A stretch of 64,000 bases of DNA from a virus. The position numbers and the translations under genes were made by a program. Location: positions 60,428 through 124,427 of the IMG/VR virus record IMGVR_UViG_3300023174_000075; one strand, written 5' to 3'. Under the pieces are notes generated by a model, which did no database searches, was not told the origin of the DNA, and was given only the letters and a program-made list of their open reading frames with translations. Position 1 is the first letter of the stretch. Every line of letters begins with the position of its first letter. Below are positions 1 to 64,000 of the stretch, piece after piece.

Positions 1-1260
1 ACAGTCATTTAAACTTGGTATACTACCTGTTAAAGTATTATTATGTACATCAAAATATTTTAAATTATAACTTTTATTAAATTCAATAATAGATCCATTC
101 AATAAATTATTATAGGCAATAAATGTTTGTAAAGCAAACGAGGATGATAATATAGGAATACTACCTGTTAATGAATTAAGACTAATATCTATACTTTGAA
201 TAGATCCTGTTGGTAATTTTAATAATATATCACTTATACTTCCTGTTAAATTTGTATTATTAAAAGTAAAACTTTGTAGATATTGACTACCTGTTAAATA
301 AGGAATTTTACCACCTAAATTAGAATTAGTATTAAGATCTAAATTTATTATACTTGGTAAATTTGATAAATTAGGAAAAGTAGTTAATAATTCATCTATA
401 AAATTAAGTGTAGTTAAGTTTGATAAATAAGAAGAGGTAAATGAATTTAAAACCTTACTACCAGTATGAGATAAAGTATTAATAGTACCTAAATTACCCC
501 CATATAGATATATTGTACTTCCTGAACTTGAAACAGCTGAGGCAGTAATATTTAAAAAAGAATTCCATTGATTTAAACTACTTGTATTAGCAACGGGAAA
601 ATTTGGAGCCGTATATGTAAATGCTAAATAAGATTGAGCTTCGGTTAATGCATATATATTATATACATCTGTAATATTAGATGATGAAAAGCTAGCTGTT
701 AATGGAGAATTTGAGCTAGAAACATATGATGATGTTGTATTGGTTGATTGGTTAATGATTAATATGCTTGAAGTATAAAATAATCCGCTACCACTAATTA
801 GTACAGTATAATTAGTATCTTTAATTAATGTTAAAGCTCCATTATTAAGAGATTGAGTTTGATATATACTAGAAGATACTAATGAAGAAGTATATATAGC
901 AAATATATTATTTGAGGATGTTGTAAATATATCTGGGGTGAAATACCAATTAGTTATAAATGAAGATGTTTCCGCTGAAATTGGAGGAGATGGTAAAAGA
1001 ACACCTAATGGAGATTGATTATAATATATTGTTGTATTCTCAGTAGGGAATGATGCTAAGATAGAACTTCCACTTTTAACATATATTCTTAATTCACCTA
1101 AAGCTGAAATAAATGCTGAACCAGATGTTTCATAGGCACTAGCTGTTGTTTCTAATGTTATGTCAGAATAAAATCTTTCACCAATAACATTACTATCTGA
1201 TAGAATTGTTAATGAGGATGTAAAAGATCCAGATGATGGTATATAATATAAATTTATCAT
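1..1260 (-). CDS. Leucine-rich-repeat tail adhesin (partial, C-terminus outside window)
   Basis: From the ATG at 1258-1260 the complementary strand stays open for 420 codons to the window edge. The first ~240 residues are rich in Ser, Thr and Asn with no motif I recognise. From about residue 248 (position ~515) onward, leucine-rich repeats recur about every 23-24 residues, with cores such as LNSLTGSIPIL and NNTLTGSIPSL, the LxxNxLxGxIP pattern of plant- and bacterial-type LRRs. The start overlaps the stop of the 1735-residue gene by one base (TAATG), so the two are probably translationally coupled. Position at the end of the baseplate module suggests a tail-fibre or receptor-binding role; this is inference. 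LRR is clear, function is not. Confidence 0.75.
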   Translation of the reverse strand, partial: MINLYYIPSSGSFTSSLTILSDSNVIGERFYSDITLETTASAYETSGSAFISALGELRIYVKSGSSILASFPTENTTIYYNQSPLGVLLPSPPISAETSSFITNWYFTPDIFTTSSNNIFAIYTSSLVSSSIYQTQSLNNGALTLIKDTNYTVLISGSGLFYTSSILIINQSTNTTSSYVSSSNSPLTASFSSSNITDVYNIYALTEAQSYLAFTYTAPNFPVANTSSLNQWNSFLNITASAVSSSGSTIYLYGGNLGTINTLSHTGSKVLNSFTSSYLSNLTTLNFIDELLTTFPNLSNLPSIINLDLNTNSNLGGKIPYLTGSQYLQSFTFNNTNLTGSISDILLKLPTGSIQSIDISLNSLTGSIPILSSSFALQTFIAYNNLLNGSIIEFNKSYNLKYFDVHNNTLTGSIPSLNDC

Positions 1261-4200
1261 TATTGAGTAATATTATTTTGATTAGATAAATCCACATTTA
1301 ATTGTTGGAATATAGTGCCTATACTTGCTTTTATAGCATTATTAGCGTCTTGTGGTATTAAAATAGTTTGTGATACATCACCTATAGATTTTTTAAAATT
1401 AATAATTATTGATGTTTCATCTGGTTTTGGGCGTAATATAGAAAAATTTTGACTTAATTGACTGCTAAATAAAGTTGATAATGGTTTGTCTAAATACGCT
1501 GTTGTTCGAAAAATACCTAATGCATAAGTATAATTAGTTAATACAGCGTTAGAATAAGATAATATATACCTATCCCCCGCCCGAACTGTTGGGAGTACAG
1601 TATAGCCCCAGCTTCCAATTGTAGGGACAGTGGGAATATGACTTTGTATGGTTTGGTTTGGTGATACTTGTATTTGAAGTACTGAAGGGTATTGAATTCC
1701 ATCTGCTCCGTTAACTGCTACTGTTTTTATTAAAGGAGAAGAAGCTATTGTTAATGGGTTATTTACTCCATTTATGTTTACAATAAATTGTTTTGATGTA
1801 GAACTCCAAATATTATTAAATAATAATGTATTTTGAGTTGAAACGGGTATTTGAAGTATACTAGCAAATCTACTTGGTGAAGTACTAACTTGAAATGTAC
1901 CTATAGTAACTGTTGGAATATTTTTTACTGTTATAGATGAATCAATTGAAGATGATATTACAGTATAATAGTCAGGATTAGGAGAAGATATTGATCCTAT
2001 TCTTATTAGATCATATGGTTGTAACGGTAAAGTATCTATTACAGGTGAATAATAATTTTGAGTTGGTGTTGTTATATCTGGAGTGAAAAGAGAAGATGTT
2101 GAAAAAATAGTTTGCATCTCTGGAGAGAAGGTAATTGTATTTTCTGTTGTTGTAAAAGACTCAAATATTTTACTACCAGTAATAGCTAAATTATAATTAT
2201 ATAATATTTTGGGTGCTGCTTTATCTTGTATTTCAATATATGAGGGTTCAATATATTTTAATGAATTATTTACATTAAATTTAAGAGCAGATTCAATAAA
2301 GGTTTGAGTAGATGGTGGCTGTTGTGGTTTTCCTATTTCAAATTTACAACCTCTACCATATGTAAAAAATCGATCCATATCCATTAAAACTATTCTAAAT
2401 CTAAGAACTTCATTTTGAGCTAAAGATATTGTAGTACCTACTGCTCCGGTAGTATCATCAGTTAATTGAAGGATTGCTATTCCTTTTAAAAGTGGAGTAT
2501 CTATTTGATTATCAAATGAACCATTAGAAAAATTAGTAGGATCAAAATGTATAGTATTAAAATCCGAATTATAAGTCATACCGACTGATATTTCTCCTAT
2601 TGTAGATATTTTAGTAGAAGCTTTATAAGTCCATGAATTTGGATCGGTAGGAGTTATTGAACCTTCTAAAAGTCCAAATATTTTAAATGTACATCCTTTA
2701 CTTTGATGAAGGTATAACCAATTATCATTAGGATACTGTGTTGATAAACGTTGAAAAAATTCCAACCCAATAGAAACAGGTATATTTGCTTTTATAAAAT
2801 ATTGACTTGAAGGTCTAGGGGCTTTATATAGATATTGTCCTCCATCTGTTATATCTATATCCTCATTTAAATAACCATCTTTATATGAAGTATTGTTGAA
2901 TTTTAATAAATCAAAAAAATACGCAAACTTTGCAGTAGAATCTTGAGGTTTAAAATCTGCCCATTGTATTACAACATTTGGGGTAAAAGCATATGGTGAA
3001 GGAGAGTATTTTGTTTTATTTTTTAATTGAAGCGTATTTTGATAAGTTGATGAAAATTGTGTTAAAGATAATTTTGTTGAAGCCATAGGAGAAGTAGTTT
3101 CTAATGTACCATTTCCCCACCATCCATTATAGTTTTTTGACCAACTCCATCCAAATGTATTATAATTAGCAGGTAAATCAGCAGGTGTTGTTGGTGTATT
3201 ATGAGAAATACTGTTATTAGCTGGGGATTGGTTATTAAATATTGAGTCTCCACTATTAGCTCCTGTAAAGAAATCTAAAGCGTATGATTTTAGCCCTGAA
3301 AAAGTATTGGTTGATGATCTAGGAGTAAGAGATAAAAAATTTAATACTTCATTATTTTCTCTAAATAAAATAGGATCATATGAGTATCCTCCCCTAAAAA
3401 TAGTTTTAGTACCATCTAGTGTTTTTTGAAATGATGGTTTAGTAGCATCAGATAATGATAATACTACATTCTCTCCTGATTTAAATATATTTTGTACCTC
3501 TATTAAATTGTTATTTTTTAAAGTTAAATCAGTAATATTTAAATCTTTATCAACTAAATATTTTAATTGAATTTGAGTTTTATCATAAAAATTTAAACTT
3601 TGAGAAGGGATATTTTTAACCCAACCTACTTTATAAGATTGACGATCAATCGCAGCTGTTTTACCATATGAATTATCTCCAGTTTGAATTGTACGACCAT
3701 CAGAACCAGTATAAGAGCCTGATGTGTATGTATTATATAATTTGCTAGTTAATTTAGATCCTTCATATCGTGAAGTATTATATGAACGTAATGTTAAATA
3801 AGAATCTTGTAATTCAGCACTACTTGTTAAACTACCTGTTGGTAAATAATTACCAGTATACTCTATTTTTTTACGAATATTAGATAATATACTAGATGAT
3901 ACATTATTCAGTAATACATTCCAATCTGAGTGAGCAAAGGTATTTGTGTTTATACTTTGTGTTGGATTATGTTGAGCATTATATACACTCCAATCACCTA
4001 AATATGGATTATAGTTATCTGTAAAATATTGATTTACATCTACTATACTACCACTTAAATTACCATCAAAATATGGTTTTTTATCCCCTTGTAAATTATT
4101 ATATAATGGACCATATTGAGGTGATATTGTAGATGCAGATACTTCACCATTAGGTACACTTTGTGTTGTACTATTTGATGGATTTGCATATACTACTTTA

Positions 4201-6467
4201 TTACGCTCTAATACAGGGGAATTAAACGTTACACCAGTTGATAAACTTGTACGCTCAGGAGTAAAATCTTCAAGCATTTTAAATAATGAATTATCAAAGT
4301 ATTGTATTAAACGAATAAATCCATTATAATCCATATTAGATCCAGTAAATGGAGCAAATCCAGGAACACCTGTTTCAAAATATAATTTACGTTGAGCGTC
4401 TAAATCAATATATGAACTACTATATTGTTGTCTAGGATCACCAATATAATCATCTAAGCTCCAAGTTGATGCATTAGAGGCAATAGCTCCTGAAATATAA
4501 GTGTCAATTTGATTTTGTGGTGAAAATGAAATATCTACATAATGAGTATCTTCATCCCTAAAATCAGTAGTTGATTGGTATGGAGGTTGTAGGCTTAATT
4601 CATGTGATAATACACTTCCTGAGATGGTATTATTTACAATTCTAACTTTGCTAGTGTTATATCCTTTAAGTTGTTCAGATTTATTAGCACCACCATATTC
4701 TTTAACATTTAATATACTTCCAGAAATGCCAAAAGTAGTTACAAGATGTTCCAGACCAGAAACTGTACCTTTTGTTTTAACAAGTAAAGGTAAATTATGA
4801 TAAATACGTTTGTATAGTTCAGATACTAAATCTTTACGTGGTATATTATTTAAATAACTACCTGTAATAGTAGTATTATTATCCCATTCACTACTACCTG
4901 TATTAGCACCAATTAAATATTGATTAACATTTTCACCAGCTTGAGTATTATATAAATGAACACCTAATGATTTTAAGCGCTCATATACTAAATCTTTAGA
5001 TATACCTTCTTCTAAATTATTATTAGCTCTATTTATATCAGTAATTGATTTTAAATAAATCCATGTATTATCAAAATAATGCCCTACCATATTTAAGAAT
5101 AATAAGAAAGGAGCATTATTAGTATCATCTTTTAAATATACAGGAATTGCATATTCTAGATTATCATAATTATTATAATCATAATTTTGAGCAGATGATG
5201 TTGTAGCTGTATACCAATTTTGTACTGTTAAAGATGATGTTGATAATAAAGAATATGGCTTAGTAGATGATGATTTAGGCCAAGCATATGAACTAGATTC
5301 AAAATATAAGTAATATTCATATCCATCAAATTGTGTAATAAGAGTATTAATAGCAGATGAATACTGATTTATTTCTGTTATTAAACTTGGTTTTGAGGAT
5401 GATAATGGAGTATAAGTATTAATTAAAGTATTATAATCCTCAATTTGTTTAGCTTTATTATAAAAATTAGATATACGTTGATAAGCTGATCCAAAAAATA
5501 CAAAATTATTAAAATCAGTATAATCTATGTTTATATCTACACTCTGTGTAGCCATCAAATTTAATATTTGATGATACGATGTTTGTTGTAAAGCTTGAAC
5601 ACTAGATATTAAATTAGAATATGTGTTATACTCCGTAGATACAGTTCCATTATTAGGAATTTCTATATCAAAATTAGGGCCTCTTAAGGATGGAGGTGGT
5701 GGAGGGGTAACAATAGTATCCAAATTTATTTGGAAATTATATGGTACTACTTTTTCACTTACTACCCATAAAGTTGATTTTAATTGGACTGATAAAGGTA
5801 GAGGTTCATATAATTTAAATAATACTTCATATCCATCAATAGCTTTATTTAGAGCTATATTAACAGCTACATATTGTTCATTATTACCAAAATTTAATAG
5901 GTAATATATCTGATAAGTAGAACCTTCAAGTTCATTTATTAATTCTGTTACTATATTTTCAATATCAAAATCTTGTAGAGTAGTGGATTTTAATCGTATC
6001 TCTGTTCTATCTTTAGATATTTCTTGAATAAATAAAGCTCTAGTATTACTATCAGAAATTTTATTTTGGAATAAATTATATACTGTTCTAAATTGCCCAG
6101 ATGAATATCCATAACTTTGAATATCCTTAATAGGATCAATTTCAATAATAGGATATAAAGCACTTGATGTAGTTAGAGTTGAAATAATACCTATATCATC
6201 TGTTTGAATAGTACCTGTTGTATTAGGAAGTGTATTTACTCCTGGAGTCTGAGTTATGTCAGTTGGGAGTTTATAACTAAAATAGGAAGGATCAGAATTT
6301 ATTATATTTCCATTACTACCATATATGTAATATTCTATATAATCTCCGGGTTCACCAAAATTTTCTTTAATATTAGTTGAAGAAATTAAATTAGTATCTT
6401 CCCTAGAATAACGGGTTGTATTAGATGTACTAACAACATTTCCTACTATTTTTATATTATCTGCCAT
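1260..6467 (-). CDS. Giant tail/baseplate structural protein (1735 aa)
   Basis: A very long Ser/Thr/Asn/Tyr-rich protein directly downstream of baseplate wedge genes. I recognise no enzymatic motif. A proline run followed by LRGPNFDIEIPNN near residue 262 separates an N-terminal part from a large repetitive-looking beta-rich remainder with many GSY/TGS segments typical of phage fibrous proteins. There is no signal peptide or membrane segment. The start codon overlaps the stop of the 114-residue gene upstream (TAATG). By position it could be a wedge or peripheral baseplate protein (the place of T4 gp7/gp8/gp10) or a long tail fibre; I cannot choose between these from sequence. Confidence 0.7.
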   Translation of the reverse strand: MADNIKIVGNVVSTSNTTRYSREDTNLISSTNIKENFGEPGDYIEYYIYGSNGNIINSDPSYFSYKLPTDITQTPGVNTLPNTTGTIQTDDIGIISTLTTSSALYPIIEIDPIKDIQSYGYSSGQFRTVYNLFQNKISDSNTRALFIQEISKDRTEIRLKSTTLQDFDIENIVTELINELEGSTYQIYYLLNFGNNEQYVAVNIALNKAIDGYEVLFKLYEPLPLSVQLKSTLWVVSEKVVPYNFQINLDTIVTPPPPPSLRGPNFDIEIPNNGTVSTEYNTYSNLISSVQALQQTSYHQILNLMATQSVDINIDYTDFNNFVFFGSAYQRISNFYNKAKQIEDYNTLINTYTPLSSSKPSLITEINQYSSAINTLITQFDGYEYYLYFESSSYAWPKSSSTKPYSLLSTSSLTVQNWYTATTSSAQNYDYNNYDNLEYAIPVYLKDDTNNAPFLLFLNMVGHYFDNTWIYLKSITDINRANNNLEEGISKDLVYERLKSLGVHLYNTQAGENVNQYLIGANTGSSEWDNNTTITGSYLNNIPRKDLVSELYKRIYHNLPLLVKTKGTVSGLEHLVTTFGISGSILNVKEYGGANKSEQLKGYNTSKVRIVNNTISGSVLSHELSLQPPYQSTTDFRDEDTHYVDISFSPQNQIDTYISGAIASNASTWSLDDYIGDPRQQYSSSYIDLDAQRKLYFETGVPGFAPFTGSNMDYNGFIRLIQYFDNSLFKMLEDFTPERTSLSTGVTFNSPVLERNKVVYANPSNSTTQSVPNGEVSASTISPQYGPLYNNLQGDKKPYFDGNLSGSIVDVNQYFTDNYNPYLGDWSVYNAQHNPTQSINTNTFAHSDWNVLLNNVSSSILSNIRKKIEYTGNYLPTGSLTSSAELQDSYLTLRSYNTSRYEGSKLTSKLYNTYTSGSYTGSDGRTIQTGDNSYGKTAAIDRQSYKVGWVKNIPSQSLNFYDKTQIQLKYLVDKDLNITDLTLKNNNLIEVQNIFKSGENVVLSLSDATKPSFQKTLDGTKTIFRGGYSYDPILFRENNEVLNFLSLTPRSSTNTFSGLKSYALDFFTGANSGDSIFNNQSPANNSISHNTPTTPADLPANYNTFGWSWSKNYNGWWGNGTLETTSPMASTKLSLTQFSSTYQNTLQLKNKTKYSPSPYAFTPNVVIQWADFKPQDSTAKFAYFFDLLKFNNTSYKDGYLNEDIDITDGGQYLYKAPRPSSQYFIKANIPVSIGLEFFQRLSTQYPNDNWLYLHQSKGCTFKIFGLLEGSITPTDPNSWTYKASTKISTIGEISVGMTYNSDFNTIHFDPTNFSNGSFDNQIDTPLLKGIAILQLTDDTTGAVGTTISLAQNEVLRFRIVLMDMDRFFTYGRGCKFEIGKPQQPPSTQTFIESALKFNVNNSLKYIEPSYIEIQDKAAPKILYNYNLAITGSKIFESFTTTENTITFSPEMQTIFSTSSLFTPDITTPTQNYYSPVIDTLPLQPYDLIRIGSISSPNPDYYTVISSSIDSSITVKNIPTVTIGTFQVSTSPSRFASILQIPVSTQNTLLFNNIWSSTSKQFIVNINGVNNPLTIASSPLIKTVAVNGADGIQYPSVLQIQVSPNQTIQSHIPTVPTIGSWGYTVLPTVRAGDRYILSYSNAVLTNYTYALGIFRTTAYLDKPLSTLFSSQLSQNFSILRPKPDETSIIINFKKSIGDVSQTILIPQDANNAIKASIGTIFQQLNVDLSNQNNITQ

Positions 6468-6811
6468 TATTTTTTAATTGTTTTACTTATTTCATCAAGT
6501 GTGGATTGTGTATCTAATACTTGTTGTCTTAATGTAGTAATTTCTTCTAGTAAAGCCTGAATATCGTCTTGGCTAACTATAACACCTAAATAATCTGCTG
6601 ATTTTTCTAGCATATACCTATGTGAATTTGCATCTCCCTCTTTTGGAATTTGATAAAATAATTGATCATATAGTTGAAAAAAATCTTCTAAAGTAAATGT
6701 TGGAGTTTCTTCATTTACATTATTTAATAACTGACTAAATTGAGTATTAACTACTTTACTAAAACTAAGTTTATCGTATACTTGTTTCTCTATTGAAATT
6801 TGTTCGGACAT
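6467..6811 (-). CDS. Small baseplate-module protein (114 aa)
   Basis: Hypothetical protein with a predicted helical, coiled-coil-like C-terminus (ALLEEITTLRQQVLDTQSTL, residues ~84-103). It sits between two large structural genes and overlaps both by one base (TAATG at each end), so it is part of one translationally coupled structural set. A role as a small connector or chaperone in baseplate assembly is inferred from position only. Confidence 0.65.
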   Translation of the reverse strand: MSEQISIEKQVYDKLSFSKVVNTQFSQLLNNVNEETPTFTLEDFFQLYDQLFYQIPKEGDANSHRYMLEKSADYLGVIVSQDDIQALLEEITTLRQQVLDTQSTLDEISKTIKK

Positions 6812-7920
6812 TATCTTATAACTTTAAAGTAATAATTTTCATCAAATATTATTGTTTCACCAGTATCTAATATTGTTTTAAATAATAATTGATAATAGCG
6901 TTCTGGTTCTAGACCATTCATATATACATCAAAATAATTGCCTTTATCATCACAACTAAGTTTAGTATATGTTGTATCGTAATCTACGACAATTTCTTCG
7001 GTATCCAAATCTTTTATTGACCAATATGAAGTTTCTGGCAAAGCATAATTTACTGTTGAATAAGTAAAAGATGATGTACTAAATGTTCTTGGTGGATATT
7101 TAGGTCTAACTTTTACTCTAAAACGCTGTACTGAATCTTGTTGGTAATTACTTTTATTATTGCCTATGCTGGTAACATATAAATCAGAATCTATCACTGG
7201 TAATGTTCCAATAAAATATGATGAATCGTCCCATCTTATTTCCAAACATGGAGGATAAATAGTATGGGTATTTCCTGAGAAATATTTTAATTCAAATTTA
7301 GATGCTGAGGTAAATTCAATTGAACTACTATGTTTTAATATAACTCCATAATTATTTATACTATTACTATACCAATCTTTAACGGTATTTGATATTTGTA
7401 ATTCAATATCTAATGGTGTTTTATGAGTAAATGATTGAACAGATTTATATAAATTATCTGATAACCATAAACCACCTCCAATATTGCTACCTAATTGATA
7501 TGATCCTGTTGTACCTGTATCAAATTGTCCAGGTACAAACCATACATCACCGCCTAATTGATCATAATATCCCCAACTAGCGCCATCTGTTGTTGATGGT
7601 GAATTTGAAAATCTACCTGTACCCATATTCCAATCAGATGCTAAAGGACGACATTCTATAGTATAATTTAATGGGATTTGAGAAGCATTAGCTAATGATA
7701 ATTTTAAATAAGCATCATAGTTATCTCCATCTACTTTATTAAGAATAACGTCATTTATTTCATCTTGTGGAAACTTAATAATAGGACGTGATACTTCATT
7801 AGTATCATTAATTGAATAGAAAGTACTAAGTTCTAATATTTCATCCAATCCTGTGTTTATTGTTGGGTAATAGGAATAAAGAGTAGCGCTCTTTTCGGGG
7901 AATATTTTATAAATTGCCAT
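6811..7920 (-). CDS. Baseplate/tail structural protein (369 aa)
   Basis: Begins MAIYKIFPEKSATLYSYYP, which resembles the start of DNRLRE-type beta-sandwich domains (an 'FxxxDAxIxSxxP'-like opening of stacked beta-proteins); the rest is beta-rich, with tryptophan/tyrosine patches around residues 115-135. No catalytic motif. A class B promoter-like box lies about 20 bases upstream. Location directly after the gp6-like wedge gene suggests a peripheral baseplate or fibre-attachment protein; this is inference. Confidence 0.65.
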   Translation of the reverse strand: MAIYKIFPEKSATLYSYYPTINTGLDEILELSTFYSINDTNEVSRPIIKFPQDEINDVILNKVDGDNYDAYLKLSLANASQIPLNYTIECRPLASDWNMGTGRFSNSPSTTDGASWGYYDQLGGDVWFVPGQFDTGTTGSYQLGSNIGGGLWLSDNLYKSVQSFTHKTPLDIELQISNTVKDWYSNSINNYGVILKHSSSIEFTSASKFELKYFSGNTHTIYPPCLEIRWDDSSYFIGTLPVIDSDLYVTSIGNNKSNYQQDSVQRFRVKVRPKYPPRTFSTSSFTYSTVNYALPETSYWSIKDLDTEEIVVDYDTTYTKLSCDDKGNYFDVYMNGLEPERYYQLLFKTILDTGETIIFDENYYFKVIR

Positions 7921-7939
7921 AATTGTATGATTACTACAT

Positions 7940-7947
7940 ATAAATAT
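7940..7947 (-). promoter_or_regulatory. Class B (late-type) promoter box
   Basis: Coding strand reads ATATTTAT inside CATATTTATATG, about 20 bases before the ATG of the 369-aa structural gene. No GGCA box lies at the class A spacing. Confidence 0.45.
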
Positions 7948-7963
7948 GACAAACTATAACTTT

Positions 7964-9793
7964 TTAAATTGTAAATGGTACTACTCTACCTTGTATATCA
8001 ATATCAGGATATCTAACTTCAAATACACTTGGATCAACAGAAGGATATATATTACCTTGTCTAGTTGCCCCTGGTATATCGTAGGCATATTGAGAGTAGT
8101 TACCTCCTTGTTTATTAACCATTTCAAGCTTAGTTACTGATTGTACCCCTGTTACTTTTAATAAGCGAGAAGTTATATCAGACATAATGATTGGTTGATT
8201 AATAGTCCATTTATCTATATTAAAATGGTCTTTTAATGCTGTTATGCAACTAGTCACAACATCATTATTATTATATCCACTTTGTATCACTATGTCAAAA
8301 TTAACTCCTATATTGATATAAAATGCATCTTTAATATTAACAGCATCAGTAACCATTCTATATTGATTAATATAGGTAGCTAAATTTTCTTTTAATGTGA
8401 TAGAAGCAGGTATAAGATTTTTATTAAAATCATAAGCTAAAATATACATATCTAGTGATAATGGATTACGTCTTTCCATTGTTGCTACTGTTGGAGTTGG
8501 TAACATTTCACTAGCAGCATCTTGAGTAACATATACTTTAGCTATACTACCATAATTAGTTGGTAATGATAAAGCACGAACCATATAATCTTCTCTAGTT
8601 ACAGCACGTAATTGAGATTGATATGCATATAAAGCATTATTTCTTATTTCTTCTACTTCATCTCCACTTTTACCTCCAGAGGAAGGTAAAGTATTATTTG
8701 ATGCTACACTATCTATTATTTGAGTAGCTAAAGGTCCAGTTAAACCTGCACCAATTTGAATATTTGCTTTATTTATATTATTTAAATCATTAGCAGGAAC
8801 GTTTGATCTAATACCACCACCAGTAAGATATCTAATAGTTAAATCCGTATTACTAGGGGCTAAACCATATTCTTGAGTGAAAAAGGGATTAGCTTTATTA
8901 TAACCATCTAATAAAGTAGATATTCCTGGAATTAATCCTAATTGAATATTGTCGGGTGAAGGTAAAAGTGTATCGTCTGATGTATTAGATACCCCTGCTC
9001 CAAACTCTAGTTGTAGTGTATTATCTGATAAGAAGCGAGATACAAAGCGGCGAGGTACTCTTTGATAATCAATTAAATAAGGTACTCCATCTGATTGGGC
9101 ATTTGGGTTTGTTATAGGCATTAATATACTAGCTTGAGCTAGATAAGGTACCTCATACCATTTATTATTTTGAGTATCTGTAACGTCTAATATTTGAAGA
9201 ATATTTGTATCATTAATATTAGAAATAGTAAACTTTTGCGGCCCAGAAAAGGATAATGTGGTGGTTTTTATTTCAGCTGATATTGCTTTTACTGATTTTG
9301 TTAATAGGTAATAATTAGAATCTATGAAACTAATTGTTGTATTATCTGTTATAGAAAAATCAACTTTATCTATAGTTATAAAATTAGTTCCTGTACTTCT
9401 TGAAGTTATAGATGTATTTTCTGGTACTATAACAGCATATGAGTAGTCAGGTGCTGATACTCCATTTATTATTATTGAGGGAATTAATTGAAAAATATCA
9501 ACTGTTACGTTAGAGGCATATGATACTTTAGGTTTATATCCAAACATATATGATAAAGCATATAAATTTTCTTTTTCCTTAGCATATAATAAGAAATTCT
9601 CTTGTATTTGAGTATCAATATAAAATGATGAAACATCACCTACATATGATGCTAAATCTATAAATAAAGCTCCAGGATTTGCCTCTGAAAAGTTATTATA
9701 AGTACTAGGAAAATATGTTTTAGTATAATTTAAAAGACTACTTTTAAAATCACTAAAGGTTTTATTTAAATATGATACTTTATTATCTGCCAT
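7964..9793 (-). CDS. Baseplate wedge protein, gp6 / Baseplate_J-like (609 aa)
   Basis: The N-terminus contains NPGALFIDLASYVGDVSSFY (residues ~39-58), the typical opening of T4 gp6-like and Baseplate_J proteins in which a short helical domain is followed by beta domains. Near residue 400 is AVTREDYMVRALSLP, matching the R-x-x-T-x-x-D-[YF] signature of Baseplate_J. Length is close to T4 gp6 (660 aa). gp6 forms the iris-like ring that joins baseplate wedges in contractile tails. It lies directly downstream of the gp25-like gene, with one base between them, which is the usual neighbour in myoviruses. This pair is the strongest sign that the phage has a contractile tail. Confidence 0.88.
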   Translation of the reverse strand: MADNKVSYLNKTFSDFKSSLLNYTKTYFPSTYNNFSEANPGALFIDLASYVGDVSSFYIDTQIQENFLLYAKEKENLYALSYMFGYKPKVSYASNVTVDIFQLIPSIIINGVSAPDYSYAVIVPENTSITSRSTGTNFITIDKVDFSITDNTTISFIDSNYYLLTKSVKAISAEIKTTTLSFSGPQKFTISNINDTNILQILDVTDTQNNKWYEVPYLAQASILMPITNPNAQSDGVPYLIDYQRVPRRFVSRFLSDNTLQLEFGAGVSNTSDDTLLPSPDNIQLGLIPGISTLLDGYNKANPFFTQEYGLAPSNTDLTIRYLTGGGIRSNVPANDLNNINKANIQIGAGLTGPLATQIIDSVASNNTLPSSGGKSGDEVEEIRNNALYAYQSQLRAVTREDYMVRALSLPTNYGSIAKVYVTQDAASEMLPTPTVATMERRNPLSLDMYILAYDFNKNLIPASITLKENLATYINQYRMVTDAVNIKDAFYINIGVNFDIVIQSGYNNNDVVTSCITALKDHFNIDKWTINQPIIMSDITSRLLKVTGVQSVTKLEMVNKQGGNYSQYAYDIPGATRQGNIYPSVDPSVFEVRYPDIDIQGRVVPFTI

Positions 9794-9794
9794 C

Positions 9795-10220
9795 TTATAT
9801 GAATTGTACTGTTATTTGATCTGCGTTTCCTGATATGTTTATTGTGTATGTAATTGTAACTGATATTGTATTATTTTGAGCTTGGGCTGAAGATGGACTA
9901 CTAAAAGTTATATTATTTATTGTAATTTCAGGTATAAAAAGTGCAGTATTAGTAGTTATTAAACTTCTAATTACTGTTTCTATTTCACCAACAATACCTT
10001 CAAATAATACTTTTTTTAAATCAGCTCCAAATTGAGGATTGTATATTCTCTCACCTTTATTAGTAAGTAAAAGATTAATAAAATTTGATTTTATTTGATC
10101 TTGAGTACTATATGTTGAATTGAAAGGACCAGCAGGTCCATTAAAAGGTAAAGATATCCCAATTGCAATATTTCCTTGCAAATCTAATGGATCAACTCTA
10201 GTTATGACATTTGTTGGCAT
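9795..10220 (-). CDS. Baseplate wedge subunit, gp25/GPW_gp25-like (141 aa)
   Basis: Contains LLLTNKGERIYNPQFGADLK (residues ~50-69), the conserved core of the gp25/lysozyme-like wedge family, where the 'GER' and 'P.FG' residues are diagnostic. Length matches the family (about 130-140 aa). gp25 interacts with gp6 and nucleates sheath assembly in contractile tails. One base separates its stop from the ATG of the gp6-like gene and one base from the gene upstream, consistent with an operon. Confidence 0.9.
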   Translation of the reverse strand: MPTNVITRVDPLDLQGNIAIGISLPFNGPAGPFNSTYSTQDQIKSNFINLLLTNKGERIYNPQFGADLKKVLFEGIVGEIETVIRSLITTNTALFIPEITINNITFSSPSSAQAQNNTISVTITYTINISGNADQITVQFI

Positions 10221-10221
10221 A

Positions 10222-10581
10222 TTAATCTAATTGTCTTAGTCCTGATCTATCCATTGGTGACATGTTAGCAGCAGCATCTGCTATAAAATTTAAATATGGA
10301 TTTACTTTTTCACCGGTTGATTCATCAACAGCATCAATAACTTTTAATTGTTGTTGTGGTTGTTGAAAACCAAATTCAGCTCCCATTTTAGCCATTAATG
10401 AACTACGTACATCTCCTGATAATGGAGCTACATCAGCACTAGTAAAATTAAATGTTTTATTTTCACGTAATGGTTGTTTGTTTTGTTTAGCTAAAACTTC
10501 GTTAATAATGTCAGGCAATTCTTCATAAATAGCCTCAGTTACTGCTTCTTTAATTAGTTTTTTAAATAATTTGATGTTCAT
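10222..10581 (-). CDS. Structural-module protein (119 aa)
   Basis: Starts with an amphipathic segment (LFKKLIKEAVTEAIYEELPD, residues 5-24), a type of N-terminus frequent in structural proteins of Bacteroidetes phages, followed by a Gln/Pro-rich stretch near residue 73. No catalytic motif. A class B promoter box is only five bases from the ATG. It precedes gp25 by one base. Probable virion or assembly protein; function unknown. Confidence 0.65.
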   Translation of the reverse strand: MNIKLFKKLIKEAVTEAIYEELPDIINEVLAKQNKQPLRENKTFNFTSADVAPLSGDVRSSLMAKMGAEFGFQQPQQQLKVIDAVDESTGEKVNPYLNFIADAAANMSPMDRSGLRQLD

Positions 10582-10585
10582 ATAT

Positions 10586-10593
10586 ATAAATAT
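10586..10593 (-). promoter_or_regulatory. Class B (late-type) promoter box
   Basis: ATATTTAT on the coding strand, nearly touching the ATG at 10581, so the transcript would be almost leaderless. Precedes the 119-aa gene and the gp25/gp6 pair. Confidence 0.45.
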
Positions 10594-10614
10594 TTATAAA
10601 TTATAAAATTAATA

Positions 10615-11670
10615 TTATTCCATTGTATTTGAATCAGGTACAGGGCCTGTGAATAGTCCTTGATTATCTATTACTAATTTTAATTGTTCTATTAGATCAT
10701 TTGGATCTAAAGTAAATGATAATTCACTCTTTAATACATCCACATTATTAATATCAATTGCTACTGCATAGTGGCGTTTAAATCCATTAATAGATTTACC
10801 TCCAAAACTATTATCTTCGCGTATAGCAAATCTAAATCCTTTATATTTTTCATTTATAGTACCAAATCCATTGCCGTTATTTGTTAAATTACCATCATTA
10901 GCAGCTTCTAATTGTCCATTTATATCTAATAATTGTGATTTTAGATCTTTTAATATATCTATTGCTTTGTCTAATATGGAGACTATTATTGGTAAAAAAG
11001 CACTTAATGTTAATAATATTCTATTTGCTTTATCTAGTATTTTAATTAATTTAATAATTAAATTTACTGGTATACCAATACCAGGAGGGACGGATGTGGG
11101 TAAAGGAATTGCTGATATTATACTAACAATAAGACTAAATATAGTTATATAAATTGAGATTCTATTAATATCATCTTTAATTTTTCTTATTTTATCTTCA
11201 TTACTTTGTATTATCTTAATAGCATTATCTCTAGCTAATTGAGCATTAGCTAATTTAGCTGGGTCTCCTGATTCATTTGCGTCTGTTATTATAGCATTAG
11301 TATCATCTACTAATTTTTGAATTTTGTCATTTTGAGATATAATATCTGCTATTTTATTAGATAAAAGAAGAACCAAAACAGGAACTAAGCTTTTTGCTGC
11401 TCCTTTAGCACTAGCTAATATTGTTTTAGCTTTTGCTTTTCTTGCTTTTCTTTTTTCTTCTTTAGTTCTTTTTTGTCTTTGTGCTCTTTTATCTTTTCGT
11501 TTTTTCTTAGCGTCTTTTTGTTTTTTAAAAGGATCTTTTACAATAGCATCTATATCCTTTTGGTTCTTATCTTTTTTAGCTTGTAAAATAGCTTTAGTAG
11601 CTTCATAAGACACATTTTCAGCGTCTATCGCCATCTGCTTTTCTAATTCTATTTGTTCTTGATCAGCCAT
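10615..11670 (-). CDS. Baseplate-module protein with basic coiled coil and hydrophobic core (351 aa)
   Basis: Residues ~33-85 are extremely rich in Lys/Arg (KKQKDAKKKRKDKRAQRQKR and following). Two hydrophobic stretches follow (SLVPVLVLLLSNKIADII at ~93-110; ITIFSLIVSIISAIPLP at ~176-192), plus a third amphipathic helix near residue 220-245. The C-terminal third is soluble-looking (GFRFAIREDNSFGG). Membrane-like helices inside a baseplate gene set are unusual and suggest a hub or tip protein that contacts or enters the membrane, or a tape-measure-like protein. No family recognised. Confidence 0.65.
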   Translation of the reverse strand: MADQEQIELEKQMAIDAENVSYEATKAILQAKKDKNQKDIDAIVKDPFKKQKDAKKKRKDKRAQRQKRTKEEKRKARKAKAKTILASAKGAAKSLVPVLVLLLSNKIADIISQNDKIQKLVDDTNAIITDANESGDPAKLANAQLARDNAIKIIQSNEDKIRKIKDDINRISIYITIFSLIVSIISAIPLPTSVPPGIGIPVNLIIKLIKILDKANRILLTLSAFLPIIVSILDKAIDILKDLKSQLLDINGQLEAANDGNLTNNGNGFGTINEKYKGFRFAIREDNSFGGKSINGFKRHYAVAIDINNVDVLKSELSFTLDPNDLIEQLKLVIDNQGLFTGPVPDSNTME

Positions 11671-11698
11671 AATGTTTTATCTGGTTTAAATTTTATTT

Positions 11699-12448
11699 CT
11701 ATTGCGGGGTGATTAAAGCTGGTAGTTCTGGGGGTAATGTTTTAATTTTACCTTTGTTGCGTATCATTAGTATAAACTTAACGAAATCAGAAAAACGACT
11801 CTCTGCCTCGTTATCCACAATTTGATCTTCTCCATCGAAGCGGGTGATAGCCTTAATACCTTTTTCAACTTTTTCCTTTCTTTTAGGAAATTTGTTATAG
11901 ATTGACTCTATTGTCGGATATTCACTAATTTTGAATTTTTCGGTATTCCCCACATCTCCAATAACAGAAATTCTCCATTCACTAACTTGTATTGTAATTT
12001 TAGGTATTTTATCTTTTTTAGTGTAATAAAATTCATCAAATCCATCATCAACCCTACCAGTACTAGTTGTAAAGTTATTATAAAAATTTATATATTCTTT
12101 ATCCCACTCTTTCAATATTTCCTCCGGTAAATCGGTTGTTGCAGTGTAATTTACTTTGTCCACAGTTACTATTTTAGGATATGGTAAATTATCTGTAGTT
12201 AAAGATGAAGGGGTTATTTGTTGTAATTGAAGTAGTTTTTGTTGATGTTTAAGATCTAAATCAATTTCTTCTTGAATTAAAGATTTTTTGGTTTGTAATA
12301 AATTTGTTAAAGTAGGGGTATTACCTGAAATTTGAGTTTGTTGATTAGTGTTTGTTTGTTGATCTCCAAAAGTACGTATACCTTGAGAATTTTTAATATT
12401 ATTTAAAATATTAGGATTTAGTAAAGATGCTACGTTTGTGTTTGCCAT
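11699..12448 (-). CDS. Structural-module protein (249 aa)
   Basis: Hypothetical protein with an Asn/Gln/Thr-rich N-terminus (to residue ~55), a short coiled coil (KKSLIQEEIDLDLKHQQKLL, ~53-72) and a mixed alpha/beta C-terminal part. No motif recognised. It lies between the spike-like gene and the 351-aa gene with short spacers, so baseplate or hub assembly is likely by position. Confidence 0.6.
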   Translation of the reverse strand: MANTNVASLLNPNILNNIKNSQGIRTFGDQQTNTNQQTQISGNTPTLTNLLQTKKSLIQEEIDLDLKHQQKLLQLQQITPSSLTTDNLPYPKIVTVDKVNYTATTDLPEEILKEWDKEYINFYNNFTTSTGRVDDGFDEFYYTKKDKIPKITIQVSEWRISVIGDVGNTEKFKISEYPTIESIYNKFPKRKEKVEKGIKAITRFDGEDQIVDNEAESRFSDFVKFILMIRNKGKIKTLPPELPALITPQ

Positions 12449-12450
12449 AA

Positions 12451-13647
12451 TTATACTGTATATACTTTATCTGATGTAATTGTTTCTAGTCTACCTATAA
12501 GAGTAGAAACATCGTTAAATAATTGTTCACCAGCCATGTTACAATCAACTACAGCTATAGCTCCTTCTGTTGTTGAAACAGTTGCTGATGATAAGAATCC
12601 AGCTAATGTAGTTAATGCATTTAACATTTCTAATAATAAATCATGTGTTTTACCACCTAATAATACAGGTTCGGTTGGTATTGTTCCATTTTTATTTGTA
12701 CCTAATAATATTTGAGAATTAGGATTTTTTTGATCTATATGTAAGTGAATATATCTTCCTGCATTTATATTAATTATATTATCACTACTTAAACTAATAT
12801 TAGTTGCTCCATATATTAATACTTCATCCTTTTTAGCATTAAGAGTAATCCTATCACTATTCATTATCAATTGAGGATAATTATAATGATTTGGTTGAAT
12901 TGGGTTACTAATTGGATTAGTAATAGTAGCAGCCGGATTCAGAGGGAGTTTTTGGGATGTTGTTAGATAAATTGAAGATTTTTCTTTATTAATTTCTTCA
13001 ATATTAGGAGCATTACTACCAGTATCTGTAGTTACATATCCATTAACTAATATTGTAATTGGATCTCCATCATTACCAACATTACTCCATTCATTTAAAT
13101 TAGAATTTAATTTAACTGTACTACCAAATCTTAATCCATTCCCTTTTCTACCTTGTATTATAAAATCTCCTTCAAATGGTTCTAAGGGTCTTATATCTGC
13201 TGTCTCAACAAATGTTTTACCTTCTCCTATTGATACGGGAGCATTTTGTTGAGGATTATTCCATAAATTGAATGTTGAAGAGTAATATTTCCTTCCAGCT
13301 CCTGAATATAATTGGGAATTAGATGAAGGACCATCTACAATTAAAACAAGTTCACCAATTAAAGGATAATTTTTAATATTAGCATCAAGTGGAATTGCCA
13401 TAGCACATTGTTTAAAATCAATTCCCTCCGCACTATAATTTTTTGATGTTTCATAATCTAAATAAAATATAGTACCTATTCCACTATAACCACCAGCAAG
13501 TTCAAATGCTTTTTTATTAGGTGTATTTTCATTTAAAACAATACCAAATACTTTACCTATCTGAGAGGTGGCAATAGAACTCCCCCCAGCAGTAAATGCT
13601 CGAGAAGTATCGGCTGAAAAGCTAGATAAACCTGTTCTAATTACCAT
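12451..13647 (-). CDS. Baseplate central spike protein, gp5-like without lysozyme (398 aa)
   Basis: The first half reads like the OB-fold of gp5/VgrG-type spikes (GKVFGIVLNENTPN, residues ~27-40; PLDANIKNYPLIGELVLIVD, ~84-103, where a 'P.iGElVlv' strand is typical). The second half has beta-helix-like repeats of alternating hydrophobic residues (ITLNAKKDEVLIYGATNIS, ~267-285; SSDNIININAGRYIHLHID), as in the gp5 C-terminal needle. No lysozyme domain sits between them, unlike T4 gp5, so cell-wall cleavage would have to come from another protein. It overlaps the 131-aa gene start by one base. Confidence 0.7.
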   Translation of the reverse strand: MVIRTGLSSFSADTSRAFTAGGSSIATSQIGKVFGIVLNENTPNKKAFELAGGYSGIGTIFYLDYETSKNYSAEGIDFKQCAMAIPLDANIKNYPLIGELVLIVDGPSSNSQLYSGAGRKYYSSTFNLWNNPQQNAPVSIGEGKTFVETADIRPLEPFEGDFIIQGRKGNGLRFGSTVKLNSNLNEWSNVGNDGDPITILVNGYVTTDTGSNAPNIEEINKEKSSIYLTTSQKLPLNPAATITNPISNPIQPNHYNYPQLIMNSDRITLNAKKDEVLIYGATNISLSSDNIININAGRYIHLHIDQKNPNSQILLGTNKNGTIPTEPVLLGGKTHDLLLEMLNALTTLAGFLSSATVSTTEGAIAVVDCNMAGEQLFNDVSTLIGRLETITSDKVYTV

Positions 13648-14042
13648 TATTTATTTTCTATTTGATGTTGAATAGTTTCTGTTTGATCTAATAATTTTTG
13701 TCCTTCAATCTGTACAGCACGTTGTTCCTCTAATAAGTGTTGTATTTCTGATGGGTCAAATAGTAAGTCTTGATTATTATTTGAACTAGCTGTTGATGCT
13801 CGTTGTGCAATACCTGCCATTTTAATTAATTGTTCGTTATTTTTTACATTAACATCAATTAAATCTTTAACAGTAGGCATAAGCATTACTGCGGATCCAG
13901 CATTAGATGATGCGAGTGGTTTAAGAGCATCAATCAATTCATTAATTTGTTTGTCAGTATCCTTATTATTACGGTGTATTTGTTTGAATATATCGGATAG
14001 TGACGTGTTACCAAATAAGGTAACATCATCAAAGTTAGCCAT
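13647..14042 (-). CDS. Structural-module protein with coiled coil (131 aa)
   Basis: Mostly helical, with a Gln/Glu-rich C-terminus (LLEEQRAVQIEGQKLLDQTE, residues ~107-126). The stop overlaps the next start (TAATG). A class B promoter box lies about 16 bases upstream, making this the first gene of the structural operon after the sigma-factor gene. Function unknown. Confidence 0.6.
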   Translation of the reverse strand: MANFDDVTLFGNTSLSDIFKQIHRNNKDTDKQINELIDALKPLASSNAGSAVMLMPTVKDLIDVNVKNNEQLIKMAGIAQRASTASSNNNQDLLFDPSEIQHLLEEQRAVQIEGQKLLDQTETIQHQIENK

Positions 14043-14057
14043 AGCTTGTATTTATCA

Positions 14058-14065
14058 ATAAATAT
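14058..14065 (-). promoter_or_regulatory. Class B (late-type) promoter box
   Basis: ATATTTATTG on the coding strand, about 16 bases before the ATG at 14042. Likely start of the baseplate operon. Confidence 0.45.
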
Positions 14066-14072
14066 AATGTAC

Positions 14073-14855
14073 TTAGATCTTTATATACCCATGCTTATAA
14101 TATTCATTATATAGTCTGGTACGTAATGTATCTAATTTTTTAGTTACTTTAGTAATGTGTGGAGTTGATGTATCAGTGATTTCGCGAATATAGATGTATA
14201 ATGCTTTCTTATTAAATATTTCTAGAGTTTCACGTTTACGAAATAATTCAAGAATAGCATCTGCTGTCTTAGCATCCTGGGATTTGGGAAATAATTGATG
14301 AATGTATTTATCAATGTAACGTACATATTGATCAATAAATGTATTTGGATCTTCTTGATCCTCAGCTTCCTTATTAGTTTCAGCCAAAAATCCTTTATCT
14401 TCATCTAATTCATCTATATCAGCACGCTCTTGTAGTTTCTTATAATTATTATTATTATAAACAATAAGATAGCGTTTAGCAATAGTACCAAAGTAACTAA
14501 ATGCTTTACCTTTATCCTGATTATATAAGTGGAGTTTCTCGAGTAGAAATGTTACAACTTCATGTTTAAGTTCCTCAATTGTATCTGAATCGGTATAATA
14601 AAACTTAAATGTATGAATAATATTTTCAGCCAATTTATAAAAGGCATACTCAATACGATCTCTATAAATTTTATCTCTAAAAGATTGATCATCAGAAGCT
14701 AAATAAGAAATAATTGCTTCCTCAGTATCAGTAGTAAAATATACGCGAGGTTCTTTAGGTTTGCGCTTACGAGGTTGTCCGCGTTTATTTAACGCAATTG
14801 TTTTTTCACTATCTAAAAATATATCTAGATCGTCGTTTTCGTAGTAAGTTGACAT
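14073..14855 (-). CDS. Late-transcription sigma factor, T4 gp55-like (260 aa)
   Basis: Looks like a divergent sigma-70 family protein. Residues ~60-131 form a region-2-like helical block ending in KGKAFSYFGTIAKRYLI (~115-131), the segment that in sigma factors contacts the -10 element and core polymerase; this variant is shared with gp55-type late sigma factors of T4-related phages. The C-terminal part (~195-255) holds a possible helix-turn-helix (TDTSTPHITKVTKKLDTLR). The basic N-terminus (RGQPRKRKPKEP) may bind DNA. gp55 directs host polymerase to late promoters that have only a -10-like box. Its place next to the structural genes and the many single-box promoters here fits that role. Confidence 0.75.
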   Translation of the reverse strand: MSTYYENDDLDIFLDSEKTIALNKRGQPRKRKPKEPRVYFTTDTEEAIISYLASDDQSFRDKIYRDRIEYAFYKLAENIIHTFKFYYTDSDTIEELKHEVVTFLLEKLHLYNQDKGKAFSYFGTIAKRYLIVYNNNNYKKLQERADIDELDEDKGFLAETNKEAEDQEDPNTFIDQYVRYIDKYIHQLFPKSQDAKTADAILELFRKRETLEIFNKKALYIYIREITDTSTPHITKVTKKLDTLRTRLYNEYYKHGYIKI

Positions 14856-14908
14856 AATAATTCTTGTTTATAACCTATAATGTATGAACAAAAAATATCG
14901 GAACCAAA

Positions 14909-15187
14909 CTAGTTTTTACGATTAATGAATTGATTTAGAACGTTTTGTATTTCCTTTAAATTTCTAAAGAAAGTACCTACTTCATCATCTGCTTCAAATG
15001 CACCACGATTATCTAATTCTTGAATAGTATTAGCCGAATCCTCAATAATGATACTAATAGCATCAATATATTGTTGTTGTTCGACTAATGCTTTTTCAAG
15101 TTTATTATTTTTTCTAATTATTAGATAACCGGCAATACCGATTAATTCAATTACATGAACTAATATAACCCATAAAACTGTTTGCAT
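14909..15187 (-). CDS. Small membrane protein with cytoplasmic coiled coil (92 aa)
   Basis: One N-terminal transmembrane segment (TVLWVILVHVIELIGIAGYL, residues 3-22), then a charged helical tail. Seven bases separate it from the gene upstream. Could be a spanin-like or scaffold-anchoring protein, but I recognise no family. Confidence 0.6.
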   Translation of the reverse strand: MQTVLWVILVHVIELIGIAGYLIIRKNNKLEKALVEQQQYIDAISIIIEDSANTIQELDNRGAFEADDEVGTFFRNLKEIQNVLNQFINRKN

Positions 15188-15193
15188 AAATTA

Positions 15194-15394
15194 TTATTGT
15201 GGTCTAAATTGTTGATCAAAATCATCCGCTTCGATAGAAACCATAGATCTAGCGTTTTCAATTGCTTCCTTTAACATTTCGATAGATTCAAGAACTTGAT
15301 CTTGAGTTCCACCTCTATTAATTTGAACGTTAATACGGTTAGCGATAACGTCAATTTGTCCTAATTTCTCTAATACATTGTTTTTGTATCTCAT
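15194..15394 (-). CDS. Small helical protein (66 aa)
   Basis: Hypothetical, acidic and helical (VLESIEMLKEAIENARSMVS, residues ~33-52). Preceded by a class B box 16 bases upstream and followed closely by the membrane-protein gene. Function unknown. Confidence 0.55.
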   Translation of the reverse strand: MRYKNNVLEKLGQIDVIANRINVQINRGGTQDQVLESIEMLKEAIENARSMVSIEADDFDQQFRPQ

Positions 15395-15409
15395 AATATA
15401 TGTTTATAT

Positions 15410-15417
15410 ATAAATAT
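15410..15417 (-). promoter_or_regulatory. Class B (late-type) promoter box
   Basis: ATATTTAT within TATATTTATATATAAAC, 16 bases before the ATG at 15394. The ~190 bases between this gene and 15586 hold this box and the terminator at 15533. Confidence 0.45.
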
Positions 15418-15532
15418 ACGTTTATTTCCGTTCCCTCATTTTTATTTTCTCAATTTCCCCTTTCCTTTCAAACCATTCAATTCAATTGTATTTTGAAGTT
15501 ACGTAAGAGAAATCTAGAAACCAAAGAAAAAA

Positions 15533-15555
15533 GGGCAACTCTTATAGAGTCACCC
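15533..15555 (-). terminator. Rho-independent terminator
   Basis: Coding strand forms GGGTGACTC-TATAA-GAGTTGCCC followed by a T-rich run (CTTTTTTCTTTGG). It ends transcription of the 166-aa gene whose stop is at 15586. Confidence 0.75.
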
Positions 15556-15585
15556 AATTTTGTATTTTGATTGAAATGGAATTAA

Positions 15586-16086
15586 TTATTCACCACCAAA
15601 TTGTTGCATTTTTTGAGCTAATGCTCTATTAACACCGGCTTTAATTTCTTTATCTGTCCAAGGTTTTCCTGTATCTGGATTTGTTTTACCTTGTAATGCT
15701 TTTTTAGCAGCTGAGAATTGAGATTTCATTAAAGCAATAGCTGCTGCAATACCTGGTAAAGTAACACCTAATGCTGGGCCTATAATATCCCAATTAACTT
15801 CGTCTAATTTTTCTTTTGGTTGTTTCATTGATGTCAATTCTTCGCGAATAATTTCTGCTAGTTGACTTCTTGTTAATTTTGCCATTTCTTTAAGTTTGTT
15901 TATTTTTGGACTTTGTTTTAAAATTGTTTTTACTATACTATCAGTAACCGAATCACTAGTAGTGAATTCAAAATATCCTTCAAGTTTATTATCTACTATT
16001 TCGTAGCTATCTACCCCTATACCTTGCTTATCCAAGCGATTTATAAAAGCAGCCTTATCTTCAAGTTTTATTTTGTAATCACTCAT
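15586..16086 (-). CDS. Hypothetical structural-type protein (166 aa)
   Basis: Contains LTRSQLAEIIREELTSM (residues ~72-88), a helical segment seen in many phage structural proteins of this group, then a hydrophobic stretch (GPALGVTLPGIAAAIALM, ~103-120) that could cross a membrane, and a positively charged C-terminus ending QQFGGE. Own class B promoter and own terminator, so it is probably expressed late and highly. Could be a capsid-associated or membrane-active protein; unknown. Confidence 0.6.
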   Translation of the reverse strand: MSDYKIKLEDKAAFINRLDKQGIGVDSYEIVDNKLEGYFEFTTSDSVTDSIVKTILKQSPKINKLKEMAKLTRSQLAEIIREELTSMKQPKEKLDEVNWDIIGPALGVTLPGIAAAIALMKSQFSAAKKALQGKTNPDTGKPWTDKEIKAGVNRALAQKMQQFGGE

Positions 16087-16094
16087 GACTATCG

Positions 16095-16102
16095 ATAAAT
16101 AT
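16095..16102 (-). promoter_or_regulatory. Class B (late-type) promoter box
   Basis: ATATTTATCG on the coding strand, nine bases before the ATG at 16086. Confidence 0.45.
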
Positions 16103-16111
16103 ATATAAGAA

Positions 16112-16321
16112 TTAATTCCCGTTATTTTTAGTAGCTAATTCTTCAATTTTTTTATCAAAAGTAGCCTTAACTAGATCCATGTATAAATATTGAATAATAG
16201 TAAAAGAAATAATATTAATAGCATCTAATTTAGTCAAATAAATACAAATCAATTGAATTAAAGCAATTAAAATTGATCCAGTAATAATTAACGTGTTTCG
16301 TGTTGTTTTTAAACTTTTCAT
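16112..16321 (-). CDS. Small two-helix membrane protein (69 aa)
   Basis: Two hydrophobic segments (TLIITGSILIALIQLICIYL, residues ~10-29; IISFTIIQYLYMDLV, ~35-49) and a charged tail ending TKNNGN. Size and topology fit a holin-like or superinfection-exclusion protein, but context gives no further support. Class A promoter upstream. Confidence 0.6.
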   Translation of the reverse strand: MKSLKTTRNTLIITGSILIALIQLICIYLTKLDAINIISFTIIQYLYMDLVKATFDKKIEELATKNNGN

Positions 16322-16362
16322 GATTTTCGGTTTTAAATGTTTATTTAATCATTTCTTACACC

Positions 16363-16387
16363 GTGAATATACGAGCAGGGTTTTGCC
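16363..16387 (-). promoter_or_regulatory. Class A promoter
   Basis: GGCAAAAC box and TATATTCAC box with starts 16 bases apart; about 40 bases before the ATG at 16321. The GGC lies in the right arm of the hairpin at 16385-16413. Confidence 0.6.
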
Positions 16388-16413
16388 CTCCACATAAATA
16401 AATATGTGAGGGC
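16385..16413 (-). terminator. Hairpin fused to class A promoter
   Basis: Inverted repeat GCCCTCACATA...TATGTGGAGGGC just after the stop at 16423. No strong T-run on the coding strand (it runs on as AAAACCC), so termination is uncertain. The right arm merges into the class A GGCAAA box. Confidence 0.45.
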
Positions 16414-16422
16414 TATTTATAA

Positions 16423-16902
16423 TTAATTGCCGCTGCCGCACCGCAACGCACTAGAATACTTATATCCCAATTCCTCAATCACATTTTGCGCAGTATGTGA
16501 ATCAATGGCAAACATCTCACGACTAGTATTAACACGACAATAATGAAAATGTTGATGTACTTCTTCTTCAAGAAGATCCGAACGATAACACTTATACGAA
16601 TATACGGGTATCCAAGGAGTAGCTACACCAGTAGCAGCGGAAATTTGTCGTGCGCGTTGATCAGGTGTATTAGTAGTCATACCAATCTTAACCATATTAG
16701 GTACACTTTTATTAACGAGCACGTACACGTACTCTAGGGGTCTAACAGCGCCTGAAGGGTCCAAAACAGCGCTGACTAAATAATGTACGCTATCCCATCC
16801 GTCTTCATCAGGTATGCGAGTAAACGCCTCTGCTTTTTGAAATTGTTTGTGTGACAATTTAATGTAATAATGTGATTCCTCTGGTGTAACGTATTTTAAC
16901 AT
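16423..16902 (-). CDS. T5orf172 / GIY-YIG superfamily nuclease (159 aa)
   Basis: Residues ~57-142 match the T5orf172 (Mug113-like) branch of GIY-YIG nucleases: VYVLVNKSVPNMVKIGMTT (~59-77) supplies the Y-x-Y and KIGMT core, followed by a conserved Arg (DQRARQIS) and a Glu in SREMFAID (~128-135). The family cuts DNA and in phages often acts as a mobile endonuclease or in host DNA attack. Three bases separate it from the 59-aa gene upstream. No homing-type second domain is visible. Confidence 0.8.
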   Translation of the reverse strand: MLKYVTPEESHYYIKLSHKQFQKAEAFTRIPDEDGWDSVHYLVSAVLDPSGAVRPLEYVYVLVNKSVPNMVKIGMTTNTPDQRARQISAATGVATPWIPVYSYKCYRSDLLEEEVHQHFHYCRVNTSREMFAIDSHTAQNVIEELGYKYSSALRCGSGN

Positions 16903-16905
16903 AAC

Positions 16906-17085
16906 TTATTGTTTAGGGGATAATGAAGAAGATGGCTGGGTATTATGGCTAACTGTCTGTTGTTTAGCTACAGCAATATCCCACTCTTCCAGTGTCATAC
17001 CATATTCACGCGCTTTTTCTTCGCGTAAACGCGTTGCGTATGCGTCGAATGCCTCTTTAGTTAGGAATAGGTCAATTGGTTTCAT
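16906..17085 (-). CDS. Small protein (59 aa), overlaps upstream gene
   Basis: An uninterrupted frame from ATG at 17083-17085 to TAA at 16906. It overlaps the end of the 60-aa gene by 14 bases and stops three bases before the T5orf172 gene, so the three form a coupled set. Sequence starts MKPIDLFLTKEAFDAYATRL; the middle (EYGMTLEEWDIAVAKQQ) is helical. Function unknown. Confidence 0.55.
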   Translation of the reverse strand: MKPIDLFLTKEAFDAYATRLREEKAREYGMTLEEWDIAVAKQQTVSHNTQPSSSLSPKQ

Positions 17086-17254
17086 CTTTAAAATATTTTT
17101 TAATATATTGTTTATCGGATTGCATTTGCCACGCCCAATACATACACCTACGTATTAACGATTGTTTTTTAGGATTACGGCGAATCATAATAATGTGATG
17201 TAAATTAGGGTGATCTTCTACTGGTTCAAAGTAATATTGTTTGTGTCGTTTCAT
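17072..17254 (-). CDS. Small basic protein (60 aa)
   Basis: Rich in His, Lys and Arg (MIRRNPKKQSLIRRCMYWAW, residues ~23-42). Its 3' end overlaps the 59-aa gene. No family recognised; a nucleic-acid-binding role is possible from charge only. Confidence 0.5.
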   Translation of the reverse strand: MKRHKQYYFEPVEDHPNLHHIIMIRRNPKKQSLIRRCMYWAWQMQSDKQYIKKYFKDETN

Positions 17255-17259
17255 ATTAT

Positions 17260-17427
17260 TTAGTTTTTATTTATCATCCAAACTATTATTTCAATTACTA
17301 TTGTTACTACTCCTAATCCAAATACTATAGCTATAAAATCAAAAAACTTACTTAGACCTTCTAAAGGATCTCCTTTCATGTCACTTGAATCGGAATATTG
17401 TCTTATTTTATGTAATGTATTTTTCAT
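17260..17427 (-). CDS. Small membrane protein (55 aa)
   Basis: ATG at 17425-17427, TAA at 17260. The soluble N-terminus is followed by one long transmembrane helix (IAIVFGLGVVTIVIEIIVWM, residues ~32-51). The class A promoter ends immediately before the ATG, so the message would be nearly leaderless. Five bases precede the next gene downstream. Function unknown. Confidence 0.55.
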   Translation of the reverse strand: MKNTLHKIRQYSDSSDMKGDPLEGLSKFFDFIAIVFGLGVVTIVIEIIVWMINKN

Positions 17428-17428
17428 G

Positions 17429-17454
17429 TAATGAATATAGCGTATATACTTTGC
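17429..17454 (-). promoter_or_regulatory. Class A promoter
   Basis: GGCAAAGT and TATATTCAT boxes with starts 16 bases apart, directly before the ATG at 17427. The remaining bases up to 17546 contain no gene I can support. Confidence 0.55.
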
Positions 17455-17546
17455 CTATACAAAAAAGATCGTTTAAGAGGAGATTTTGGGATTTTGCAAA
17501 GTGGTCCAAAAGGGGTTATTTCGGAAATTGGAGTTGCGTTTTGGAG

Positions 17547-18026
17547 CTATTTACAATTCTTAATAAGTAACTTAACAAATTCTTCTAATGACATACTACT
17601 GTTATCTCTATATAACTGAAGTATTTTATTGTTAGATATTACTAATCCACTTTGAAGTGTATATCTTTTATGATGTTGATTATCTTTAGTTCCTATCCAT
17701 TCTAAATTATCTACTGTATTATTTAATTTATCTCCATCTTTATGGTTTACTTGAGGTAAGTTATCGGGATTAGAAATAAAAGCATTAGCTACTAGCCTAT
17801 GAATTAAGAAATTTTTAAAATCGTTTTTATGATTAGATTTACTACCTAAAGCTACTAATTCATATCCACCTTTATCTATTCTTGTTTTTAAAATAGTTTC
17901 GGGTATATCTCTTGGAATAGAATGGTTCTTTCCATACTTAATTTGTCTTGGTAGTGACTTTACTCTTCCTAAATTACTAATTTGATAACCGGGGTAATTA
18001 ATAATGTCTTTCCATATTTCTTGCAT
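17547..18026 (-). CDS. HNH homing endonuclease with NUMOD4 domain (159 aa)
   Basis: Residues 1-22 (EIWKDIINYPGYQISNLGRV) are a NUMOD4 DNA-binding motif; residues ~75-112 are an HNH_3-type core: IHRLVANAFI then VNHKDGDKLNNTVDNLEW, in which the H-x-x-x-x-H...N-H-K-D-G residues for metal binding and cleavage are intact. This two-domain layout is standard for free-standing phage homing endonucleases. It carries its own class B promoter-type box, as do the other HNH genes here. Confidence 0.88.
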   Translation of the reverse strand: MQEIWKDIINYPGYQISNLGRVKSLPRQIKYGKNHSIPRDIPETILKTRIDKGGYELVALGSKSNHKNDFKNFLIHRLVANAFISNPDNLPQVNHKDGDKLNNTVDNLEWIGTKDNQHHKRYTLQSGLVISNNKILQLYRDNSSMSLEEFVKLLIKNCK

Positions 18027-18042
18027 AATAATGTGTTTAGAT

Positions 18043-18050
18043 ATAAATAT
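18043..18050 (-). promoter_or_regulatory. Class B (late-type) promoter box
   Basis: ATATTTATAT on the coding strand, 16 bases before the ATG of the HNH gene at 18026. Confidence 0.4.
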
Positions 18051-18196
18051 ATACTGTCGATGGTAAAAGATTGTATTTCCATTAAAAATATACCGGGCTT
18101 TTTTTGTGCCGATAATGGTCTGTCGATGGACCGCGGTTACTGTGGGAGCAGATCGCGATCGATCCGCGCACGAACCGCTATCGCCCCGATATCATC
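18051..18196 (-). other. GC-rich intergenic stretch with a short repeat
   Basis: No gene found. CTGTCGATGG occurs twice (18054-18063 and 18120-18129), and the segment 18120-18190 is far more GC-rich than its surroundings, with CG-rich near-palindromes (GATCGCGATCGATC). It marks the left edge of the GC-richer island that runs to about 21.1 kb. Confidence 0.4.
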
Positions 18197-18403
18197 CTAA
18201 AGAATCTGATCCTCCACATCCTCATACTCCATCTCATCACCCTCGAAATGAATGTACAGTTGATTAATCTCATTACCTGTCAGCTGGTCTCCCAACAGGT
18301 CCAGCTCACCCACCAGTTGAACGTCCGCCTCACCATACTTGGTGATTTGAGCGTTGATTGTGGTTTGTAGTGCGATGAAGCGCTTTACGTTTATAGTTGT
18401 CAT
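18197..18403 (-). CDS. Small acidic protein (68 aa)
   Basis: MTTINVKRFIALQTTINAQI then a short helical body and a very acidic C-terminus (EGDEMEYEDVEDQ). No family recognised. First gene of the GC-richer island. No clear class A boxes upstream. Confidence 0.55.
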   Translation of the reverse strand: MTTINVKRFIALQTTINAQITKYGEADVQLVGELDLLGDQLTGNEINQLYIHFEGDEMEYEDVEDQIL

Positions 18404-18426
18404 GTTTATTTGGTTTAATGGTTTAA

Positions 18427-18681
18427 TTACTGATTATTATACCGTGCTAGGCATCTTGGACATCCAATCGTCTGTACATCCTCAATACGTGCCCAATTAC
18501 TACTTAGAGCCGGTGTCCCACACAGGTTACCCTCACCGGACTTGTAGATGTGGGCTGTGTCTTCCCACACGTTACCCTTATTACCGAATACACTGTGTCC
18601 AGGCTTTAGATCGGCTACTTTCACTCTGATTGTTACTACATCCGCTTGGCGGTTTAATTCATTGAATTGTTTTGTTAACAT
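18427..18681 (-). CDS. Small protein with Cys motif (84 aa)
   Basis: I place the start at MLTKQFNELNR (18679-18681) because the class A promoter at 18702-18727 lies inside the longer frame. A C-terminal CPRCLARYN motif plus an earlier Cys (GNLCGTP) may bind zinc. Residues ~20-35 (VKVADLKPGHSVF) look like a small beta-barrel. Function unknown. Confidence 0.55.
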   Translation of the reverse strand: MLTKQFNELNRQADVVTIRVKVADLKPGHSVFGNKGNVWEDTAHIYKSGEGNLCGTPALSSNWARIEDVQTIGCPRCLARYNNQ

Positions 18682-18701
18682 ACGTTTATATTTTTGGTTA
18701 A

Positions 18702-18727
18702 TGTGAAGATACGATTTGTGTTGTGTC
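18702..18727 (-). promoter_or_regulatory. Class A promoter (weak upstream box)
   Basis: TATCTTCACATTAACC with a degenerate upstream box (GACACAAC) at the standard 16-base offset. It decides the start of the 84-aa gene. Confidence 0.5.
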
Positions 18728-18737
18728 ATGCCCCGTT

Positions 18738-19001
18738 TTATTTATTGTATTGCTTCATTTGCTCTTCAGCGAACGCATCAATTAATTCAGCGTCTTCTCT
18801 TATCTGATCCGATGCCCAATTTACTGTACATGTATCATGATTCGAACGGCTATAATCGATACAGTCGTAAGCATCTTCCATGTCCGGTTTACTGAATGTA
18901 ACGTACGATCCATCGTTATCATCACTTACTTGATAACCTAACGATTCAGCGTATTGGTAAACTGCTTTGTTAATTGCGCTTTTAATTTCTTTCTTAGTCA
19001 T
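18738..19001 (-). CDS. Small acidic protein (87 aa)
   Basis: Helical N-terminus (KKEIKSAINKAVYQYAESLG) followed by an acidic region. No motif recognised. Typical early-region gene with a class A promoter directly upstream. Confidence 0.55.
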   Translation of the reverse strand: MTKKEIKSAINKAVYQYAESLGYQVSDDNDGSYVTFSKPDMEDAYDCIDYSRSNHDTCTVNWASDQIREDAELIDAFAEEQMKQYNK

Positions 19002-19021
19002 AATTTTAATTATTTGGTTAA

Positions 19022-19047
19022 CGTGAAGATATAAATGGGGCTCTGCC
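19022..19047 (-). promoter_or_regulatory. Class A promoter inside a hairpin
   Basis: GGCAGAGC and TATCTTCACGTTAACC boxes with starts 16 bases apart. The GGCA forms the loop of the GC-rich hairpin at 19037-19054. Confidence 0.6.
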
Positions 19048-19054
19048 GAGCCCC
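19037..19054 (-). terminator. GC-rich hairpin fused to class A promoter
   Basis: Perfect 7-bp stem GGGGCTC-GGCA-GAGCCCC, about 30 bases after the 29-codon ORF; followed by ATTTAT on the coding strand. It could terminate upstream transcripts while its loop is the promoter's upstream box. Confidence 0.55.
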
Positions 19055-19085
19055 GTTTTGTTTAATCAATATGTTATTTTATGTT

Positions 19086-19175
19086 TTAGAAGTTCGAAGG
19101 TAATACTACATACCCGTTTTTAGTGCTAAATACATTTGTGTAGATCTTAAACTTCATTAATCTTAAATACTTCAT
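19086..19175 (-). CDS. Possible micro-protein (29 aa)
   Basis: ATG at 19173-19175 to TAA at 19086; sequence MKYLRLMKFKIYTNVFSTKN then nine more residues. It is supported only by a well-formed class A promoter 24 bases upstream and a hairpin downstream. Basic, no motif. It may instead be a decayed gene. Confidence 0.35.
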   Translation of the reverse strand: MKYLRLMKFKIYTNVFSTKNGYVVLPSNF

Positions 19176-19198
19176 AATTATTGTTTTTATTTGGTTAA

Positions 19199-19224
19199 CG
19201 TGAATATACGTGTTGTGTTTTACC
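19199..19224 (-). promoter_or_regulatory. Class A promoter
   Basis: GGTAAAAC and TATATTCACGTTAACC boxes at the 16-base offset, upstream of the 29-codon ORF. Confidence 0.5.
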
Positions 19225-19422
19225 TTACCCAATTATTTCAAACTGATCAACATCCCAGATCATTCCTAATGTACGTCCATTATCCCATTTAACATTAATC
19301 ACATCTGCCCCTACATTATAAACTGTACCTTCAGCTCCTGATTCTATTGGGTTGGCATCCTCAAACATCTCTATCAGTTTTACTCGTTTGCCTATTAAGT
19401 CATAAATTGTTAAATCACTCAT
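19225..19422 (-). CDS. DUF4314-like protein (65 aa)
   Basis: Start placed at MSDLTIYDLIGKRV because the class A promoter overlaps the longer frame. GKRVKLIEMFEDANPIESGA then GTVYNV and VKWDNGRTLGM match the pattern of DUF4314, a small beta-barrel of phages and mobile elements with G-x-R-V-x-L...G-x-x-G-T-V...W-D-N-G-R-x-L. Function of the family is not known to me. Confidence 0.65.
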   Translation of the reverse strand: MSDLTIYDLIGKRVKLIEMFEDANPIESGAEGTVYNVGADVINVKWDNGRTLGMIWDVDQFEIIG

Positions 19423-19441
19423 TTTAATTGTTTTGGTTAAC

Positions 19442-19466
19442 ATGAATATACGAAGTGGGTTGTGAC
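19442..19466 (-). promoter_or_regulatory. Class A promoter (weak upstream box)
   Basis: TATATTCATGTTAACC with a degenerate GTCACAAC upstream box at the standard offset. Confidence 0.45.
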
Positions 19467-19479
19467 GAGTAATAAAAGA

Positions 19480-19504
19480 GCCCCTGAGGTAGAAACCACG
19501 GGGC
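19480..19504 (-). terminator. Rho-independent terminator
   Basis: GCCCCGTGGT-TTCT-ACCTCAGGGGC stem followed by TCTTTTATTA on the coding strand, just after the stop at 19524. Confidence 0.65.
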
Positions 19505-19523
19505 GTTCATTAACCATTAAAAA

Positions 19524-19736
19524 TTAAAAGTATGACCGATTTGAAATATTATTGTGTTGATAAAAAGTTCCTTTAGTACCGTACCGGCTCCCAAACTTAA
19601 CCTCCTGTACCCACGTCTGCTCATCTGGACGGTCCTCTGGATAGCTCGATTGGAAGGTGGGAGCGGGGATCATCTCTCCTTTAGCCGGCTCACCGAATAA
19701 TAATGTTATTAGAAATAATTTGATTTGATTTATCAT
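19524..19736 (-). CDS. Small protein with hydrophobic N-terminus (70 aa)
   Basis: I choose the internal ATG (MINQIKLFLITLLFGEPAKG) because the longer frame runs into the terminator/promoter region. Residues 5-15 are hydrophobic, but too short for a confident membrane helix; the remainder is soluble and aromatic-rich. Own terminators on both sides. Function unknown. Confidence 0.45.
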   Translation of the reverse strand: MINQIKLFLITLLFGEPAKGEMIPAPTFQSSYPEDRPDEQTWVQEVKFGSRYGTKGTFYQHNNISNRSYF

Positions 19737-19770
19737 AATAATAATTTTAATGAGTATAATGGTAAAAATA

Positions 19771-19806
19771 GGGCTCTGCTGGGAATAACCCTCTAACACA
19801 GAGCCC
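19771..19806 (-). terminator. Rho-independent terminator
   Basis: GGGCTCTG ... CAGAGCCC stem followed by TATTTTTACC on the coding strand, 15 bases after the stop of the AT-hook gene at 19821. Confidence 0.65.
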
Positions 19807-19820
19807 ACATAAAATAGACC

Positions 19821-20135
19821 TTATGCAGCTACGGCTGCGGCCTCGGGTTTAGTGCTGGTACCCTTTGGGCGACCAACTTTAATTGCTACTCCTGCTGCTG
19901 CGCGTGCAGCCTGAGCGCTTAGACGAGCCTGACGCTTACTATCCGGATTAGCCGGTCTACCTCGTTCTACGGTTCCACCCGCTGCAATACGTGCATCGCG
20001 GGCAGCGAGTTTAGCTTGACGAGCTGATGTTCCCACTATTGGGCGTCCACGCTTACCTGCTGTTTTAACTGTTTCTACTGTTGTTGCTTTTGTCTCCTTT
20101 GTAGCTGGAGTAGCTTTAGCATTTGTTTTAGACAT
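19821..20135 (-). CDS. AT-hook protein, three GRP motifs (104 aa)
   Basis: Lys/Ala/Thr-rich with three AT-hook cores: AGKRGRPIVG (~residue 26), VERGRPANPD (~55) and IKVGRPKGTS (~85), separated by Arg/Ala-rich helices (RQAKLAARDARIAAGG). AT-hooks insert the GRP tripeptide in the minor groove of A/T-rich DNA, which suits a ~30% GC genome; a nucleoid-binding or regulatory role is likely. The gene itself is unusually GC-rich (many Ala/Arg codons). A second AT-hook gene lies 260 bases upstream. Confidence 0.75.
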   Translation of the reverse strand: MSKTNAKATPATKETKATTVETVKTAGKRGRPIVGTSARQAKLAARDARIAAGGTVERGRPANPDSKRQARLSAQAARAAAGVAIKVGRPKGTSTKPEAAAVAA

Positions 20136-20170
20136 AACCTTTGTTTTTTGTTTTAATTAATAATTGTATA

Positions 20171-20197
20171 ACGTGAATGTAGTGAAAAAACTGTGCC
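20171..20197 (-). promoter_or_regulatory. Class A promoter, duplicated leader
   Basis: GGCACAGT and TACATTCACGTT boxes. The leader TATACAATTATTAATTAA after it is the same as the leader at 24.34 kb. Confidence 0.6.
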
Positions 20198-20352
20198 TAA
20201 AACACGATGTAATTAATTGCTTCTTCTCCTATACCAACACCATCCTTAGTAATCTCATAATTCGGATCCATACCTGAAACCATGATGTGGGCGATTAAAT
20301 CACCTAATGTTGTAAACTCAGCACCGTAATAAGAACATTTTAAACTATACAT
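20197..20352 (-). CDS. Small protein (51 aa)
   Basis: Start placed at MYSLKCSYYGAEF because the promoter at 20373-20398 occupies the longer frame. Acidic C-terminus (GVGIGEEAINYIVF). TLGDLIAHIMVSG is helical. No family recognised. Confidence 0.5.
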   Translation of the reverse strand: MYSLKCSYYGAEFTTLGDLIAHIMVSGMDPNYEITKDGVGIGEEAINYIVF

Positions 20353-20372
20353 AATTTTATTTTTTTGGTTAA

Positions 20373-20398
20373 CGTGAATATACAACACAAACAGTGCC
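20373..20398 (-). promoter_or_regulatory. Class A promoter
   Basis: GGCACTGT and TATATTCACGTTAACC at the 16-base offset. The upstream box overlaps the stop codon of the AT-hook gene ending at 20398. Confidence 0.6.
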
Positions 20399-21048
20399 TA
20401 GCCGCATTTTGGTCTACCACGCTTACCACCTGATCTAGCTGATCGAGCAACCGTCTCTCTGGCCCTAGCATCTATCGTGGCTTGGTCCAGTGGACGTCTA
20501 CCGCGCTTACCACCTGTAGGTGCTTTCGGTGTCTTTGGTGTCGACACCGTACTCTTCGGACGCCCACGCTTACCGCCGGACTTCTCCGCTCGCGTCACTT
20601 TATCCGTCTCACGTTGCGCTTTAAGTGCTGGGTCCATCGCCGGACGTCCCCTACGAGCACCCTCCACGCGCGCGGCCTTAACCTTCTCATCACGCTCAAT
20701 ACTCCTCACACGAGCCTTCTCATCGCGTTCCTCCTTACGCTCCATCAGATCGAGTGCTTGACGGTGCTTGACAACCGCTGGGTGAACGATTACTTGATCC
20801 AGCTCATAATATCTGCGGCTGCCGCCCTCAGCCGATATCTCAAAACCACCGTTTGGAAAAAAACGACTCTCACCTGGTTCATGACGCTTGATCATTTCAA
20901 AACGTCCACCGCGCTCAAAAAAGAACGGTGCTGGTAATACCCTCACTCCGGACTCGTACGCCTGGAGTACTGGATCGATGTCTGTATAAAAAGGTATGGT
21001 ACCAATCTTATGACCACCCACTATAAAATCCCGTTCTGCTAATTGCAT
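20398..21048 (-). CDS. AT-hook protein with N-terminal domain (216 aa)
   Basis: Start placed at MQLAERDFIVGGHKI (21046-21048), downstream of the class A promoter. The N-terminal ~95 residues form an uncharacterised domain (DPVLQAYESGVRVLPAPFFF). The C-terminal half is a highly basic run with AT-hook cores ARRGRPAMD, GGKRGRPKST, GGKRGRRPLD and a terminal GGKRGRPKCG. GC content and codon use differ from the rest of the window. DNA binding is well supported; whether it compacts phage DNA, blocks nucleases or regulates transcription is not visible. Related to the 104-aa AT-hook gene by motif. Confidence 0.75.
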   Translation of the reverse strand: MQLAERDFIVGGHKIGTIPFYTDIDPVLQAYESGVRVLPAPFFFERGGRFEMIKRHEPGESRFFPNGGFEISAEGGSRRYYELDQVIVHPAVVKHRQALDLMERKEERDEKARVRSIERDEKVKAARVEGARRGRPAMDPALKAQRETDKVTRAEKSGGKRGRPKSTVSTPKTPKAPTGGKRGRRPLDQATIDARARETVARSARSGGKRGRPKCG

Positions 21049-21067
21049 ATAATATGTTTTGGTTGAT

Positions 21068-21092
21068 ATGAAGATACGAATGGGGCTGTGCC
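21068..21092 (-). promoter_or_regulatory. Class A promoter inside a hairpin
   Basis: GGCACAGC and TATCTTCATATCAACC boxes at the standard offset. It decides the start of the AT-hook gene. Confidence 0.55.
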
Positions 21093-21105
21093 TAAGCACA
21101 CCCCC
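21082..21105 (-). terminator. GC-rich hairpin fused to class A promoter
   Basis: GGGGGTGTGC-TTAG-GCACAGCCCC stem on the coding strand; the right arm contains the GGCACAG promoter box. Follows the gene ending at 21133. Confidence 0.5.
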
Positions 21106-21132
21106 GATTCATCATTAACCAAAAAACTATCT

Positions 21133-21372
21133 TTATTCGTCGCCGTATCCAATTGGGTTCACTGGAACGAAGTGCGACGCAAATTTCTTCTTACTAACGG
21201 CTTTACCGTAACCTCTTCTATTGATTGAATGCATGTAATAAAAATCCCTCCACTCACTCATCATGTAGTAACGCTGTCCACGACGTACCCTACTACCCAT
21301 ATGATCAGTAAATCCAATATAACATTCGTACGTAACACCTGATTGTGCTTTAATAACAAAATTTTTACTCAT
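21133..21372 (-). CDS. Small protein, aromatic/basic (79 aa)
   Basis: MSKNFVIKAQSGVTYECYIG start, then an Arg/Tyr-rich centre (RRGQRYYMMSEWRDFYYMHS). No motif recognised. Class A promoter upstream. Confidence 0.5.
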   Translation of the reverse strand: MSKNFVIKAQSGVTYECYIGFTDHMGSRVRRGQRYYMMSEWRDFYYMHSINRRGYGKAVSKKKFASHFVPVNPIGYGDE

Positions 21373-21391
21373 TTTAATTGTTTTTGGTTAA

Positions 21392-21416
21392 CATAAATTT
21401 AATACAATTGTTGTGC
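21392..21416 (-). promoter_or_regulatory. Class A promoter
   Basis: GGCACAAC and TAAATTTATGTTAACC boxes, 16-base offset, before the 79-aa gene. Confidence 0.5.
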
Positions 21417-21425
21417 CAAATAAAA

Positions 21426-21641
21426 TTAATCTTTAAATAAATCTTTCAAACTACCTTTTATTTTACCTGCAACAATAGTAATGGCTAGTGCTATAAAAAA
21501 CGCTTTCACTATCACCCATAAAAAACCAAATATTGTATTTCTCAGTAAAAAAGCTACAACACAAAAAACTACAAACAAAATTAAATAAACAATTGATATT
21601 GGATCAACTGGATCTATTGGTGTGTCTAAGTATAAAAACAT
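21426..21641 (-). CDS. Small membrane protein (71 aa)
   Basis: Two adjacent hydrophobic segments (SIVYLILFVVFCVVAFLL, ~16-33; TIFGFLWVIVKAFFIALAIT, ~36-55) and a short charged C-terminus. No family recognised. Class A promoter upstream, so probably an early membrane protein. Confidence 0.55.
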   Translation of the reverse strand: MFLYLDTPIDPVDPISIVYLILFVVFCVVAFLLRNTIFGFLWVIVKAFFIALAITIVAGKIKGSLKDLFKD

Positions 21642-21661
21642 AACTAATTGTTTTTGGTTGA

Positions 21662-21687
21662 CGTAAATATAACAACAAAACTTTGCC
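21662..21687 (-). promoter_or_regulatory. Class A promoter
   Basis: GGCAAAGT and TATATTTACGTCAACC at the standard offset, before the 71-aa membrane protein. Confidence 0.55.
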
Positions 21688-21689
21688 CA

Positions 21690-21893
21690 ACAAATCGTAT
21701 ATACTTTTTGTAGTAAAAAATAGGTGTGGTTGGGTACAATGAAAGTGGATTGAACACATCATCACATGTCACCCACTCATAACCCGTTCCACATACAATA
21801 CACGTTATGCTCCGACCTAATCAATAAAAAAAGAACTACAATTACACATTACTCTTGTTTGTCACACATTATGTTACAAAAACGTGTGAAAAA
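21690..21893 (-). other. Gene-free stretch with a hairpin
   Basis: No ORF over 10 codons on the coding strand. Holds a 6-bp hairpin TCACAC...GTGTGA (21862-21889). It could be a long leader of the downstream gene, a small RNA, or decayed sequence; I cannot tell. Confidence 0.35.
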
Positions 21894-21923
21894 AACGCGT
21901 TATCTGTTGCGTAAAAGCGCGTT
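21894..21923 (-). terminator. Rho-independent terminator
   Basis: AACGCG...CGCGTT stem (17-base loop region) followed by TTTTTT on the coding strand, nine bases after the stop of the 51-aa gene. Confidence 0.6.
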
Positions 21924-21931
21924 ACTTCGCA

Positions 21932-22087
21932 TTACTCTTCTATCGCAATCAACACTACGCTTGTAAAAAACGCCAAATAAACCGATGCCTTCATCCACCA
22001 CTCAGCCTCACCTACACACATACCCCAATATATTATCCCCCATATACCTGTCGTTGCTATTAATTTTAGCCATTTCTTCTTATTCAT
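21932..22087 (-). CDS. Small two-helix membrane protein (51 aa)
   Basis: ATG at 22085-22087 to TAA at 21932. Two hydrophobic segments (LIATTGIWGIIYWGMCVG, ~9-26; ASVYLAFFTSVVLIAI, ~34-49) around a Trp-rich turn (EAEWWM). Basic N-terminus MNKKKW. Followed by its own terminator. Function unknown; size fits small holin-like or antiholin proteins. Confidence 0.5.
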   Translation of the reverse strand: MNKKKWLKLIATTGIWGIIYWGMCVGEAEWWMKASVYLAFFTSVVLIAIEE

Positions 22088-22098
22088 ATATCTATTAT

Positions 22099-22467
22099 TT
22101 ATATTTTATTTTTACCGAACACATTATGATCCTGTGCCTCGTCGTTCGCTGAGTTATTATTATTCTGAGTATCTATTACCCTATATTCCCCATTCACTAT
22201 CCTATCATCTTCTGTAAATCCTGCTCCGTCATATTCAGGTTCATCACTATCCACATTCCATTCATCCACTGTTACATCAAACCCCCATTCATCATCTTCC
22301 TCACTTATTTTATTCAGTTCATATTCATCAATAATTTCCCTACATATACCAACTAAGCGATCTCTATATCCTTTTTCTCTACCATCTAATCTATCATTCA
22401 TAGCGTCTAAACAATCAAGTAAATCACGGTATGTGTTTTCGAATCTGCAGTAAGACATGTTTGCCAT
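22099..22467 (-). CDS. Conserved small phage protein (122 aa)
   Basis: Begins MANMSYCRFENTYRDLLDCL, an opening I recognise from uncharacterised proteins of Bacteroidetes phages and prophages. The C-terminal half is strongly acidic (ISEEDDEWGFDVTVDEWNVD). DNA-mimic or protein-binding behaviour is possible from charge alone. Confidence 0.6.
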   Translation of the reverse strand: MANMSYCRFENTYRDLLDCLDAMNDRLDGREKGYRDRLVGICREIIDEYELNKISEEDDEWGFDVTVDEWNVDSDEPEYDGAGFTEDDRIVNGEYRVIDTQNNNNSANDEAQDHNVFGKNKI

Positions 22468-22505
22468 TTTTATGTTTGTTTAATTGGTTAAATAATTTAT
22501 TATGT

Positions 22506-22531
22506 AGTGAATATACGACTATTACTTTGCC
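22506..22531 (-). promoter_or_regulatory. Class A promoter
   Basis: GGCAAAGT and TATATTCACTAC boxes at the standard offset; lies between the 99-aa gene stop at 22535 and the 122-aa gene. Confidence 0.6.
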
Positions 22532-22534
22532 AAT

Positions 22535-22834
22535 CTAGCGTTCATATGCTTCATATATCTCTCTCTTAGCCTGTTCTGTTATTGCTTTACTCATTCCACC
22601 TATATGAAACTCAATTATTTCATGTTCATGTAGTATTCTATATTCTTTCCAACTATACACAGTGAACACATTACCATCACTTGTCTCCATTTCCCACTCA
22701 TAATTAACCTTATCCATACCTGTATTATCAACACATACTGGTTCTCCTAATAACTTATTTAATGTGTGAATTGTAGTACCGATTGTTGTGTCGTGAAATG
22801 ATGTACCGCCTGTTGATTTGTTTGTTTTACGCAT
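22535..22834 (-). CDS. Hypothetical protein (99 aa)
   Basis: Acidic, alpha/beta (VNYEWEMETSDGNVFTVYSW, residues ~44-63). IHTLNKLLGEPVCVDNTG near residue 23 resembles a helix-strand start of small phage regulators, but I recognise no family. Class A promoter upstream. Confidence 0.5.
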   Translation of the reverse strand: MRKTNKSTGGTSFHDTTIGTTIHTLNKLLGEPVCVDNTGMDKVNYEWEMETSDGNVFTVYSWKEYRILHEHEIIEFHIGGMSKAITEQAKREIYEAYER

Positions 22835-22853
22835 GTTTTAATTTTTTGGTTAA

Positions 22854-22879
22854 TGTGAATATATGAACACTACTCTGCC
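22854..22879 (-). promoter_or_regulatory. Class A promoter
   Basis: GGCAGAGT and TATATTCACATTAACC at the standard offset. The upstream box overlaps the last codons (VAE stop) of the 66-aa gene. Confidence 0.6.
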
Positions 22880-23070
22880 ACTTCAATCTCTACTGATTCA
22901 AGTATTTCTACAGCAACAAATTTGCCGTTATTTGCTACAATCCCATCGTATATAGCTTTTGCTTTATTCCGATCAAATTCTAAGCTATTAGTAACAAATT
23001 TACCATCAACTTGGGTAAAATAGGTTGTTAAGCGATTTGCGTTTATTTCTTTAACGAATTCAATTTTCAT
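22870..23070 (-). CDS. Small protein (66 aa)
   Basis: MKIEFVKEINANRLTTYFTQ start with a beta-rich body and LEFDRNKAKAIYDGIVANNG helix. Ends EVAE, whose codons form the promoter box of the next gene. No family recognised. Confidence 0.5.
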   Translation of the reverse strand: MKIEFVKEINANRLTTYFTQVDGKFVTNSLEFDRNKAKAIYDGIVANNGKFVAVEILESVEIEVAE

Positions 23071-23091
23071 AATTATTTATTTTTTGGTTAA

Positions 23092-23117
23092 CGTAAATTT
23101 ACGATTATTACTTTACC
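23092..23117 (-). promoter_or_regulatory. Class A promoter
   Basis: GGTAAAGT and TAAATTTACGTTAACC boxes. The upstream box overlaps the end of the 89-aa gene (EVK stop). Confidence 0.55.
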
Positions 23118-23377
23118 TCTTTCACTCTAAATGGAGCTGGTTTTTTCCATACTTTCCCCATTTCATCATAGGTAGTATATGTTGACTCATGTGTATTCTT
23201 ATTATAATACGGCTTTTGGTAACATATATTTGAGTATATGATATTTTTCTTATTTAATGAATTCCTCCATATAGCAAGTACTTCCGTTAATGTTTCACAT
23301 TCAACTATTAACTTATCTTTTTTGTTAATTGAATCGTTAATACGTGTCATTACTGCGTAGAATCTCTTATTTTTCAT
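23108..23377 (-). CDS. Small basic protein (89 aa)
   Basis: Lys- and Tyr-rich (KNIIYSNICYQKPYYNKNTH, residues ~43-62). IVECETLTEVLAIWRNSLNK is a helix. No motif recognised. Confidence 0.5.
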   Translation of the reverse strand: MKNKRFYAVMTRINDSINKKDKLIVECETLTEVLAIWRNSLNKKNIIYSNICYQKPYYNKNTHESTYTTYDEMGKVWKKPAPFRVKEVK

Positions 23378-23395
23378 GTTTGTATTTTTGGTTAA

Positions 23396-23421
23396 CGTGA
23401 ATATACGATCATTACTTTGCC
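23396..23421 (-). promoter_or_regulatory. Class A promoter (best consensus copy)
   Basis: TTGGCAAAGT then TATATTCACGTTAACC, starts of GGCA and TATA 16 bases apart. The upstream box is the LAK-stop coding sequence of the 91-aa gene. Confidence 0.65.
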
Positions 23422-23687
23422 AATGTTACTAAAGCAATTGGTACATTAAGTGAATTACCATATTGGCTTCTAACTGTGGCTCGTTTGCGTCTGATTTCTG
23501 TAATGGTGAATATTACTCCTTGTGTTCTGGTATGATTGACTGTTACTTTGGAGCCGACCTTAATTTGGTCCTTAATATCTTCAATTTTTTCGTTTTGCCT
23601 ACCCCTAAGAATACCAACAATCATATTGTTCATTGCTCGTAGATCTTCGGTACTCATTGCGGTGTAATCGCTCATTTTTAATTTCAT
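23412..23687 (-). CDS. Small beta-barrel-like protein (91 aa)
   Basis: An N-terminal helix (STEDLRAMNNMIVGILRGRQ, residues ~12-31) then a KOW/Tudor-like small barrel: IKVGSKVTVNHTRTQGVIFT, ITEIRRKRATVRSQYG. This layout is common in phage and host nucleic-acid-binding proteins. Function not known. Ends LAK-stop, overlapping a promoter. Confidence 0.55.
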   Translation of the reverse strand: MKLKMSDYTAMSTEDLRAMNNMIVGILRGRQNEKIEDIKDQIKVGSKVTVNHTRTQGVIFTITEIRRKRATVRSQYGNSLNVPIALVTLAK

Positions 23688-23707
23688 AACTATTAATTTT
23701 TGGTTAA

Positions 23708-23733
23708 CGTGAATTTACGACTTGAGTTTTGCC
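23708..23733 (-). promoter_or_regulatory. Class A promoter
   Basis: GGCAAAAC and TAAATTCACGTTAACC at the standard offset, overlapping the end of the 78-aa gene. Confidence 0.6.
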
Positions 23734-23951
23734 TCCAAGTACATGTCATCAAAATTTTCCCATTTATTATCAACTAATACTAATACTTTATCACCTGTTT
23801 CTTCCTTAGCAATCATTGTAAAACCAAATCCTTCACATATATATGCTACTCCATATCCTGGTGTTAGTTTAGCCCATTCTTCATATACATCAAAGTCACC
23901 ATCAAAGCCCATATCATTTACGTTACAATATTGTTTACTGAAATCTGCCAT
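23715..23951 (-). CDS. Small acidic protein (78 aa)
   Basis: MADFSKQYCNVNDMGFDGDF start; acidic, mixed alpha/beta, with KVLVLVDNKWENFDDMY near the end. No family recognised. Confidence 0.5.
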   Translation of the reverse strand: MADFSKQYCNVNDMGFDGDFDVYEEWAKLTPGYGVAYICEGFGFTMIAKEETGDKVLVLVDNKWENFDDMYLEAKLKS

Positions 23952-23972
23952 AATTATTTTATTTTTGGTTAG

Positions 23973-23998
23973 TGGAAATATACGTAGGAAGCAGTGCC
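23973..23998 (-). promoter_or_regulatory. Class A promoter
   Basis: GGCACTGC and TATATTTCCACTAACC at the standard offset, right after the stop at 24000. Confidence 0.5.
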
Positions 23999-23999
23999 G

Positions 24000-24317
24000 T
24001 TAGGCATCTGCTTTATTATTTTCAATATAATTTTCTAATGCATCCCTAACTGCTGCTTTAATTTTACCTTCATTTAGATCAATACTGTCTAATTCAACTT
24101 CTCTGTAACTCATACTTAATTCATAATCATCTACTATATCTGTTCCTTCACTAGATAATGCTTCTGATATATCTTCACTTAATGTTTTAACCATTTCATC
24201 TGATATTTCAAATGAACCTGATTCTTCAATGTCAGTAATCATTTTAATAACTTGTTCTACTGAATAGAATCCTGGTAATTGTTTTCCTAATAAGTCAATT
24301 GTTTCTTGCTTTGTCAT
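24000..24317 (-). CDS. Small acidic helical protein (105 aa)
   Basis: MTKQETIDLLGKQLPGFYSV opening, then acidic helices (ISEALSSEGTDIVDDYELSM, residues ~50-69). QETIDLLGKQLPGFYSVEQV could be a small DNA- or protein-binding helical unit. No family recognised. Confidence 0.5.
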   Translation of the reverse strand: MTKQETIDLLGKQLPGFYSVEQVIKMITDIEESGSFEISDEMVKTLSEDISEALSSEGTDIVDDYELSMSYREVELDSIDLNEGKIKAAVRDALENYIENNKADA

Positions 24318-24354
24318 GATTTTTTTATTTTTGATTTAATTAATAATTGTATAA

Positions 24355-24380
24355 CGTGAATGTACGAACACTATTTTGCC
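24355..24380 (-). promoter_or_regulatory. Class A promoter, duplicated leader
   Basis: GGCAAAAT and TACATTCACGTT boxes; leader TATACAATTATTAATTAA is repeated at 20.15 kb. Upstream box overlaps the TAK-stop end of the 96-aa gene. Confidence 0.6.
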
Positions 24381-24661
24381 GTCAACATTTCTTTTACCTT
24401 AACAAAATAATCTTCTATTTCCTTAACAAATTCAAGTGCACGGGATTTAGTTTTTGCATATGCAAAGAACTGGCAGTATTCGCTATCGAAATCTATTCCT
24501 TTGCAGTTAATTTTTGCTTGAATAAATTCTTCTACTTCATATGCACCATCAAATTCTTTCATTGTTTCTGATTTGAGTAGTTTACCTGTAATGGTGAATT
24601 GATCATCCCAGTCATATTTTTCGACTGATAATCCAAGTGGTGATTTGTAAATGCTTTGCAT
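24371..24661 (-). CDS. Small protein (96 aa)
   Basis: Starts MQSIYKSPLGLSVEKYDWDD; alpha/beta with a helical C-terminus (KSRALEFVKEIEDYFVKVKE). No family recognised. Ends TAK-stop over a promoter. Confidence 0.5.
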   Translation of the reverse strand: MQSIYKSPLGLSVEKYDWDDQFTITGKLLKSETMKEFDGAYEVEEFIQAKINCKGIDFDSEYCQFFAYAKTKSRALEFVKEIEDYFVKVKEMLTAK

Positions 24662-24681
24662 AACTAATTATTTTTGGTTAA

Positions 24682-24707
24682 TGTGAATATATGAATACTA
24701 CTGTGCC
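24682..24707 (-). promoter_or_regulatory. Class A promoter
   Basis: GGCACAGT and TATATTCACATTAACC boxes; the upstream box overlaps the KAQ-stop end of the 66-aa gene. Confidence 0.6.
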
Positions 24708-24898
24708 TTCCAATCGCCATCTTCATCCATCCATTCAGACCAATCATTGAGAATGGCTTCATCTGTTATACCAACATAATCTTCAAATGAACTATAAGCT
24801 AATATACAATCAATGTAATTATCAATATAACCAATTGGTATATCACCTTCTGCTGTTAATACATCTCTAATGCGTTGTTCTATTTGTTCTTGTGTCAT
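24698..24898 (-). CDS. Small acidic protein (66 aa)
   Basis: MTQEQIEQRIRDVLTAEGDI start, helical and acidic (DYVGITDEAILNDWSEWMDE). No family recognised. Ends KAQ-stop over a promoter. Confidence 0.5.
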   Translation of the reverse strand: MTQEQIEQRIRDVLTAEGDIPIGYIDNYIDCILAYSSFEDYVGITDEAILNDWSEWMDEDGDWKAQ

Positions 24899-24914
24899 AA
24901 TTATTTATTTATGT

Positions 24915-24940
24915 AGTGAATGTAGGAAAGAAGTAGTGCC
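24915..24940 (-). promoter_or_regulatory. Class A promoter
   Basis: GGCACTAC and TACATTCACTAC boxes at the standard offset, directly after the stop of the HNH gene at 24940. Confidence 0.5.
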
Positions 24941-25380
24941 TAATAAACTCGTTTCCAATTCAAATCAATACCTGTTTTTATTCTATGACAATTACAGCAT
25001 CGTATTTCACATTTTCTTATTTCTTCCTTTATTGCCTGGATAGATGCAGTATGACCACACATGATTTTTACTCCTCTCTTTTTCTTTCCACGTACATGAT
25101 CAAATTCTAATACCCTAATATCTTTATGTCCACAATCGGTACACTCCCCAAATCTCCTAAGGTATCGTTTTACGAATTCGAAATTTCTATCCTTGATTAA
25201 TTCATTATTAACCATGTTTCTCTTAATTACATGGTCCTTTTTTTCAGCGTATCTTACTTTAATTTTTTTAATAACGCATTCCTTACAATAATGTTGATAA
25301 CCTGTTTTGTTTGATGATTGTTTGTGAAATTGGGTTATGTCTAATTCTTTAGAGCAAGCACCACATACTTTTGTTTCCAT
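24940..25380 (-). CDS. HNH endonuclease with N-terminal zinc finger (146 aa)
   Basis: N-terminal zinc motif CGACSKELDITQFHKQSSNK ... CKEC (residues ~6-36) as in phage HNH enzymes of the 'recombination endonuclease VII-like' type. Core: CTDCGHKDIRVLEFDHVRGK (~91-110) gives the D-H of the first HNH element, and CNCHRIKTGIDLNWK near the C-terminus gives the last His. Intact, so probably an active, mobile endonuclease. Own class B promoter. Confidence 0.82.
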   Translation of the reverse strand: METKVCGACSKELDITQFHKQSSNKTGYQHYCKECVIKKIKVRYAEKKDHVIKRNMVNNELIKDRNFEFVKRYLRRFGECTDCGHKDIRVLEFDHVRGKKKRGVKIMCGHTASIQAIKEEIRKCEIRCCNCHRIKTGIDLNWKRVY

Positions 25381-25396
25381 ATTTTATCCATTTCCA

Positions 25397-25404
25397 ATAA
25401 ATAT
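25397..25404 (-). promoter_or_regulatory. Class B (late-type) promoter box
   Basis: CATATTTATTGGAAA on the coding strand, 17 bases before the HNH ATG at 25380. The same CATATATTTATTGGAAAC-type sequence precedes the HNH gene at 37117. Confidence 0.45.
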
Positions 25405-25421
25405 GGGAGAGATGAAGAGAA

Positions 25422-26234
25422 TTATATCTCTTCAACCTCTTCTCTAAGAACACCATACGAAATACTTCCATTCTCTAATTGGTAACCAAACTTAACTCCA
25501 ACATTACCATTACGATTCTTTTCAAACATAATATATGTTCCACCTCCATCACGTTCACTTTCACGACGCATAACACCCATAGCATCAAACAAATGCTTCA
25601 ATTTATTACTACCTACGAATTCGCCTTGTTTAGTTACTTGCTGAATGGCTAGAAACGATGTATATTTTCTTTCTGTGTTCTCACCCTTGTTATGCTTAAC
25701 ACATATATCAACAAACCATGCTTCAGCGGTTTTTCTATCCCAACCATTATCATCACGTACACCATCAATAATTTCAGCAGCACTATCAATTAGAATCAAA
25801 TCCCATCCTTGTGCTAATACTTGTTCAAACACATCTTTAGTATTATACTCAAGATAATCCGCCATGAATAATGTCTTAACAAATCCGAATTGTGGGAAGC
25901 GTTCTGTGTATTTGAACATTTGCTTACGTCCCATTTCACCACTAATAAACAAACACTTACGTTGTTTATTATGATTCTGGACCATAGCTAACACATCAAG
26001 TAATACTGTAGTTTTACCTACACCAGGATCTCCAATCATCATATAATTTGATGCACATGGAATACCTCCTTCCTCACTGAATAACTGATTAATAACTTCG
26101 CTTTCTGTCTCCATTGATTCAAGCATTCGCCTATCAATGTTTAATTGATTTAGCATTGTAATTTGTCCGAAATCAATCAATGACGGAACATGAACTACAT
26201 TTTGCACTTTGGCTGGTCTGCCTCTTTTTTTCAT
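25422..26234 (-). CDS. RadA/RecA-like ATPase (270 aa)
   Basis: Walker A GDPGVGKTT near residue 68, Walker B LILIDSAAEI near 145, and a RadA-like region GSNKLKHLFDAMGVMRRE then KNRNGNVGVKFG (RadA/Sms carry KNRFG here). It lacks RadA's N-terminal zinc finger and C-terminal Lon-like domain, so it is a minimal RecA core. Such proteins help branch migration, recombination or helicase loading in phages. The first residues MKKRGRPAK include an AT-hook core. Class A promoter directly upstream puts it with the early genes. Confidence 0.8.
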   Translation of the reverse strand: MKKRGRPAKVQNVVHVPSLIDFGQITMLNQLNIDRRMLESMETESEVINQLFSEEGGIPCASNYMMIGDPGVGKTTVLLDVLAMVQNHNKQRKCLFISGEMGRKQMFKYTERFPQFGFVKTLFMADYLEYNTKDVFEQVLAQGWDLILIDSAAEIIDGVRDDNGWDRKTAEAWFVDICVKHNKGENTERKYTSFLAIQQVTKQGEFVGSNKLKHLFDAMGVMRRESERDGGGTYIMFEKNRNGNVGVKFGYQLENGSISYGVLREEVEEI

Positions 26235-26256
26235 AACTTATTATTTTTTGGTTAAC

Positions 26257-26281
26257 GTGAATATACGATTGTTATTTTGCC
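26257..26281 (-). promoter_or_regulatory. Class A promoter
   Basis: GGCAAAAT and TATATTCACGTTAACC boxes at the standard offset, before the RadA-like gene and touching the stop at 26282. Confidence 0.65.
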
Positions 26282-26470
26282 CTACACATTTTCTTCTAGG
26301 TAAGTAATTATGGCTGTTTCTAAATCACCCTTAACTACTTCACCACTTTCATCATACACATCATATTGTGTGTAACCTAAACTAACACTATCTTCTAGCA
26401 TTGTAACGCTATACATTTCTTCGTTATACTCAACATCGTATGTTGTTTCTTTTTGTATTAATTGTACCAT
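26282..26470 (-). CDS. Small beta-rich protein (62 aa)
   Basis: MVQLIQKETTYDVEYNEEMY start; a repeated beta pattern (VTMLEDSVSLGYTQYDVYDE) and short C-terminal helix. No family recognised. Confidence 0.5.
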   Translation of the reverse strand: MVQLIQKETTYDVEYNEEMYSVTMLEDSVSLGYTQYDVYDESGEVVKGDLETAIITYLEENV

Positions 26471-26485
26471 AACTTTTTATTTGAA

Positions 26486-26510
26486 ATAAAGATAGGTAAA
26501 GCATTTTGCC
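26486..26510 (-). promoter_or_regulatory. Class A promoter
   Basis: GGCAAAAT and TATCTTTATTTC at the standard offset, before the 62-aa gene. Confidence 0.5.
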
Positions 26511-26542
26511 TTACCCATCATTATAACCAAAAATCGAAATCA

Positions 26543-26710
26543 TTATTTAACCCATTCATCCATAGCCACTTGCATTGCTTGTGCTGGAGTAATGGCATCA
26601 TCTTCTCTCATTGTTTTAAGAGCTTCATAAATTACTTCTACTTCTAGACCATGTTCCATTGCTTCGTCTAATAGAACACTTATTACTTTCATGTCTGTTT
26701 GTGCGCTCAT
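26543..26710 (-). CDS. Small acidic helical protein (55 aa)
   Basis: ATG at 26708-26710, TAA at 26543. MSAQTDMKVISVLLDEAMEH then a second helix; acidic throughout. Class B box about 18 bases upstream. No family recognised. Confidence 0.5.
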   Translation of the reverse strand: MSAQTDMKVISVLLDEAMEHGLEVEVIYEALKTMREDDAITPAQAMQVAMDEWVK

Positions 26711-26728
26711 TTTATTTTATTTTTACTC

Positions 26729-26736
26729 ATAAATAT
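26729..26736 (-). promoter_or_regulatory. Class B (late-type) promoter box
   Basis: TATATTTATGAG on the coding strand, before the 55-aa gene. Confidence 0.4.
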
Positions 26737-26742
26737 AATATA

Positions 26743-27021
26743 TTATGCTTTCCCTACAGGTCCTGTATAGTATAGTTTACCTGCATTTAATTTGGGATCT
26801 TGTTCAACTAGATATTTAAGTATTTCTATATGTTGCAAAATCATTTCATCATGTTGTGATTTATATCTCATCAACTCAATTATTTCTTTATTTTGTTGAT
26901 GTTGTTCTTTATCTATTAGTGATAATTGTTTATTTAGAGTTCCAATCATACTACTCAACATTATTACAAAAAGAAATAATATCGCTACAACAAAACTCAG
27001 TATTACTATTGCTATTACCAT
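26743..27021 (-). CDS. Membrane-anchored coiled-coil protein (92 aa)
   Basis: N-terminal transmembrane helix (IAIVILSFVVAILFLFVIML, residues 3-22), then a long coiled coil rich in Glu, Lys and Gln to residue ~75. Layout matches i-spanins and similar phage envelope proteins, but its place among early genes argues against a lysis role. Overlaps the basic protein gene by 7 bases. Confidence 0.55.
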   Translation of the reverse strand: MVIAIVILSFVVAILFLFVIMLSSMIGTLNKQLSLIDKEQHQQNKEIIELMRYKSQHDEMILQHIEILKYLVEQDPKLNAGKLYYTGPVGKA

Positions 27022-27200
27022 GTTTGATTTTTATCGTTTTGTTTTTTCTTTATTTCAATCCATCTTAATTGATCTTCTAATGTAACAAGTTCATTGAATT
27101 GTCTTTCCATTAGTGGTTTTTCCTTTTTCTTTTTAAAAAAATTCCTATCTACCCGTTTGTCTGCTTTTGATTGTGCATCGTCCTTAGTTTGGATTGCCAT
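27015..27200 (-). CDS. Small basic protein (61 aa)
   Basis: Very basic (KADKRVDRNFFKKKKEKPLM, residues ~12-31) with a helical C-terminus (LEDQLRWIEIKKKQNDKNQT). Overlaps the membrane-protein gene downstream. Function unknown. Confidence 0.5.
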   Translation of the reverse strand: MAIQTKDDAQSKADKRVDRNFFKKKKEKPLMERQFNELVTLEDQLRWIEIKKKQNDKNQTW

Positions 27201-27218
27201 ATGTTATTTGGTTTAGTT

Positions 27219-27241
27219 TAAATTATAAAGAATATTTTGCC
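27219..27241 (-). promoter_or_regulatory. Class A promoter (weak)
   Basis: GGCAAAAT and TAATTTAAAC at the 16-base offset. The upstream box lies in the RAK codons near the end of the 96-aa gene. Confidence 0.4.
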
Positions 27242-27513
27242 CTCCAAAACTGCCACCACTTTTTCTTTTTAGGTGGTTGACAAGCCGAAAAGGGGTTGTG
27301 ACCAAATGATACTCTACCATAATATTTAGATGTTAGTATATTTAGAAACACTTCACGATATTGTTCAGGAATAGTTTCAAAATTAGCTATCATCTTAACT
27401 TCTAAATCATGTGATCCATTTTCAGTTAACAATGTTATTGTCTCATTTAATTCAACATTTGTAGATGTTTGTATTGTTAAATTATTACCACCACCTAAAA
27501 ATATTTCAGCCAT
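27223..27513 (-). CDS. Hypothetical protein with basic, Trp-rich tail (96 aa)
   Basis: Beta-rich body (LTENGSHDLEVKMIANFETI) and C-terminal PPKKKKWWQFWRAKYSL, a Lys/Trp patch suited to membrane or nucleic-acid contact. One base separates it from the caspase-like gene upstream. No family recognised. Confidence 0.5.
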   Translation of the reverse strand: MAEIFLGGGNNLTIQTSTNVELNETITLLTENGSHDLEVKMIANFETIPEQYREVFLNILTSKYYGRVSFGHNPFSACQPPKKKKWWQFWRAKYSL

Positions 27514-27514
27514 A

Positions 27515-28072
27515 TTACGAATTTAAGTATAAACGATTGTGATTATATTCTGCTACAGCATTACCTTCAGCTAATATACCATAAGTATATTTTATATGCT
27601 CATACATTTCATCTAATGATCTTTCAGATACACTACCTAATTCTTTAGCAAAATAATCATTTGATTCTGTTACTATATCTTGTGGTGTACCTGGTAAACC
27701 ACAATAATTTGCTTCACCTACTTCTGATATAAACATTCCACTGTATAAACCTTTTAAATTATATGTTTCAACAAATTTATCTGCGTTGCACCAAATGAAT
27801 ATACATTCCTTATTTTGCAACAAAGGAACTGTAGAGTGACCAATAATCATTCCTTGCATTCCGAACTGTCCTATAGCAAATAATCCTTGTGGTGAACCAT
27901 GACCCATCATCATAATACGATCATGTTGTTCGATTTGTTCATCTACTTCATATTTACTTCCACTTCTAATGATTGTTACATCATTAAAATCAGGAAATGA
28001 TTTAAGATTCATGTAAATAGGGATTAAAAAATCCGTTGAACTGTCTTGTGGATGTATTACTAATGTTTTCAT
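27515..28072 (-). CDS. Caspase/CHAT-fold-like protein (185 aa)
   Basis: Two hallmark positions of the caspase-hemoglobinase superfamily are visible in the right order and spacing: IMMMGHGSPQGLF (His near residue 58) and CIFIWCNADKF (Cys near 95), each after a hydrophobic strand. I recognise similar proteins from Bacteroidetes phage genomes without known function. If active it would be a small cysteine peptidase acting in the cytoplasm. It forms a pair with the 96-aa gene (one-base spacer) behind a class A promoter. The fold is inferred from motif only. Confidence 0.55.
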   Translation of the reverse strand: MKTLVIHPQDSSTDFLIPIYMNLKSFPDFNDVTIIRSGSKYEVDEQIEQHDRIMMMGHGSPQGLFAIGQFGMQGMIIGHSTVPLLQNKECIFIWCNADKFVETYNLKGLYSGMFISEVGEANYCGLPGTPQDIVTESNDYFAKELGSVSERSLDEMYEHIKYTYGILAEGNAVAEYNHNRLYLNS

Positions 28073-28087
28073 AACCTTTTTATTTGA

Positions 28088-28113
28088 ATTGAATATACAA
28101 TTGTTATTTTGCC
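28088..28113 (-). promoter_or_regulatory. Class A promoter
   Basis: GGCAAAAT and TATATTCAATTC boxes. The upstream box overlaps the LAK-stop end of the 110-aa gene. Confidence 0.6.
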
Positions 28114-28436
28114 AACTTATCTAAATCTTCTTTTAATCGTCTATGAAATGATTCCTCACTATCATCACAACTAACCAACCAATCAATACGTTGAGCATAT
28201 ACCTGAGCTTTTCTAAGTATATCTAAACCTTTCTTAAATTCCTCGATGACATCATCTGGGTATGCGTAGTGATTCAAATCTTCAGGATGCGTTTCATACC
28301 ATGAATTATCTCTGCCCCAACTATCTCGCAATTCTTCCTGCGTTTTGGGTTTACCGCTGTTGAGTATTATTTGCTCAACTTCATCAGCAATCATGCCGAT
28401 GTTATACTGTTTGTAGTCAAATGCTCCTCCGCTCAT
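28104..28436 (-). CDS. Conserved phage protein (110 aa)
   Basis: Begins MSGGAFDYKQYNIGMIADEV, an opening common to an uncharacterised family in phages of Bacteroidetes and Firmicutes. Acidic and helical. Overlaps the 77-aa gene upstream by 4 bases (ATGA). Ends LAK-stop over a promoter. Confidence 0.6.
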   Translation of the reverse strand: MSGGAFDYKQYNIGMIADEVEQIILNSGKPKTQEELRDSWGRDNSWYETHPEDLNHYAYPDDVIEEFKKGLDILRKAQVYAQRIDWLVSCDDSEESFHRRLKEDLDKLAK

Positions 28437-28666
28437 GGTATTTGGTTTATATATAATTGTTGATGATTAGATCTAGTTAATATATCTTTTACTTCAGTCC
28501 AAAACTCATATCCTCTATCTGCTCCCATATAACCTAATACTTCATCGCAGATACTAATAGCAATGTCCTTAGCTGTTATATAATTCTTTTCGTGTGATAA
28601 CTCAAAACACCATCTCATGTATGCTAGGGTATATAGCTCCTGTGCTTTATTCTGCGCTGTTATCAT
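28433..28666 (-). CDS. Small helical protein (77 aa)
   Basis: MITAQNKAQELYTLAYMRWC start, helical with several Tyr/Trp. Overlaps neighbours on both sides (4 and 20 bases), so it is co-translated with them. No family recognised. Confidence 0.5.
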   Translation of the reverse strand: MITAQNKAQELYTLAYMRWCFELSHEKNYITAKDIAISICDEVLGYMGADRGYEFWTEVKDILTRSNHQQLYINQIP

Positions 28667-29204
28667 TTTCTAATCTATTTAATTCTGCTTTTAAATTTTC
28701 AACACAATATCCTTTATCGTATTTAGTATTTGGATCTAATACCTTAATTTGATCAGCCAAATCTTCCCTAAGACCATCGTTATAAAACTTATGTTCAATA
28801 GCATCAGCTAGGTCTTGCATTTGATCAGTTCCATATACTGATATTCTTAGATCATACCAATCCCATTTAGTTTTATAGTCAGTGAGTTGAATACCTTTAG
28901 TTAAGCGTTGTTCTAAATTATATAATGTTCTATTTCTTACTCTAACAATTGAATTATCACTACCAAATAAATGTAAAAAACGTAATACCCACCTTGGACA
29001 CCATTTAGATTTAGCTTTATGGTCCATGAATATAACTAGTGGTTCCATTGCTTTGAATATATCTCCATCTTCATTCCAAGGTACTGAACCTAGATATCTA
29101 TATCTTTCATGGAAGTTTTTTGGGAAAAACACAGCACGGATATCATCTAATGTGATGTCTCTGGTGTGAATGTATTTACGTTTTTTACCTTTAAATATTA
29201 TCAT
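28647..29204 (-). CDS. Hypothetical protein (185 aa)
   Basis: Basic N-terminus (MIIFKGKKRKYIHTRDITLD); Trp- and Arg-rich centre (KSKWCPRWVLRFLHLFGSDN, residues ~66-85). I recognise no catalytic motif. First gene of a three-gene overlapping set behind a class A promoter. The ATG directly follows the promoter, so the transcript would be nearly leaderless. Confidence 0.55.
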   Translation of the reverse strand: MIIFKGKKRKYIHTRDITLDDIRAVFFPKNFHERYRYLGSVPWNEDGDIFKAMEPLVIFMDHKAKSKWCPRWVLRFLHLFGSDNSIVRVRNRTLYNLEQRLTKGIQLTDYKTKWDWYDLRISVYGTDQMQDLADAIEHKFYNDGLREDLADQIKVLDPNTKYDKGYCVENLKAELNRLENDNSAE

Positions 29205-29206
29205 AA

Positions 29207-29232
29207 TGTGAATGTACGATTATTATTTTGCC
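29207..29232 (-). promoter_or_regulatory. Class A promoter
   Basis: GGCAAAAT and TACATTCACATT boxes, ending directly before the ATG at 29204. Confidence 0.6.
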
Positions 29233-29234
29233 TA

Positions 29235-29522
29235 CTAGTAATTTTCATCACAATCATAACAATTATCTTCATATGATTCAAGTAATGAATCTAATTCATT
29301 TTCACATTTATCCGCAATGTGATATGATTTTCCTACCTCAAACATAATATCACTAATATTCTCTTCACCTTTTAAACCATCCAATGCGCGTCTAATATCC
29401 GCTAAATCAGATGAAATGTTTTTAAGTGTTTGTAATTGCTCATTAGTTAAAATGTTTGCTTTAGGAGTTGCTTTAATCATTTCCTGTAATTCTTGTACTG
29501 TTGTTTTTTTCTTTGTTGCCAT
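29235..29522 (-). CDS. Small acidic protein (95 aa)
   Basis: MATKKKTTVQELQEMIKATP start, then long helices with an acidic C-terminus (LLESYEDNCYDCDENY). One base separates it from the gene upstream. No family recognised. Confidence 0.5.
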   Translation of the reverse strand: MATKKKTTVQELQEMIKATPKANILTNEQLQTLKNISSDLADIRRALDGLKGEENISDIMFEVGKSYHIADKCENELDSLLESYEDNCYDCDENY

Positions 29523-29523
29523 T

Positions 29524-29811
29524 TTATATTGTTTTATTTGTTTCTATTTTTAATCCGTAATTCATATCAAACATAGCCATTTGTCTACTAGCGTATGATT
29601 TAAGTAGGTGTTTTTGTTTCTTAAGATATTTGGTCCCCCATTCTCGCCATTCCTTATTTTGTTCTTCAGTCATTGTCCATTGCTGATACCAATTATCAGT
29701 TCGACCTTTAATATCTTCGAATGTAACGTTGTGACCTGCTATTTCAAACATTTTGTTGAGCATTGTTTCAACAATAATTTCGTCTTTACTTTTCTTCATT
29801 TTAATCGTCAT
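29524..29811 (-). CDS. Small basic protein (95 aa)
   Basis: Helical, Trp/Lys-rich (DNWYQQWTMTEEQNKEWREW, residues ~37-56). The start may be the ATG at 29811 or MKKSKDEIIVETML four codons later; it overlaps the 29-codon ORF. No family recognised. Confidence 0.5.
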   Translation of the reverse strand: MTIKMKKSKDEIIVETMLNKMFEIAGHNVTFEDIKGRTDNWYQQWTMTEEQNKEWREWGTKYLKKQKHLLKSYASRQMAMFDMNYGLKIETNKTI

Positions 29812-29890
29812 TTAAAAATTTATCCAGTATCTTACCTACACCCCACTTTAATATTTCCCACCAAACAATTGTTAATAGTATGTATATCAT
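29801..29890 (-). CDS. Possible micro-protein with membrane helix (29 aa)
   Basis: ATG at 29888-29890 overlaps the TGA of the 57-aa gene (ATGA). MIYILLTIVWWEILKWGVGK is hydrophobic. Overlaps the 95-aa gene by 11 bases. The tight coupling on both sides is the only support. Confidence 0.4.
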   Translation of the reverse strand: MIYILLTIVWWEILKWGVGKILDKFLNDD

Positions 29891-30060
29891 TGTTTTATTT
29901 TAGATGTTTGAGCTTTCTCTGCTGCTTGCCACTCCTCCTCTGTCATCTTTCCTGTCTTCTTTTCGATGATATCTTCACATAGGTTCGTTATACCTTCTAG
30001 TTCTGGGTAGTCAGGGAGCGCTTTAACACTTTCCATAAATTCATCAAATTCTTTACTCAT
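29887..30060 (-). CDS. Small acidic helical protein (57 aa)
   Basis: ATG at 30058-30060, TGA at 29887. MSKEFDEFMESVKALPDYPE then helices; ends KAQTSKIKQ. Its stop overlaps the next start (ATGA). Downstream of the hairpin at 30074. No family recognised. Confidence 0.5.
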   Translation of the reverse strand: MSKEFDEFMESVKALPDYPELEGITNLCEDIIEKKTGKMTEEEWQAAEKAQTSKIKQ

Positions 30061-30073
30061 AACATAATATTAA

Positions 30074-30093
30074 GGAGGGGCTTTTGCCCCTCC
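30074..30093 (-). terminator. GC-rich hairpin between DUF932 and 57-aa genes
   Basis: GGAGGGGCAAAAGCCCCTCC, a perfect 7-bp stem preceded by A-run and followed by TTAATATT on the coding strand. Located seven bases after the DUF932 stop. Its loop contains GCAAAA, the class A core. It could act in both directions. Confidence 0.6.
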
Positions 30094-30099
30094 AATTTT

Positions 30100-30900
30100 T
30101 TAAGCTTCTACTAAATATGAACCTGCTAATTCAAACAATTGCTCATTCAATTCAATATCCTTCTGGAATGATGTTACTGAACGTGCTTTACGTTGTTTAC
30201 GTCCGTAGCTATAGCTACCACCTAATACTTTCTCTTGTACTCTATTAAACACAGCCCATAAATCATTACCTTGATCTTCAGTACGAGTCGCTTCAAGTAA
30301 TTCCATAACATTAACTGTTGCTTTACTACGTAATGATACTGCTTTGTAAGCAAAATCAGTCATTTGGGCTTCAGTTAGCTTTGTTGATTTAAACAGATTA
30401 ATCTTCTGCACCAGACCTGGTAACTTCTCAATTACCTCGTTTACTTTCGCCTGTAACGATTCAAATGTATAATTCATATGGCGGATACTCACATTACTAA
30501 AATCAGCATCACTAATAACCAATCCATTACTACACACAAGACGGAATATACCTACTCTAAAGTTAAATGCTGCTTTACCATCATGGCTATTTGTTAATAG
30601 GATTTGTGGAAACGCATCATCACCATTTTTACCTTTGATCTGAATGTCTGGGTGTCTAAATACGACAATGTGTTTTTGAAATCCTTTAAATTTCTTAGAT
30701 TTAACTTCTTGTGCTTTAGTTACCTGCCAACCTAGAGCCATTAAATCCTCTACCACACGTGATGTTGGTGTTTGGATATATTTGTCTGTTAAGTGAGCTG
30801 CTTTTTCAGTAGTGAATACTGATGGAGCCATCATTTTGATTTGATCCAGCGAATATGAATTGCCGGTCATCATAGCATCTGTGTTTAATTCTTGATTCAT
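30100..30900 (-). CDS. DUF932-like phage protein (266 aa)
   Basis: Fits the DUF932 / TIGR03299 phage- and plasmid-like family: central KKFKGFQKHIVVFRHPDIQI and ILLTNSHDGKAAFNFRVGIF then RLVCSNGLVI (residues ~112-145), which is the family's N-S-H-D-G...R-x-V-C-x-N-G core. Members occur widely in phages near early genes; their function is not established. Class A promoter upstream and a hairpin terminator downstream, so it is a single-gene unit. Confidence 0.8.
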   Translation of the reverse strand: MNQELNTDAMMTGNSYSLDQIKMMAPSVFTTEKAAHLTDKYIQTPTSRVVEDLMALGWQVTKAQEVKSKKFKGFQKHIVVFRHPDIQIKGKNGDDAFPQILLTNSHDGKAAFNFRVGIFRLVCSNGLVISDADFSNVSIRHMNYTFESLQAKVNEVIEKLPGLVQKINLFKSTKLTEAQMTDFAYKAVSLRSKATVNVMELLEATRTEDQGNDLWAVFNRVQEKVLGGSYSYGRKQRKARSVTSFQKDIELNEQLFELAGSYLVEA

Positions 30901-30934
30901 AACTTATCGTTTTTGGTTTTTAATTTTTTAACAC

Positions 30935-30960
30935 GATGAAGATACAACCTAGATTTTGCC
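30935..30960 (-). promoter_or_regulatory. Class A promoter
   Basis: GGCAAAAT and TATCTTCATCGTG boxes at the standard offset, before the DUF932 gene. Confidence 0.55.
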
Positions 30961-30986
30961 TCCCAAAGCTACCTTACAAATAAGAT

Positions 30987-32327
30987 TTAAAATTCTAATA
31001 TACCAATATCTGGTGGATTAGAAACTATCTTATTATTAAAATCCTTTATAAGACCAACATTTACACCTTTATTAATTGCGGGTGATGTAGCTGTTAAATT
31101 ATAATTCCAATTTAAAGGATTTACATCCAATGTGTTCATCCAAATAACACCTGATGTAGCAATTTCTGTACTACCTAATGTAAAGTTTGTTACACTACTA
31201 CCTGATAGTTTATATATATTATTTGTGTGTGTTAAGTTAATACCAGTAAATTGTCCACTACGTGTTACAGATGATCCATTATTAATTTGAATTATATTAT
31301 TTTTAAGAACTATAATTCCTGTAGTAGCATCAGATGTTGCCATAGAAAACATAATACCACTACTACCAACAGGATTTGGATTAGGAACAGTTTGTACCAT
31401 TACATTATTATAAAACTGTAAGTTAGTCACTTTAGTTTTATATTGGCCATTATTATTTATATAAACCGCAGTAGTATTATTAATAATCTTATTATAAGCA
31501 ATAACATTATTCATCTGTGGATAATTAGCTACACCATCTGAATTAGAACCAAATTCAAATGTTCCATTACAATCATAAAATGTATTATACATAATAACAT
31601 TATTCATAACTGTATCACCTTCTTCAAAAAACTCTACACCACCACCATCACGTCCATAATCATAGCTCATACACCAACAATCATGTAAATAATTATTTGT
31701 GAATGTATTGTTACGGCTTGAAATTTGAACAGGAACTCCACCATAATCATTGTCTGGATTTGTAGTGTCATTTACAATCATTCTTAAATTACCTATATTA
31801 CAACTATCTATTGTTTGTGCTCTAGATGATGCTGTGATATAAACACCATATCCAATTCTATCCATAGTACATTTTCTAATAATAGTGCTTGTAGATGAAC
31901 TTTCAATTGTAAATACAATTTGGATTTTAGCTTGAGTATATCTATTAGTAAACGATATAGTTGTATCCGATATATTCCAACCATAAAACCTAACATTAGT
32001 ACATCCTCTTAATATGACTAAACTACCAATTGTAGTTCCAGTACCCCAAAACAATGGATTAGCTCCTACTCCGTAAACACCAAAATAAACATTTGATTTG
32101 CTTTGCAATGTTAATGTACCAGTGAATTTAGAACCTTTAGCAAATAATACAGAGTCGCCATTAGTTACATTACTCTGTACCTTAGAAAGTGTTTGCCATG
32201 GTGTAGCTGGATTTTGTGCTTGTGTAGTAGTGTAAGTATCGCTTCCTGATTGGTTTATGTAGAATTTTCTTGCTTGCGCTGTGAACATTGTAACGATTAA
32301 CGTAAACAGCAGAACTAGTTTTTTCAT
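30987..32327 (-). CDS. Secreted right-handed beta-helix protein (446 aa)
   Basis: A clear Sec signal peptide (MKKLVLLFTLIVTMFTAQA, cleavage likely after AQA) is followed by KFYINQSGSDTYTTTQAQNP and PATPWQTLSKVQS, the opening of DUF1565/pectate-lyase-like beta-helices of Bacteroidetes. The rest contains short parallel-beta-helix coils (NNTFTNNYLHD, NNVIMYNTFYDCNG, NNVIAYNKIINN). The fold is common in polysaccharide lyases, hydrolases and surface adhesins. A phage protein exported by the host Sec pathway is unusual. It has its own class B box; whether it is an enzyme cannot be read. Confidence 0.75.
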   Translation of the reverse strand: MKKLVLLFTLIVTMFTAQARKFYINQSGSDTYTTTQAQNPATPWQTLSKVQSNVTNGDSVLFAKGSKFTGTLTLQSKSNVYFGVYGVGANPLFWGTGTTIGSLVILRGCTNVRFYGWNISDTTISFTNRYTQAKIQIVFTIESSSTSTIIRKCTMDRIGYGVYITASSRAQTIDSCNIGNLRMIVNDTTNPDNDYGGVPVQISSRNNTFTNNYLHDCWCMSYDYGRDGGGVEFFEEGDTVMNNVIMYNTFYDCNGTFEFGSNSDGVANYPQMNNVIAYNKIINNTTAVYINNNGQYKTKVTNLQFYNNVMVQTVPNPNPVGSSGIMFSMATSDATTGIIVLKNNIIQINNGSSVTRSGQFTGINLTHTNNIYKLSGSSVTNFTLGSTEIATSGVIWMNTLDVNPLNWNYNLTATSPAINKGVNVGLIKDFNNKIVSNPPDIGILEF

Positions 32328-32350
32328 TAATGGTTGTTTTAATTACAAAC

Positions 32351-32358
32351 ATAAATAT
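32351..32358 (-). promoter_or_regulatory. Class B (late-type) promoter box
   Basis: CATATTTATG on the coding strand between the terminator and the beta-helix ATG at 32327. Confidence 0.45.
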
Positions 32359-32361
32359 GAT

Positions 32362-32386
32362 AAAAAAAGCCCTCAAAATGAGGGCT
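32362..32386 (-). terminator. Rho-independent terminator
   Basis: AGCCCTC-ATTTT-GAGGGCT followed by TTTTTTT on the coding strand, 28 bases after the stop of the 53-aa gene. A textbook terminator. Confidence 0.85.
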
Positions 32387-32413
32387 TAATACGTAAATTA
32401 AAAGTAATTCAAA

Positions 32414-32575
32414 TTACTTATTCTTGATAAGTGACCATACAGCACCAACTGCTGTGATAACTGCTCCAATTACTTCGTTAGTTACAGCTTCTGTAGCTAT
32501 ACCTTTAACAATAAGAATACCACCTACGAATGTTAATGCGTGGCGGATAATGCCTAATACTTGTTCTTTGTTCAT
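32414..32575 (-). CDS. Small holin-like membrane protein (53 aa)
   Basis: ATG at 32573-32575, TAA at 32414. The body is two hydrophobic segments: IRHALTFVGGILIVKGIATE and VIGAVITAVGAVWSLIKNK. Small proteins with a basic, two-helix layout ending in WS(L/I)IKNK occur in many phages and are often called holin or phage membrane protein. It ends with a strong terminator and is therefore a single-gene unit. About 4 kb from the endolysin, so a lysis role is not certain. Confidence 0.55.
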   Translation of the reverse strand: MNKEQVLGIIRHALTFVGGILIVKGIATEAVTNEVIGAVITAVGAVWSLIKNK

Positions 32576-32706
32576 AATATAAAGTTTTTAATTATACCAA
32601 TACATATTTGAAAGATATAAAAGAACGCGATTTAGTTACTTAGTGGTGCTTTGATTGCTGGGTGTAATTGATAGTTTTCTAATTTATTTGTTATATGTTT
32701 TATTTA
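32576..32706 (-). other. Intergenic stretch without gene
   Basis: About 130 bases, very AT-rich. I see no ORF or strong hairpin. It must contain the promoter of the 53-aa gene, but no clear class A or class B box. Confidence 0.3.
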
Positions 32707-32904
32707 TTAATTTAAAATGCTATATTTGGCGTATATTATTGCTTCGCTGTACCGTTCCATTTCATCTGTTGTATTAGGTGGGAATACTTCATCAACGGCT
32801 GCTACTAATTTTTCATTATCGATAGTGCCTTTTAATACCATAGTTTTAACCATTGCTTCAATGGCCATACATCTAAGATACATCATTTCTTCTGATACTT
32901 TCAT
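32707..32904 (-). CDS. Small protein (65 aa)
   Basis: Start placed at MKVSEEMMYLRCMAIEAMVK because a promoter occupies the longer frame. Helical, acidic; VFPPNTTDEMERYSEAIIYA near the end. No family recognised. Confidence 0.5.
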   Translation of the reverse strand: MKVSEEMMYLRCMAIEAMVKTMVLKGTIDNEKLVAAVDEVFPPNTTDEMERYSEAIIYAKYSILN

Positions 32905-32926
32905 AATTTTTGGTTTTTGGTTCCCA

Positions 32927-32951
32927 ATAAATATAAGATAACTATTTTGCC
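32927..32951 (-). promoter_or_regulatory. Hybrid class A/B promoter
   Basis: GGCAAAAT box at class A offset from a class B-type TATATTTATTGG box. The only copy here that combines both forms. Confidence 0.5.
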
Positions 32952-33008
32952 TTCTTATTCCCGTTTGTAAAAAACCACCCAAATTCCTTATTGAACCATA
33001 GTTCAAGT

Positions 33009-33215
33009 CTAATTAGCGTCTTCTTGATCATACATTTTCTTTATTGTTTCATAATATTGTTCACGTAATCGTCTTACAGCACCATCAGCACTTGCTAACC
33101 CAAAATTAAACATATCAGGTTCTGGGTGTTCCATTTCTTTTATTGCCTTAATAATATCTTCGAATATCCCAAAGTCGAAGTATTTGTCATTTAGCATTTT
33201 GTACTTGTTTTCCAT
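33009..33215 (-). CDS. Small protein (68 aa)
   Basis: MENKYKMLNDKYFDFGIFED start, helical with acidic patches. Its start abuts the stop of the 75-aa gene. No family recognised. Confidence 0.45.
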   Translation of the reverse strand: MENKYKMLNDKYFDFGIFEDIIKAIKEMEHPEPDMFNFGLASADGAVRRLREQYYETIKKMYDQEDAN

Positions 33216-33443
33216 TTAGAATCGTTTTGATATGTTAATAATATATTCTTCTTCTTCGCGTGTTAGTCGCCATGCTTGACCCATTAATTTTTTACAAGCT
33301 AAACTAAAGTCATCTGTGTGATCATTTATTAGTGGTTTAGGTATGTAACCATCATCATAAAGGTCATCTACTAATTGTTGTTTTTCTCTTTTGGACATTT
33401 CCCATAATACATCGTCTATATCGATGTCAACGTTAATATTCAT
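33216..33443 (-). CDS. Small acidic protein (75 aa)
   Basis: MNINVDIDIDDVLWEMSKRE start; two helical halves. LMGQAWRLTREEEEYIINIS near the C-terminus. Abuts neighbours, so part of a run of small co-transcribed genes. No family recognised. Confidence 0.45.
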   Translation of the reverse strand: MNINVDIDIDDVLWEMSKREKQQLVDDLYDDGYIPKPLINDHTDDFSLACKKLMGQAWRLTREEEEYIINISKRF

Positions 33444-33455
33444 AGTTTATATTTT

Positions 33456-33653
33456 TTATTTTTTAAACCAATTATATCCTTCCCCAGGACGTAGTTTTGC
33501 TTTGGGTTTTTCTATCATTTTTGCTTTGCGGCCACGTGGTCTACCTGTTTTTTCATCTTCATCAGGCCACTTAGTGTCAGTTACTTGTTTATAGAATTGT
33601 TTTAGTACGCGTGCGCGGTACTCAGGATCTTGTTTTGGATAAACTGCTGTCAT
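33456..33653 (-). CDS. Small basic protein (65 aa)
   Basis: Lys/Arg- and Pro-rich (TGRPRGRKAKMIEKPKAKLR, residues ~37-56), with a GRPRGRK core that resembles an AT-hook. Nucleic-acid binding is likely. Class A promoter upstream. Confidence 0.5.
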   Translation of the reverse strand: MTAVYPKQDPEYRARVLKQFYKQVTDTKWPDEDEKTGRPRGRKAKMIEKPKAKLRPGEGYNWFKK

Positions 33654-33666
33654 AACTTTTTATTTA

Positions 33667-33692
33667 ATTAAATATACGAAAACAATTTTGCC
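33667..33692 (-). promoter_or_regulatory. Class A promoter
   Basis: GGCAAAAT and TATATTTAATTA at the standard offset, immediately after the terminator at 33703, giving a clean terminator-promoter boundary. Confidence 0.6.
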
Positions 33693-33695
33693 TTC

Positions 33696-33722
33696 AAAAA
33701 AAAGGAGAACTAATGTTCTCCC
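33696..33722 (-). terminator. Rho-independent terminator
   Basis: GGAGAAC-ATTA-GTTCTCC followed by TTTTTTTT on the coding strand, after the stop of the 43-aa gene. Confidence 0.8.
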
Positions 33723-33727
33723 TTTAA

Positions 33728-33859
33728 TTAAATTATTCCATTACACTTAGCAATGCTTTCACCTTTATATCGAATGCCCTTATGGAGCATGATTAGTAAC
33801 TTTCTTTGTATGTGTTTTCTTCTAATTTTTCTTCGTAAATTATTTTTTGTTTTTTTCAT
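33728..33859 (-). CDS. Small very basic protein (43 aa)
   Basis: ATG at 33857-33859, TAA at 33728. MKKTKNNLRRKIRRKHIQRK start: about 40% Lys/Arg in the first half. Class B box five bases before the ATG and a strong terminator after the stop support a real gene. A DNA- or RNA-binding role fits the charge. Confidence 0.5.
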   Translation of the reverse strand: MKKTKNNLRRKIRRKHIQRKLLIMLHKGIRYKGESIAKCNGII

Positions 33860-33864
33860 CAAGG

Positions 33865-33872
33865 ATAAATAT
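33865..33872 (-). promoter_or_regulatory. Class B (late-type) promoter box
   Basis: TATATATTTATCC on the coding strand, five bases before the ATG of the 43-aa gene; nearly leaderless. Confidence 0.45.
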
Positions 33873-33884
33873 ATAGAAGGGTTA

Positions 33885-34100
33885 CTAAATATAATCTAAA
33901 ATTATTTCTTTATTATGACTAAGATGTTTTAGTGCTCTGAATTTAGCTTCATCATCTAGTGGTTTAGCTTCTTTATAGTCACTACTCCATACTAATTCAC
34001 CACCATACATCATTCCACAATAGTATTCTAAATCAGAATTCATAACAATAAACCATTCACGTTTATCGTCTTTTTGCTTTATGCGTTTTGATTTTTCCAT
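33885..34100 (-). CDS. Small protein (71 aa)
   Basis: MEKSKRIKQKDDKREWFIVM start, then YCGMMYGGELVWSSDYKEAK. Overlaps the phosphatase gene end by 22 bases, so co-translated. No family recognised. Confidence 0.5.
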   Translation of the reverse strand: MEKSKRIKQKDDKREWFIVMNSDLEYYCGMMYGGELVWSSDYKEAKPLDDEAKFRALKHLSHNKEIILDYI

Positions 34101-34873
34101 GTATCAAATGTTATTTTATCATCATTAATAATCATGTATTGACCACTGGTACCTAAACAATCAATTAGGTAATATCTCTCACCTGTGGATAATCCTTTAG
34201 TATCAATTTCTTTCACTTCAGTATGACCAAATACTTGTATTACTTGTTTACGTAACGTATTATGATTAACCTTAAATAATGATCTAGGTCTAATCCACAT
34301 TGGTGATTGTTCTATATTATCACCTGATGGGTCTAAGTAATATGATAATTTTAAATTACACGCCATTCCAAATTCAAATGTTTTAGGTTTGTATTTGAAT
34401 AATTTATTTAGGTCAGTAGCTATATTTTCTACTTTCCATTCTCCTTCACCAAACACACTATCCATAAATACACTACTTACACCAGCATGTGTGAATAAGA
34501 ACTCACCCATCTGATAAGCCATCTGTAAATGGTTTCTATTCTCATCTACTACTTGGGTAATGTTAGGTGCTATTCCATGTTGGTATCCTGATGTGCCTGT
34601 ATTACCTATCTCTGGGAAGTAGTGATGGTCATGATTGCCAATTAATAATATAACATCGGTTTTATGTTCTTCTAAGGTATCTTCTCTTGAAAATGATGTT
34701 TCCTTATATTCAATTATCTCTTTGAAATTATGTAATTGTTCTAATCCACTAATATCAAATGAATCAAAATAATCACCCAAGAATATAACTCGATCAGGTT
34801 GTTCCTGATTAACTATCAACTTCCAAACTGAGCGACCATGAATGTCTCCTATAACTATTGTTTTCATTTCCAA
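34079..34873 (-). CDS. Calcineurin-like metallophosphatase (264 aa)
   Basis: The metallophosphoesterase signature is intact: GDIHGR (residues ~8-13), FLGDYFDS (~31-38), and LIGNHDHHY (~77-85), plus later His residues in LFTHAGVSS and QVFGHTEVK. This resembles lambda-type protein phosphatases and bis(5'-nucleosyl)-tetraphosphatase relatives, which hydrolyse phosphoesters using two metals. In phages the target is usually unknown (protein phosphates or nucleotides). It overlaps the membrane-protein gene upstream by 10 bases. Confidence 0.85.
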   Translation of the reverse strand: MEMKTIVIGDIHGRSVWKLIVNQEQPDRVIFLGDYFDSFDISGLEQLHNFKEIIEYKETSFSREDTLEEHKTDVILLIGNHDHHYFPEIGNTGTSGYQHGIAPNITQVVDENRNHLQMAYQMGEFLFTHAGVSSVFMDSVFGEGEWKVENIATDLNKLFKYKPKTFEFGMACNLKLSYYLDPSGDNIEQSPMWIRPRSLFKVNHNTLRKQVIQVFGHTEVKEIDTKGLSTGERYYLIDCLGTSGQYMIINDDKITFDTWKNQNA

Positions 34874-35202
34874 AATAATTGTACTAATATAATTAGTGTT
34901 CCTAAAAATAAACAGATTCCTGTTTTTGTTGTGAATGGTTCTCTAAATAAGAAATAAGACATTCCTGAGAATACTATTACTCCTAATCCAAAGCCAAGTA
35001 AACGTGATGGCCATATTTGGCCATCAAATGCCTCTACGAAATTCTTTACTGATTTCATAAACATGAATGAAATGGGAATACCCATTAACACAGTAAACCA
35101 CATATGGTCTTTTAACCATTGGTATTTCAATTGACCTTGTAGTTGTAAGAATGTAGTTACTTGAGCCGCTAACCCCCATAATATCCCCCAAAATATATTC
35201 AT
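34864..35202 (-). CDS. Multi-pass membrane protein (112 aa)
   Basis: Four predicted transmembrane helices (IFWGILWGLAAQVTTFLQLQ; MWFTVLMGIPISFMFMKSV; LLGFGLGVIVFSGMSYFLF; TGICLFLGTLIILVQLFW), a size and topology reminiscent of small multidrug-resistance-type (SMR/DMT) proteins. Overlaps the phosphatase gene by 10 bases and the 40-aa ORF by 4 bases (ATGA). The transport role is not established. Confidence 0.65.
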   Translation of the reverse strand: MNIFWGILWGLAAQVTTFLQLQGQLKYQWLKDHMWFTVLMGIPISFMFMKSVKNFVEAFDGQIWPSRLLGFGLGVIVFSGMSYFLFREPFTTKTGICLFLGTLIILVQLFWK

Positions 35203-35321
35203 TTAAAATAATTTTTAATATACGATAAGGTATATTGCATTTCGCTTGTTAATAATGAAATTAGATTAGTGTGTGAATTGTGATCACCACAAATACCTAA
35301 CATATGTAAAATTGTATCCAT
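35199..35321 (-). CDS. Small protein (40 aa)
   Basis: ATG at 35319-35321, TGA at 35199 overlapping the next ATG (ATGA). MDTILHMLGICGDHNSHTNL start. Supported by coupling on one side only. No family recognised. Confidence 0.4.
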   Translation of the reverse strand: MDTILHMLGICGDHNSHTNLISLLTSEMQYTLSYIKNYFK

Positions 35322-35323
35322 AA

Positions 35324-35482
35324 CTATATTTTGTCTTCAGTGTGAAATTTATCATCATCCCAATTTAAAAGATCTTCTCCTTTATATTCTGGGTGATCAT
35401 CATTCATGTTATCTATACCTGTAATCCATACCCAACTTATAATAATTGTTGATACAAGTATTCCAATAAAAAAATAAATCAT
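35324..35482 (-). CDS. Small membrane-anchored acidic protein (52 aa)
   Basis: ATG at 35480-35482, TAG at 35324. N-terminal transmembrane helix (IYFFIGILVSTIIISWVWIT), then an acidic soluble tail (EDLLNWDDDKFHTEDK). Three bases separate it from the 152-aa gene. Function unknown. Confidence 0.5.
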   Translation of the reverse strand: MIYFFIGILVSTIIISWVWITGIDNMNDDHPEYKGEDLLNWDDDKFHTEDKI

Positions 35483-35485
35483 AAT

Positions 35486-35944
35486 TTATACTAAATTAGC
35501 TTTTTCTGGTCGTTTCTTGATATAATCTTGTTTAACTGTATTGTATAGGCACATTAAATCACCATCACACTCTTCCATATACGAATATAATTCCTCTTCT
35601 GTGACCCTAAAAGTAATTCTGAAATCTTTTATTAAAGCTTTCATTATACTAGCTTCATCCTTAGCATAATCTTCATTTAAACGTCTATAACGTTCCATCC
35701 ATAACGCTCTTTTTTCATGTTGATCATCAACACTTTTAATTTTAGCTAAATCTTCTTTCATCAACTCCAACTCGTATTGGGCTTGATAGAAGTAATCACT
35801 TACATCATAATCACCATTTTTGATTTTATCATATAATGGTGTATATGGATGTTTAGTTTCACGCATTTTGAATCTGCGCCACCAATAAAATTGATTGTAT
35901 TTGCTTGGTTTAAAAGTAGAAATCTTATCTCTAACGTAACTCAT
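35486..35944 (-). CDS. Hypothetical charged helical protein (152 aa)
   Basis: Basic, aromatic N-terminus (KYNQFYWWRRFKMRETKHPY, residues ~14-33) followed by acidic helices (ELELMKEDLAKIKSVDDQHE). Class A promoter ends directly before the ATG. No family recognised. Confidence 0.55.
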   Translation of the reverse strand: MSYVRDKISTFKPSKYNQFYWWRRFKMRETKHPYTPLYDKIKNGDYDVSDYFYQAQYELELMKEDLAKIKSVDDQHEKRALWMERYRRLNEDYAKDEASIMKALIKDFRITFRVTEEELYSYMEECDGDLMCLYNTVKQDYIKKRPEKANLV

Positions 35945-35945
35945 A

Positions 35946-35971
35946 CGATAAAGATAAGATCTTACTTTGCC
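35946..35971 (-). promoter_or_regulatory. Class A promoter
   Basis: GGCAAAGT and TATCTTTATCG at about the standard offset; nearly leaderless for the 152-aa gene. Confidence 0.5.
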
Positions 35972-35981
35972 TAAGCCAAAT

Positions 35982-36398
35982 TTATATTTTTGCTAACTGG
36001 AAGTGCATTCCGTCTTTACGCTGCCATGTTCCACCCCAATCAAAACCATTGTCTGTAAAACATTTTACAAATCCTGGAGATAATTTAGGTGTCATATTTA
36101 ATCCATTCTCAAATGCATTTAAATCTACAGCTATTCCCCAGCTATGAAGTGACATTGATGTTAAACCTCTTTTCTTACGAATGTTAAAGCAACCGTCCCA
36201 TGTTTTTAATTCACTAACATGTCCTGTTGCAATAAGAGCTTGTAAAGCTTTAGATAATGGTTCAATCATATCTTTATTACAATAGATTTTTTTAGGTATT
36301 ACACCTATTTCTAAATATCCTGGAACATCCCACAAGGTTAGTGATGATTGTTTATTAGGATCTCCATATTTCTTTAATGCTTGTTGACTAGTTACCAT
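35982..36398 (-). CDS. Endolysin, peptidase M15 family (138 aa)
   Basis: Signature of M15 D-Ala-D-Ala carboxypeptidase-type endolysins: SLHSWGIAVDLN (residues ~81-92; His and Asp zinc ligands) and GFDWGGTWQRKDGMHFQL (~117-134; final H-x-Q). Such enzymes cleave peptide bonds of peptidoglycan stems and serve as phage endolysins in T5 and many Bacteroidetes phages. No signal peptide, so it needs a holin; the probable holin gene lies directly upstream, overlapping by 11 bases. Class B promoter upstream of the pair fits late expression. Confidence 0.9.
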   Translation of the reverse strand: MVTSQQALKKYGDPNKQSSLTLWDVPGYLEIGVIPKKIYCNKDMIEPLSKALQALIATGHVSELKTWDGCFNIRKKRGLTSMSLHSWGIAVDLNAFENGLNMTPKLSPGFVKCFTDNGFDWGGTWQRKDGMHFQLAKI

Positions 36399-36600
36399 TG
36401 TTTGTTTCAGTTTCGTCAGTTAAAAAATTTGATATTATTTTTGTTATTACAGATGATACCATTACCCAAGTTGCTAGCTTAGGACAATTATTCATTGCTG
36501 CAAAAGTAGATGCTAGTGTAGCACCTGCTAGTATTGAATCAGCAATCTTTCTGATGCCTTTCGGGGTTGGTTGCCAATACCCTTTCCATGAGAATTTCAT
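36388..36600 (-). CDS. Probable holin (70 aa)
   Basis: A basic N-terminus (MKFSWKGYWQPTPKGIRKIA) is followed by two hydrophobic segments (SILAGATLASTFAAMNN; WVMVSSVITKIISNFL) and an acidic tail. It overlaps the endolysin start by 11 bases, the classical holin-endolysin arrangement, and a class B box lies 15 bases upstream. The function is inferred from context and topology. Confidence 0.65.
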   Translation of the reverse strand: MKFSWKGYWQPTPKGIRKIADSILAGATLASTFAAMNNCPKLATWVMVSSVITKIISNFLTDETETNNGN

Positions 36601-36614
36601 ATATTCAATTTGAT

Positions 36615-36622
36615 ATAAATAT
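36615..36622 (-). promoter_or_regulatory. Class B (late-type) promoter box
   Basis: CAAATATTTATATC on the coding strand, 15 bases before the holin ATG. Places lysis genes in the late class. Confidence 0.5.
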
Positions 36623-36643
36623 TTGAAAATATAGTGGAGATGA

Positions 36644-37117
36644 TTATTTATTTAAATATCCATTAATTGTAATGCTTTGTTCTTTTTCAAAATAATGAAA
36701 TTCACTATGGCAATTACGACATAACGTGATACATTTTTCTAATTCTAATTTAAGTTTATCAACACTGTGTTTAGTAGCATCACCTAAATCAAATGATTTT
36801 TGAGATGGATCAATGTGATGGAAATCTAAAACATACGGTCTAGTTTCGCCACATTTACTACAACTACATTTGGATTTATATTCATTAATAAATTCTCTGC
36901 GTTGTTTATTTTTAATTTTTGATTGTTGATTCCATTTTTCTCTTAAAACATTAATATCGGTTTCTGTTTTTATTTTTTGATATTTCTGTTTATGATACTC
37001 TGCCTCATAAAGCTGTATTTTTTCATTATCCTGTCTATAATCTTGCATTCTAGCCTTATGCTTTTCCTTATTATCTCGGTAATATTTAGCATAATATTCC
37101 TTCGTTCCCGTTTTCAT
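36644..37117 (-). CDS. HNH homing endonuclease (157 aa)
   Basis: Start placed at MKTGTKEYYAKYYRDNKEKH; the longer frame would run into the tmRNA 3' exon. A basic tail-to-core arrangement (NKEKHKARMQDYRQDN) precedes an intact HNH core: CSCSKCGETRPYVLDFHHID (residues ~91-110) with D-F-H-H, and LCRNCHSEFHYFE. Its own class B promoter sits in the 55-base gap to the tmRNA. Homing endonucleases beside group I introns often mobilise them; here the endonuclease is next to the intron-split tmRNA but outside the intron. Confidence 0.85.
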   Translation of the reverse strand: MKTGTKEYYAKYYRDNKEKHKARMQDYRQDNEKIQLYEAEYHKQKYQKIKTETDINVLREKWNQQSKIKNKQRREFINEYKSKCSCSKCGETRPYVLDFHHIDPSQKSFDLGDATKHSVDKLKLELEKCITLCRNCHSEFHYFEKEQSITINGYLNK

Positions 37118-37133
37118 ATAATTATTGTTTCCA

Positions 37134-37141
37134 ATAAATAT
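37134..37141 (-). promoter_or_regulatory. Class B (late-type) promoter box
   Basis: CATATATTTATTGGAAAC on the coding strand, between the tmRNA 3' end and the HNH ATG. Confidence 0.45.
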
Positions 37142-37189
37142 ATGAAAATTTGGGGAGACGATAGGAACTTGTGGAGATGCCGGGAGTCG

Positions 37190-37380
37190 CATTTATGGAC
37201 TATCTCATCAGCCGTTCTGACTGGTGGGCGCTCTTGCCTGTTATTAAGTAGTCTTTACTACTCAGGTAGTCTCTACACCTTCTAAGAGTGTACTCTTAGC
37301 TTGGCTCGGTATTAGCTGCTGCTTTCACCGAATTCACCCACTTTATTACCTTACCATTCCTAGTAAGGAGGTCCAACTTG
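37190..37380 (-). other. Group I intron in tmRNA T-loop (191 nt, no ORF)
   Basis: 5' exon ends in U (37381) and the intron ends in G (37190), the group I rule. P1 is GGUUC/GGACC (37380-37384 with 37370-37374), with a U-G wobble at the splice site. The P4-P6 region AATTCGGTGAAAGCAGC...AATACCGAGCCAAGC (37295-37333) and the P7 strands GTAGAGACTACC (37265-37276) and GAGATAGTCC (37197-37206) match catalytic-core elements of group IA-type introns. It has no reading frame, so mobility would need another endonuclease, possibly the HNH at 36644-37117. Confidence 0.85.
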
Positions 37381-37606
37381 AACCCGGGTCTCCGAAAGTA
37401 ACAATAATACCAACGTCTCACACGCTTAGTACTAACTACTATCTGATTACTACCAATAAAGCGATAGCTCAAATTTCATTTGCACCGTAATTGTAGGGCC
37501 TTTCGGCCGCTCCACCATCTACTTTTGAGAAAAGCAGAAAAACGTTTTATTCATTGCAACTTACTGTTTCACCCAAGTTGCCAGGGAAAGAAAAGATCCG
37601 TAGATC

Positions 37607-37690
37607 CTAGGCAGCTAAAGCTACATTGGCGAAAGCCATGTTGATAATTCTAGCACCTTCTTCTTGACGAGCGATTTTGTTGTCGTTTAT
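37607..37690 (-). other. tmRNA tag reading frame
   Basis: Open frame ending NMAFANVALAA-stop. The nearest upstream in-frame stop is at about 37706, so the tag is at most about 32 codons; 26-27 if translation resumes near the AACGACAAC segment, which resembles the E. coli resume region. The exact resume codon cannot be set from sequence. Longer than the common 8-15 residue tags. Confidence 0.6.
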
Positions 37691-37784
37691 AGTTTTGTTC
37701 AAGTATTAAAGAGGATTAGAACCATGCCTCTGCGTGTGATATTACCCTTATCATCCGGATCAAATGCCAAGTCATCCCCATATT

Positions 37785-38105
37785 TTAAAGAACTTCTTTT
37801 TTCTTTCTAGTTTTAGTTTTTTTATCTAATTGCTTCTTAATCTCAGCACATAACTCATATTCCTCTATTTTGATTAGATCATCTAAACAATTCTTTAACA
37901 TGTCATTATATTGTGCTTTATCAATTGTAAACAACATTGAACTCATATCTTTAAATGATATATCAAATATATCAATCTTTGCTTTATTGCGTTTAGTTGC
38001 ACTTAATACACACTTAACCATCTTCATAATCAAGTCCGTATCTCTATTCTTCATTAATACAAAGAATTCACGTTGATCTTTAAGATATAAATAATGACAT
38101 GCCAT
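37785..38105 (-). CDS. Conserved phage protein with UVR-like C-terminus (106 aa)
   Basis: Start placed at MACHYLYLKDQREFFVLMKN (38103-38105); the longer frame overlaps tRNA-Glu. The C-terminal IEEYELCAEIKKQLDKKT resembles a UVR motif (a helical hairpin for protein contact found in UvrB/UvrC and ClpC-type proteins). KMVKCVLSATKRNKAKIDIF is basic. A class B box lies five bases before the ATG. Function unknown. Confidence 0.6.
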   Translation of the reverse strand: MACHYLYLKDQREFFVLMKNRDTDLIMKMVKCVLSATKRNKAKIDIFDISFKDMSSMLFTIDKAQYNDMLKNCLDDLIKIEEYELCAEIKKQLDKKTKTRKKKEVL

Positions 38106-38109
38106 AGTT

Positions 38110-38117
38110 ATAAATAT
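38110..38117 (-). promoter_or_regulatory. Class B (late-type) promoter box
   Basis: TAATATTTATAACT on the coding strand, directly before the ATG at 38105 and just after the tRNA-Glu 3' end. Confidence 0.4.
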
Positions 38118-38120
38118 TAG

Positions 38121-38192
38121 TACCACGTACGGGACTCGAACCCGTGATTCCTCCGTGAAAGGGAGGCGTCTTAACCTCTTGACCAACGCGGC
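38121..38192 (-). tRNA. tRNA-Glu (UUC)
   Basis: 72 nt with acceptor GCCGCGT/ACGTGGT (two G-U), D-arm TGGTCAAGAGGTTAAGAC, anticodon arm CCTCC-CTTTCAC-GGAGG (anticodon TTC), T-arm ACGGG-TTCGAGT-CCCGT. CCA is not encoded. All four arms pair. Confidence 0.92.
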
Positions 38193-38316
38193 AGTACTGC
38201 TGATTTGTTGAGCGCACCGAATCTTCAAAACCAGCAAAATAACGGCACTCCCTTTCTTGTTTGTTTTTCAGACCACCCCACAAGTCCGGGTTAACATGAG
38301 CGATCTGTTGATCAAG
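38193..38316 (-). other. Spacer between tRNA genes
   Basis: 124 bases with no ORF over 20 codons and no cloverleaf I could fold. Moderately GC-rich like the RNA genes around it. May be a processed spacer of a tRNA-tmRNA precursor. Confidence 0.3.
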
Positions 38317-38402
38317 TAGTCAGGCAAGGACTTGAACCTTGAACGCCGTTTTTAACTCGGCCTCTCTTTATAGATAGCGTCTACCAATTCCGCCACCTGA
38401 CT
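38317..38402 (-). tRNA. tRNA-Leu-like, UAA anticodon probable, atypical core
   Basis: 86 nt, the normal length of a class II tRNA. Acceptor AGTCAGG/CCTGACT is perfect, T-arm CAAGG-TTCAAGT-CCTTG is perfect, and the D-arm GCGGAATTGGTAGACGC is Leu-like. The expected anticodon arm position (CTATC-TATAAA-GAGAG) pairs poorly, while a better stem-loop with a UAA triplet (GCCGA-GTTAAAA-ACGGC) sits where the long variable arm should be. Leu(UAA) is the best reading; the gene could be degenerate. Confidence 0.65.
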
Positions 38403-38463
38403 ATAAAGACCCGATATCCGCGTTTTCATCTCACTCGGGTCATGATGAGCTTCCGACGGGTTG

Positions 38464-38534
38464 ATGTGACACCTGGATTCGAACCAGAAATGACAGAATC
38501 AAAATCTGTAGTGTTACCGTTACACCATATCACA
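38464..38534 (-). tRNA. tRNA-Gln (UUG)
   Basis: 71 nt. Acceptor TGTGATA/TGTCACA, D-arm ATGGTGTAACGGTAACAC, anticodon arm ACAGA-TTTTGAT-TCTGT (anticodon TTG), T-arm TCTGG-TTCGAAT-CCAGG. CCA not encoded. Confidence 0.92.
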
Positions 38535-38672
38535 ATGCTGCAACTTTTGAACCACATGTAAGAGTTGCCAACTTTGCCGACAAACGATTCGGAGAGGTAG
38601 TGTGCCTGTGCAGGAGTGAACTCCATTCTGAGAGGCCTTCTCTGCTTTTCGATCTCCTGGCCTAGGAGCTGG

Positions 38673-38885
38673 TTAATTTACTGTAACTACAGAAGCAATG
38701 TTTGATGCTACTGCTGCTGTTACTTCAAACTCTTGTTCACCTTGGTCTACTAGGTACAGTACCATTCTAGCTTCAGCTTCAGTTACTGATTCTGAATCAA
38801 CTAGATATAGTACATTTTGTTTTTTTACTTTACCTTTACTATCTTCAATAGTGAATTGTACTTTTACTTGGAAATAAGTTGCCAT
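38673..38885 (-). CDS. DUF4494-like protein (70 aa)
   Basis: MATYFQVKVQFTIEDSKGKV start with KKQNVLYLVDSESVTEAEAR (residues ~21-40) and a C-terminal FEVTAAVASN match the DUF4494 pattern (W/YF-x-V-K-V ... YLVDA-x-S-x-TEAE-x-R ... EF-x-V). The family is common in Bacteroidetes chromosomes and phages; function unknown. Confidence 0.7.
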   Translation of the reverse strand: MATYFQVKVQFTIEDSKGKVKKQNVLYLVDSESVTEAEARMVLYLVDQGEQEFEVTAAVASNIASVVTVN

Positions 38886-38887
38886 AA

Positions 38888-39154
38888 TTAATTGTTTTCG
38901 TAAACTGAAAAATTGTATAAATGTGCTCTATATCTTAATAATGCGTTAGCGAATCTAGTTCTTAATTTCATATCGTCATATGATTCATCTTCCATTCTAC
39001 GTGGTGGACACGCCATATAATAATCGATATTATCATTTGTTAATTCAACGTTACTAGCGAACATCATCATTTTAATGAAATTGATAGCGCCATAACCTCT
39101 TTTAAATTCGGATGGGATTTTAAAATCCGCATACTTTTGTGCTAATTCGTACAT
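38888..39154 (-). CDS. Small helical protein (88 aa)
   Basis: MYELAQKYADFKIPSEFKRG start, helical, with MACPPRRMEDESYDDMKLRT near the middle. Two bases separate it from the DUF4494-like gene. No family recognised. Class A promoter upstream. Confidence 0.5.
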   Translation of the reverse strand: MYELAQKYADFKIPSEFKRGYGAINFIKMMMFASNVELTNDNIDYYMACPPRRMEDESYDDMKLRTRFANALLRYRAHLYNFSVYENN

Positions 39155-39173
39155 AACTTGTATCTTTTGTTTG

Positions 39174-39199
39174 ATTAAATATATAACTTTTATTTTGCC
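39174..39199 (-). promoter_or_regulatory. Class A promoter
   Basis: GGCAAAAT and TATATTTAATC at the standard offset. The upstream box overlaps the QAK-stop end of the HNH gene. Confidence 0.55.
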
Positions 39200-39846
39200 T
39201 GGTCTACTTTTTTCTTTTTATTTTTATTTCCTATTTCTCCTTTATAACCAAACGATTCAGCTATTTCTGTTGTTTTAAATAATGGTTGTAAATTAGTATA
39301 ATGAAAACATTGTTTTTGTTGTTCTATATCTGTTAAGTTAAAATTACAACACCCTATAATATGATCTATTTCCCATATTTTACCATGGTTATTCCAGTTC
39401 ATTTCTGGTTTAAATTGAGATTCAAGGTATTGTTTTATTTGAGATATAGTTCCTCCTAATAAGGTAGATGTTTTTTCTTCTTTTTTTCCTTTTAACTCAT
39501 TAACTATCCTAGTTTGAAGAATATGTCTTATTTTAAAATTTAAGTCATTTTTTCTTTTATTATTCACCCATGCTCTATAATATCCTTTATTTTGTTTTCT
39601 ATATTCTTTAATCTTTTCTTTATTTTCAATATTATATTTTAATGAATTCTGTTGGTAATATTCTTGTTTATTTTCTTTATTATTTTTATAATAATTATGG
39701 TATTGTTCTGAGTTGTTAGAGTAATATTTTTTATTAAAGATTTTATAACACTCTTTACATTTATACCCATATCCAGAAGATGTTGTTTTATCTTTAGGGA
39801 AATAGGATAATTCTTTTTCTATTTTACATCTATTACATATTCTCAT
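39190..39846 (-). CDS. HNH endonuclease with N-terminal zinc finger (218 aa)
   Basis: CNRCKIEKELSYFPKD ... CKECY at the N-terminus (zinc finger), a long basic linker with repeated YY/NK units (residues ~40-100), then an intact HNH core near the C-terminus: KIWEIDHIIGCCNFNLTD (~155-172; D-H-I), CFHYTNLQPLFKTTE. The core type, with HYTNLQPLF, is common in free-standing phage HNH enzymes. Class B box five bases before the ATG; its 3' end overlaps a class A promoter. Confidence 0.85.
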   Translation of the reverse strand: MRICNRCKIEKELSYFPKDKTTSSGYGYKCKECYKIFNKKYYSNNSEQYHNYYKNNKENKQEYYQQNSLKYNIENKEKIKEYRKQNKGYYRAWVNNKRKNDLNFKIRHILQTRIVNELKGKKEEKTSTLLGGTISQIKQYLESQFKPEMNWNNHGKIWEIDHIIGCCNFNLTDIEQQKQCFHYTNLQPLFKTTEIAESFGYKGEIGNKNKKKKVDQAK

Positions 39847-39850
39847 ATCA

Positions 39851-39858
39851 ATAAATAT
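39851..39858 (-). promoter_or_regulatory. Class B (late-type) promoter box
   Basis: CATATATTTATTG on the coding strand, five bases before the HNH ATG; nearly leaderless. Confidence 0.45.
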
Positions 39859-39876
39859 ATGATAGGATGGGAATCA

Positions 39877-40476
39877 TTACAAGAGTCCTAACATTTTCAT
39901 GTTTTCTAATTGATCATCATCAAGATCCCATGTATGTGGTTTTGCTTTAACTGTTTGATTATCTTCTATATTGCGAATTTGATCTGGGGAGAGAGGATCT
40001 CCTACATAAAGGAAATAACAGTTATAACATAATATTTCTAAATTATCAAGTAAATAATTGGATTTATTTCCGTCTTTAAAATTAAGTAAAGTAGGAGTTT
40101 TATAATCAGTTACTCTACGTTCATTACATCCACATGTATAACATTCATCTTTCAAATAACCCTCCGCTATTCCTCTAGCTTTTATTTTAGATGGAGTAAA
40201 TGATTCATAACCTGTACCCTCTTCAAATATACGCTTAACCATTGGTTCTTTACGTCTATTAGGGAGGAATTTGGGAATACCTTTGCCATTTTGATTTTTA
40301 TGGGCATCAAATAGTGTTAGTGAATTTGGATCACTTTCATCTACCTTCAACGCCTTCATAAATGGCTTAAGGTGTTGATACGAGCACCCTAAATATTTGG
40401 CCGCTGCTCTAATACTTTTGGTATAGCGCATTGCAGTCTCAATTTGTGACTTGGTCAAATGTTTGGGTGCTGGCAT
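39877..40476 (-). CDS. HTH plus degenerate HNH-fold protein (199 aa)
   Basis: N-terminal helix-turn-helix (AMRYTKSIRAAAKYLGCSYQ, residues ~15-34). Residues ~112-155 keep the HNH zinc frame (CYTCGC ... CYNCYF) and the fold sequence LLNFKDGNKSNYLLDNLEIL, but the metal-binding His residues of the HNH motif (normally H-H-x-D-G and C-x-x-C-H) are Asn/Phe and Tyr. So cleavage is unlikely and DNA binding probable. Could be a transcription regulator evolved from a homing enzyme. Confidence 0.7.
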   Translation of the reverse strand: MPAPKHLTKSQIETAMRYTKSIRAAAKYLGCSYQHLKPFMKALKVDESDPNSLTLFDAHKNQNGKGIPKFLPNRRKEPMVKRIFEEGTGYESFTPSKIKARGIAEGYLKDECYTCGCNERRVTDYKTPTLLNFKDGNKSNYLLDNLEILCYNCYFLYVGDPLSPDQIRNIEDNQTVKAKPHTWDLDDDQLENMKMLGLL

Positions 40477-40483
40477 AACATCA

Positions 40484-40508
40484 TTTAAAGTAAATTAATT
40501 ACTTTGCT
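40484..40508 (-). promoter_or_regulatory. Class A promoter (weak)
   Basis: AGCAAAGT and TACTTTAAATG at the 16-base offset. The upstream box is the KAK-stop end of the lipoprotein gene. Confidence 0.4.
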
Positions 40509-40660
40509 TTTTTTACAGTATCTACTGTTGTTTTAGTAGAATCTACTGTTTTAGTGCTGTCAACTTTAGTTGAATCAGTTGTTGTTGTTTCAGTACTTGT
40601 ACTTCCACCACAAGATGCTAGGGTTGCTACTAAGGCAACGATTGCAATTGTTTTTTTCAT
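40499..40660 (-). CDS. Small lipoprotein with DSTK repeats (53 aa)
   Basis: ATG at 40658-40660, TAA at 40499. Signal peptide with lipobox: MKKTIAIVALVATLASCGGS, cleavage before Cys17. The mature part is a low-complexity string of D-S-T-K units (DSTKVDSTKTVDSTKTTVDT). This matches small Bacteroidetes lipoproteins; in phages such proteins can be o-spanins or superinfection-exclusion factors. No adjacent i-spanin is visible. Ends KAK-stop. Confidence 0.65.
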   Translation of the reverse strand: MKKTIAIVALVATLASCGGSTSTETTTTDSTKVDSTKTVDSTKTTVDTVKKAK

Positions 40661-40680
40661 GTTGTTTTATTTTTATTTAC

Positions 40681-40706
40681 TGTTAAATTACTATTTTTTC
40701 TTTGCC
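40681..40706 (-). promoter_or_regulatory. Class A promoter
   Basis: GGCAAAGA and TAATTTAAC at the 16-base offset, before the lipoprotein ATG. The upstream box is in the KAKKK codons of the 141-aa gene. Confidence 0.45.
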
Positions 40707-41116
40707 TTCCCCACTTTCTCTTGAGTTAATTTCACTAACTCCCATAAATCCTCAGGTGAAGATAATGGAATATCATTTCCTTCCACATCTTCTACTGGAT
40801 TTGCCGTACCATCTGGATTTAAGCGTTCATATATATAGAAAAAGATCAATTCACATGCTTCCTTACTGAATGCTATTGAAAATAAAGCATCAATAACGAA
40901 GTAGAATTTTTCATCATAAGATGAGAAATCTAATGTTAAATCATTACCTAATATCATTCCACGCACTTCTATTTCTTCTAGCGTTTGAATAATTTTAACA
41001 AATCGTTCTCTATGTTGATCATTTTCTGTTTTTTTCTTGCGTTTTAGAAATGTGTCCACACCAATAATTTCATCGATGGATTTTTTAATTCCATCTGCAT
41101 GTTGTTCGTTGTCCAT
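40691..41116 (-). CDS. Hypothetical protein (141 aa)
   Basis: Basic N-terminus, then a helical body (YDEKFYFVIDALFSIAFSKE, residues ~68-87) and acidic loop (PVEDVEGNDIPLSSPEDLWE). Resembles small structural or assembly proteins of large phages but I recognise no family. Three bases separate it from the 107-aa gene. Confidence 0.5.
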   Translation of the reverse strand: MDNEQHADGIKKSIDEIIGVDTFLKRKKKTENDQHRERFVKIIQTLEEIEVRGMILGNDLTLDFSSYDEKFYFVIDALFSIAFSKEACELIFFYIYERLNPDGTANPVEDVEGNDIPLSSPEDLWELVKLTQEKVGKAKKK

Positions 41117-41119
41117 AAT

Positions 41120-41443
41120 TTATAATTTGTTGATTAAATCTCTTGCTTCAATACATTTATCATATTCTTCTCTCTCAGAATAATATTCAATTAGTTTTTC
41201 GAGAGTGGGTTTCCATTTGTCTTTACCCAATTCAATATAATAATCTGATTGTGCTATCTCAAAGAGTGAGATAGAAGATTTTTTCTTTGCAATACCATCT
41301 TTAATGGCAGAGATGGCTTCATCTCTAACGGCTTGGATTATTTCGGGGATTTCTGTTAGTTGAGAATAACTTGCCCCTTGTTCTATATACACTTTGAACA
41401 CGGGGATTTTTCTTCTCATTGTTTTCGTTTTAACCATAACCAT
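41120..41443 (-). CDS. Hypothetical protein with UVR-like C-terminus (107 aa)
   Basis: C-terminal YSEREEYDKCIEARDLINKL resembles a UVR helical motif, as does the 106-aa protein at 37785. Basic N-terminus (VKTKTMRRKIPVFKVYIEQG). Could be an adaptor-type protein. The nearby ClpP-like gene makes an adaptor role attractive, but this is inference. Confidence 0.5.
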   Translation of the reverse strand: MVMVKTKTMRRKIPVFKVYIEQGASYSQLTEIPEIIQAVRDEAISAIKDGIAKKKSSISLFEIAQSDYYIELGKDKWKPTLEKLIEYYSEREEYDKCIEARDLINKL

Positions 41444-41452
41444 TAATTTATA

Positions 41453-41809
41453 TTATTTCTTTACACCAGCCAACTCTTGCATTCTAACAGCTTCAGCTAA
41501 TGGAGCTTCTTCAGCAGGTGCTTCTTCAGGTGCCGCTTGTCCACCACCAATAGCATTCTTAATTAATAATTTAATATCAGCAATTGGAATTAAAAATCCA
41601 ATTACATTACTATAAGGTACGTCTGTGTCCTGAGATACAGTTAAGTTATATTGTTCTAAACCTTGGTTTAACTTAGATTGTAGTTTCTGTGTTGCTTGTG
41701 CTTTAGCATCACCCTCAAGTGTTTGAGGTAATACGAATTGCACTTTAATACCCTTTTTAGTTGGGTTGTGATTTACATCTACTCTAAGTTTTGGTTTTAT
41801 TTCTGCCAT
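41453..41809 (-). CDS. Hypothetical protein with acidic linker (118 aa)
   Basis: Alpha/beta N-terminal ~80 residues (LRVDVNHNPTKKGIKVQFVL), an Ala/Glu/Pro linker (EEAPAEEAPLAEA) and a C-terminal RMQELAGVKK. The RM(Q/R)xLAG tail recurs in structural proteins of related phages and may be a processing or assembly tag. Class B box 16 bases upstream. Confidence 0.5.
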   Translation of the reverse strand: MAEIKPKLRVDVNHNPTKKGIKVQFVLPQTLEGDAKAQATQKLQSKLNQGLEQYNLTVSQDTDVPYSNVIGFLIPIADIKLLIKNAIGGGQAAPEEAPAEEAPLAEAVRMQELAGVKK

Positions 41810-41824
41810 TGGTTGCGTTTACGT

Positions 41825-41832
41825 ATAAATAT
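41825..41832 (-). promoter_or_regulatory. Class B (late-type) promoter box
   Basis: TAATATTTATACG on the coding strand, overlapping the end of the ClpP-like gene. Confidence 0.4.
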
Positions 41833-42371
41833 TATAAAATCTCATCTACCAGCCCATATTTATGTGCTGTTTTTACATCCATATACCATTCACCACGTTT
41901 ATCTTTAATTTCATTTAATTGTTTTGTTGTGAATTTCGTTCGTGAAAGTAAGTAATCATCATATATTTTCCACATTCGTTCTCCCTCTTTTACCTCTTGT
42001 GAATGTAATTGTAATTTTTCCTGTTGCATTGCCCATGATATTTCATGGTACATAAAGGTTGCACGTTGACTTGCAAATCGTCTATGTCCAGCCGCGTATA
42101 CTACTAATGCAGCTGACATGGCATGTCCATGACATATTGTGTGGATTGGAGTCTGTGAATTTGAAATGACGTCAACTAAGGCAAACCCATGATATACGTC
42201 TCCACCAGGTGAGTTAACTATTAGTTTTATTGGTTCTTTTTGTGCTTTTTTAGCGTCCTCTTCATTAATCTCATATATAACTTCTATTATTTCATTAACA
42301 TTATCTATTTCGATGTCGCCTATTGATAATATGCGGCCGCTAGGTTTGTCTGATTTTTTTGGAGAAGCCAT
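41832..42371 (-). CDS. ClpP-like serine protease (179 aa)
   Basis: ClpP fold with VNSPGGDVYHGFALVDVI (residues ~49-66), the nucleophile region CHGHAMSAALVVYAAG (~80-95; catalytic Ser in A-M-S-A) and the His strand FMYHEISWAM (~106-115). Ends GLVDEIL, a typical ClpP C-terminal strand. Length is close to bacterial ClpP. In phages ClpP-like enzymes serve as prohead proteases or degrade host proteins. Class B box upstream puts it in the late set; the start of this gene region is the left boundary of the sugar cassette. Confidence 0.88.
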   Translation of the reverse strand: MASPKKSDKPSGRILSIGDIEIDNVNEIIEVIYEINEEDAKKAQKEPIKLIVNSPGGDVYHGFALVDVISNSQTPIHTICHGHAMSAALVVYAAGHRRFASQRATFMYHEISWAMQQEKLQLHSQEVKEGERMWKIYDDYLLSRTKFTTKQLNEIKDKRGEWYMDVKTAHKYGLVDEIL

Positions 42372-42389
42372 AGTAGTGGATTTTCTCCA

Positions 42390-42397
42390 ATAAATAT
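42390..42397 (-). promoter_or_regulatory. Class B (late-type) promoter box
   Basis: CTAATATTTATTGG on the coding strand, 19 bases before the ClpP-like ATG and touching the stop of the glycosyltransferase. Confidence 0.45.
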
Positions 42398-43164
42398 TAG
42401 AAAATTAATTTTGAATTATTTACTGGGTTATGTTTTGCATAAGTTCCCCATTTATATTGGAAATATTCATGGCATGCTTGTTCTTTAATTTGAGACTCAG
42501 CTATGCGCTCTGGTGTTTTAGTTCCTAATGATACAAAATGATAGAAGTGGCAATTATATGTTCTAATCATCTTCATACCACTCATTTCACATTTCATAAA
42601 AAATTCCCAATCTACTACCCATGCTCCAGGATATGACTCGTCCCATCCACCTATGCGCATGTAATCTATCTTAGACATTAGAATTGGGGGTGTTGAACCA
42701 GCAGCATCAAATTTATTACTAGATAATTCTGTTTCATATTTCCAAAATGCTTCTAAATCAAATGTATTTGGATCGCGGCCTAGATCTTTAATATGAAATT
42801 GATGAAACATACTAGGTATAGGTTCAATTTGATTAGGTGTTAAGACGCGATTTGGTACCCACATCTTTTCTAAATTTATATCCCAATTTTTAGGGAATAC
42901 ATTATCATCATTAACAATTAATATTAAGTTATGAATAGCATTGTAAACACCTAAATTAGTAGCTCTACATATTCCTTGATTTTCTTCTAAATCAAGTACA
43001 TCAATATTATCTTTATATTTTTCTAATACTTCTTTATTTAAGTCATAGAAACCATCTACTATGACTATAATTTGATTTTTATTGGTTTGTCCCTCAATAA
43101 TTGAGCGCAAACATAAATCTAATATTTCTGGTTCCTTATATGTTGGTATTATTACTGATATCAT
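42397..43164 (-). CDS. Glycosyltransferase family 2 (255 aa)
   Basis: GT-A fold: MISVIIPTYKEPEILDLCLR (start), then IVDGFYDLN and the NDDN motif (LILIVNDDNVF, residues ~81-91) in place of D-x-D for metal/nucleotide-sugar binding; IPSMFHQFHIKDLG and GGWDESYPGAWVVDWEFFMK (~173-192) are the acceptor-side W-D-E...D-x-E-F motif. Uses a nucleotide sugar to extend a glycan in the cytoplasm. Overlaps the C-methyltransferase stop region by one base. Confidence 0.88.
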   Translation of the reverse strand: MISVIIPTYKEPEILDLCLRSIIEGQTNKNQIIVIVDGFYDLNKEVLEKYKDNIDVLDLEENQGICRATNLGVYNAIHNLILIVNDDNVFPKNWDINLEKMWVPNRVLTPNQIEPIPSMFHQFHIKDLGRDPNTFDLEAFWKYETELSSNKFDAAGSTPPILMSKIDYMRIGGWDESYPGAWVVDWEFFMKCEMSGMKMIRTYNCHFYHFVSLGTKTPERIAESQIKEQACHEYFQYKWGTYAKHNPVNNSKLIF

Positions 43165-44414
43165 TAGAGTATTTTTATGTTAGGTAGAAATAAGATGAAT
43201 TTTCCTTCATATCCATCTTGTCTTAATAATTTAATTATATAATCAGAGAAATTATGAGCTAATATAATAATATAATCTACTGGGTTTGATTTTAATTTTT
43301 CTCTAGACACTATTTCAATACCAGTACCAGGTACAAATTTTCCTTGTTTTATATTTGTATCATCTACTATATAATCGATCATAGTATAATCAATTCCAGC
43401 TGCGTTTAGATAAACACATCCTTTAGCTGCTGCTCCAAATCCTGCTATTTTAGCTCCTTTATCTTTCAAAGATAAGATAAATTCTTTACTTTTCCCAATA
43501 TTATTTTTAATATTTTCTCCCCATTTGATATAATCTTCAGTAGTAAATTTTTCAGCTTGTAATGTTGGAGGAACACTATAATCACATTGTTGCCACGCTT
43601 CACCCAATTCTCCTTTATGTGATATTAATAATCTTATAGTACCACCATGAATTGGGTATTTAACTGATTTTATGACTTGTAAATTATATTTATCAAGTAA
43701 TTTAGTTAATGGATTTACTAAATAATAGTAAACATGTTCGTGATATACCTGATCAAATTGGTTTGTTTCAATACTTGTTTTCCAATATGGAAACTCCAAA
43801 CACCAAATTCCAAATTTATCTAAACTTAAAGCAATACCCTCTACGAAACTTTCAATTGGTGCTGTATGCTGGAAGCAGTTTGTTGTAGTAATTAATTTAA
43901 ACTTTTTATTTAATTTTTTAGCTAATTCTGCTCCCCAATAATCATTAATTGAAGGGATACCTTTTGATTTTGCTTCTGTAGTTAAATTTTCAGATGCATC
44001 TATGTTTAATATATTTAAATATGATTTTTGTTTTAGGAATGTTTTTAATAAAGTACCATCGTTGCCACCAATATCTAATACATTATCTTTTTCACTTAAT
44101 CGTAAATAAGTATCTACAAATTCAAACATATCTTTACAATGATCAATGTATGGTTGAGATACTCCTGATTTATATAAATAATGTTGATATAATATATTAG
44201 GTTCTATTTCTGCTGTTAGAGAGGATAATCCACTTTCTTCAAATAATTGAACGGCTAATGGATATCTTGAACAATTTAGTGATTCTTCCATTGTGTTATT
44301 TAAATTATTAACCAATGGCATTAATCCTAAATCTAAGTATGTTATACTTTTATTATCTCCTGTTATAGGACATTTATCTATTAAGGTATGATTATTCATA
44401 TTTAGTATTATCAT
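43164..44414 (-). CDS. Sugar C-methyltransferase, NovU/EvaC/TylC3-like (416 aa)
   Basis: Three-part layout of the family: an N-terminal zinc-binding region (here CPITGDNKSITYLDLG), a central SAM-binding Rossmann domain with VLDIGGNDGTLLKTFL (residues ~112-127), and a C-terminal domain with IAGFGAAAKGCVYLNAAGID (~333-352; NAD-like fold). EFPYWKTS and DQVYHEHVYYYLV match the catalytic Y-H-E-H region. The family methylates the C-3 of NDP-4-keto-6-deoxysugars. This fits the cassette's keto-sugar enzymes. Length is typical. Confidence 0.88.
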   Translation of the reverse strand: MIILNMNNHTLIDKCPITGDNKSITYLDLGLMPLVNNLNNTMEESLNCSRYPLAVQLFEESGLSSLTAEIEPNILYQHYLYKSGVSQPYIDHCKDMFEFVDTYLRLSEKDNVLDIGGNDGTLLKTFLKQKSYLNILNIDASENLTTEAKSKGIPSINDYWGAELAKKLNKKFKLITTTNCFQHTAPIESFVEGIALSLDKFGIWCLEFPYWKTSIETNQFDQVYHEHVYYYLVNPLTKLLDKYNLQVIKSVKYPIHGGTIRLLISHKGELGEAWQQCDYSVPPTLQAEKFTTEDYIKWGENIKNNIGKSKEFILSLKDKGAKIAGFGAAAKGCVYLNAAGIDYTMIDYIVDDTNIKQGKFVPGTGIEIVSREKLKSNPVDYIIILAHNFSDYIIKLLRQDGYEGKFILFLPNIKIL

Positions 44415-45102
44415 TTATTTTCTTCCAATCAATAATAGGACTCATTAAGAAATCCATACAGTGTGTTGATAAACCAGGCATTGGTGTTATTACAAATCTT
44501 CCTTTATTTTCATTTAACCATACCCATTTATGATGATCACCAGGAGGAATTGTTTTTCCTGTTTGTTCATCATAATCTTCAATGATAATTTTTTTAGTAG
44601 TTATAAAACTACCACAGGTACTAGGGGTTGTTCTCCAATGACTCGTATTAGTTACAAATATTTTAGATATTAAATCATCATACATTGGTGCTGAATATTT
44701 ATCTGAAGCATCATACAATGATATATAACTTAATCCATCAAATGTTTCAAACATGTTGGTTACTTTATCAGTCCAGTCATCTATATGTAAATAATCATTT
44801 TCTAAAATATAAATAAGATCTTTATCACCTATGGTATTTAGATTTAATATTATTTCAAATATTTTGATAAAAGCGTCAGTACCATTTCCTGCTTGTATTT
44901 CATGAGCAATATATCTATCTTTATATTTTTCAATCCAATTATCTTCTATTTTACCATCCATTACTACATGAATATCTACATCTTTATTTTTAGTAGTATT
45001 TAAGAGATTAATAAAACATTTTTCATAATCAAACCAACTAGGTCTAAATTTATTATCCGTACCTGATATATTATAATGGCTGTAAAATATGTGTATTTTC
45101 AT
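44392..45102 (-). CDS. Glycosyltransferase-like protein (236 aa)
   Basis: GT-A-like layout: MKIHIFYSHYNISGTDNKFR start and LIYILENDYLHIDDWTDKVT near residue 91, where E-N-D can replace D-x-D. GDHHKWVWLNENKGRFVIT near residue 195. No close family recognised, but the neighbourhood is all glycan genes. Overlaps the methyltransferase start by 23 bases. Confidence 0.6.
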   Translation of the reverse strand: MKIHIFYSHYNISGTDNKFRPSWFDYEKCFINLLNTTKNKDVDIHVVMDGKIEDNWIEKYKDRYIAHEIQAGNGTDAFIKIFEIILNLNTIGDKDLIYILENDYLHIDDWTDKVTNMFETFDGLSYISLYDASDKYSAPMYDDLISKIFVTNTSHWRTTPSTCGSFITTKKIIIEDYDEQTGKTIPPGDHHKWVWLNENKGRFVITPMPGLSTHCMDFLMSPIIDWKKINDNTKYE

Positions 45103-45104
45103 AA

Positions 45105-45740
45105 TTAAAATAATTCTTTAGCTGGGTTGCCATATACTGTTGTGTTAGGCCTAGTGTCTTTTATAACAGCACTATTAAGACCTACTATTGTATTTTCAGC
45201 TACTACTTTTTTAGGAGCAATACTAGCATTAGGATTAACTGTAACACTTTCTTTTAATTCAGCAAATCCTCCAAAAAAGGTTAATGCATTTATTTGACAA
45301 TAATCTCCTATTTTAACATCGTGTCCTATTACAGAATGGTTTTGTATTGTTACAAAATTGCCTATTGTAACATCATTTGATATATAAGTAAGAGCACCTA
45401 CAATAACTCCAATTCCTAATTTAGTATTAGTATTAACGATTATTGATGTTGGATGGATAATATTAATAAATTTTCCACCTTTAATTAGTATTAAATTAAC
45501 ATATTTCTTTTTATAATTAACGTCTCCTAAAGCACAAATAAATACATCTTCATCTTGTACTTGATAATCTTCAACAGATGAAATAATAGGTGGATAATTT
45601 TCAAATCCATCTAAAGCATTTGCTTTATCATCTAAAAATCCTTTTATAGTCCATTCTGTGTTATATTCTTTAGTTTTAGTAGCTATATTATAAATTTCTC
45701 TGCCAAATCCTCTAGCACCTATGATAATTAAATTTTTCAT
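45105..45740 (-). CDS. NeuD/PglD-like acyltransferase (211 aa)
   Basis: N-terminal Rossmann-like subdomain (IIGARGFGREIYNIATKT) then a left-handed beta-helix of hexapeptide repeats (GVIVGALTYISNDVTIGNFV, residues ~112-131; IGHDVKIGDYCQIN). The layout matches PglD and NeuD, which acylate amino groups of UDP-4-amino sugars or sialic acid precursors using acetyl-CoA. Here an ACP and two KAS-III genes in the same operon suggest it might take an acyl-ACP or CoA donor made by them. Donor is inferred. Confidence 0.82.
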   Translation of the reverse strand: MKNLIIIGARGFGREIYNIATKTKEYNTEWTIKGFLDDKANALDGFENYPPIISSVEDYQVQDEDVFICALGDVNYKKKYVNLILIKGGKFINIIHPTSIIVNTNTKLGIGVIVGALTYISNDVTIGNFVTIQNHSVIGHDVKIGDYCQINALTFFGGFAELKESVTVNPNASIAPKKVVAENTIVGLNSAVIKDTRPNTTVYGNPAKELF

Positions 45741-45741
45741 G

Positions 45742-46521
45742 TTATTTGTTTTTTAGTTTTAAAATTCTTGATGTTGTAAAATATTTTGTTGGATCTTCCA
45801 TTGAGTAAAAGAAATCAGTTTTCCATTCACCACTAAGTAATTCTTTACCTGTTGGGTCATTAGCTGGTTGGTAATGGATATCTGCTATAATTCTATCTAT
45901 TTTGGCGTCATTAGGTCCTGATTCATGCCATAATGAACTATGCATTATAGCAAAGTCACCTGGATTGAGTTCAGGTGTTGATGTTGGGAATTTAATATTG
46001 AAAGCATCTCTATTAATTTCACCAGCATCACCTAAATGACCAAACTTATGAGTACCTAAATGAAAAGTTAATCCACCATTTGAAGGACCAGAATAACTAA
46101 GTGGTACAAAGAAACTACATTTATTTAAAAATCCTAAATGATAACAAGAATCGTTATGTAAAAATACTTTATCTAAACTAAACTTATCTTTAATTACAAA
46201 TCTATGATTGTATAATGCAACATCATCACCATGTACTTGTTTAGCTGTATTGACTAATATTTCATTTCTATATAGATAAGCTAATTTTTCAGGTAATTTT
46301 TCTTTTAAGGCAACTGGATTTGCTTGATGTACATCTCTTCCTTCTGCTAGTTGGTTATTATAGAATGTTTTCCATTCTTGTTGCCATTCTTTAATTATAT
46401 CTTGAGGAATAACATTTCTCATAATAAATAACCCCGTTATATCGTATACTTCTTTATTGAATATATTTGATTCAATCTTATCTTTATATTCGTTTACTAA
46501 TTCAGGACTATTATTTTTCAT
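45742..46521 (-). CDS. Phytanoyl-CoA dioxygenase (PhyH)-like oxygenase (259 aa)
   Basis: 2-oxoglutarate/Fe(II)-dependent oxygenase motifs: LHNDSCYHLG (residues ~118-127; His-x-Asp of the 2-His-1-carboxylate triad), FHLGTHKFG, NPGDFAIMHSSLWHESGPN (~186-204; second His). The family hydroxylates small molecules, including lipids and sugar-linked acyl chains. Its place between KAS-III and an acyltransferase suggests it hydroxylates the acyl group or sugar; this is inference. Confidence 0.82.
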   Translation of the reverse strand: MKNNSPELVNEYKDKIESNIFNKEVYDITGLFIMRNVIPQDIIKEWQQEWKTFYNNQLAEGRDVHQANPVALKEKLPEKLAYLYRNEILVNTAKQVHGDDVALYNHRFVIKDKFSLDKVFLHNDSCYHLGFLNKCSFFVPLSYSGPSNGGLTFHLGTHKFGHLGDAGEINRDAFNIKFPTSTPELNPGDFAIMHSSLWHESGPNDAKIDRIIADIHYQPANDPTGKELLSGEWKTDFFYSMEDPTKYFTTSRILKLKNK

Positions 46522-46527
46522 ATTTAA

Positions 46528-47529
46528 TTAATTTACTTTTATAATACAAGATCCCCATGAATAACCTACTCCAAAACCAGCTAATAATACGTTTCCTTTT
46601 ACTTTATTTTCATTTATAGCTTCTTTTAATGCTATAGGAATAGTAGATGAAACTGTATTACCACAGTTTTCAACGTAAATATAAAACTTCTCTTCAGGTA
46701 TTCCAAGTTTCTTTCGAAGATGGTTCAGAATGAATTTATTTGCTTGGTGAAATATAAATAGATCTATACCAGCTATATTAGTGTTATGTTTATCTAGAGT
46801 TTTATGTATTAGTGGAGGAATTGATTCTGAAGTAAAATTAAATATTTCGGGACCATTCATATATAAATTATCCTCATTTAAAATGTTATTGTATTCATCT
46901 ATTGTATCAATTCCACATTTAACTGGGAATTTTGATGCTCCGTTTTTAACAATTAAATTATTACCTCCTTTACCATCTGTTCCTAACTCAAAATCCAATA
47001 TTTCAGCAAATCCATTATCTGATATTAATGTTGCTGCGGCTGCGTCTCCAAATATTGTTTTATTGGATTTATCTTTTGGATGTATAAATTTAGAGTAAGT
47101 TTCTGATGTAATTAATAGTATATTTTTTGCTATATTACTATTAATTAATCCTTTAGCTAAAGCTAACCCATAGACATAACCAGAGCATCCTAAATTAAAA
47201 TCTAAAGCACCTGCTGTTGTTGGTATTCCTAATTTATCTTGTATTAGACAAGCTGTGGTTGGTAAGAAATAATCTGGACTTTGAGTACATAACAATATAA
47301 AATCTATTTCATTTGGACTAATGTTGTATTCTTTAAATAGTTTCTCTGATGCTTTAATAGCCATATCTGAAGTAAATTCATTATCTCCAGCAATGTGCCT
47401 TTTAAATATTCCTGTTTTAGAGGAAATTTTATCTACTGACCATTCTGGAAATGAATTATTTAACTCAACATTATCTAGAATATTTTCAGGTAAATAATAT
47501 GATATACCTTTTATTTTTGCTTTATTCAT
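46528..47529 (-). CDS. 3-oxoacyl-ACP synthase III (KAS III, FabH-like) 1 (333 aa)
   Basis: Catalytic triad positions are intact: Cys in LGCSGYVYGLALAKG (near residue 114), His in FIFHQANKFILNHL (~258), Asn in VENCGNTVSSTIPI (~289). KAS III condenses acetyl-CoA (or another acyl-CoA) with malonyl-ACP. It shares the operon with a ketoreductase, a second KAS III and an ACP. The first residues MNKAKIKGISYYLPENILDN are a normal FabH start. Length is typical. Confidence 0.9.
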   Translation of the reverse strand: MNKAKIKGISYYLPENILDNVELNNSFPEWSVDKISSKTGIFKRHIAGDNEFTSDMAIKASEKLFKEYNISPNEIDFILLCTQSPDYFLPTTACLIQDKLGIPTTAGALDFNLGCSGYVYGLALAKGLINSNIAKNILLITSETYSKFIHPKDKSNKTIFGDAAAATLISDNGFAEILDFELGTDGKGGNNLIVKNGASKFPVKCGIDTIDEYNNILNEDNLYMNGPEIFNFTSESIPPLIHKTLDKHNTNIAGIDLFIFHQANKFILNHLRKKLGIPEEKFYIYVENCGNTVSSTIPIALKEAINENKVKGNVLLAGFGVGYSWGSCIIKVN

Positions 47530-47534
47530 ATGAT

Positions 47535-48269
47535 TTATTTTGAAGTTAAAGTTAAGCCTCCATCTAATATTAACTCAGTTCCTGTTATCCATTTACTAGC
47601 ATCAGATAATAAAAATATACTAGGTCCAGCTACATCTATTGGTTTTCCTAATCCTAATGGATAGATATTTTCAATTCCTTCAGACATACTGACTGCTTTT
47701 TCTCCCATAGGCGTTATAACAGTTCCCGGACATATACTATTTACTCTAATTTTTTGGTTTGATAATTCTGATGCTGTTACTCTAACAAAGGCATTTAATG
47801 CTGCTTTTGTAGAAGCATATATTGCGGTACCAACAACTCCTACTTTAGAGGATATAGATGATATATAAACTAAAGAGGAGTTTGGTTTTATTTTTTTATA
47901 TTTTAGTAGTTGTTGAGTAAGTATTACTTGACTATTAAAATTAATTGAAAATAGGTTATTGATTTTTTTTAGATTAATTAATCTAACTGGGCTGAATTCA
48001 ACAGCACCTGCACAAAATACAACTCCATCTAATTCAGGAAGTGATTGAATAAGTTGAGTAATATTATCTTCATTATTTAGATCACATACTATTTGCTTAT
48101 TATTAAAAGACATTTGATTAGATGTTTCTAAAAGGCGATTACTATCTCTTCCTGTTATAATAACATTAGCTCTTTCATTAGCACATTGAATAGCAATTTC
48201 TTTTCCTATACCAGATGAAGCACCTGTTACTAAAATTGTTTTACCTTCTATATTAAATAAATTATTCAT
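47535..48269 (-). CDS. Short-chain dehydrogenase/reductase, FabG-like (244 aa)
   Basis: SDR motifs: TGASSGIGKEIAI (residues ~15-27, NADPH binding), FCAGAVEFS (N-A-G position; here C-A-G), YISSISSKVGVVGTAIYAST (Ser and catalytic Y-x-x-x-K), NSICPGTVITPM. Directly between two KAS-III genes, which suggests reduction of a 3-oxoacyl-ACP to 3-hydroxyacyl-ACP. Could instead act on a keto-sugar. Length is typical of FabG. Confidence 0.88.
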   Translation of the reverse strand: MNNLFNIEGKTILVTGASSGIGKEIAIQCANERANVIITGRDSNRLLETSNQMSFNNKQIVCDLNNEDNITQLIQSLPELDGVVFCAGAVEFSPVRLINLKKINNLFSINFNSQVILTQQLLKYKKIKPNSSLVYISSISSKVGVVGTAIYASTKAALNAFVRVTASELSNQKIRVNSICPGTVITPMGEKAVSMSEGIENIYPLGLGKPIDVAGPSIFLLSDASKWITGTELILDGGLTLTSK

Positions 48270-49284
48270 ATTCTATTATATCAGGACAATATATATCTTT
48301 TGTTAATGTTATTAAAGCACTTCCCCATGATAATCCAACTCCAAATCCACAAATAAACATTTTATTATTTGCTTTTACTTTATTAGTATAGTTTATAGTA
48401 AGGGGAATTGTTGCTGAACTTGTATTACCATATTTTTGGATTGAGTATAGAGCTTTATCTTCAAAGATATTTAATTTTTTACATATCCTATCATTCATCA
48501 TTTTATTAGCTTGATGAAATATAAAGTAATCTATTTCACTTATATTTAAAGAATAATGATCAAAAAATTCATTAATTATTTTTGGAACTTTATTTACCCC
48601 AAAACTAAATACATCCATTCCTTCTAATATAATATTACACTTACTTCTTTCAATTCCATCTGTTGTTTCTATATTTAATGAATCATTATTAAATTTATTT
48701 CTAGATCCTCCATCTGGTATTATTATGGCTTTATATCCTTCCCCATCTGATCCTAGTCCAAATAACATTTCATTGGCTGATTCATTATATTCTATAATAG
48801 TAGCGGTTCCAGCATCTCCAAATAATGGTTTTGTACTTTGATCATTTGGATTTACTTCTTTAGATATAGTATCACCTACTAATAACAATCCTTTTTTTAA
48901 TTTTCCTGATGATATTAGAGATGATATAGTGTATAAGCCATAGACATATCCGGAACACCCCAGTGGTATATCAAAACACACACATGATTGAGATAGTCCT
49001 AATTTATATTGTAAAATAGTACTAGTAACAGGTAATTTATAGTCGGGTGTTTGACTTACGAATATCAAAACATCAATGTCATTTTTATCAATGTTTAAAT
49101 CATCTATTAGTTTATTAGCAGATGTTAAACATAAATCTGATGTACATGTATGTTGGTTTGATATTCGGGTTTCCTCAACTCCAGTAGTAGAAATAAATTT
49201 AGTATTAGTGTTAATACTTTTTTGTTTTGGAACAGTAGTAGATATTCCTAATATATTAATATTTTTTATATTAATAAATGACAT
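48262..49284 (-). CDS. 3-oxoacyl-ACP synthase III (KAS III, FabH-like) 2 (340 aa)
   Basis: Same intact triad: LGCSGYVYGLYTISS (Cys near 116), FIFHQANKMMNDRI (His ~262), IQKYGNTSSATIPL (Asn ~293). Related to but clearly different from the KAS III downstream, so not a recent tandem copy. Begins one base into the ACP gene's stop (overlap at 49284) and overlaps the SDR by 8 bases, so all are co-translated. Two KAS III enzymes in one operon could catalyse two successive condensations. Confidence 0.9.
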   Translation of the reverse strand: MSFINIKNINILGISTTVPKQKSINTNTKFISTTGVEETRISNQHTCTSDLCLTSANKLIDDLNIDKNDIDVLIFVSQTPDYKLPVTSTILQYKLGLSQSCVCFDIPLGCSGYVYGLYTISSLISSGKLKKGLLLVGDTISKEVNPNDQSTKPLFGDAGTATIIEYNESANEMLFGLGSDGEGYKAIIIPDGGSRNKFNNDSLNIETTDGIERSKCNIILEGMDVFSFGVNKVPKIINEFFDHYSLNISEIDYFIFHQANKMMNDRICKKLNIFEDKALYSIQKYGNTSSATIPLTINYTNKVKANNKMFICGFGVGLSWGSALITLTKDIYCPDIIEYE

Positions 49285-49517
49285 TATTTTCTACTTTTTA
49301 CAATTTCAAAAAGATCGTTAAATGTTTGAGAATTTTTTATATCTTGTCCTGTTATTTTTATTCCGTATTCATCTTCAATCATCATTATAATGACTAAAGC
49401 ATCCATAGAATCAAAAACATGAATGTCTCTAAAACAGGTTTCACCTGTTATAGGAGTATTGTTATTAACATTTTCTAGTTGAGAGAGAAAATCTTCAATA
49501 AATTTATTTATTTCCAT
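49284..49517 (-). CDS. Acyl carrier protein (77 aa)
   Basis: ACP signature FDSMDALVIIMMIEDEYGIK (residues ~36-55), with the phosphopantetheine-accepting Ser in D-S-M (usually D-S-L). Acidic helical body and length typical. The gene has its own class A promoter and starts a co-translated operon with KAS III, SDR, KAS III, PhyH and the acyltransferase. A dedicated ACP argues that the acyl chain is made for this cassette, not for general lipids. Confidence 0.9.
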   Translation of the reverse strand: MEINKFIEDFLSQLENVNNNTPITGETCFRDIHVFDSMDALVIIMMIEDEYGIKITGQDIKNSQTFNDLFEIVKSRK

Positions 49518-49534
49518 AATTTTATTTTTTATAA

Positions 49535-49560
49535 TGTGAATATAATAAGAATGTTTGGCC
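49535..49560 (-). promoter_or_regulatory. Class A promoter
   Basis: GGCCAAAC and TATATTCACATT at the standard offset. It separates the acyl operon from the sugar operon upstream. Confidence 0.6.
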
Positions 49561-49564
49561 TAAT

Positions 49565-50203
49565 CTAATCTCTATTTGCTTTGTTATAAATGTCAAATTT
49601 AGATAGATCTGGGTATGGTAATTCTAAATCTTCATTATGTTTAGGAACACCATTTGATGTGTAGAATTGATTCATTAATAATAGGCCACGAGCTGCTAGT
49701 TCAGGCATCATATAAAAATTCCATCCCATCATATCAAAATGGTCTTCGTGATATGAACATTCACGACGGCCACTATATCTAGCTCGTTTAAACCAGAAAT
49801 AAGCATCCTCATTATCAGTTAATATAGCACCACCTTTAGATAATTTAAAATGCTTATACGGACCAGTAAACGAAATACACATATGTGTTCCTGGTTTATA
49901 CATTCCTGATGTGAAGCTAAGAGCGGAGTCCCATACATTAGTTGGTTCTAATTGATATGCTCCTTTAATTGTTTTACCTTTAACTTTTTTAAAGTTAATT
50001 TTAGCACCGGCATGAGCAATTTCACAAGGTACTGATGGGTATGTACGTGAAGGAATTGTTATTTCTATTCCTTTAACCTTTTCATACATCAATGCTAAAA
50101 ATAATCCATTTGATTGATTATCAACAGTTATTACGTAAGGAGCACCTGTATAGTCTGCTAAGCGTTTTTCAAATTCTAGTGTAATATCGTATACATTTTT
50201 CAT
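49565..50203 (-). CDS. DegT/DnrJ/EryC1 aminotransferase-like, shortened (212 aa)
   Basis: N-terminal FEKRLADYTGAPYVITVDNQ then SNGLFLALM (residues ~11-40) and ITIPSRTYPSVPCEIAHAGA (~47-66) follow the PLP-dependent DegT family. A Lys in TGPYKHFKLSKGGAI (~113-127) can be the PLP Schiff-base residue. The protein is only 212 aa against the usual ~370, ending after the large-domain segment, so it is either a truncated paralogue or a minimal form. It would transfer an amino group to a keto-sugar. Operon with sugar genes. Confidence 0.65.
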   Translation of the reverse strand: MKNVYDITLEFEKRLADYTGAPYVITVDNQSNGLFLALMYEKVKGIEITIPSRTYPSVPCEIAHAGAKINFKKVKGKTIKGAYQLEPTNVWDSALSFTSGMYKPGTHMCISFTGPYKHFKLSKGGAILTDNEDAYFWFKRARYSGRRECSYHEDHFDMMGWNFYMMPELAARGLLLMNQFYTSNGVPKHNEDLELPYPDLSKFDIYNKANRD

Positions 50204-50215
50204 ATTTTAAATATA

Positions 50216-51136
50216 TTAATTACTTTTTAAAAAACCAAATTTACTTATTCTTTCTTGAACATAGTAGGGAATTTTCTCTTCAAAACTATTTATTTGATTT
50301 AATTGTTTTGTTTGGGGATTTAATTTAATAGCATCTTTATAATAAGCATGTAGATTAACATCTTTACAATATGTGTATCTAGATATTGTTTTACCTTCTA
50401 AAACATATTGTTGAAAATCTCCTCCATTTTGTTTAAATATATTACTAACAATCATTGAATATAAGTCCCAACCTCCCTTTCCTTTCCATTCATCCCAAAC
50501 AGGAGCTAAATCTTTACAAAGAGACTTACTATATAAATCAATCCAACCTGCATATTTTGAATATTGAATTGGTTGTAAAGATATATCTTGAGTGGAATTA
50601 TCTTGATTATTTATTATATCAAATAAATTTTGTTTATTCCAATCTTCATAAGGTATATCTTTATAAATAGGATTAACTAAAGAATCCCACGAACTATCCC
50701 ATAATTTAGAAATTTGAGGAACAATAACAAAATACTTATTTTTTATCTGTTTAGCTCCTTCAACCATGTATGGTATTGTATATTCATCAAATATTATATC
50801 AGGACATAAATTTACATAAAAATCTACCTCAGAAGAGATAGATTCACGTTCAAAATCAAGATGTCCATACAATTGATCACCATCATATATTTTTTCATTA
50901 TATGTGAATTCTTCGGGCAATAAACATTTTAAATTTTTATATTTTTTTATAAAAATATCTTTAGATATACTAGATTCTTCCCAATTAATCATATAACTAG
51001 AAACATTCAAGCATGATTCTAAAGTTACTTTATCTTCCTCATTAAAATGAGAAAATGATTTAGCTAATCGATTATACGTTAGTATAGCATAATCTAATTC
51101 CCAAGGCATTAAATGTAACCTAATTTTAATGTTCAT
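50216..51136 (-). CDS. Glycosyltransferase-like protein (306 aa)
   Basis: No family recognised with confidence. Contains aromatic, acidic and WDxSWDS-type segments (SKLWDSSWDSLVNPIYKDIP, residues ~144-163), and DLYSMIVSNIFKQNGGDFQQ near residue 225. Its neighbours (methyltransferase, DegT) suggest a glycosyltransferase or glycan-modifying enzyme. Confidence 0.45.
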   Translation of the reverse strand: MNIKIRLHLMPWELDYAILTYNRLAKSFSHFNEEDKVTLESCLNVSSYMINWEESSISKDIFIKKYKNLKCLLPEEFTYNEKIYDGDQLYGHLDFERESISSEVDFYVNLCPDIIFDEYTIPYMVEGAKQIKNKYFVIVPQISKLWDSSWDSLVNPIYKDIPYEDWNKQNLFDIINNQDNSTQDISLQPIQYSKYAGWIDLYSKSLCKDLAPVWDEWKGKGGWDLYSMIVSNIFKQNGGDFQQYVLEGKTISRYTYCKDVNLHAYYKDAIKLNPQTKQLNQINSFEEKIPYYVQERISKFGFLKSN

Positions 51137-51141
51137 TTTTA

Positions 51142-51708
51142 TTATTTAAATCTTAAACCAATAATTTCATCTCTACTAGAAGCATTAAATCTTAAATCTA
51201 AAACATACAATCCAAGTTCTCTTTTAATATAAGCTAAGTTATTACGATACATTTCATGAATATCTTCACATACTAATACTCCACCTTCATTTAAAAGAGA
51301 ATAATAGTTTCTAAAGAACCAATCTTGTGAAGGCCATGAATGCGGACCATCATCAATAATAATATCAAATAAACCTTCTTTTTCTTTAAGCATATCTAAC
51401 ATTGTCGGTGAATATGCATCATACTCAGGCCCAGCATATAATTTTACTTTATCATTTGGGATAGTTCCTCTATATGTTTGATTGTCAAGTCCCACATACT
51501 TTTCCACATAAGATATTTCTGAGAATGGGCCTACTGATCCTTCACCAAACATACTTATCCCTATTTCTAACACTTTAAGTGGGCGATTGAGTTTAAGATA
51601 CTGAGAGTTAAATATTAGGTTATAACTTATACCATATTGATGGACAGTATTTTTATCTGTTGATCCATTTAAAAGAATATTGCCAACATCACAATAAGAG
51701 TGGTTCAT
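51142..51708 (-). CDS. SAM-dependent methyltransferase (188 aa)
   Basis: Rossmann-type motif LKVLEIGISMFGEGSVGPFS (residues ~43-62, motif I variant), then YVGLDNQTYRG (motif II acidic residue) and FDIIIDDGPHSWPSQDW (~114-130), typical of the methyltransferase group near cephalosporin hydroxylases and macrocin O-methyltransferases. Probably methylates a sugar hydroxyl. Overall length is short but complete for this group. Confidence 0.75.
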   Translation of the reverse strand: MNHSYCDVGNILLNGSTDKNTVHQYGISYNLIFNSQYLKLNRPLKVLEIGISMFGEGSVGPFSEISYVEKYVGLDNQTYRGTIPNDKVKLYAGPEYDAYSPTMLDMLKEKEGLFDIIIDDGPHSWPSQDWFFRNYYSLLNEGGVLVCEDIHEMYRNNLAYIKRELGLYVLDLRFNASSRDEIIGLRFK

Positions 51709-51710
51709 AT

Positions 51711-52481
51711 TTATTTATTTTTAAGTTTATTATATACTTCTTTAATTCCTTGTTTTAATCCTATAAAATCAATAGGTAATATATTTCCTTCACCTTTATA
51801 ATTAGGTCCATCATCATTTTCAACTTTTATATCAACTTTATATTCATCTAGTTCATTGATTAATTGAGCTATTCTAGTTAATGAGCATGTTGTGTTGTAA
51901 GAACAATCTGTTTCTTTAGGTAAATTATTATTATTTATGTAATACTCTATCATCTTAACTAAGTCAGGCATATAAATAAAATCCATATACTTATCTTGAT
52001 GAATTTGAATTGATTCTTTATTTATATATCGTTTAATATTTGCTTTAATGAATCTAGTATCTAATTCATTTTCATCAAAAACAGCAAATATTCTGATGTT
52101 ATGGAAATTGTCTTTACCTAATATAGATTGTCTTATTACATGTTTACTTAATCCATATGGAGTATCTTGAGCATATAATTCTGCTCCTGATCCAAAATGA
52201 ATTAATTTATCAAAATGATCTTTATTGTTTAATAGATTATAATACATAATTAAATTATCATCTATTATATTTGAATCATCTTGTTTTAATCTACTTCCTC
52301 CTTTAACAGCACAGTGAATAACTACATCAAATAATCTATGTTTAAAGAAAATATTTGTTGCTTCTCTATTAGTTAAATCAAAATTATCTCTACTAACAGA
52401 CATTACATTATATTTATCTTTTAATGCGTTATATAATGATTTAGCAATATAGCCATTACCACCTGTAATTAATATATTCAT
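51711..52481 (-). CDS. NAD-dependent epimerase/reductase, RmlD-like (256 aa)
   Basis: Extended SDR: MNILITGGNGYIAKSLYNAL (G-x-x-G-x-x-[AG]), IHCAVKGGSR, GSGAELYAQDTPYGLSKHVI (Y-x-x-x-K catalytic pair). Resembles dTDP-4-dehydrorhamnose reductase and related NDP-keto-sugar reductases. Substrate cannot be read. In the sugar operon, two bases after the transketolase half. Confidence 0.82.
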   Translation of the reverse strand: MNILITGGNGYIAKSLYNALKDKYNVMSVSRDNFDLTNREATNIFFKHRLFDVVIHCAVKGGSRLKQDDSNIIDDNLIMYYNLLNNKDHFDKLIHFGSGAELYAQDTPYGLSKHVIRQSILGKDNFHNIRIFAVFDENELDTRFIKANIKRYINKESIQIHQDKYMDFIYMPDLVKMIEYYINNNNLPKETDCSYNTTCSLTRIAQLINELDEYKVDIKVENDDGPNYKGEGNILPIDFIGLKQGIKEVYNKLKNK

Positions 52482-52483
52482 TG

Positions 52484-52960
52484 TTATTTACTTAAATTAA
52501 TATAATATGGAAGTTTGGTATTATAAGATTCATTAAAAGTATTAACTACATCTTCATCTGTTTGAGGATGAACACTTTTTAAATTTTTAAATACACTCAT
52601 AGCTTCTAAATCTTCTTCAGCCCAATGTGAAAATCCTAAATAACCATAATCACGATTACGTCCACTTCCTACTAATTTAACCGGTATTTTTTCATGATCA
52701 ATATAGTTTCTTATAATTTCAAAAGGACGATAAATTACAAAAGGAGTAATTGAATATACATAAACTGTTTTTCCTTCTAATGTCATTCCTACTGCTGCTC
52801 CTAATAAGGCCATTTCTGATGATCCAAAGTTATAGAATTGGGATGGTACTTCTTTGCGGATTTGGTCAAATAATCCATATCCAACATCTCCAATACACAA
52901 TACTACATCTTTATCATGTTTCATTTTTTCTAAAAGTAAAGAGGCAAATATTTTTCTCAT
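52484..52960 (-). CDS. Transketolase C-terminal-type subunit (158 aa)
   Basis: Pyrimidine-binding domain of transketolase: DVVLCIGDVGYGLFD (residues ~18-32), NFGSSEMALLGAAVGMTLEG (~44-63; the catalytic Glu for thiamine diphosphate is in S-E-x). Lacks the N-terminal ThDP pyrophosphate domain, which is encoded by the next gene upstream (stop and start one base apart). Together they form a split transketolase, as in some archaea and in sugar-biosynthesis clusters. Confidence 0.85.
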   Translation of the reverse strand: MRKIFASLLLEKMKHDKDVVLCIGDVGYGLFDQIRKEVPSQFYNFGSSEMALLGAAVGMTLEGKTVYVYSITPFVIYRPFEIIRNYIDHEKIPVKLVGSGRNRDYGYLGFSHWAEEDLEAMSVFKNLKSVHPQTDEDVVNTFNESYNTKLPYYINLSK

Positions 52961-52961
52961 T

Positions 52962-53579
52962 TTAATTTGATTTTGCTGTTAAATAATCGTGTTCTCTCAT
53001 GATATGATAATGAGCATTTAAACCCTTTAAGAAAGGATATTGTTCAACTGTTGTATATTCTACATTAATAGAAGGTAAAAATACCTTTAATCTGTTTACT
53101 AAGTATTCAGTATTTACTTCATCATAACCAGCCATACCATTAACATTAACATATACTTCTATATTTGGTATATTCATTTCATATATTACTTTTAATGATT
53201 CCCAAACACTTCCTTCAGCACACTCTCCATCACTTATCAAAACAAACACTTTTCTTTTAGGATTAGCTAACGCTCTTCCAACAGCTACAGTGATACCTAA
53301 ACCTAAACTTCCCGTAGAACAGTAGATGTGGTTTTTTTCATCTAAATGAGGATGTCCACCTTGCTGTAAAAATAATTGCTCAGCATCCAAACCATGATAT
53401 TTTTCCAAACAAACATAAAGCGCTAAAGCAGCATGTCCTGAAGATAAAATAAATATATCTTCTGGTTGTTTTTTCTGGAATATTTTATCCACGATATCCA
53501 CGCTGGATAAGTAACTACCTAGATGTCCTAGCTTATGTTTATAAGCTATATCTATTATTCTTTGTTTTAATTCTTTCAT
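52962..53579 (-). CDS. Transketolase N-terminal-type subunit (205 aa)
   Basis: Motifs of the ThDP-binding half: HKLGHLGSYLSSVDIVDKIF (residues ~14-33), FILSSGHAALALYVCLEKY (~43-61), GGHPHLDEKN, STGSLGLGITVAVGRALANP (~92-111) and LISDGECAEGSVWESLK (~116-132), the G-D-G(E)-x(25-30)-N-type ThDP signature. Shorter than the standard transketolase half, so likely specialised. In this cassette a split transketolase could add a two-carbon ketol unit to a sugar, making a branched sugar; this is inference. Confidence 0.88.
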   Translation of the reverse strand: MKELKQRIIDIAYKHKLGHLGSYLSSVDIVDKIFQKKQPEDIFILSSGHAALALYVCLEKYHGLDAEQLFLQQGGHPHLDEKNHIYCSTGSLGLGITVAVGRALANPKRKVFVLISDGECAEGSVWESLKVIYEMNIPNIEVYVNVNGMAGYDEVNTEYLVNRLKVFLPSINVEYTTVEQYPFLKGLNAHYHIMREHDYLTAKSN

Positions 53580-53585
53580 TTTGTT

Positions 53586-54458
53586 TTATTTTATTCCTTT
53601 GTTATGATTAATTTCTTCTAAAGTATACTCTGGGTTTTCATTTATGAAGGTTTCTGTTATTTTCCAATGTTGAGCATAGAATTTAAGTAATTTAATATGT
53701 CCCTGCATGGTTTCTTCATTTATTCCTCGCATCCAATAATTAGGATCTGATGGTGGGATTTTAGCATATCTATTTTGCATATGATGAATTAGAATTTTAT
53801 CAAAATGAGAAATAGCTATTACATTTTTTCTAAAATAATAAAAAATATCAAAATTCCATCTTTCAATACTATCCCATGGGAAATTAATAGAAGGATTATA
53901 CCAATCCAAATCACTCATGTCTATTTTAGATGATAAGAAATCTAAATGATTATTATTAAAAACTAAACACGCTTGGTTCCAATTATTGAATTCGGCATAT
54001 GTAATTCCTTCATGAATAAATGGACTATTGTAATTCCACTTCCATGTATCATTCATATGATGCAGATCATTATATTGTCTATTCATAGGAAAAGACAAAT
54101 CAGATGATTCATCAATTTCATATCTCATAAATTTTGAATATATATCTACAGGTAATGTTTTTGTAGACTCTAACCAAAATTTAATATTTTCATAAGTAAT
54201 AAAAATATCAGCTTCTAAAGCAATATATAAATCATATTTTCCTTTATTTTCATATATTGTTTTCCAAGTACTTCTAGGATATAATAAATTACTTTTTAAG
54301 GTAAGAACATTATCTTTTATTCCATCAATGTTTAAAGGGATATTACTATTAATTATTATATCTATTTCCTCTGGCCATGATTTATACTCCTCAATTGATT
54401 TTTTAATACAATCAACTTGGTTTGTTCCAAAATTAGCAATTACAACTAATATCTTCAT
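53586..54458 (-). CDS. Glycosyltransferase-like protein (290 aa)
   Basis: GT-A-like features: MKILVVIANFGTNQVDCIKK start and YDLYIALEADIFITYENIKF (residues ~77-96), with a possible acidic metal site in E-A-D. Aromatic-rich second half (FNNWNQACLVFNNNHLDFLS). I cannot place the family. Overlap or tight spacing with the transketolase and epimerase genes indicates one operon. Confidence 0.6.
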   Translation of the reverse strand: MKILVVIANFGTNQVDCIKKSIEEYKSWPEEIDIIINSNIPLNIDGIKDNVLTLKSNLLYPRSTWKTIYENKGKYDLYIALEADIFITYENIKFWLESTKTLPVDIYSKFMRYEIDESSDLSFPMNRQYNDLHHMNDTWKWNYNSPFIHEGITYAEFNNWNQACLVFNNNHLDFLSSKIDMSDLDWYNPSINFPWDSIERWNFDIFYYFRKNVIAISHFDKILIHHMQNRYAKIPPSDPNYWMRGINEETMQGHIKLLKFYAQHWKITETFINENPEYTLEEINHNKGIK

Positions 54459-55412
54459 TTATACTATATTTTTAAATGTATTTATGTTATAATAGATATC
54501 ATTATCAAAATCAGAGAAGTTATTATAATTATTTATTAAATCCTCAATGATATTTTTAACATCATATTGTGGATTAAATTTAAGATTATTTTTTGCTTTT
54601 TCCAAACTTACTTTATAATTCCTAACATCTTGAATACTAAGATTATTTATGATGATTTGTTTATCAGGATATGCTTTTTCTATTTCTTCTTTAACTATTT
54701 GAGCTAATTCTTTTATTTGATAATTACCTGAGCATATGTTATATGTCCCTGATGGAGCGTCTAATTCAATAGCATTAGTATATGCTTGAACAGCATCCTG
54801 AATTGATAGTATTGGTCTCCAAATTTCAGGGTTATTAACAGTGATAGTAGATGTAGTCATAGCATGTTTGAACATAATATTTAAAACTAAATCTAATCTC
54901 ATTCTAGGAGAATAACCACATACTGTTCCTTTTCTTAAAGCAATTACTTTAAAGTTATCATCAGCTATTTGTAATACACCTCTTTCTCCTTGTAATTTAG
55001 AGATACCATATGGGTGTTGAGTAAATGTAGGATCTTCTTCTGTTGAGAAACGATCATCAGAGAAACCGTACACTGAACAACTACTAGCATATATGAATTT
55101 TTTTACTCCTGCTTTCTTAGATATATAAGCTAAATAAGAAGGACATGCTGAGTTTTGTATGAAATTTTCTGATGGGGAGAAATCAGCCATTGGGTCATTA
55201 GATAATCCTGCTATGAAGACTACAGTATCAAATCCAATTAAATCCTCTTGTTTAAGATCAAATATATCTTTTTTAATTACTTTATCACAATCAGTTTTGT
55301 TTCCAAACCATTGTAAATCAACTATAGTAATAATATCGTGGTGTTTTTCTTTAAGGTGGTTATGTAACATAGTACCTACATAACCGCAACCTCCTGCTAG
55401 TAATATTTTCAT
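54459..55412 (-). CDS. NAD-dependent NDP-sugar epimerase/dehydratase (317 aa)
   Basis: Extended SDR: LLAGGCGYVGTMLHNHLKEK (residues 4-23), VVFIAGLSNDPMAD, YASSCSVYG (~110-118) and QHPYGISKLQGER (Y-x-x-x-K, ~136-148). Close in style to UDP-glucose 4-epimerases and the NDP-sugar epimerases of O-antigen clusters. The start overlaps the RfbH-type gene's stop by one base. Substrate unknown. Confidence 0.85.
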   Translation of the reverse strand: MKILLAGGCGYVGTMLHNHLKEKHHDIITIVDLQWFGNKTDCDKVIKKDIFDLKQEDLIGFDTVVFIAGLSNDPMADFSPSENFIQNSACPSYLAYISKKAGVKKFIYASSCSVYGFSDDRFSTEEDPTFTQHPYGISKLQGERGVLQIADDNFKVIALRKGTVCGYSPRMRLDLVLNIMFKHAMTTSTITVNNPEIWRPILSIQDAVQAYTNAIELDAPSGTYNICSGNYQIKELAQIVKEEIEKAYPDKQIIINNLSIQDVRNYKVSLEKAKNNLKFNPQYDVKNIIEDLINNYNNFSDFDNDIYYNINTFKNIV

Positions 55413-56749
55413 TATTTGTTTTTAAAAAAATTATCAACTACTGTTTCAATATAATCTAATTGTTCATCTGTTATTCCAGGATATACTCCTAAGAAGAATG
55501 TGTCTTTTGTAGATTTAGTGGCTATTGGGAATTGTTCTTTAGGATTTTCATAGTTTTCTGCTAATTCTTGATATGCAGGATGGAATAGAGCATTGCCTGT
55601 AAAATATGATCTTGTTTGAATTTTAGCTTCTTCTAAATATTCTACTAAATCATTCTTTTCAAATGAACAATTATCTTTTAATGTAATTAAGAATCCAAAC
55701 CATGATGGATTAGCTTGATCTAATGCTTTAGGTAAATAAACAAAGTTCTCATACTTACTAAACATATTTAACATTCTATTAAAGTTATGTCTTCTTCTAT
55801 CATGTAAATACTCTAATTTATCCAATTGAGCTATCCCCATTGCTGCTTGTAATTCTAGTGGTTTTAAGTTATAACCAACTTCATCAAATACAAATCTATG
55901 ATCATATATAATATCATCATGTCCTTTAAACCAATTACTTAATCTATTACCGCATGCTGTTCCGCCTAATATACTTCCAGGTTTAACACTGTTACAATAA
56001 CATGCTCTACCCCAATCTCTAAGAGAAGCTAAAGCCATTCTTGTTTTAGGAGAATTAGTAGATACAAACCCACCTTCACCCGTAGTCATATGGTGAGCAG
56101 GGAAGAAAGAACATGTTGATATTTTACCAAATGATCCTAATGGAATACCATTCCAAGTAGATCCCAAAGCATCACAACAATCTTCTAAGAATACCAAATC
56201 ATATTTTTCAACAATGTTCATTACTCTATCCATATCTGGAGGATTTCCTAACACGTGAGCAAATATAAGACCTCTAATTTCTTTATTAGTATCTTCTTCA
56301 AGTAATTTTTCAACTTGGTCTAAATTAAGATTCAAATTAGGTAATTCAACATCCACAAATACGGGTTCAAATCCATTTTGAATTAGTGGATTAATTGTAG
56401 TAGGAAAACATACTACGGGAGTAATAAATTTACTTCCTTTAGGTAAATTACCTCCTCTTTTTGTTCTTAATAATGATACCATCAATAGGTTAGCTGAGCT
56501 ACCTGAATTAACCATTATGCCATCTGTTTTTCCTAGGAATGGGGCGAATTTCTTTTCAAATTCTCTACCCTTTTCCCCTAAAATAAACCATCCTTTTAAA
56601 AGAGATTCAACCGCAGCTACGTACTCTTTATCATCAAAAACAGGGCCAGAATATTGAATCCAATCTTTTCCGGGAGTCCAAGATGCATTTTGGTTTTTCT
56701 CATTAATAAATTCACTTACTAAATCTAAAATTTGTTGTTTCTTATCCAT
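55412..56749 (-). CDS. rfbH: RfbH/E1-type sugar 3-dehydrase, DegT fold (445 aa)
   Basis: DegT-fold PLP/PMP enzyme. SCSFFPAHHMTTGEGGFVST (residues ~211-230) has His where aminotransferases have the PLP Lys; this substitution marks CDP-4-keto-6-deoxyglucose-3-dehydrase (E1) and GDP-type ColD, which use PMP for C-3 deoxygenation. RACYCNSVKP ... GTACGN (~250-269) supplies Cys residues positioned like the [2Fe-2S] ligands of E1; ColD lacks them. It makes the 3,6-dideoxy class of sugars (paratose, tyvelose, colitose-type). The reductase partner (E3) is not in the window. Length 445 is typical of RfbH. Confidence 0.85.
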   Translation of the reverse strand: MDKKQQILDLVSEFINEKNQNASWTPGKDWIQYSGPVFDDKEYVAAVESLLKGWFILGEKGREFEKKFAPFLGKTDGIMVNSGSSANLLMVSLLRTKRGGNLPKGSKFITPVVCFPTTINPLIQNGFEPVFVDVELPNLNLNLDQVEKLLEEDTNKEIRGLIFAHVLGNPPDMDRVMNIVEKYDLVFLEDCCDALGSTWNGIPLGSFGKISTCSFFPAHHMTTGEGGFVSTNSPKTRMALASLRDWGRACYCNSVKPGSILGGTACGNRLSNWFKGHDDIIYDHRFVFDEVGYNLKPLELQAAMGIAQLDKLEYLHDRRRHNFNRMLNMFSKYENFVYLPKALDQANPSWFGFLITLKDNCSFEKNDLVEYLEEAKIQTRSYFTGNALFHPAYQELAENYENPKEQFPIATKSTKDTFFLGVYPGITDEQLDYIETVVDNFFKNK

Positions 56750-57562
56750 TTATATTAAATTATTATGTTTAAATATTTCTGTTACTTTATTAATTATATT
56801 TTGTTCGTAATTAACATACTGAAGGGCTTGTTGGTAATTTTCTTCAATTACCTCTTTTTTGGAATTATAATAGCTATCTGTTAATTGATTGGAAATATAA
56901 ATAAATTCATCTGCCTCCCCAAATTCAATTATACCCTCTGTGTTAAAGAAATCACTTATATTTGAACATCCCCAATACATTGGAATTGTTTTTAATAGGA
57001 AACAATCTAATATTTTTTCACTAAACCATCCTCTATGAGCAAAGTTTTCAATAGCTACTCCAAATTGAGCATCACCGAATACTTCTTCTTTATCTATTCT
57101 AGCTCTCTCAATATTATGTCTATCTCCATACACATCAAAGAATTTAGTTGGAATTTTAATTTCATCTTTTCTATCTAATATTTCCCAACGAATCTGATGT
57201 CCGTATGATTTTAAAAGATTTCCTCTTAAATGAGATATCTTAAATTCCTTTTTGTGTTCTTTCTCATATTGATCTGATTTGAGCCAGGTATGACCAAATG
57301 GTAAGAAAATAGCATTTTCACAATTATTTAATACTTTATCATTCCATGTTAATATAGCATCGAATAGGTGTTTGTTTTGAATAACCCAATCATGCTTACC
57401 AAAATATTCATTTGGTTCATGTAATGTTATAATATTAATAGAGGATAATTCCTCTTGAGAAGTAGGAATATCTTCTACAAATAAAGAAAAATCAATATCT
57501 TTTAAATAACTTAACTTTTCTTCAAATATTTTAGAGTCTAAAAAATTAGTTTTTATTTTCAT
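56750..57562 (-). CDS. Fucosyltransferase-like (GT10) protein (270 aa)
   Basis: Matches the C-terminal GT10 signature: FGVAIENFAHRGWFSEKILD (residues ~169-188), then FLLKTIPMYWGCSNISDFF (~190-208), equivalent to the 'F-E-N-...-E-K-...-P-x-Y-W-G' core of alpha-1,3-fucosyltransferases. The neighbours GMD and Fcl would supply GDP-L-fucose. Overlaps the GMD gene by 17 bases, so it is coupled to its donor pathway. Acceptor unknown. Confidence 0.82.
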   Translation of the reverse strand: MKIKTNFLDSKIFEEKLSYLKDIDFSLFVEDIPTSQEELSSINIITLHEPNEYFGKHDWVIQNKHLFDAILTWNDKVLNNCENAIFLPFGHTWLKSDQYEKEHKKEFKISHLRGNLLKSYGHQIRWEILDRKDEIKIPTKFFDVYGDRHNIERARIDKEEVFGDAQFGVAIENFAHRGWFSEKILDCFLLKTIPMYWGCSNISDFFNTEGIIEFGEADEFIYISNQLTDSYYNSKKEVIEENYQQALQYVNYEQNIINKVTEIFKHNNLI

Positions 57563-58526
57563 TATTATAATAATTTAACCAATGTTCAATCATTTCATCT
57601 AACATTGTTTCAAATGTATATGTTGGTTGCCAATTAATGTATTTTTTTAATTTTAAAGTATCACCTTTTAAATCATGTAATTCTTCAGGGCGTAGAAACT
57701 TTTCATCTTGAGTAACGTATTCTTTCCAATCTAATTCTAATGATGAAAATACATAATCACATAATTCTCTAACAGAATGTGATATTCCTGTAGCACATAC
57801 AAAATCATCTGATTTGTCTAATTGTAATATTTCCCACATTGCTCTAACATAATCTTTGGCATGTCCCCAGTCCCTAGTTGCATCTAAATTACCTAGTTTA
57901 AGTTCATTAGATAATCCTAATTTAATTTTAACTGCTTCTTTACATACTTTATTTGTAACGAAGTTAGTACCTCTTCTAGGTGATTCGTGATTAAATAAAA
58001 TACCATTTGAAATAAACATATTATATGAATGTCTATAATTCCTACAAATATTATAACTAAATACTTTAGCACATCCATAAGGAGATACCGGATTCATTGG
58101 AGTAGTCTCTCTTTGGAATCCATCATTATCTATAGAGTTGCCAAACATTTCAGATGAGGATGCTTGATATACTTTGGCTTCTGGTTTTATTAATCTAATT
58201 GCTTCTAATAAATTTAATGTGCCTATTCCTGTTACGTTTGCTGTGTATAAAGGCTGATCAAATGATATTCTGACATGACTTTGTGCTGCTAAATTGTAAA
58301 TTTCATCAGGTTGTGTCTGTTGTATAATTCTAATTAGAGAGGCCATATCTGTTAAATCAGCATAATATAGTTTTATCTTATTAAATATGCTGTCTAATCG
58401 TGATGTTTGGTTTTCTGCTACTGAGTTTCTTTTTAATATGCCATATACTTCATACCCTTTCTCTAGCAATAGTTCAGCTAAATAGCTCCCATCTTGTCCA
58501 TTTATTCCTGTAATAAGAGCTTTCAT
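57546..58526 (-). CDS. gmd: GDP-mannose 4,6-dehydratase (326 aa)
   Basis: GMD signature: KALITGINGQDGSYLAELLL (residues 2-21), ASSSEMFGNSID (~121-132), SPYGCAKVFSYNI (Y-x-x-x-K), FNHESPRRGTNFVT (~176-189), ending in a typical GMD C-terminal region. Converts GDP-D-mannose to GDP-4-keto-6-deoxy-D-mannose with NADP. Forms the GDP-fucose pathway with Fcl one gene upstream and feeds GT10 downstream. No GDP-mannose pyrophosphorylase is in the window, so host GDP-mannose is used. Confidence 0.93.
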   Translation of the reverse strand: MKALITGINGQDGSYLAELLLEKGYEVYGILKRNSVAENQTSRLDSIFNKIKLYYADLTDMASLIRIIQQTQPDEIYNLAAQSHVRISFDQPLYTANVTGIGTLNLLEAIRLIKPEAKVYQASSSEMFGNSIDNDGFQRETTPMNPVSPYGCAKVFSYNICRNYRHSYNMFISNGILFNHESPRRGTNFVTNKVCKEAVKIKLGLSNELKLGNLDATRDWGHAKDYVRAMWEILQLDKSDDFVCATGISHSVRELCDYVFSSLELDWKEYVTQDEKFLRPEELHDLKGDTLKLKKYINWQPTYTFETMLDEMIEHWLNYYNNENKN

Positions 58527-59431
58527 ATTATATTATTTTCAATTATATAATCATATGTTTGTTTTACCCCATCATACAAATTAATAGGGTTAAATGATGG
58601 AATCTTTGATTTTAATATTTCAGAAGATACATCTTTCCTATATTGTCCATTTGGTTTAGTTGTATCATATTCTATTTCTATATGTTCAGCCCCACATGCT
58701 TTAAGAGCAATTTGAGCCATTTCTGTTATTGATAGATTTTCATCTATAGCTACATTCATATTATCGTAAATGTCATTATCTAAACAATATTTAATAACAT
58801 AAGCTAAATCATCAGAATACATAAATTGTCTTAATGGACTTCCATCCCCAAATAATGTTATTTTATCTTCATTATTTACTTTAGCATTATGGATTTTTTT
58901 AATTAATGCTGCTATGAAATGACTATTATCACCATACTTATCATATTCACCATATAAATTACAAGGTGTTAGATATTGATATTGGGTACCATATTGTTGG
59001 TTATAAGCTTCTATCTGTACCGCTAATGCTCGTTTAGCATATCCATATGAGAAATTAGTTTTTGTTGGTGGACCTAAATGTAACATATCTTCAGTTATTG
59101 GATATGATTCAACTATATCTGGGTAAATACATGTGCTTAGTATTCCTATAAATCTTTTTATATTATGTTGTTGAGCCCATTTTAATACTAGAGTATTCAT
59201 TATAATATTCTGATCAAAATAATCTGCAGGATATGTAATATTATCTACTATTCCTCCTACTTTAGCTGCTAAATGAATTACAGTATTAGGTTTAATATTA
59301 TTAAACATTTGATATACTTGCATCTCAGAAGTTAAATCATAATCTTTAGAAGAAATATAAGTAGCATCAGGTAAATATTTTTTTAAGGACTTACCTACCA
59401 TTCCACTACCTCCTGTAACTAATATTTTCAT
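58523..59431 (-). CDS. fcl: GDP-L-fucose synthase (302 aa)
   Basis: Signature of GDP-4-keto-6-deoxymannose 3,5-epimerase/4-reductase: LVTGGSGMVGKSLKKYL (residues 4-20), LAAKVGGIVDN (~53-63), STCIYPDIVESYPITEDM (~98-115), GYAKRALAV (Y-x-x-x-K) and LYGEYDKYGDNSHFIAAL. Produces GDP-L-fucose. Overlaps the GMD gene by 4 bases and the GT2 gene by 4 bases (ATGA), so one operon. Confidence 0.93.
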   Translation of the reverse strand: MKILVTGGSGMVGKSLKKYLPDATYISSKDYDLTSEMQVYQMFNNIKPNTVIHLAAKVGGIVDNITYPADYFDQNIIMNTLVLKWAQQHNIKRFIGILSTCIYPDIVESYPITEDMLHLGPPTKTNFSYGYAKRALAVQIEAYNQQYGTQYQYLTPCNLYGEYDKYGDNSHFIAALIKKIHNAKVNNEDKITLFGDGSPLRQFMYSDDLAYVIKYCLDNDIYDNMNVAIDENLSITEMAQIALKACGAEHIEIEYDTTKPNGQYRKDVSSEILKSKIPSFNPINLYDGVKQTYDYIIENNII

Positions 59432-60036
59432 AACGTATTATAAAAGTTATTTTGTTTTTCTTGACGTTCAATTGTTTTAGGGTGAATTAAATCATATCCT
59501 TCTGGTAATGGAACTATTGTTTTAGCTCCAACTAAACGCTCATGTACTTTATTTATCCATTTTATTTCAGGAATATTTTTAAGTATACGTGTTTGATAAT
59601 CAGGATAATTAACCCATCCATCTTGATTAACATACCATCCCCATTTTTGAATGTGTTCTTGAGCTAAACCTTCTACTGTATTAATTCGTGGTACAGCATA
59701 TAATTCAACATCAGGATTCATCTCTAGTATCTGAGGAAGTGATAATATCAATTCATCTGATAGGAATTCATCTGCGTCAATTTGAAAAATATAGTCTTTT
59801 GTGCAGTTGGATTTTAGATTATTCTTAAATGAAGCAAAATCCCCATTTAAAGCAAATTCAGTTCGTTTTACAATAGGGTAACTATCAACAACATACTCCA
59901 CTTCTGGAGTAGATGTTGTGTCAAGTTGTATTGTTATTTCGTCTTCAGGACGGATATGTTCTGTTAATTGTTCTAATAAACGATTTAATTCAACATGTTC
60001 ATTACATGCTGTAATTGCATAACTAATTGAGGGCAT
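59428..60036 (-). CDS. Glycosyltransferase family 2 (202 aa)
   Basis: GT2-type start SISYAITACNEHVELNRLLE, the IQLDTTSTPEVEYVVDSYPI region, and the D-x-D-like motif YIFQIDADEFLSDELI (residues ~92-107). Short for the family (catalytic domain only). Overlaps Fcl by 4 bases. Confidence 0.82.
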   Translation of the reverse strand: MPSISYAITACNEHVELNRLLEQLTEHIRPEDEITIQLDTTSTPEVEYVVDSYPIVKRTEFALNGDFASFKNNLKSNCTKDYIFQIDADEFLSDELILSLPQILEMNPDVELYAVPRINTVEGLAQEHIQKWGWYVNQDGWVNYPDYQTRILKNIPEIKWINKVHERLVGAKTIVPLPEGYDLIHPKTIERQEKQNNFYNTL

Positions 60037-60040
60037 AACA

Positions 60041-60433
60041 TTATTTTTGATTAAAGTAACCTATATATTCTAACGCATCCATAAAGTCGCGTTCAGGGAA
60101 TTCTTTTTTGGTGGTCATATCTGCTTTATCATCTTTAGATTGTACAGCTGACCATTGCCAATCTTCTGTTGATGTACCTTCAGCAAATACCATTGATTTA
60201 TCATCTAGCATTACACTATTAGGATACCAGTATTTTCCATCAGCATCTTTAAATCTAAGTGCTTTATATAGTTCTGGAAGTGTTAATTCCATTTGGTTTA
60301 CATTATCTTTAGTAATAGTTGTATTAGATGTAAATCCACATCCCATACATAACCATATTGTTATTTTATCATTTGACATTTCACTACATGCATTTGATCC
60401 GCATCTAGGACAATCTATTAATTTTTCAGTCAT
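60041..60433 (-). CDS. Zinc-ribbon protein (130 aa)
   Basis: Zinc ribbon at the N-terminus: CPRCGSNACSEM ... CMGCGFTSNT (residues ~8-39). The rest is acidic, with WYPNSVMLDDKSMVFAEGTS near residue 68. No family recognised. Overall a small nucleic-acid or protein-binding protein. It and the 68-aa gene sit inside the sugar cassette but are of phage type. Confidence 0.6.
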   Translation of the reverse strand: MTEKLIDCPRCGSNACSEMSNDKITIWLCMGCGFTSNTTITKDNVNQMELTLPELYKALRFKDADGKYWYPNSVMLDDKSMVFAEGTSTEDWQWSAVQSKDDKADMTTKKEFPERDFMDALEYIGYFNQK

Positions 60434-60434
60434 T

Positions 60435-60641
60435 TTAAAATATTGTATTAGTTGTTAATTCGTCTTGTTTGTAAGTAGTATCTGTTGTTTTTCCATAACT
60501 AACAGTCCAATATGGTTTTTTATCTGTATTTACTTTATCTAATTGTTCTCTAATATCATCCCATTGTTTAGGAGTCAAAGTAAAACTATTAGCAGCTTGA
60601 GCAAATCCTTTTAACCATATTATAAACTCATTTGGTGTCAT
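60435..60641 (-). CDS. Conserved small phage protein (68 aa)
   Basis: MTPNEFIIWLKGFAQAANSF then LTPKQWDDIREQLDKV, a helical pattern (E-F-x-x-W-L-x-G-F...P-x-x-W-x-x-I-x-x-x-L) seen in small proteins of many tailed phages, where it lies near DNA-metabolism genes. Function unknown. One base from neighbours on each side. Confidence 0.6.
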   Translation of the reverse strand: MTPNEFIIWLKGFAQAANSFTLTPKQWDDIREQLDKVNTDKKPYWTVSYGKTTDTTYKQDELTTNTIF

Positions 60642-60642
60642 A

Positions 60643-61950
60643 TTAATCTACTTTTTTAAGTTTAGGTAATTCAATTTTCTTTAATTGAGGTAATTTAAGT
60701 TGAATTGATTGTTTAGGTACTTTTTCATCAATTAATTCAATTAATTTTTCACCCATTTTATCTAAACTAAATTCTGTACGTGAACGGTACGATTGTCTTT
60801 TTGCCCTATCAATATAGTTCTTATAGTTTTTATAAACATCTTCTAATGTTTCAGCTGCTTTTTTATAATCAACTGTAAACCATCCTGACTCAGGGATAAG
60901 CATATTCTGCATTACTGCTGAAGGGTGGATTTGAGCTATTTGCCCTGGCAGTAATATTGACATTTCAGCATCTAGAAAATCAGTATGTCCACTATAATTT
61001 GGGGCAATTACTGGTTTTTGGCTGATTGTTGCTTCAAGTAAGGGTCTACCATATCCTTCACCTTTAGTAAACGACACATGAGCTTTTACTTTAGGATGAT
61101 TATATAAGTCATTTACTTCACCATCTTCTAACTCACCATGAAGTAGATATATGTTTGGTAAATCTTTATCCCCTACATGGATTCGTATTTTATTTATTTT
61201 TTCTAATATTTCTTCTCTATCCATCACTGAGTATGTAGCGGATGATGTTTTTAAGATTAGTCCTGGTTTTTTGGATTTACCTTTAAATGTTTCAAGGAAT
61301 GTTTTAATTAACATACCTGTATCTTTTCTATCTTGTCCTAATTCACCTTGTAACCAATGACCTACAAATAAGAAATTAAATTCTTCATTAATTGTATCTA
61401 ATACATTTCCTACTTCACTATCAACTACTTTATCTAGTTTTTGATAAATGTTAGTATCAACACCTTCAAATAATACCTCTACTGGTTTATTTAATTTAAT
61501 TTCTCCTACTACTTGATTACCTTGATTTTTATCGCGTTGTTCAAATACTGATCCTTCAAATACTCGTTTAGCATGTTGAGATGATACTAGAGTTAAATCC
61601 ATTCTATTAACACCTTCAACCCAAGTTGCATCGCATACTGTTGTTTCAATGCCAGCTGTTACGCCAATGTTGAATTTACCAATTGCTTGAAATTCATTTG
61701 GTACTGTAATTTGCATCCAAACATCTGGTTGGCGTGGTAATTGAGGTTGTCCCCAAATACATTCCAATATCTGTTTATGTTCAGGATTATCTGCTTGTAA
61801 GAATCCAAATGGTGTATTACCCCATCTTTGTGGTATAATTTTTATATCGTATTTATCCGATTTTAAAAGCGCTTTTACAATATCTCTACTACGTGCTCCG
61901 TAGCCGCTGTACGTGTCTATTGGACAGCTTATAAAAAATAGTGGTTTCAT
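60643..61950 (-). CDS. Glycosyltransferase, GT-B fold, family 4-like (435 aa)
   Basis: GT4 signature near the C-terminus: SFTKGEGYGRPLLEATISQK (residues ~292-311), the E-G-x-G-x-x-L-x-E-A donor-binding motif, plus SGHTDFLDAE. N-terminal SGYGARSRDIVKALLKSDKY is the acceptor domain's glycine loop. Uses a nucleotide sugar; cytoplasmic. C-terminal ~20 residues are a Lys/Leu-rich tail (IQLKLPQLKKIELPKLKK), unusual. Confidence 0.87.
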   Translation of the reverse strand: MKPLFFISCPIDTYSGYGARSRDIVKALLKSDKYDIKIIPQRWGNTPFGFLQADNPEHKQILECIWGQPQLPRQPDVWMQITVPNEFQAIGKFNIGVTAGIETTVCDATWVEGVNRMDLTLVSSQHAKRVFEGSVFEQRDKNQGNQVVGEIKLNKPVEVLFEGVDTNIYQKLDKVVDSEVGNVLDTINEEFNFLFVGHWLQGELGQDRKDTGMLIKTFLETFKGKSKKPGLILKTSSATYSVMDREEILEKINKIRIHVGDKDLPNIYLLHGELEDGEVNDLYNHPKVKAHVSFTKGEGYGRPLLEATISQKPVIAPNYSGHTDFLDAEMSILLPGQIAQIHPSAVMQNMLIPESGWFTVDYKKAAETLEDVYKNYKNYIDRAKRQSYRSRTEFSLDKMGEKLIELIDEKVPKQSIQLKLPQLKKIELPKLKKVD

Positions 61951-61955
61951 ATAAC

Positions 61956-63416
61956 TTATTTTGCGATTGAATGTTTTACGTAATGTTTAGGTTGTTTAGG
62001 TGTTTCTACTTGAATTAATTCGAATCTATGACGTGGTTCCCATTTAGCAAAGGTTGCTTCAATACCTTCAATGATATTATCAGACATATGTTTTGCTGTC
62101 ATCATTGATTCATCTGAATGTACCCATTTGTAAGCAGCTTCACATTGTTCTTTGTATAATTCAGGATTTTGTGTTTTATTGAAATATAATTTTTCAATTT
62201 GAGCTGCAATATCAAATGGTTCTGCTCTATCATCATAGATATAAGGTGTTGGTATTGAACCTACAATTGATAAGTTGCTTGGGAATACTGGGTATGCCCA
62301 TTTACCATGTTTCTTATATTTACCTCTATGATTTGATCCAAATTCTTCAGTAAATTTAATCCAATTACCATCTTTATCTTCAAAGCGCATTTGATCTTGC
62401 ATACCACCTGTTACTGTTGCTATAATTGGTTTTCCACAAATCATTGCTTCAGTAAGTGATAATCCCCATCCTTCATTTGAACTAATTAAAGCACATCCAT
62501 CAGTAGCGTTGTAAAGTAAATTCATTATGTTTGATGGGTATTTATTTTCATCAAAGATAATATTGTATTTCTCTTCATTACCAAATAACATTTGTCTTAC
62601 TGCTTCTAAATCAGTTCCATTTTCATCTGCTATTTGTGTGTGTAATACTAAAGCGGTTTTCTTTGCTTTATCTTCTGGTAATTCATCCACAAATATCTTC
62701 CATGCTAACATTAAATCAGGAACACATTTACGACGGATGTTACGCGCATTATATAGTAAAGTAAAATCGTACTCTTTTCCTCCATATAATTGTTTTTTAA
62801 AGTCTTGTAATGCTAAGTATTCAGGATGTTCAGTTGTAATGGGGAAAAAGAATTTTTCATTAATTCCGTGTGGAACATACTTAATAACTTTATCTTTAGC
62901 TATTTCTTTCCCTAATACAGCATGATTTAGGTTTTCTGTTTGCTTACTAATTGCTAATAATGCATCACATGATTCATAGTAGGGCTTATTATACATTGGA
63001 TAAGGTAAATCATCCCAAATATTAAGGTAAATAATAGGTATTTCTTTCCTAATTTCATGTTCCATCTGGAATAGCCAAATCCAATATCTTGGATCAGTGA
63101 ACATCATTAATGCATCTGGTTTTTCCATTGCTATCATTTGTTTCAATAGCATTGGATCACCATATCCATTAATAGGATATAATGTTACACTAGCATCTGT
63201 TATACCAGCATGTTGGTTAGTATCACCATTAAGATCAAATCGTTTACCTTGATCTGGGTGGTTGATAGCTCCTCCTAAGTTTACCCAATTAAATCGGTGT
63301 GATGTACCTAATACGATTTCTCTAGCCATTGTAGAGATACCTGATGTCATTCTAATGTCATCGCAAAGTAGTAGGATTTTTTTACGTTTGGATTGTTCGA
63401 TATAACCTTCTTTCAT
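61956..63416 (-). CDS. Glycosyltransferase, GT-B fold, family 4-like (486 aa)
   Basis: LLLCDDIRMTSGISTMAREI (residues ~15-34) is the N-terminal loop; LISSNEGWGLSLTEAMICGK (~313-332) is the E-G-x-x-x-x-x-x-E-A motif of GT4 enzymes, followed by PIIATVTGGMQDQM. Long insertion around residues 340-395. Six bases separate it from the next GT4 gene. Donor and acceptor unknown; could act on DNA, capsid protein or a host glycan. Confidence 0.87.
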   Translation of the reverse strand: MKEGYIEQSKRKKILLLCDDIRMTSGISTMAREIVLGTSHRFNWVNLGGAINHPDQGKRFDLNGDTNQHAGITDASVTLYPINGYGDPMLLKQMIAMEKPDALMMFTDPRYWIWLFQMEHEIRKEIPIIYLNIWDDLPYPMYNKPYYESCDALLAISKQTENLNHAVLGKEIAKDKVIKYVPHGINEKFFFPITTEHPEYLALQDFKKQLYGGKEYDFTLLYNARNIRRKCVPDLMLAWKIFVDELPEDKAKKTALVLHTQIADENGTDLEAVRQMLFGNEEKYNIIFDENKYPSNIMNLLYNATDGCALISSNEGWGLSLTEAMICGKPIIATVTGGMQDQMRFEDKDGNWIKFTEEFGSNHRGKYKKHGKWAYPVFPSNLSIVGSIPTPYIYDDRAEPFDIAAQIEKLYFNKTQNPELYKEQCEAAYKWVHSDESMMTAKHMSDNIIEGIEATFAKWEPRHRFELIQVETPKQPKHYVKHSIAK

Positions 63417-63426
63417 GTAAATTTGT

Positions 63427-63618
63427 TTAAATACTTCCTGTAAATTGTGTGTCTAATGTGTTATGGATATTTTTTCTGTATTCTTCGTCTGTTAAGTATA
63501 GGAACATTGATCTTTCTGTTAATTTTTGAACACTGAACTTGTACTTAACACACGCGATTTTAAATTGTTCGAATAGATCTTCAGGGATCTTAACGGATGT
63601 TAATTGCATTTTTGCCAT
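63427..63618 (-). CDS. Ribbon-helix-helix protein (63 aa)
   Basis: MAKMQLTSVKIPEDLFEQFK start: a beta-strand (LTSVKIP) then two helices (EDLFEQFKIACVKYKFSVQK; LTERSMFLYLTDEEYRK) as in Arc/MetJ-type RHH proteins that bind DNA as dimers. Its own class B box lies 17 bases upstream. Could regulate the cassette or be a general repressor. Confidence 0.7.
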   Translation of the reverse strand: MAKMQLTSVKIPEDLFEQFKIACVKYKFSVQKLTERSMFLYLTDEEYRKNIHNTLDTQFTGSI

Positions 63619-63634
63619 AATAATATATTTTGAT

Positions 63635-63642
63635 ATAAATAT
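63635..63642 (-). promoter_or_regulatory. Class B (late-type) promoter box
   Basis: TATATATTTATATC on the coding strand, 17 bases before the RHH ATG. It may also serve the glycosyltransferase genes downstream. Confidence 0.4.
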
Positions 63643-63647
63643 ATATG

Positions 63648-64000
63648 CTATGTAGAAACCGCGCTTTTATCGCAAAGTTCTGGTTTGTCTGCATATGGGC
63701 ACCATTTGCAACTACTCTCACCAATATTTTTAAGATATGACTTTATTTGTGGTTTCCCACTTTCATCAAAGCAATCTTTAATAAAGTTATTTAGATTTTC
63801 TACTGCTTGTTTTCTTTTGGTTTTACCGCTAGCGGGCTTAAAGGATTGAACCCTTGGGATTGCGAATTCAGACTTTTCCCAGATTTTCCTTTTGACAATA
63901 AAGTATTCAACTTCGATTCTATCAACGTCGAATCCAAATTGCCTTCCGAAATACTCTTTATAAAGGAGGATTTGAGCGAGTTTATTATCGTCCTTCTTTT
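63648..64000 (-). CDS. PD-(D/E)XK-type nuclease, C-terminal part (partial)
   Basis: The frame is open from the window edge to TAG at 63648-63650 (117 codons). Starts KDDNKLAQILLYKEYFGRQF, the Q-x-x-L-Y motif of RecB/Cas4-like PD-(D/E)XK nucleases, then VEYFIVKRK, and ends with a Cys cluster CKWCPYADKPELC typical of Fe-S-bound members such as Cas4 and AddB-like exonucleases. The catalytic D/E-x-K lies outside the window. Likely a phage recombination or DNA-processing exonuclease. Confidence 0.7.
   Translation of the reverse strand, partial: KKDDNKLAQILLYKEYFGRQFGFDVDRIEVEYFIVKRKIWEKSEFAIPRVQSFKPASGKTKRKQAVENLNNFIKDCFDESGKPQIKSYLKNIGESSCKWCPYADKPELCDKSAVST

Follow-up and report, generated by a model that had tools for sequence, protein, structure and literature searches.

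The tmRNA gene of a T4-like phage is interrupted in its T-loop by a group I intron and is followed, 54 nt downstream, by a gene for a free-standing HNH endonuclease. From the comparisons presented below, the intron and the downstream HNH gene probably move together by collaborative homing. The window analysed here is a stretch of 64,000 nucleotides that corresponds to positions 60428-124427 of a virus record 124,427 bases long. The phage is of the T4-like type, as its record contains a Gp23-type capsid gene (E 2e-65) and a terminase gene. The features of the locus are as follows.

37779-37172, minus strand: tmRNA gene, split in the T-loop.
37381..37779, minus strand: tmRNA exon 1 (Rfam tmRNA model; ARAGORN on the spliced sequence), with the 5' acceptor strand, the pseudoknot region, the tag frame and the 5' half of the T-stem and loop, ending in ...CCGGGTT.
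37607..37684, minus strand: tag reading frame, GAC...TAG, 25 codons plus stop, DNKIARQEEGARIINMAFANVALAA (ARAGORN).
37190..37380, minus strand: group I intron of 191 nt, ORF-less, with an IA-type layout including P7.1/P7.2 and no P9 hairpin.
37172..37189, minus strand: tmRNA exon 2, with the remainder of the T-loop (CGACT), the 3' T-stem (CCCGG) and the 3' acceptor strand (CATCTCC), ending in the discriminator A; CCA is not encoded.
37107..37154, minus strand: hairpin whose 3' arm contains the HNH start codon (z-score -4.6).
36644..37117, minus strand: free-standing HNH endonuclease gene, 157 aa (PF01844; phrog_3106, E 5e-24).

The two exons are joined by an acceptor stem formed from GGGGATG (37779-37773) and CATCTCC (37179-37173), with a single G-U at pair 3. 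A G3-U acceptor pair is the alanine identity pair, and the mature tmRNA would thus be an alanine acceptor. The intron is inserted between the T-loop bases TT and CGACT, and the T-stem CCGGG/CCCGG and the loop TTCGACT are re-formed once 37380-37190 is taken out. ARAGORN calls a tmRNA in the spliced sequence, with a 25-aa tag ending in ALAA and the resume site TATAAACGACAACAAAAT, and calls none in the genomic, intron-containing sequence. A previous sequence-only reading of this DNA had described the acceptor pair, a tag frame ending in VALAA-stop, the split T-stem and the restoration of the T-loop by removal of the intron; all of these were recovered on the minus strand at the positions listed above. 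The locus can accordingly be read as a real phage tmRNA gene whose product would need to lose the 191-nt intron in order to function.

The covariance-model check proposed in the same reading was made with Rfam. In permissive mode Rfam matches both RNAs from end to end, the tmRNA (RF00023) at 30 bits and E 4.4e-10 for the interrupted gene and the group I intron (Intron_gpI, RF00028) at 48 bits and E 6.8e-11, both scores being below the curated cut-offs of 47 and 50, respectively. Since the scores lie under these cut-offs, default annotation overlooks both RNAs, and Rfam at its default cut-off reports neither of them at the locus. The low score of the tmRNA is plausibly due to its interruption by the intron, as a close relative without the intron (the record of L004) has a tmRNA that reaches 87 bits with the same model. 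Intron-bearing phage tmRNAs are thus overlooked by standard annotation (ARAGORN, default Rfam). No SmpB gene was found in the phage records, that of the window phage included, and the phage tmRNA would therefore need the SmpB of the host. The tmRNA tags at this locus are unusually long in many phages, about 23-27 aa (window 37607-37684; L004-L027), 10 aa being the commonest length overall (PMC11915505). They fall into two types without relationship to each other, DNKIARQEEG...ALAA and D(E/N)..STMTFEDxMxFVGADYALAA.

The ends of the intron display a U before the intron, a U-G at the 5' splice site and a terminal G. Pairing was found for P1 (GGGTT/GACCT), P2, P3 (GTGGGT/GCCCAC), P4, P5, P6, P6a, P7 (GACTA/TAGTC), P7.1, P7.2, P8 and P10, the latter pairing AGTTG with the 3' exon CGACT, to exactly which it is complementary. 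The splice-site bases, P1, P4-P6 and P7 had been proposed from the letters alone, and all of them are present. Two-sided compensatory changes occur in 24 of the 62 pairs among six distinct introns, with a mean of 11.3 after shuffling and none of 500 shuffles reaching 24; P2 shows such changes at all eight of its pairs. In the alignment with related introns from the tmRNA genes of other phages, pairing is seen in 84% of the cells, against 26-43% in slid versions. Fold and covariation taken together argue that the structure is not a chance one. P7.1/P7.2 are paired in only 42% of the alignment cells and are not shared, and are therefore supported by the window sequence alone. The intact core, the U-G, the terminal G and P10 lead us to infer self-splicing of the intron from the transcript. 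The intron contains no reading frame for an endonuclease.

In order to place the locus among its relatives, the neighbouring ClpP-like protease was used as a bait, and 28 related viral loci were retrieved. An uninterrupted tmRNA lies near the same place in 21 of them, 19 being found by ARAGORN and two (L006 and L007) being recognized directly in the sequence. The relative L004, whose ClpP is 96% identical, carries the identical 25-aa tag and an uninterrupted T-loop, with neither intron nor HNH gene. In L003, whose ClpP is also 96% identical, the whole tmRNA gene is absent with near-exact ends (about 14150-14400) by comparison with L004. These two cases indicate that the intron is optional and that the tmRNA gene itself is gained and lost. 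A second bait, a peptidase neighbour, gave 80 loci without any tmRNA detected by ARAGORN and was abandoned.

A search with the 3'-junction pattern retrieved one further viral record containing the same intron (L037/G001, 102 kb), in a tmRNA whose tag is nearly the same; a plasmid search with the intron gave no match. The two introns are identical at 191 of 191 positions. Elsewhere the two phages are distantly related and display only patchy, non-collinear matches of 68-84%. Perfect identity extends over 343 nt (37433-37091): it sets in 53 nt before the end of exon 1, runs through the intron, exon 2 and the spacer, and stops 27 nt into the HNH gene, the identity falling to 93.2% in the 5' part of the tmRNA and to 94.4% in the HNH gene on either side. 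Such a block fits the pattern expected of a recent transfer with co-conversion, and another recombination route would look alike. This intron and this HNH gene were found together in a single pair of phages.

The identity of the two copies bears on the state of the intron. The window intron is compact, with just 8 nt from P7 to the 3' splice site and hence no P9 hairpin, whereas the introns of related phage tmRNAs (217-228 nt) do have P9. This hairpin is usual in group I introns, yet is not known to belong to the minimal core, and its loss could weaken splicing. The missing P9 and the Rfam scores under the cut-offs would suit a decayed or slowly splicing intron, the tmRNA being a pseudogene or giving little product. 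However, every other helix is intact, including the P10 that matches the exact 3' exon, zero base differences separate the copies in two separate phages, and tag, acceptor stem and T-stem are all preserved, so that we regard decay as very improbable.

The HNH gene had been overlooked in the first reading. Its protein retains the H-N-H and the CxxC zinc residues, and C88, C91, H102, H103, C135, N137, C138, H139 and H143 are invariant in alignment A1. With this gene starting so close behind the tmRNA, the odd intron probably belongs to a homing unit made up of intron and endonuclease. In all six cases a hairpin holds the start codon in its 3' arm or its loop, with z-scores of -3.8 to -7.6 in the four that were tested. 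Stem sequences vary among the phages (changed stems in L162-L165) and the pairing is kept, which makes translational control of the endonuclease gene probable. Timing of expression may thus matter at this locus, and this is the nearest that the data come to a regulatory reading, in which the intron would be a timing switch that holds back the active phage tmRNA until the RNA has folded or enough GTP is at hand. As L004 manages with the same tag and without the intron, this role is hardly credible.

While a single-sequence HNH query returned one relative only, a profile search of viral contigs with an alignment query recovered four further full-length homologues (L162-L165; 55-59% identity). 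All four lie directly behind the 3' end of a phage tmRNA and every one of these tmRNAs is intronless; those of L162 and L164 were identified by eye, the former being cut off at the end of the contig. Adjacency to a tmRNA is hence seen for all five full-length homologues, as compared with one of 75 distant HNH relatives that has a tmRNA within 500 nt. In the wider family (L161-L240), 38 of 80 genes have a tRNA gene no more than 500 nt away, a hint of homing in tRNA regions; with distant relatives so often near tRNA genes, the slot may simply tolerate insertions. The four genes that adjoin intronless tmRNAs indicate that the HNH gene can persist without the intron.

The association was then considered over a broader range of introns. 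Two junction patterns applied to viral contigs gave, besides the window, 26 contigs in which the same T-loop position holds an intron and the 3' context is tmRNA-like, the spliced tmRNA being confirmed by ARAGORN in 12 of them; two other contigs, L043 and L273, were chance pattern matches and were dropped. The records G005 and G006 carry T4-like capsid and terminase genes and two of the intron-bearing contigs are 344-348 kb long. The remaining ones are short and not all of them need be viral: L266, whose neighbouring gene looks bacterial (by eye, phenylacetate oxygenase-like), is possibly not. An endonuclease gene lies behind the intron-bearing tmRNA in 17 of the 27 contigs and for nine of the 17 distinct introns. 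By comparison, the same endonuclease families are absent within 800 nt behind all 21 intronless phage tmRNAs obtained with the ClpP bait (19 distinct; Fisher p 3e-4 on distinct introns, a treatment that removes relatedness only partly). For roughly half of the distinct introns in tmRNA genes no endonuclease is recognised nearby, some contigs ending too soon. Three families occupy the slot, namely HNH, endonuclease VII-like (phrog_3322/1035) and zinc-finger nuclease-like (L041, L268, L269), the last being the least certain because only L268 has a library match. The two families other than HNH sit 1-96 nt behind the tmRNA 3' end (L041, L046, L047, L260, L263, L268).

These data also bear on the case where intron and HNH gene are independent neighbours. 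The HNH gene would spread alone into the 3' region of tmRNA genes (intronless homing) and the intron would be a separate passenger in a recombining tmRNA cassette. The HNH genes behind intronless tmRNAs in L162-L165 agree with such a scheme, and so does the exchange of whole tmRNA genes in this phage group, of which the absence in L003 and the two unrelated tag types at one locus are the signs. Nevertheless, introns and endonucleases co-occur far above expectation, with three endonuclease families involved, and the block of perfect identity has the intron at its centre and takes in the start of the HNH gene. An independent history therefore appears unlikely, even if it deserves serious consideration.

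In order to look for bacterial counterparts, a covariance model of the phage introns was run against 395 genomes of the class Bacteroidia, and matches were obtained in 15 genomes. In one of these (L241), a 231-nt intron occupies the same tmRNA T-loop site, the tag being of bacterial type (GNNQFALAA); nearly all the other matches lie in tRNA genes. A scan of bacterial genomes with the 3'-junction pattern gave 26 matches, none of which could be spliced to a tmRNA. Introns at T-loop position 3 have been reported only from the class Bacteroidia (PMC11915505), and from the numbering used there the site TT^CGACT would be this position 3. Both the L241 intron and the published position-3 introns lend themselves to a direct origin, in which the phage took the intron from a Bacteroidia host tmRNA gene at the same site with no help from an endonuclease. 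The window intron is, however, only 66% identical to that of L241 and groups in the intron tree with the Flavobacterium phage intron L035 (support 95), itself not in a detected tmRNA, which renders this origin improbable in spite of weakly supported deep branches. The weakness of these branches also means that no single origin is claimed for tmRNA introns, and the tree does not resolve the donor and recipient between phages and bacteria.

The preferred scheme, collaborative homing, can be summarized as follows. The intron would splice itself out, restoring TTCGACT and a working tmRNA that uses the host SmpB. The HNH enzyme would cut phage tmRNA genes devoid of the intron, at the T-loop or close to it; when the break is repaired from a copy with both intron and HNH gene, the intron, the tmRNA flanks and the HNH gene would be transferred together. 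The intron would shield its own genome from the HNH cut; both the cleavage site and this protection are inferred. A broader proposal is offered more tentatively and may well prove wrong: phage tmRNA genes could be a recurrent homing niche, in which one and the same spot has been settled in T4-like phages, and possibly in jumbo phages, by ORF-less T-loop introns and by endonucleases of three or more unrelated families that move as pairs with them, such phages being the reservoir for the Bacteroidia tmRNA introns at this subsite.

Introns in tmRNA genes, which the sequence-only reading had mentioned, are an established gene form, with 883 sequences, four T-loop subsites and 21 phyla (PMC11915505). 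As in these genes, a group I intron lies in the T-loop, with a U at -1 paired with G and a terminal G. The published examples are mostly bacterial and their endonuclease genes, which are rare (36/883), are located inside the intron (PMC11915505), whereas the present case is a phage one with a free-standing gene behind the tmRNA and an intron devoid of P9. The collaborative homing scheme was defined for psbA and F-CphI (PMC6083498, PMC3984707), and in S-PM2 the psbA intron is followed by F-CphI in the same gene order as in the window. An ORF-less group I intron and a free-standing endonuclease gene adjacent to the interrupted gene are common to the window, to psbA/F-CphI of S-PM2 (PMC6083498) and to T7-like phages and the ICP1 terminase (PMC10448857), and the window pair seems to share their co-inheritance as well. 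Unlike in these systems, the target would be a ribosome-rescue RNA gene instead of a protein gene, its cleavage is a prediction, and the endonuclease is an HNH with its own N-terminal region. In PMC2988022, the T4 homing endonuclease gene mobE is cited as having a hairpin over its ribosome site, and SegB acts in a tRNA region; both resemble the window gene as free-standing endonucleases beside a likely target, and the window hairpin is of the mobE type. SegB is of the GIY-YIG family, in contrast to the window HNH linked to a tmRNA.

Bacterial tmRNA T-loop introns including those at this site, phage tmRNAs, and collaborative homing with other phage genes as targets are thus already known. The suggestion that the combination is possibly undescribed has to be narrowed, since the intron-form tmRNA and apparently the same subsite are on record (PMC11915505), and it may still apply to introns in phage tmRNA genes: the text of that study reports 79 phage tmRNAs and names none with an intron. 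These introns and tmRNA-dedicated homing endonucleases are apparently new within the searchable literature, and so are the 26 additional contigs carrying introns at this site and the occupation of one slot by three endonuclease families. A free-standing endonuclease adjoining the gene, in phages, would supply both a mechanism and a vehicle for the movement of tmRNA introns, and the locus would offer a clean, testable homing system with a ribosome-rescue RNA as target.

A number of side observations were made in these records. A ClpA/ClpC-like AAA unfoldase (phrog_4871, E 1e-242 in L046) is encoded near the intron-bearing tmRNA in L042, L044 and L046-L049 and may act on tagged proteins as a partner supplied by the phage. 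In the crAss-like phages L031, L032 and L033, a T-arm-like sequence (GGACACGGGTTCGACT in L032) precedes a group I intron of the same model (about 1390-1660), that of L031 adjoining a RAGATH RNA; these introns were rejected as tmRNA introns since neither splicing nor Rfam gave a tmRNA. A GOLLD RNA (255 bits) is present in the related phage contig L030 (7017-7442). A tRNA-like gene at window 38316-38402 has a short anticodon loop, for which ARAGORN gives the anticodon 'aa', and the tRNA cluster of the relative L005 contains a normal tRNA-Leu(TAA). Other endonuclease-like genes of the window lie at 39190-39846, 39877-40476 and 24943-25383, two of the three being close to the tRNA cluster. The sequence ATATTTAT occurs in the window 21 times on the minus strand as against 6 times on the plus strand; an ATG follows 14-18 nt after 10 of the 21 minus-strand copies, and the element resembles a phage promoter.
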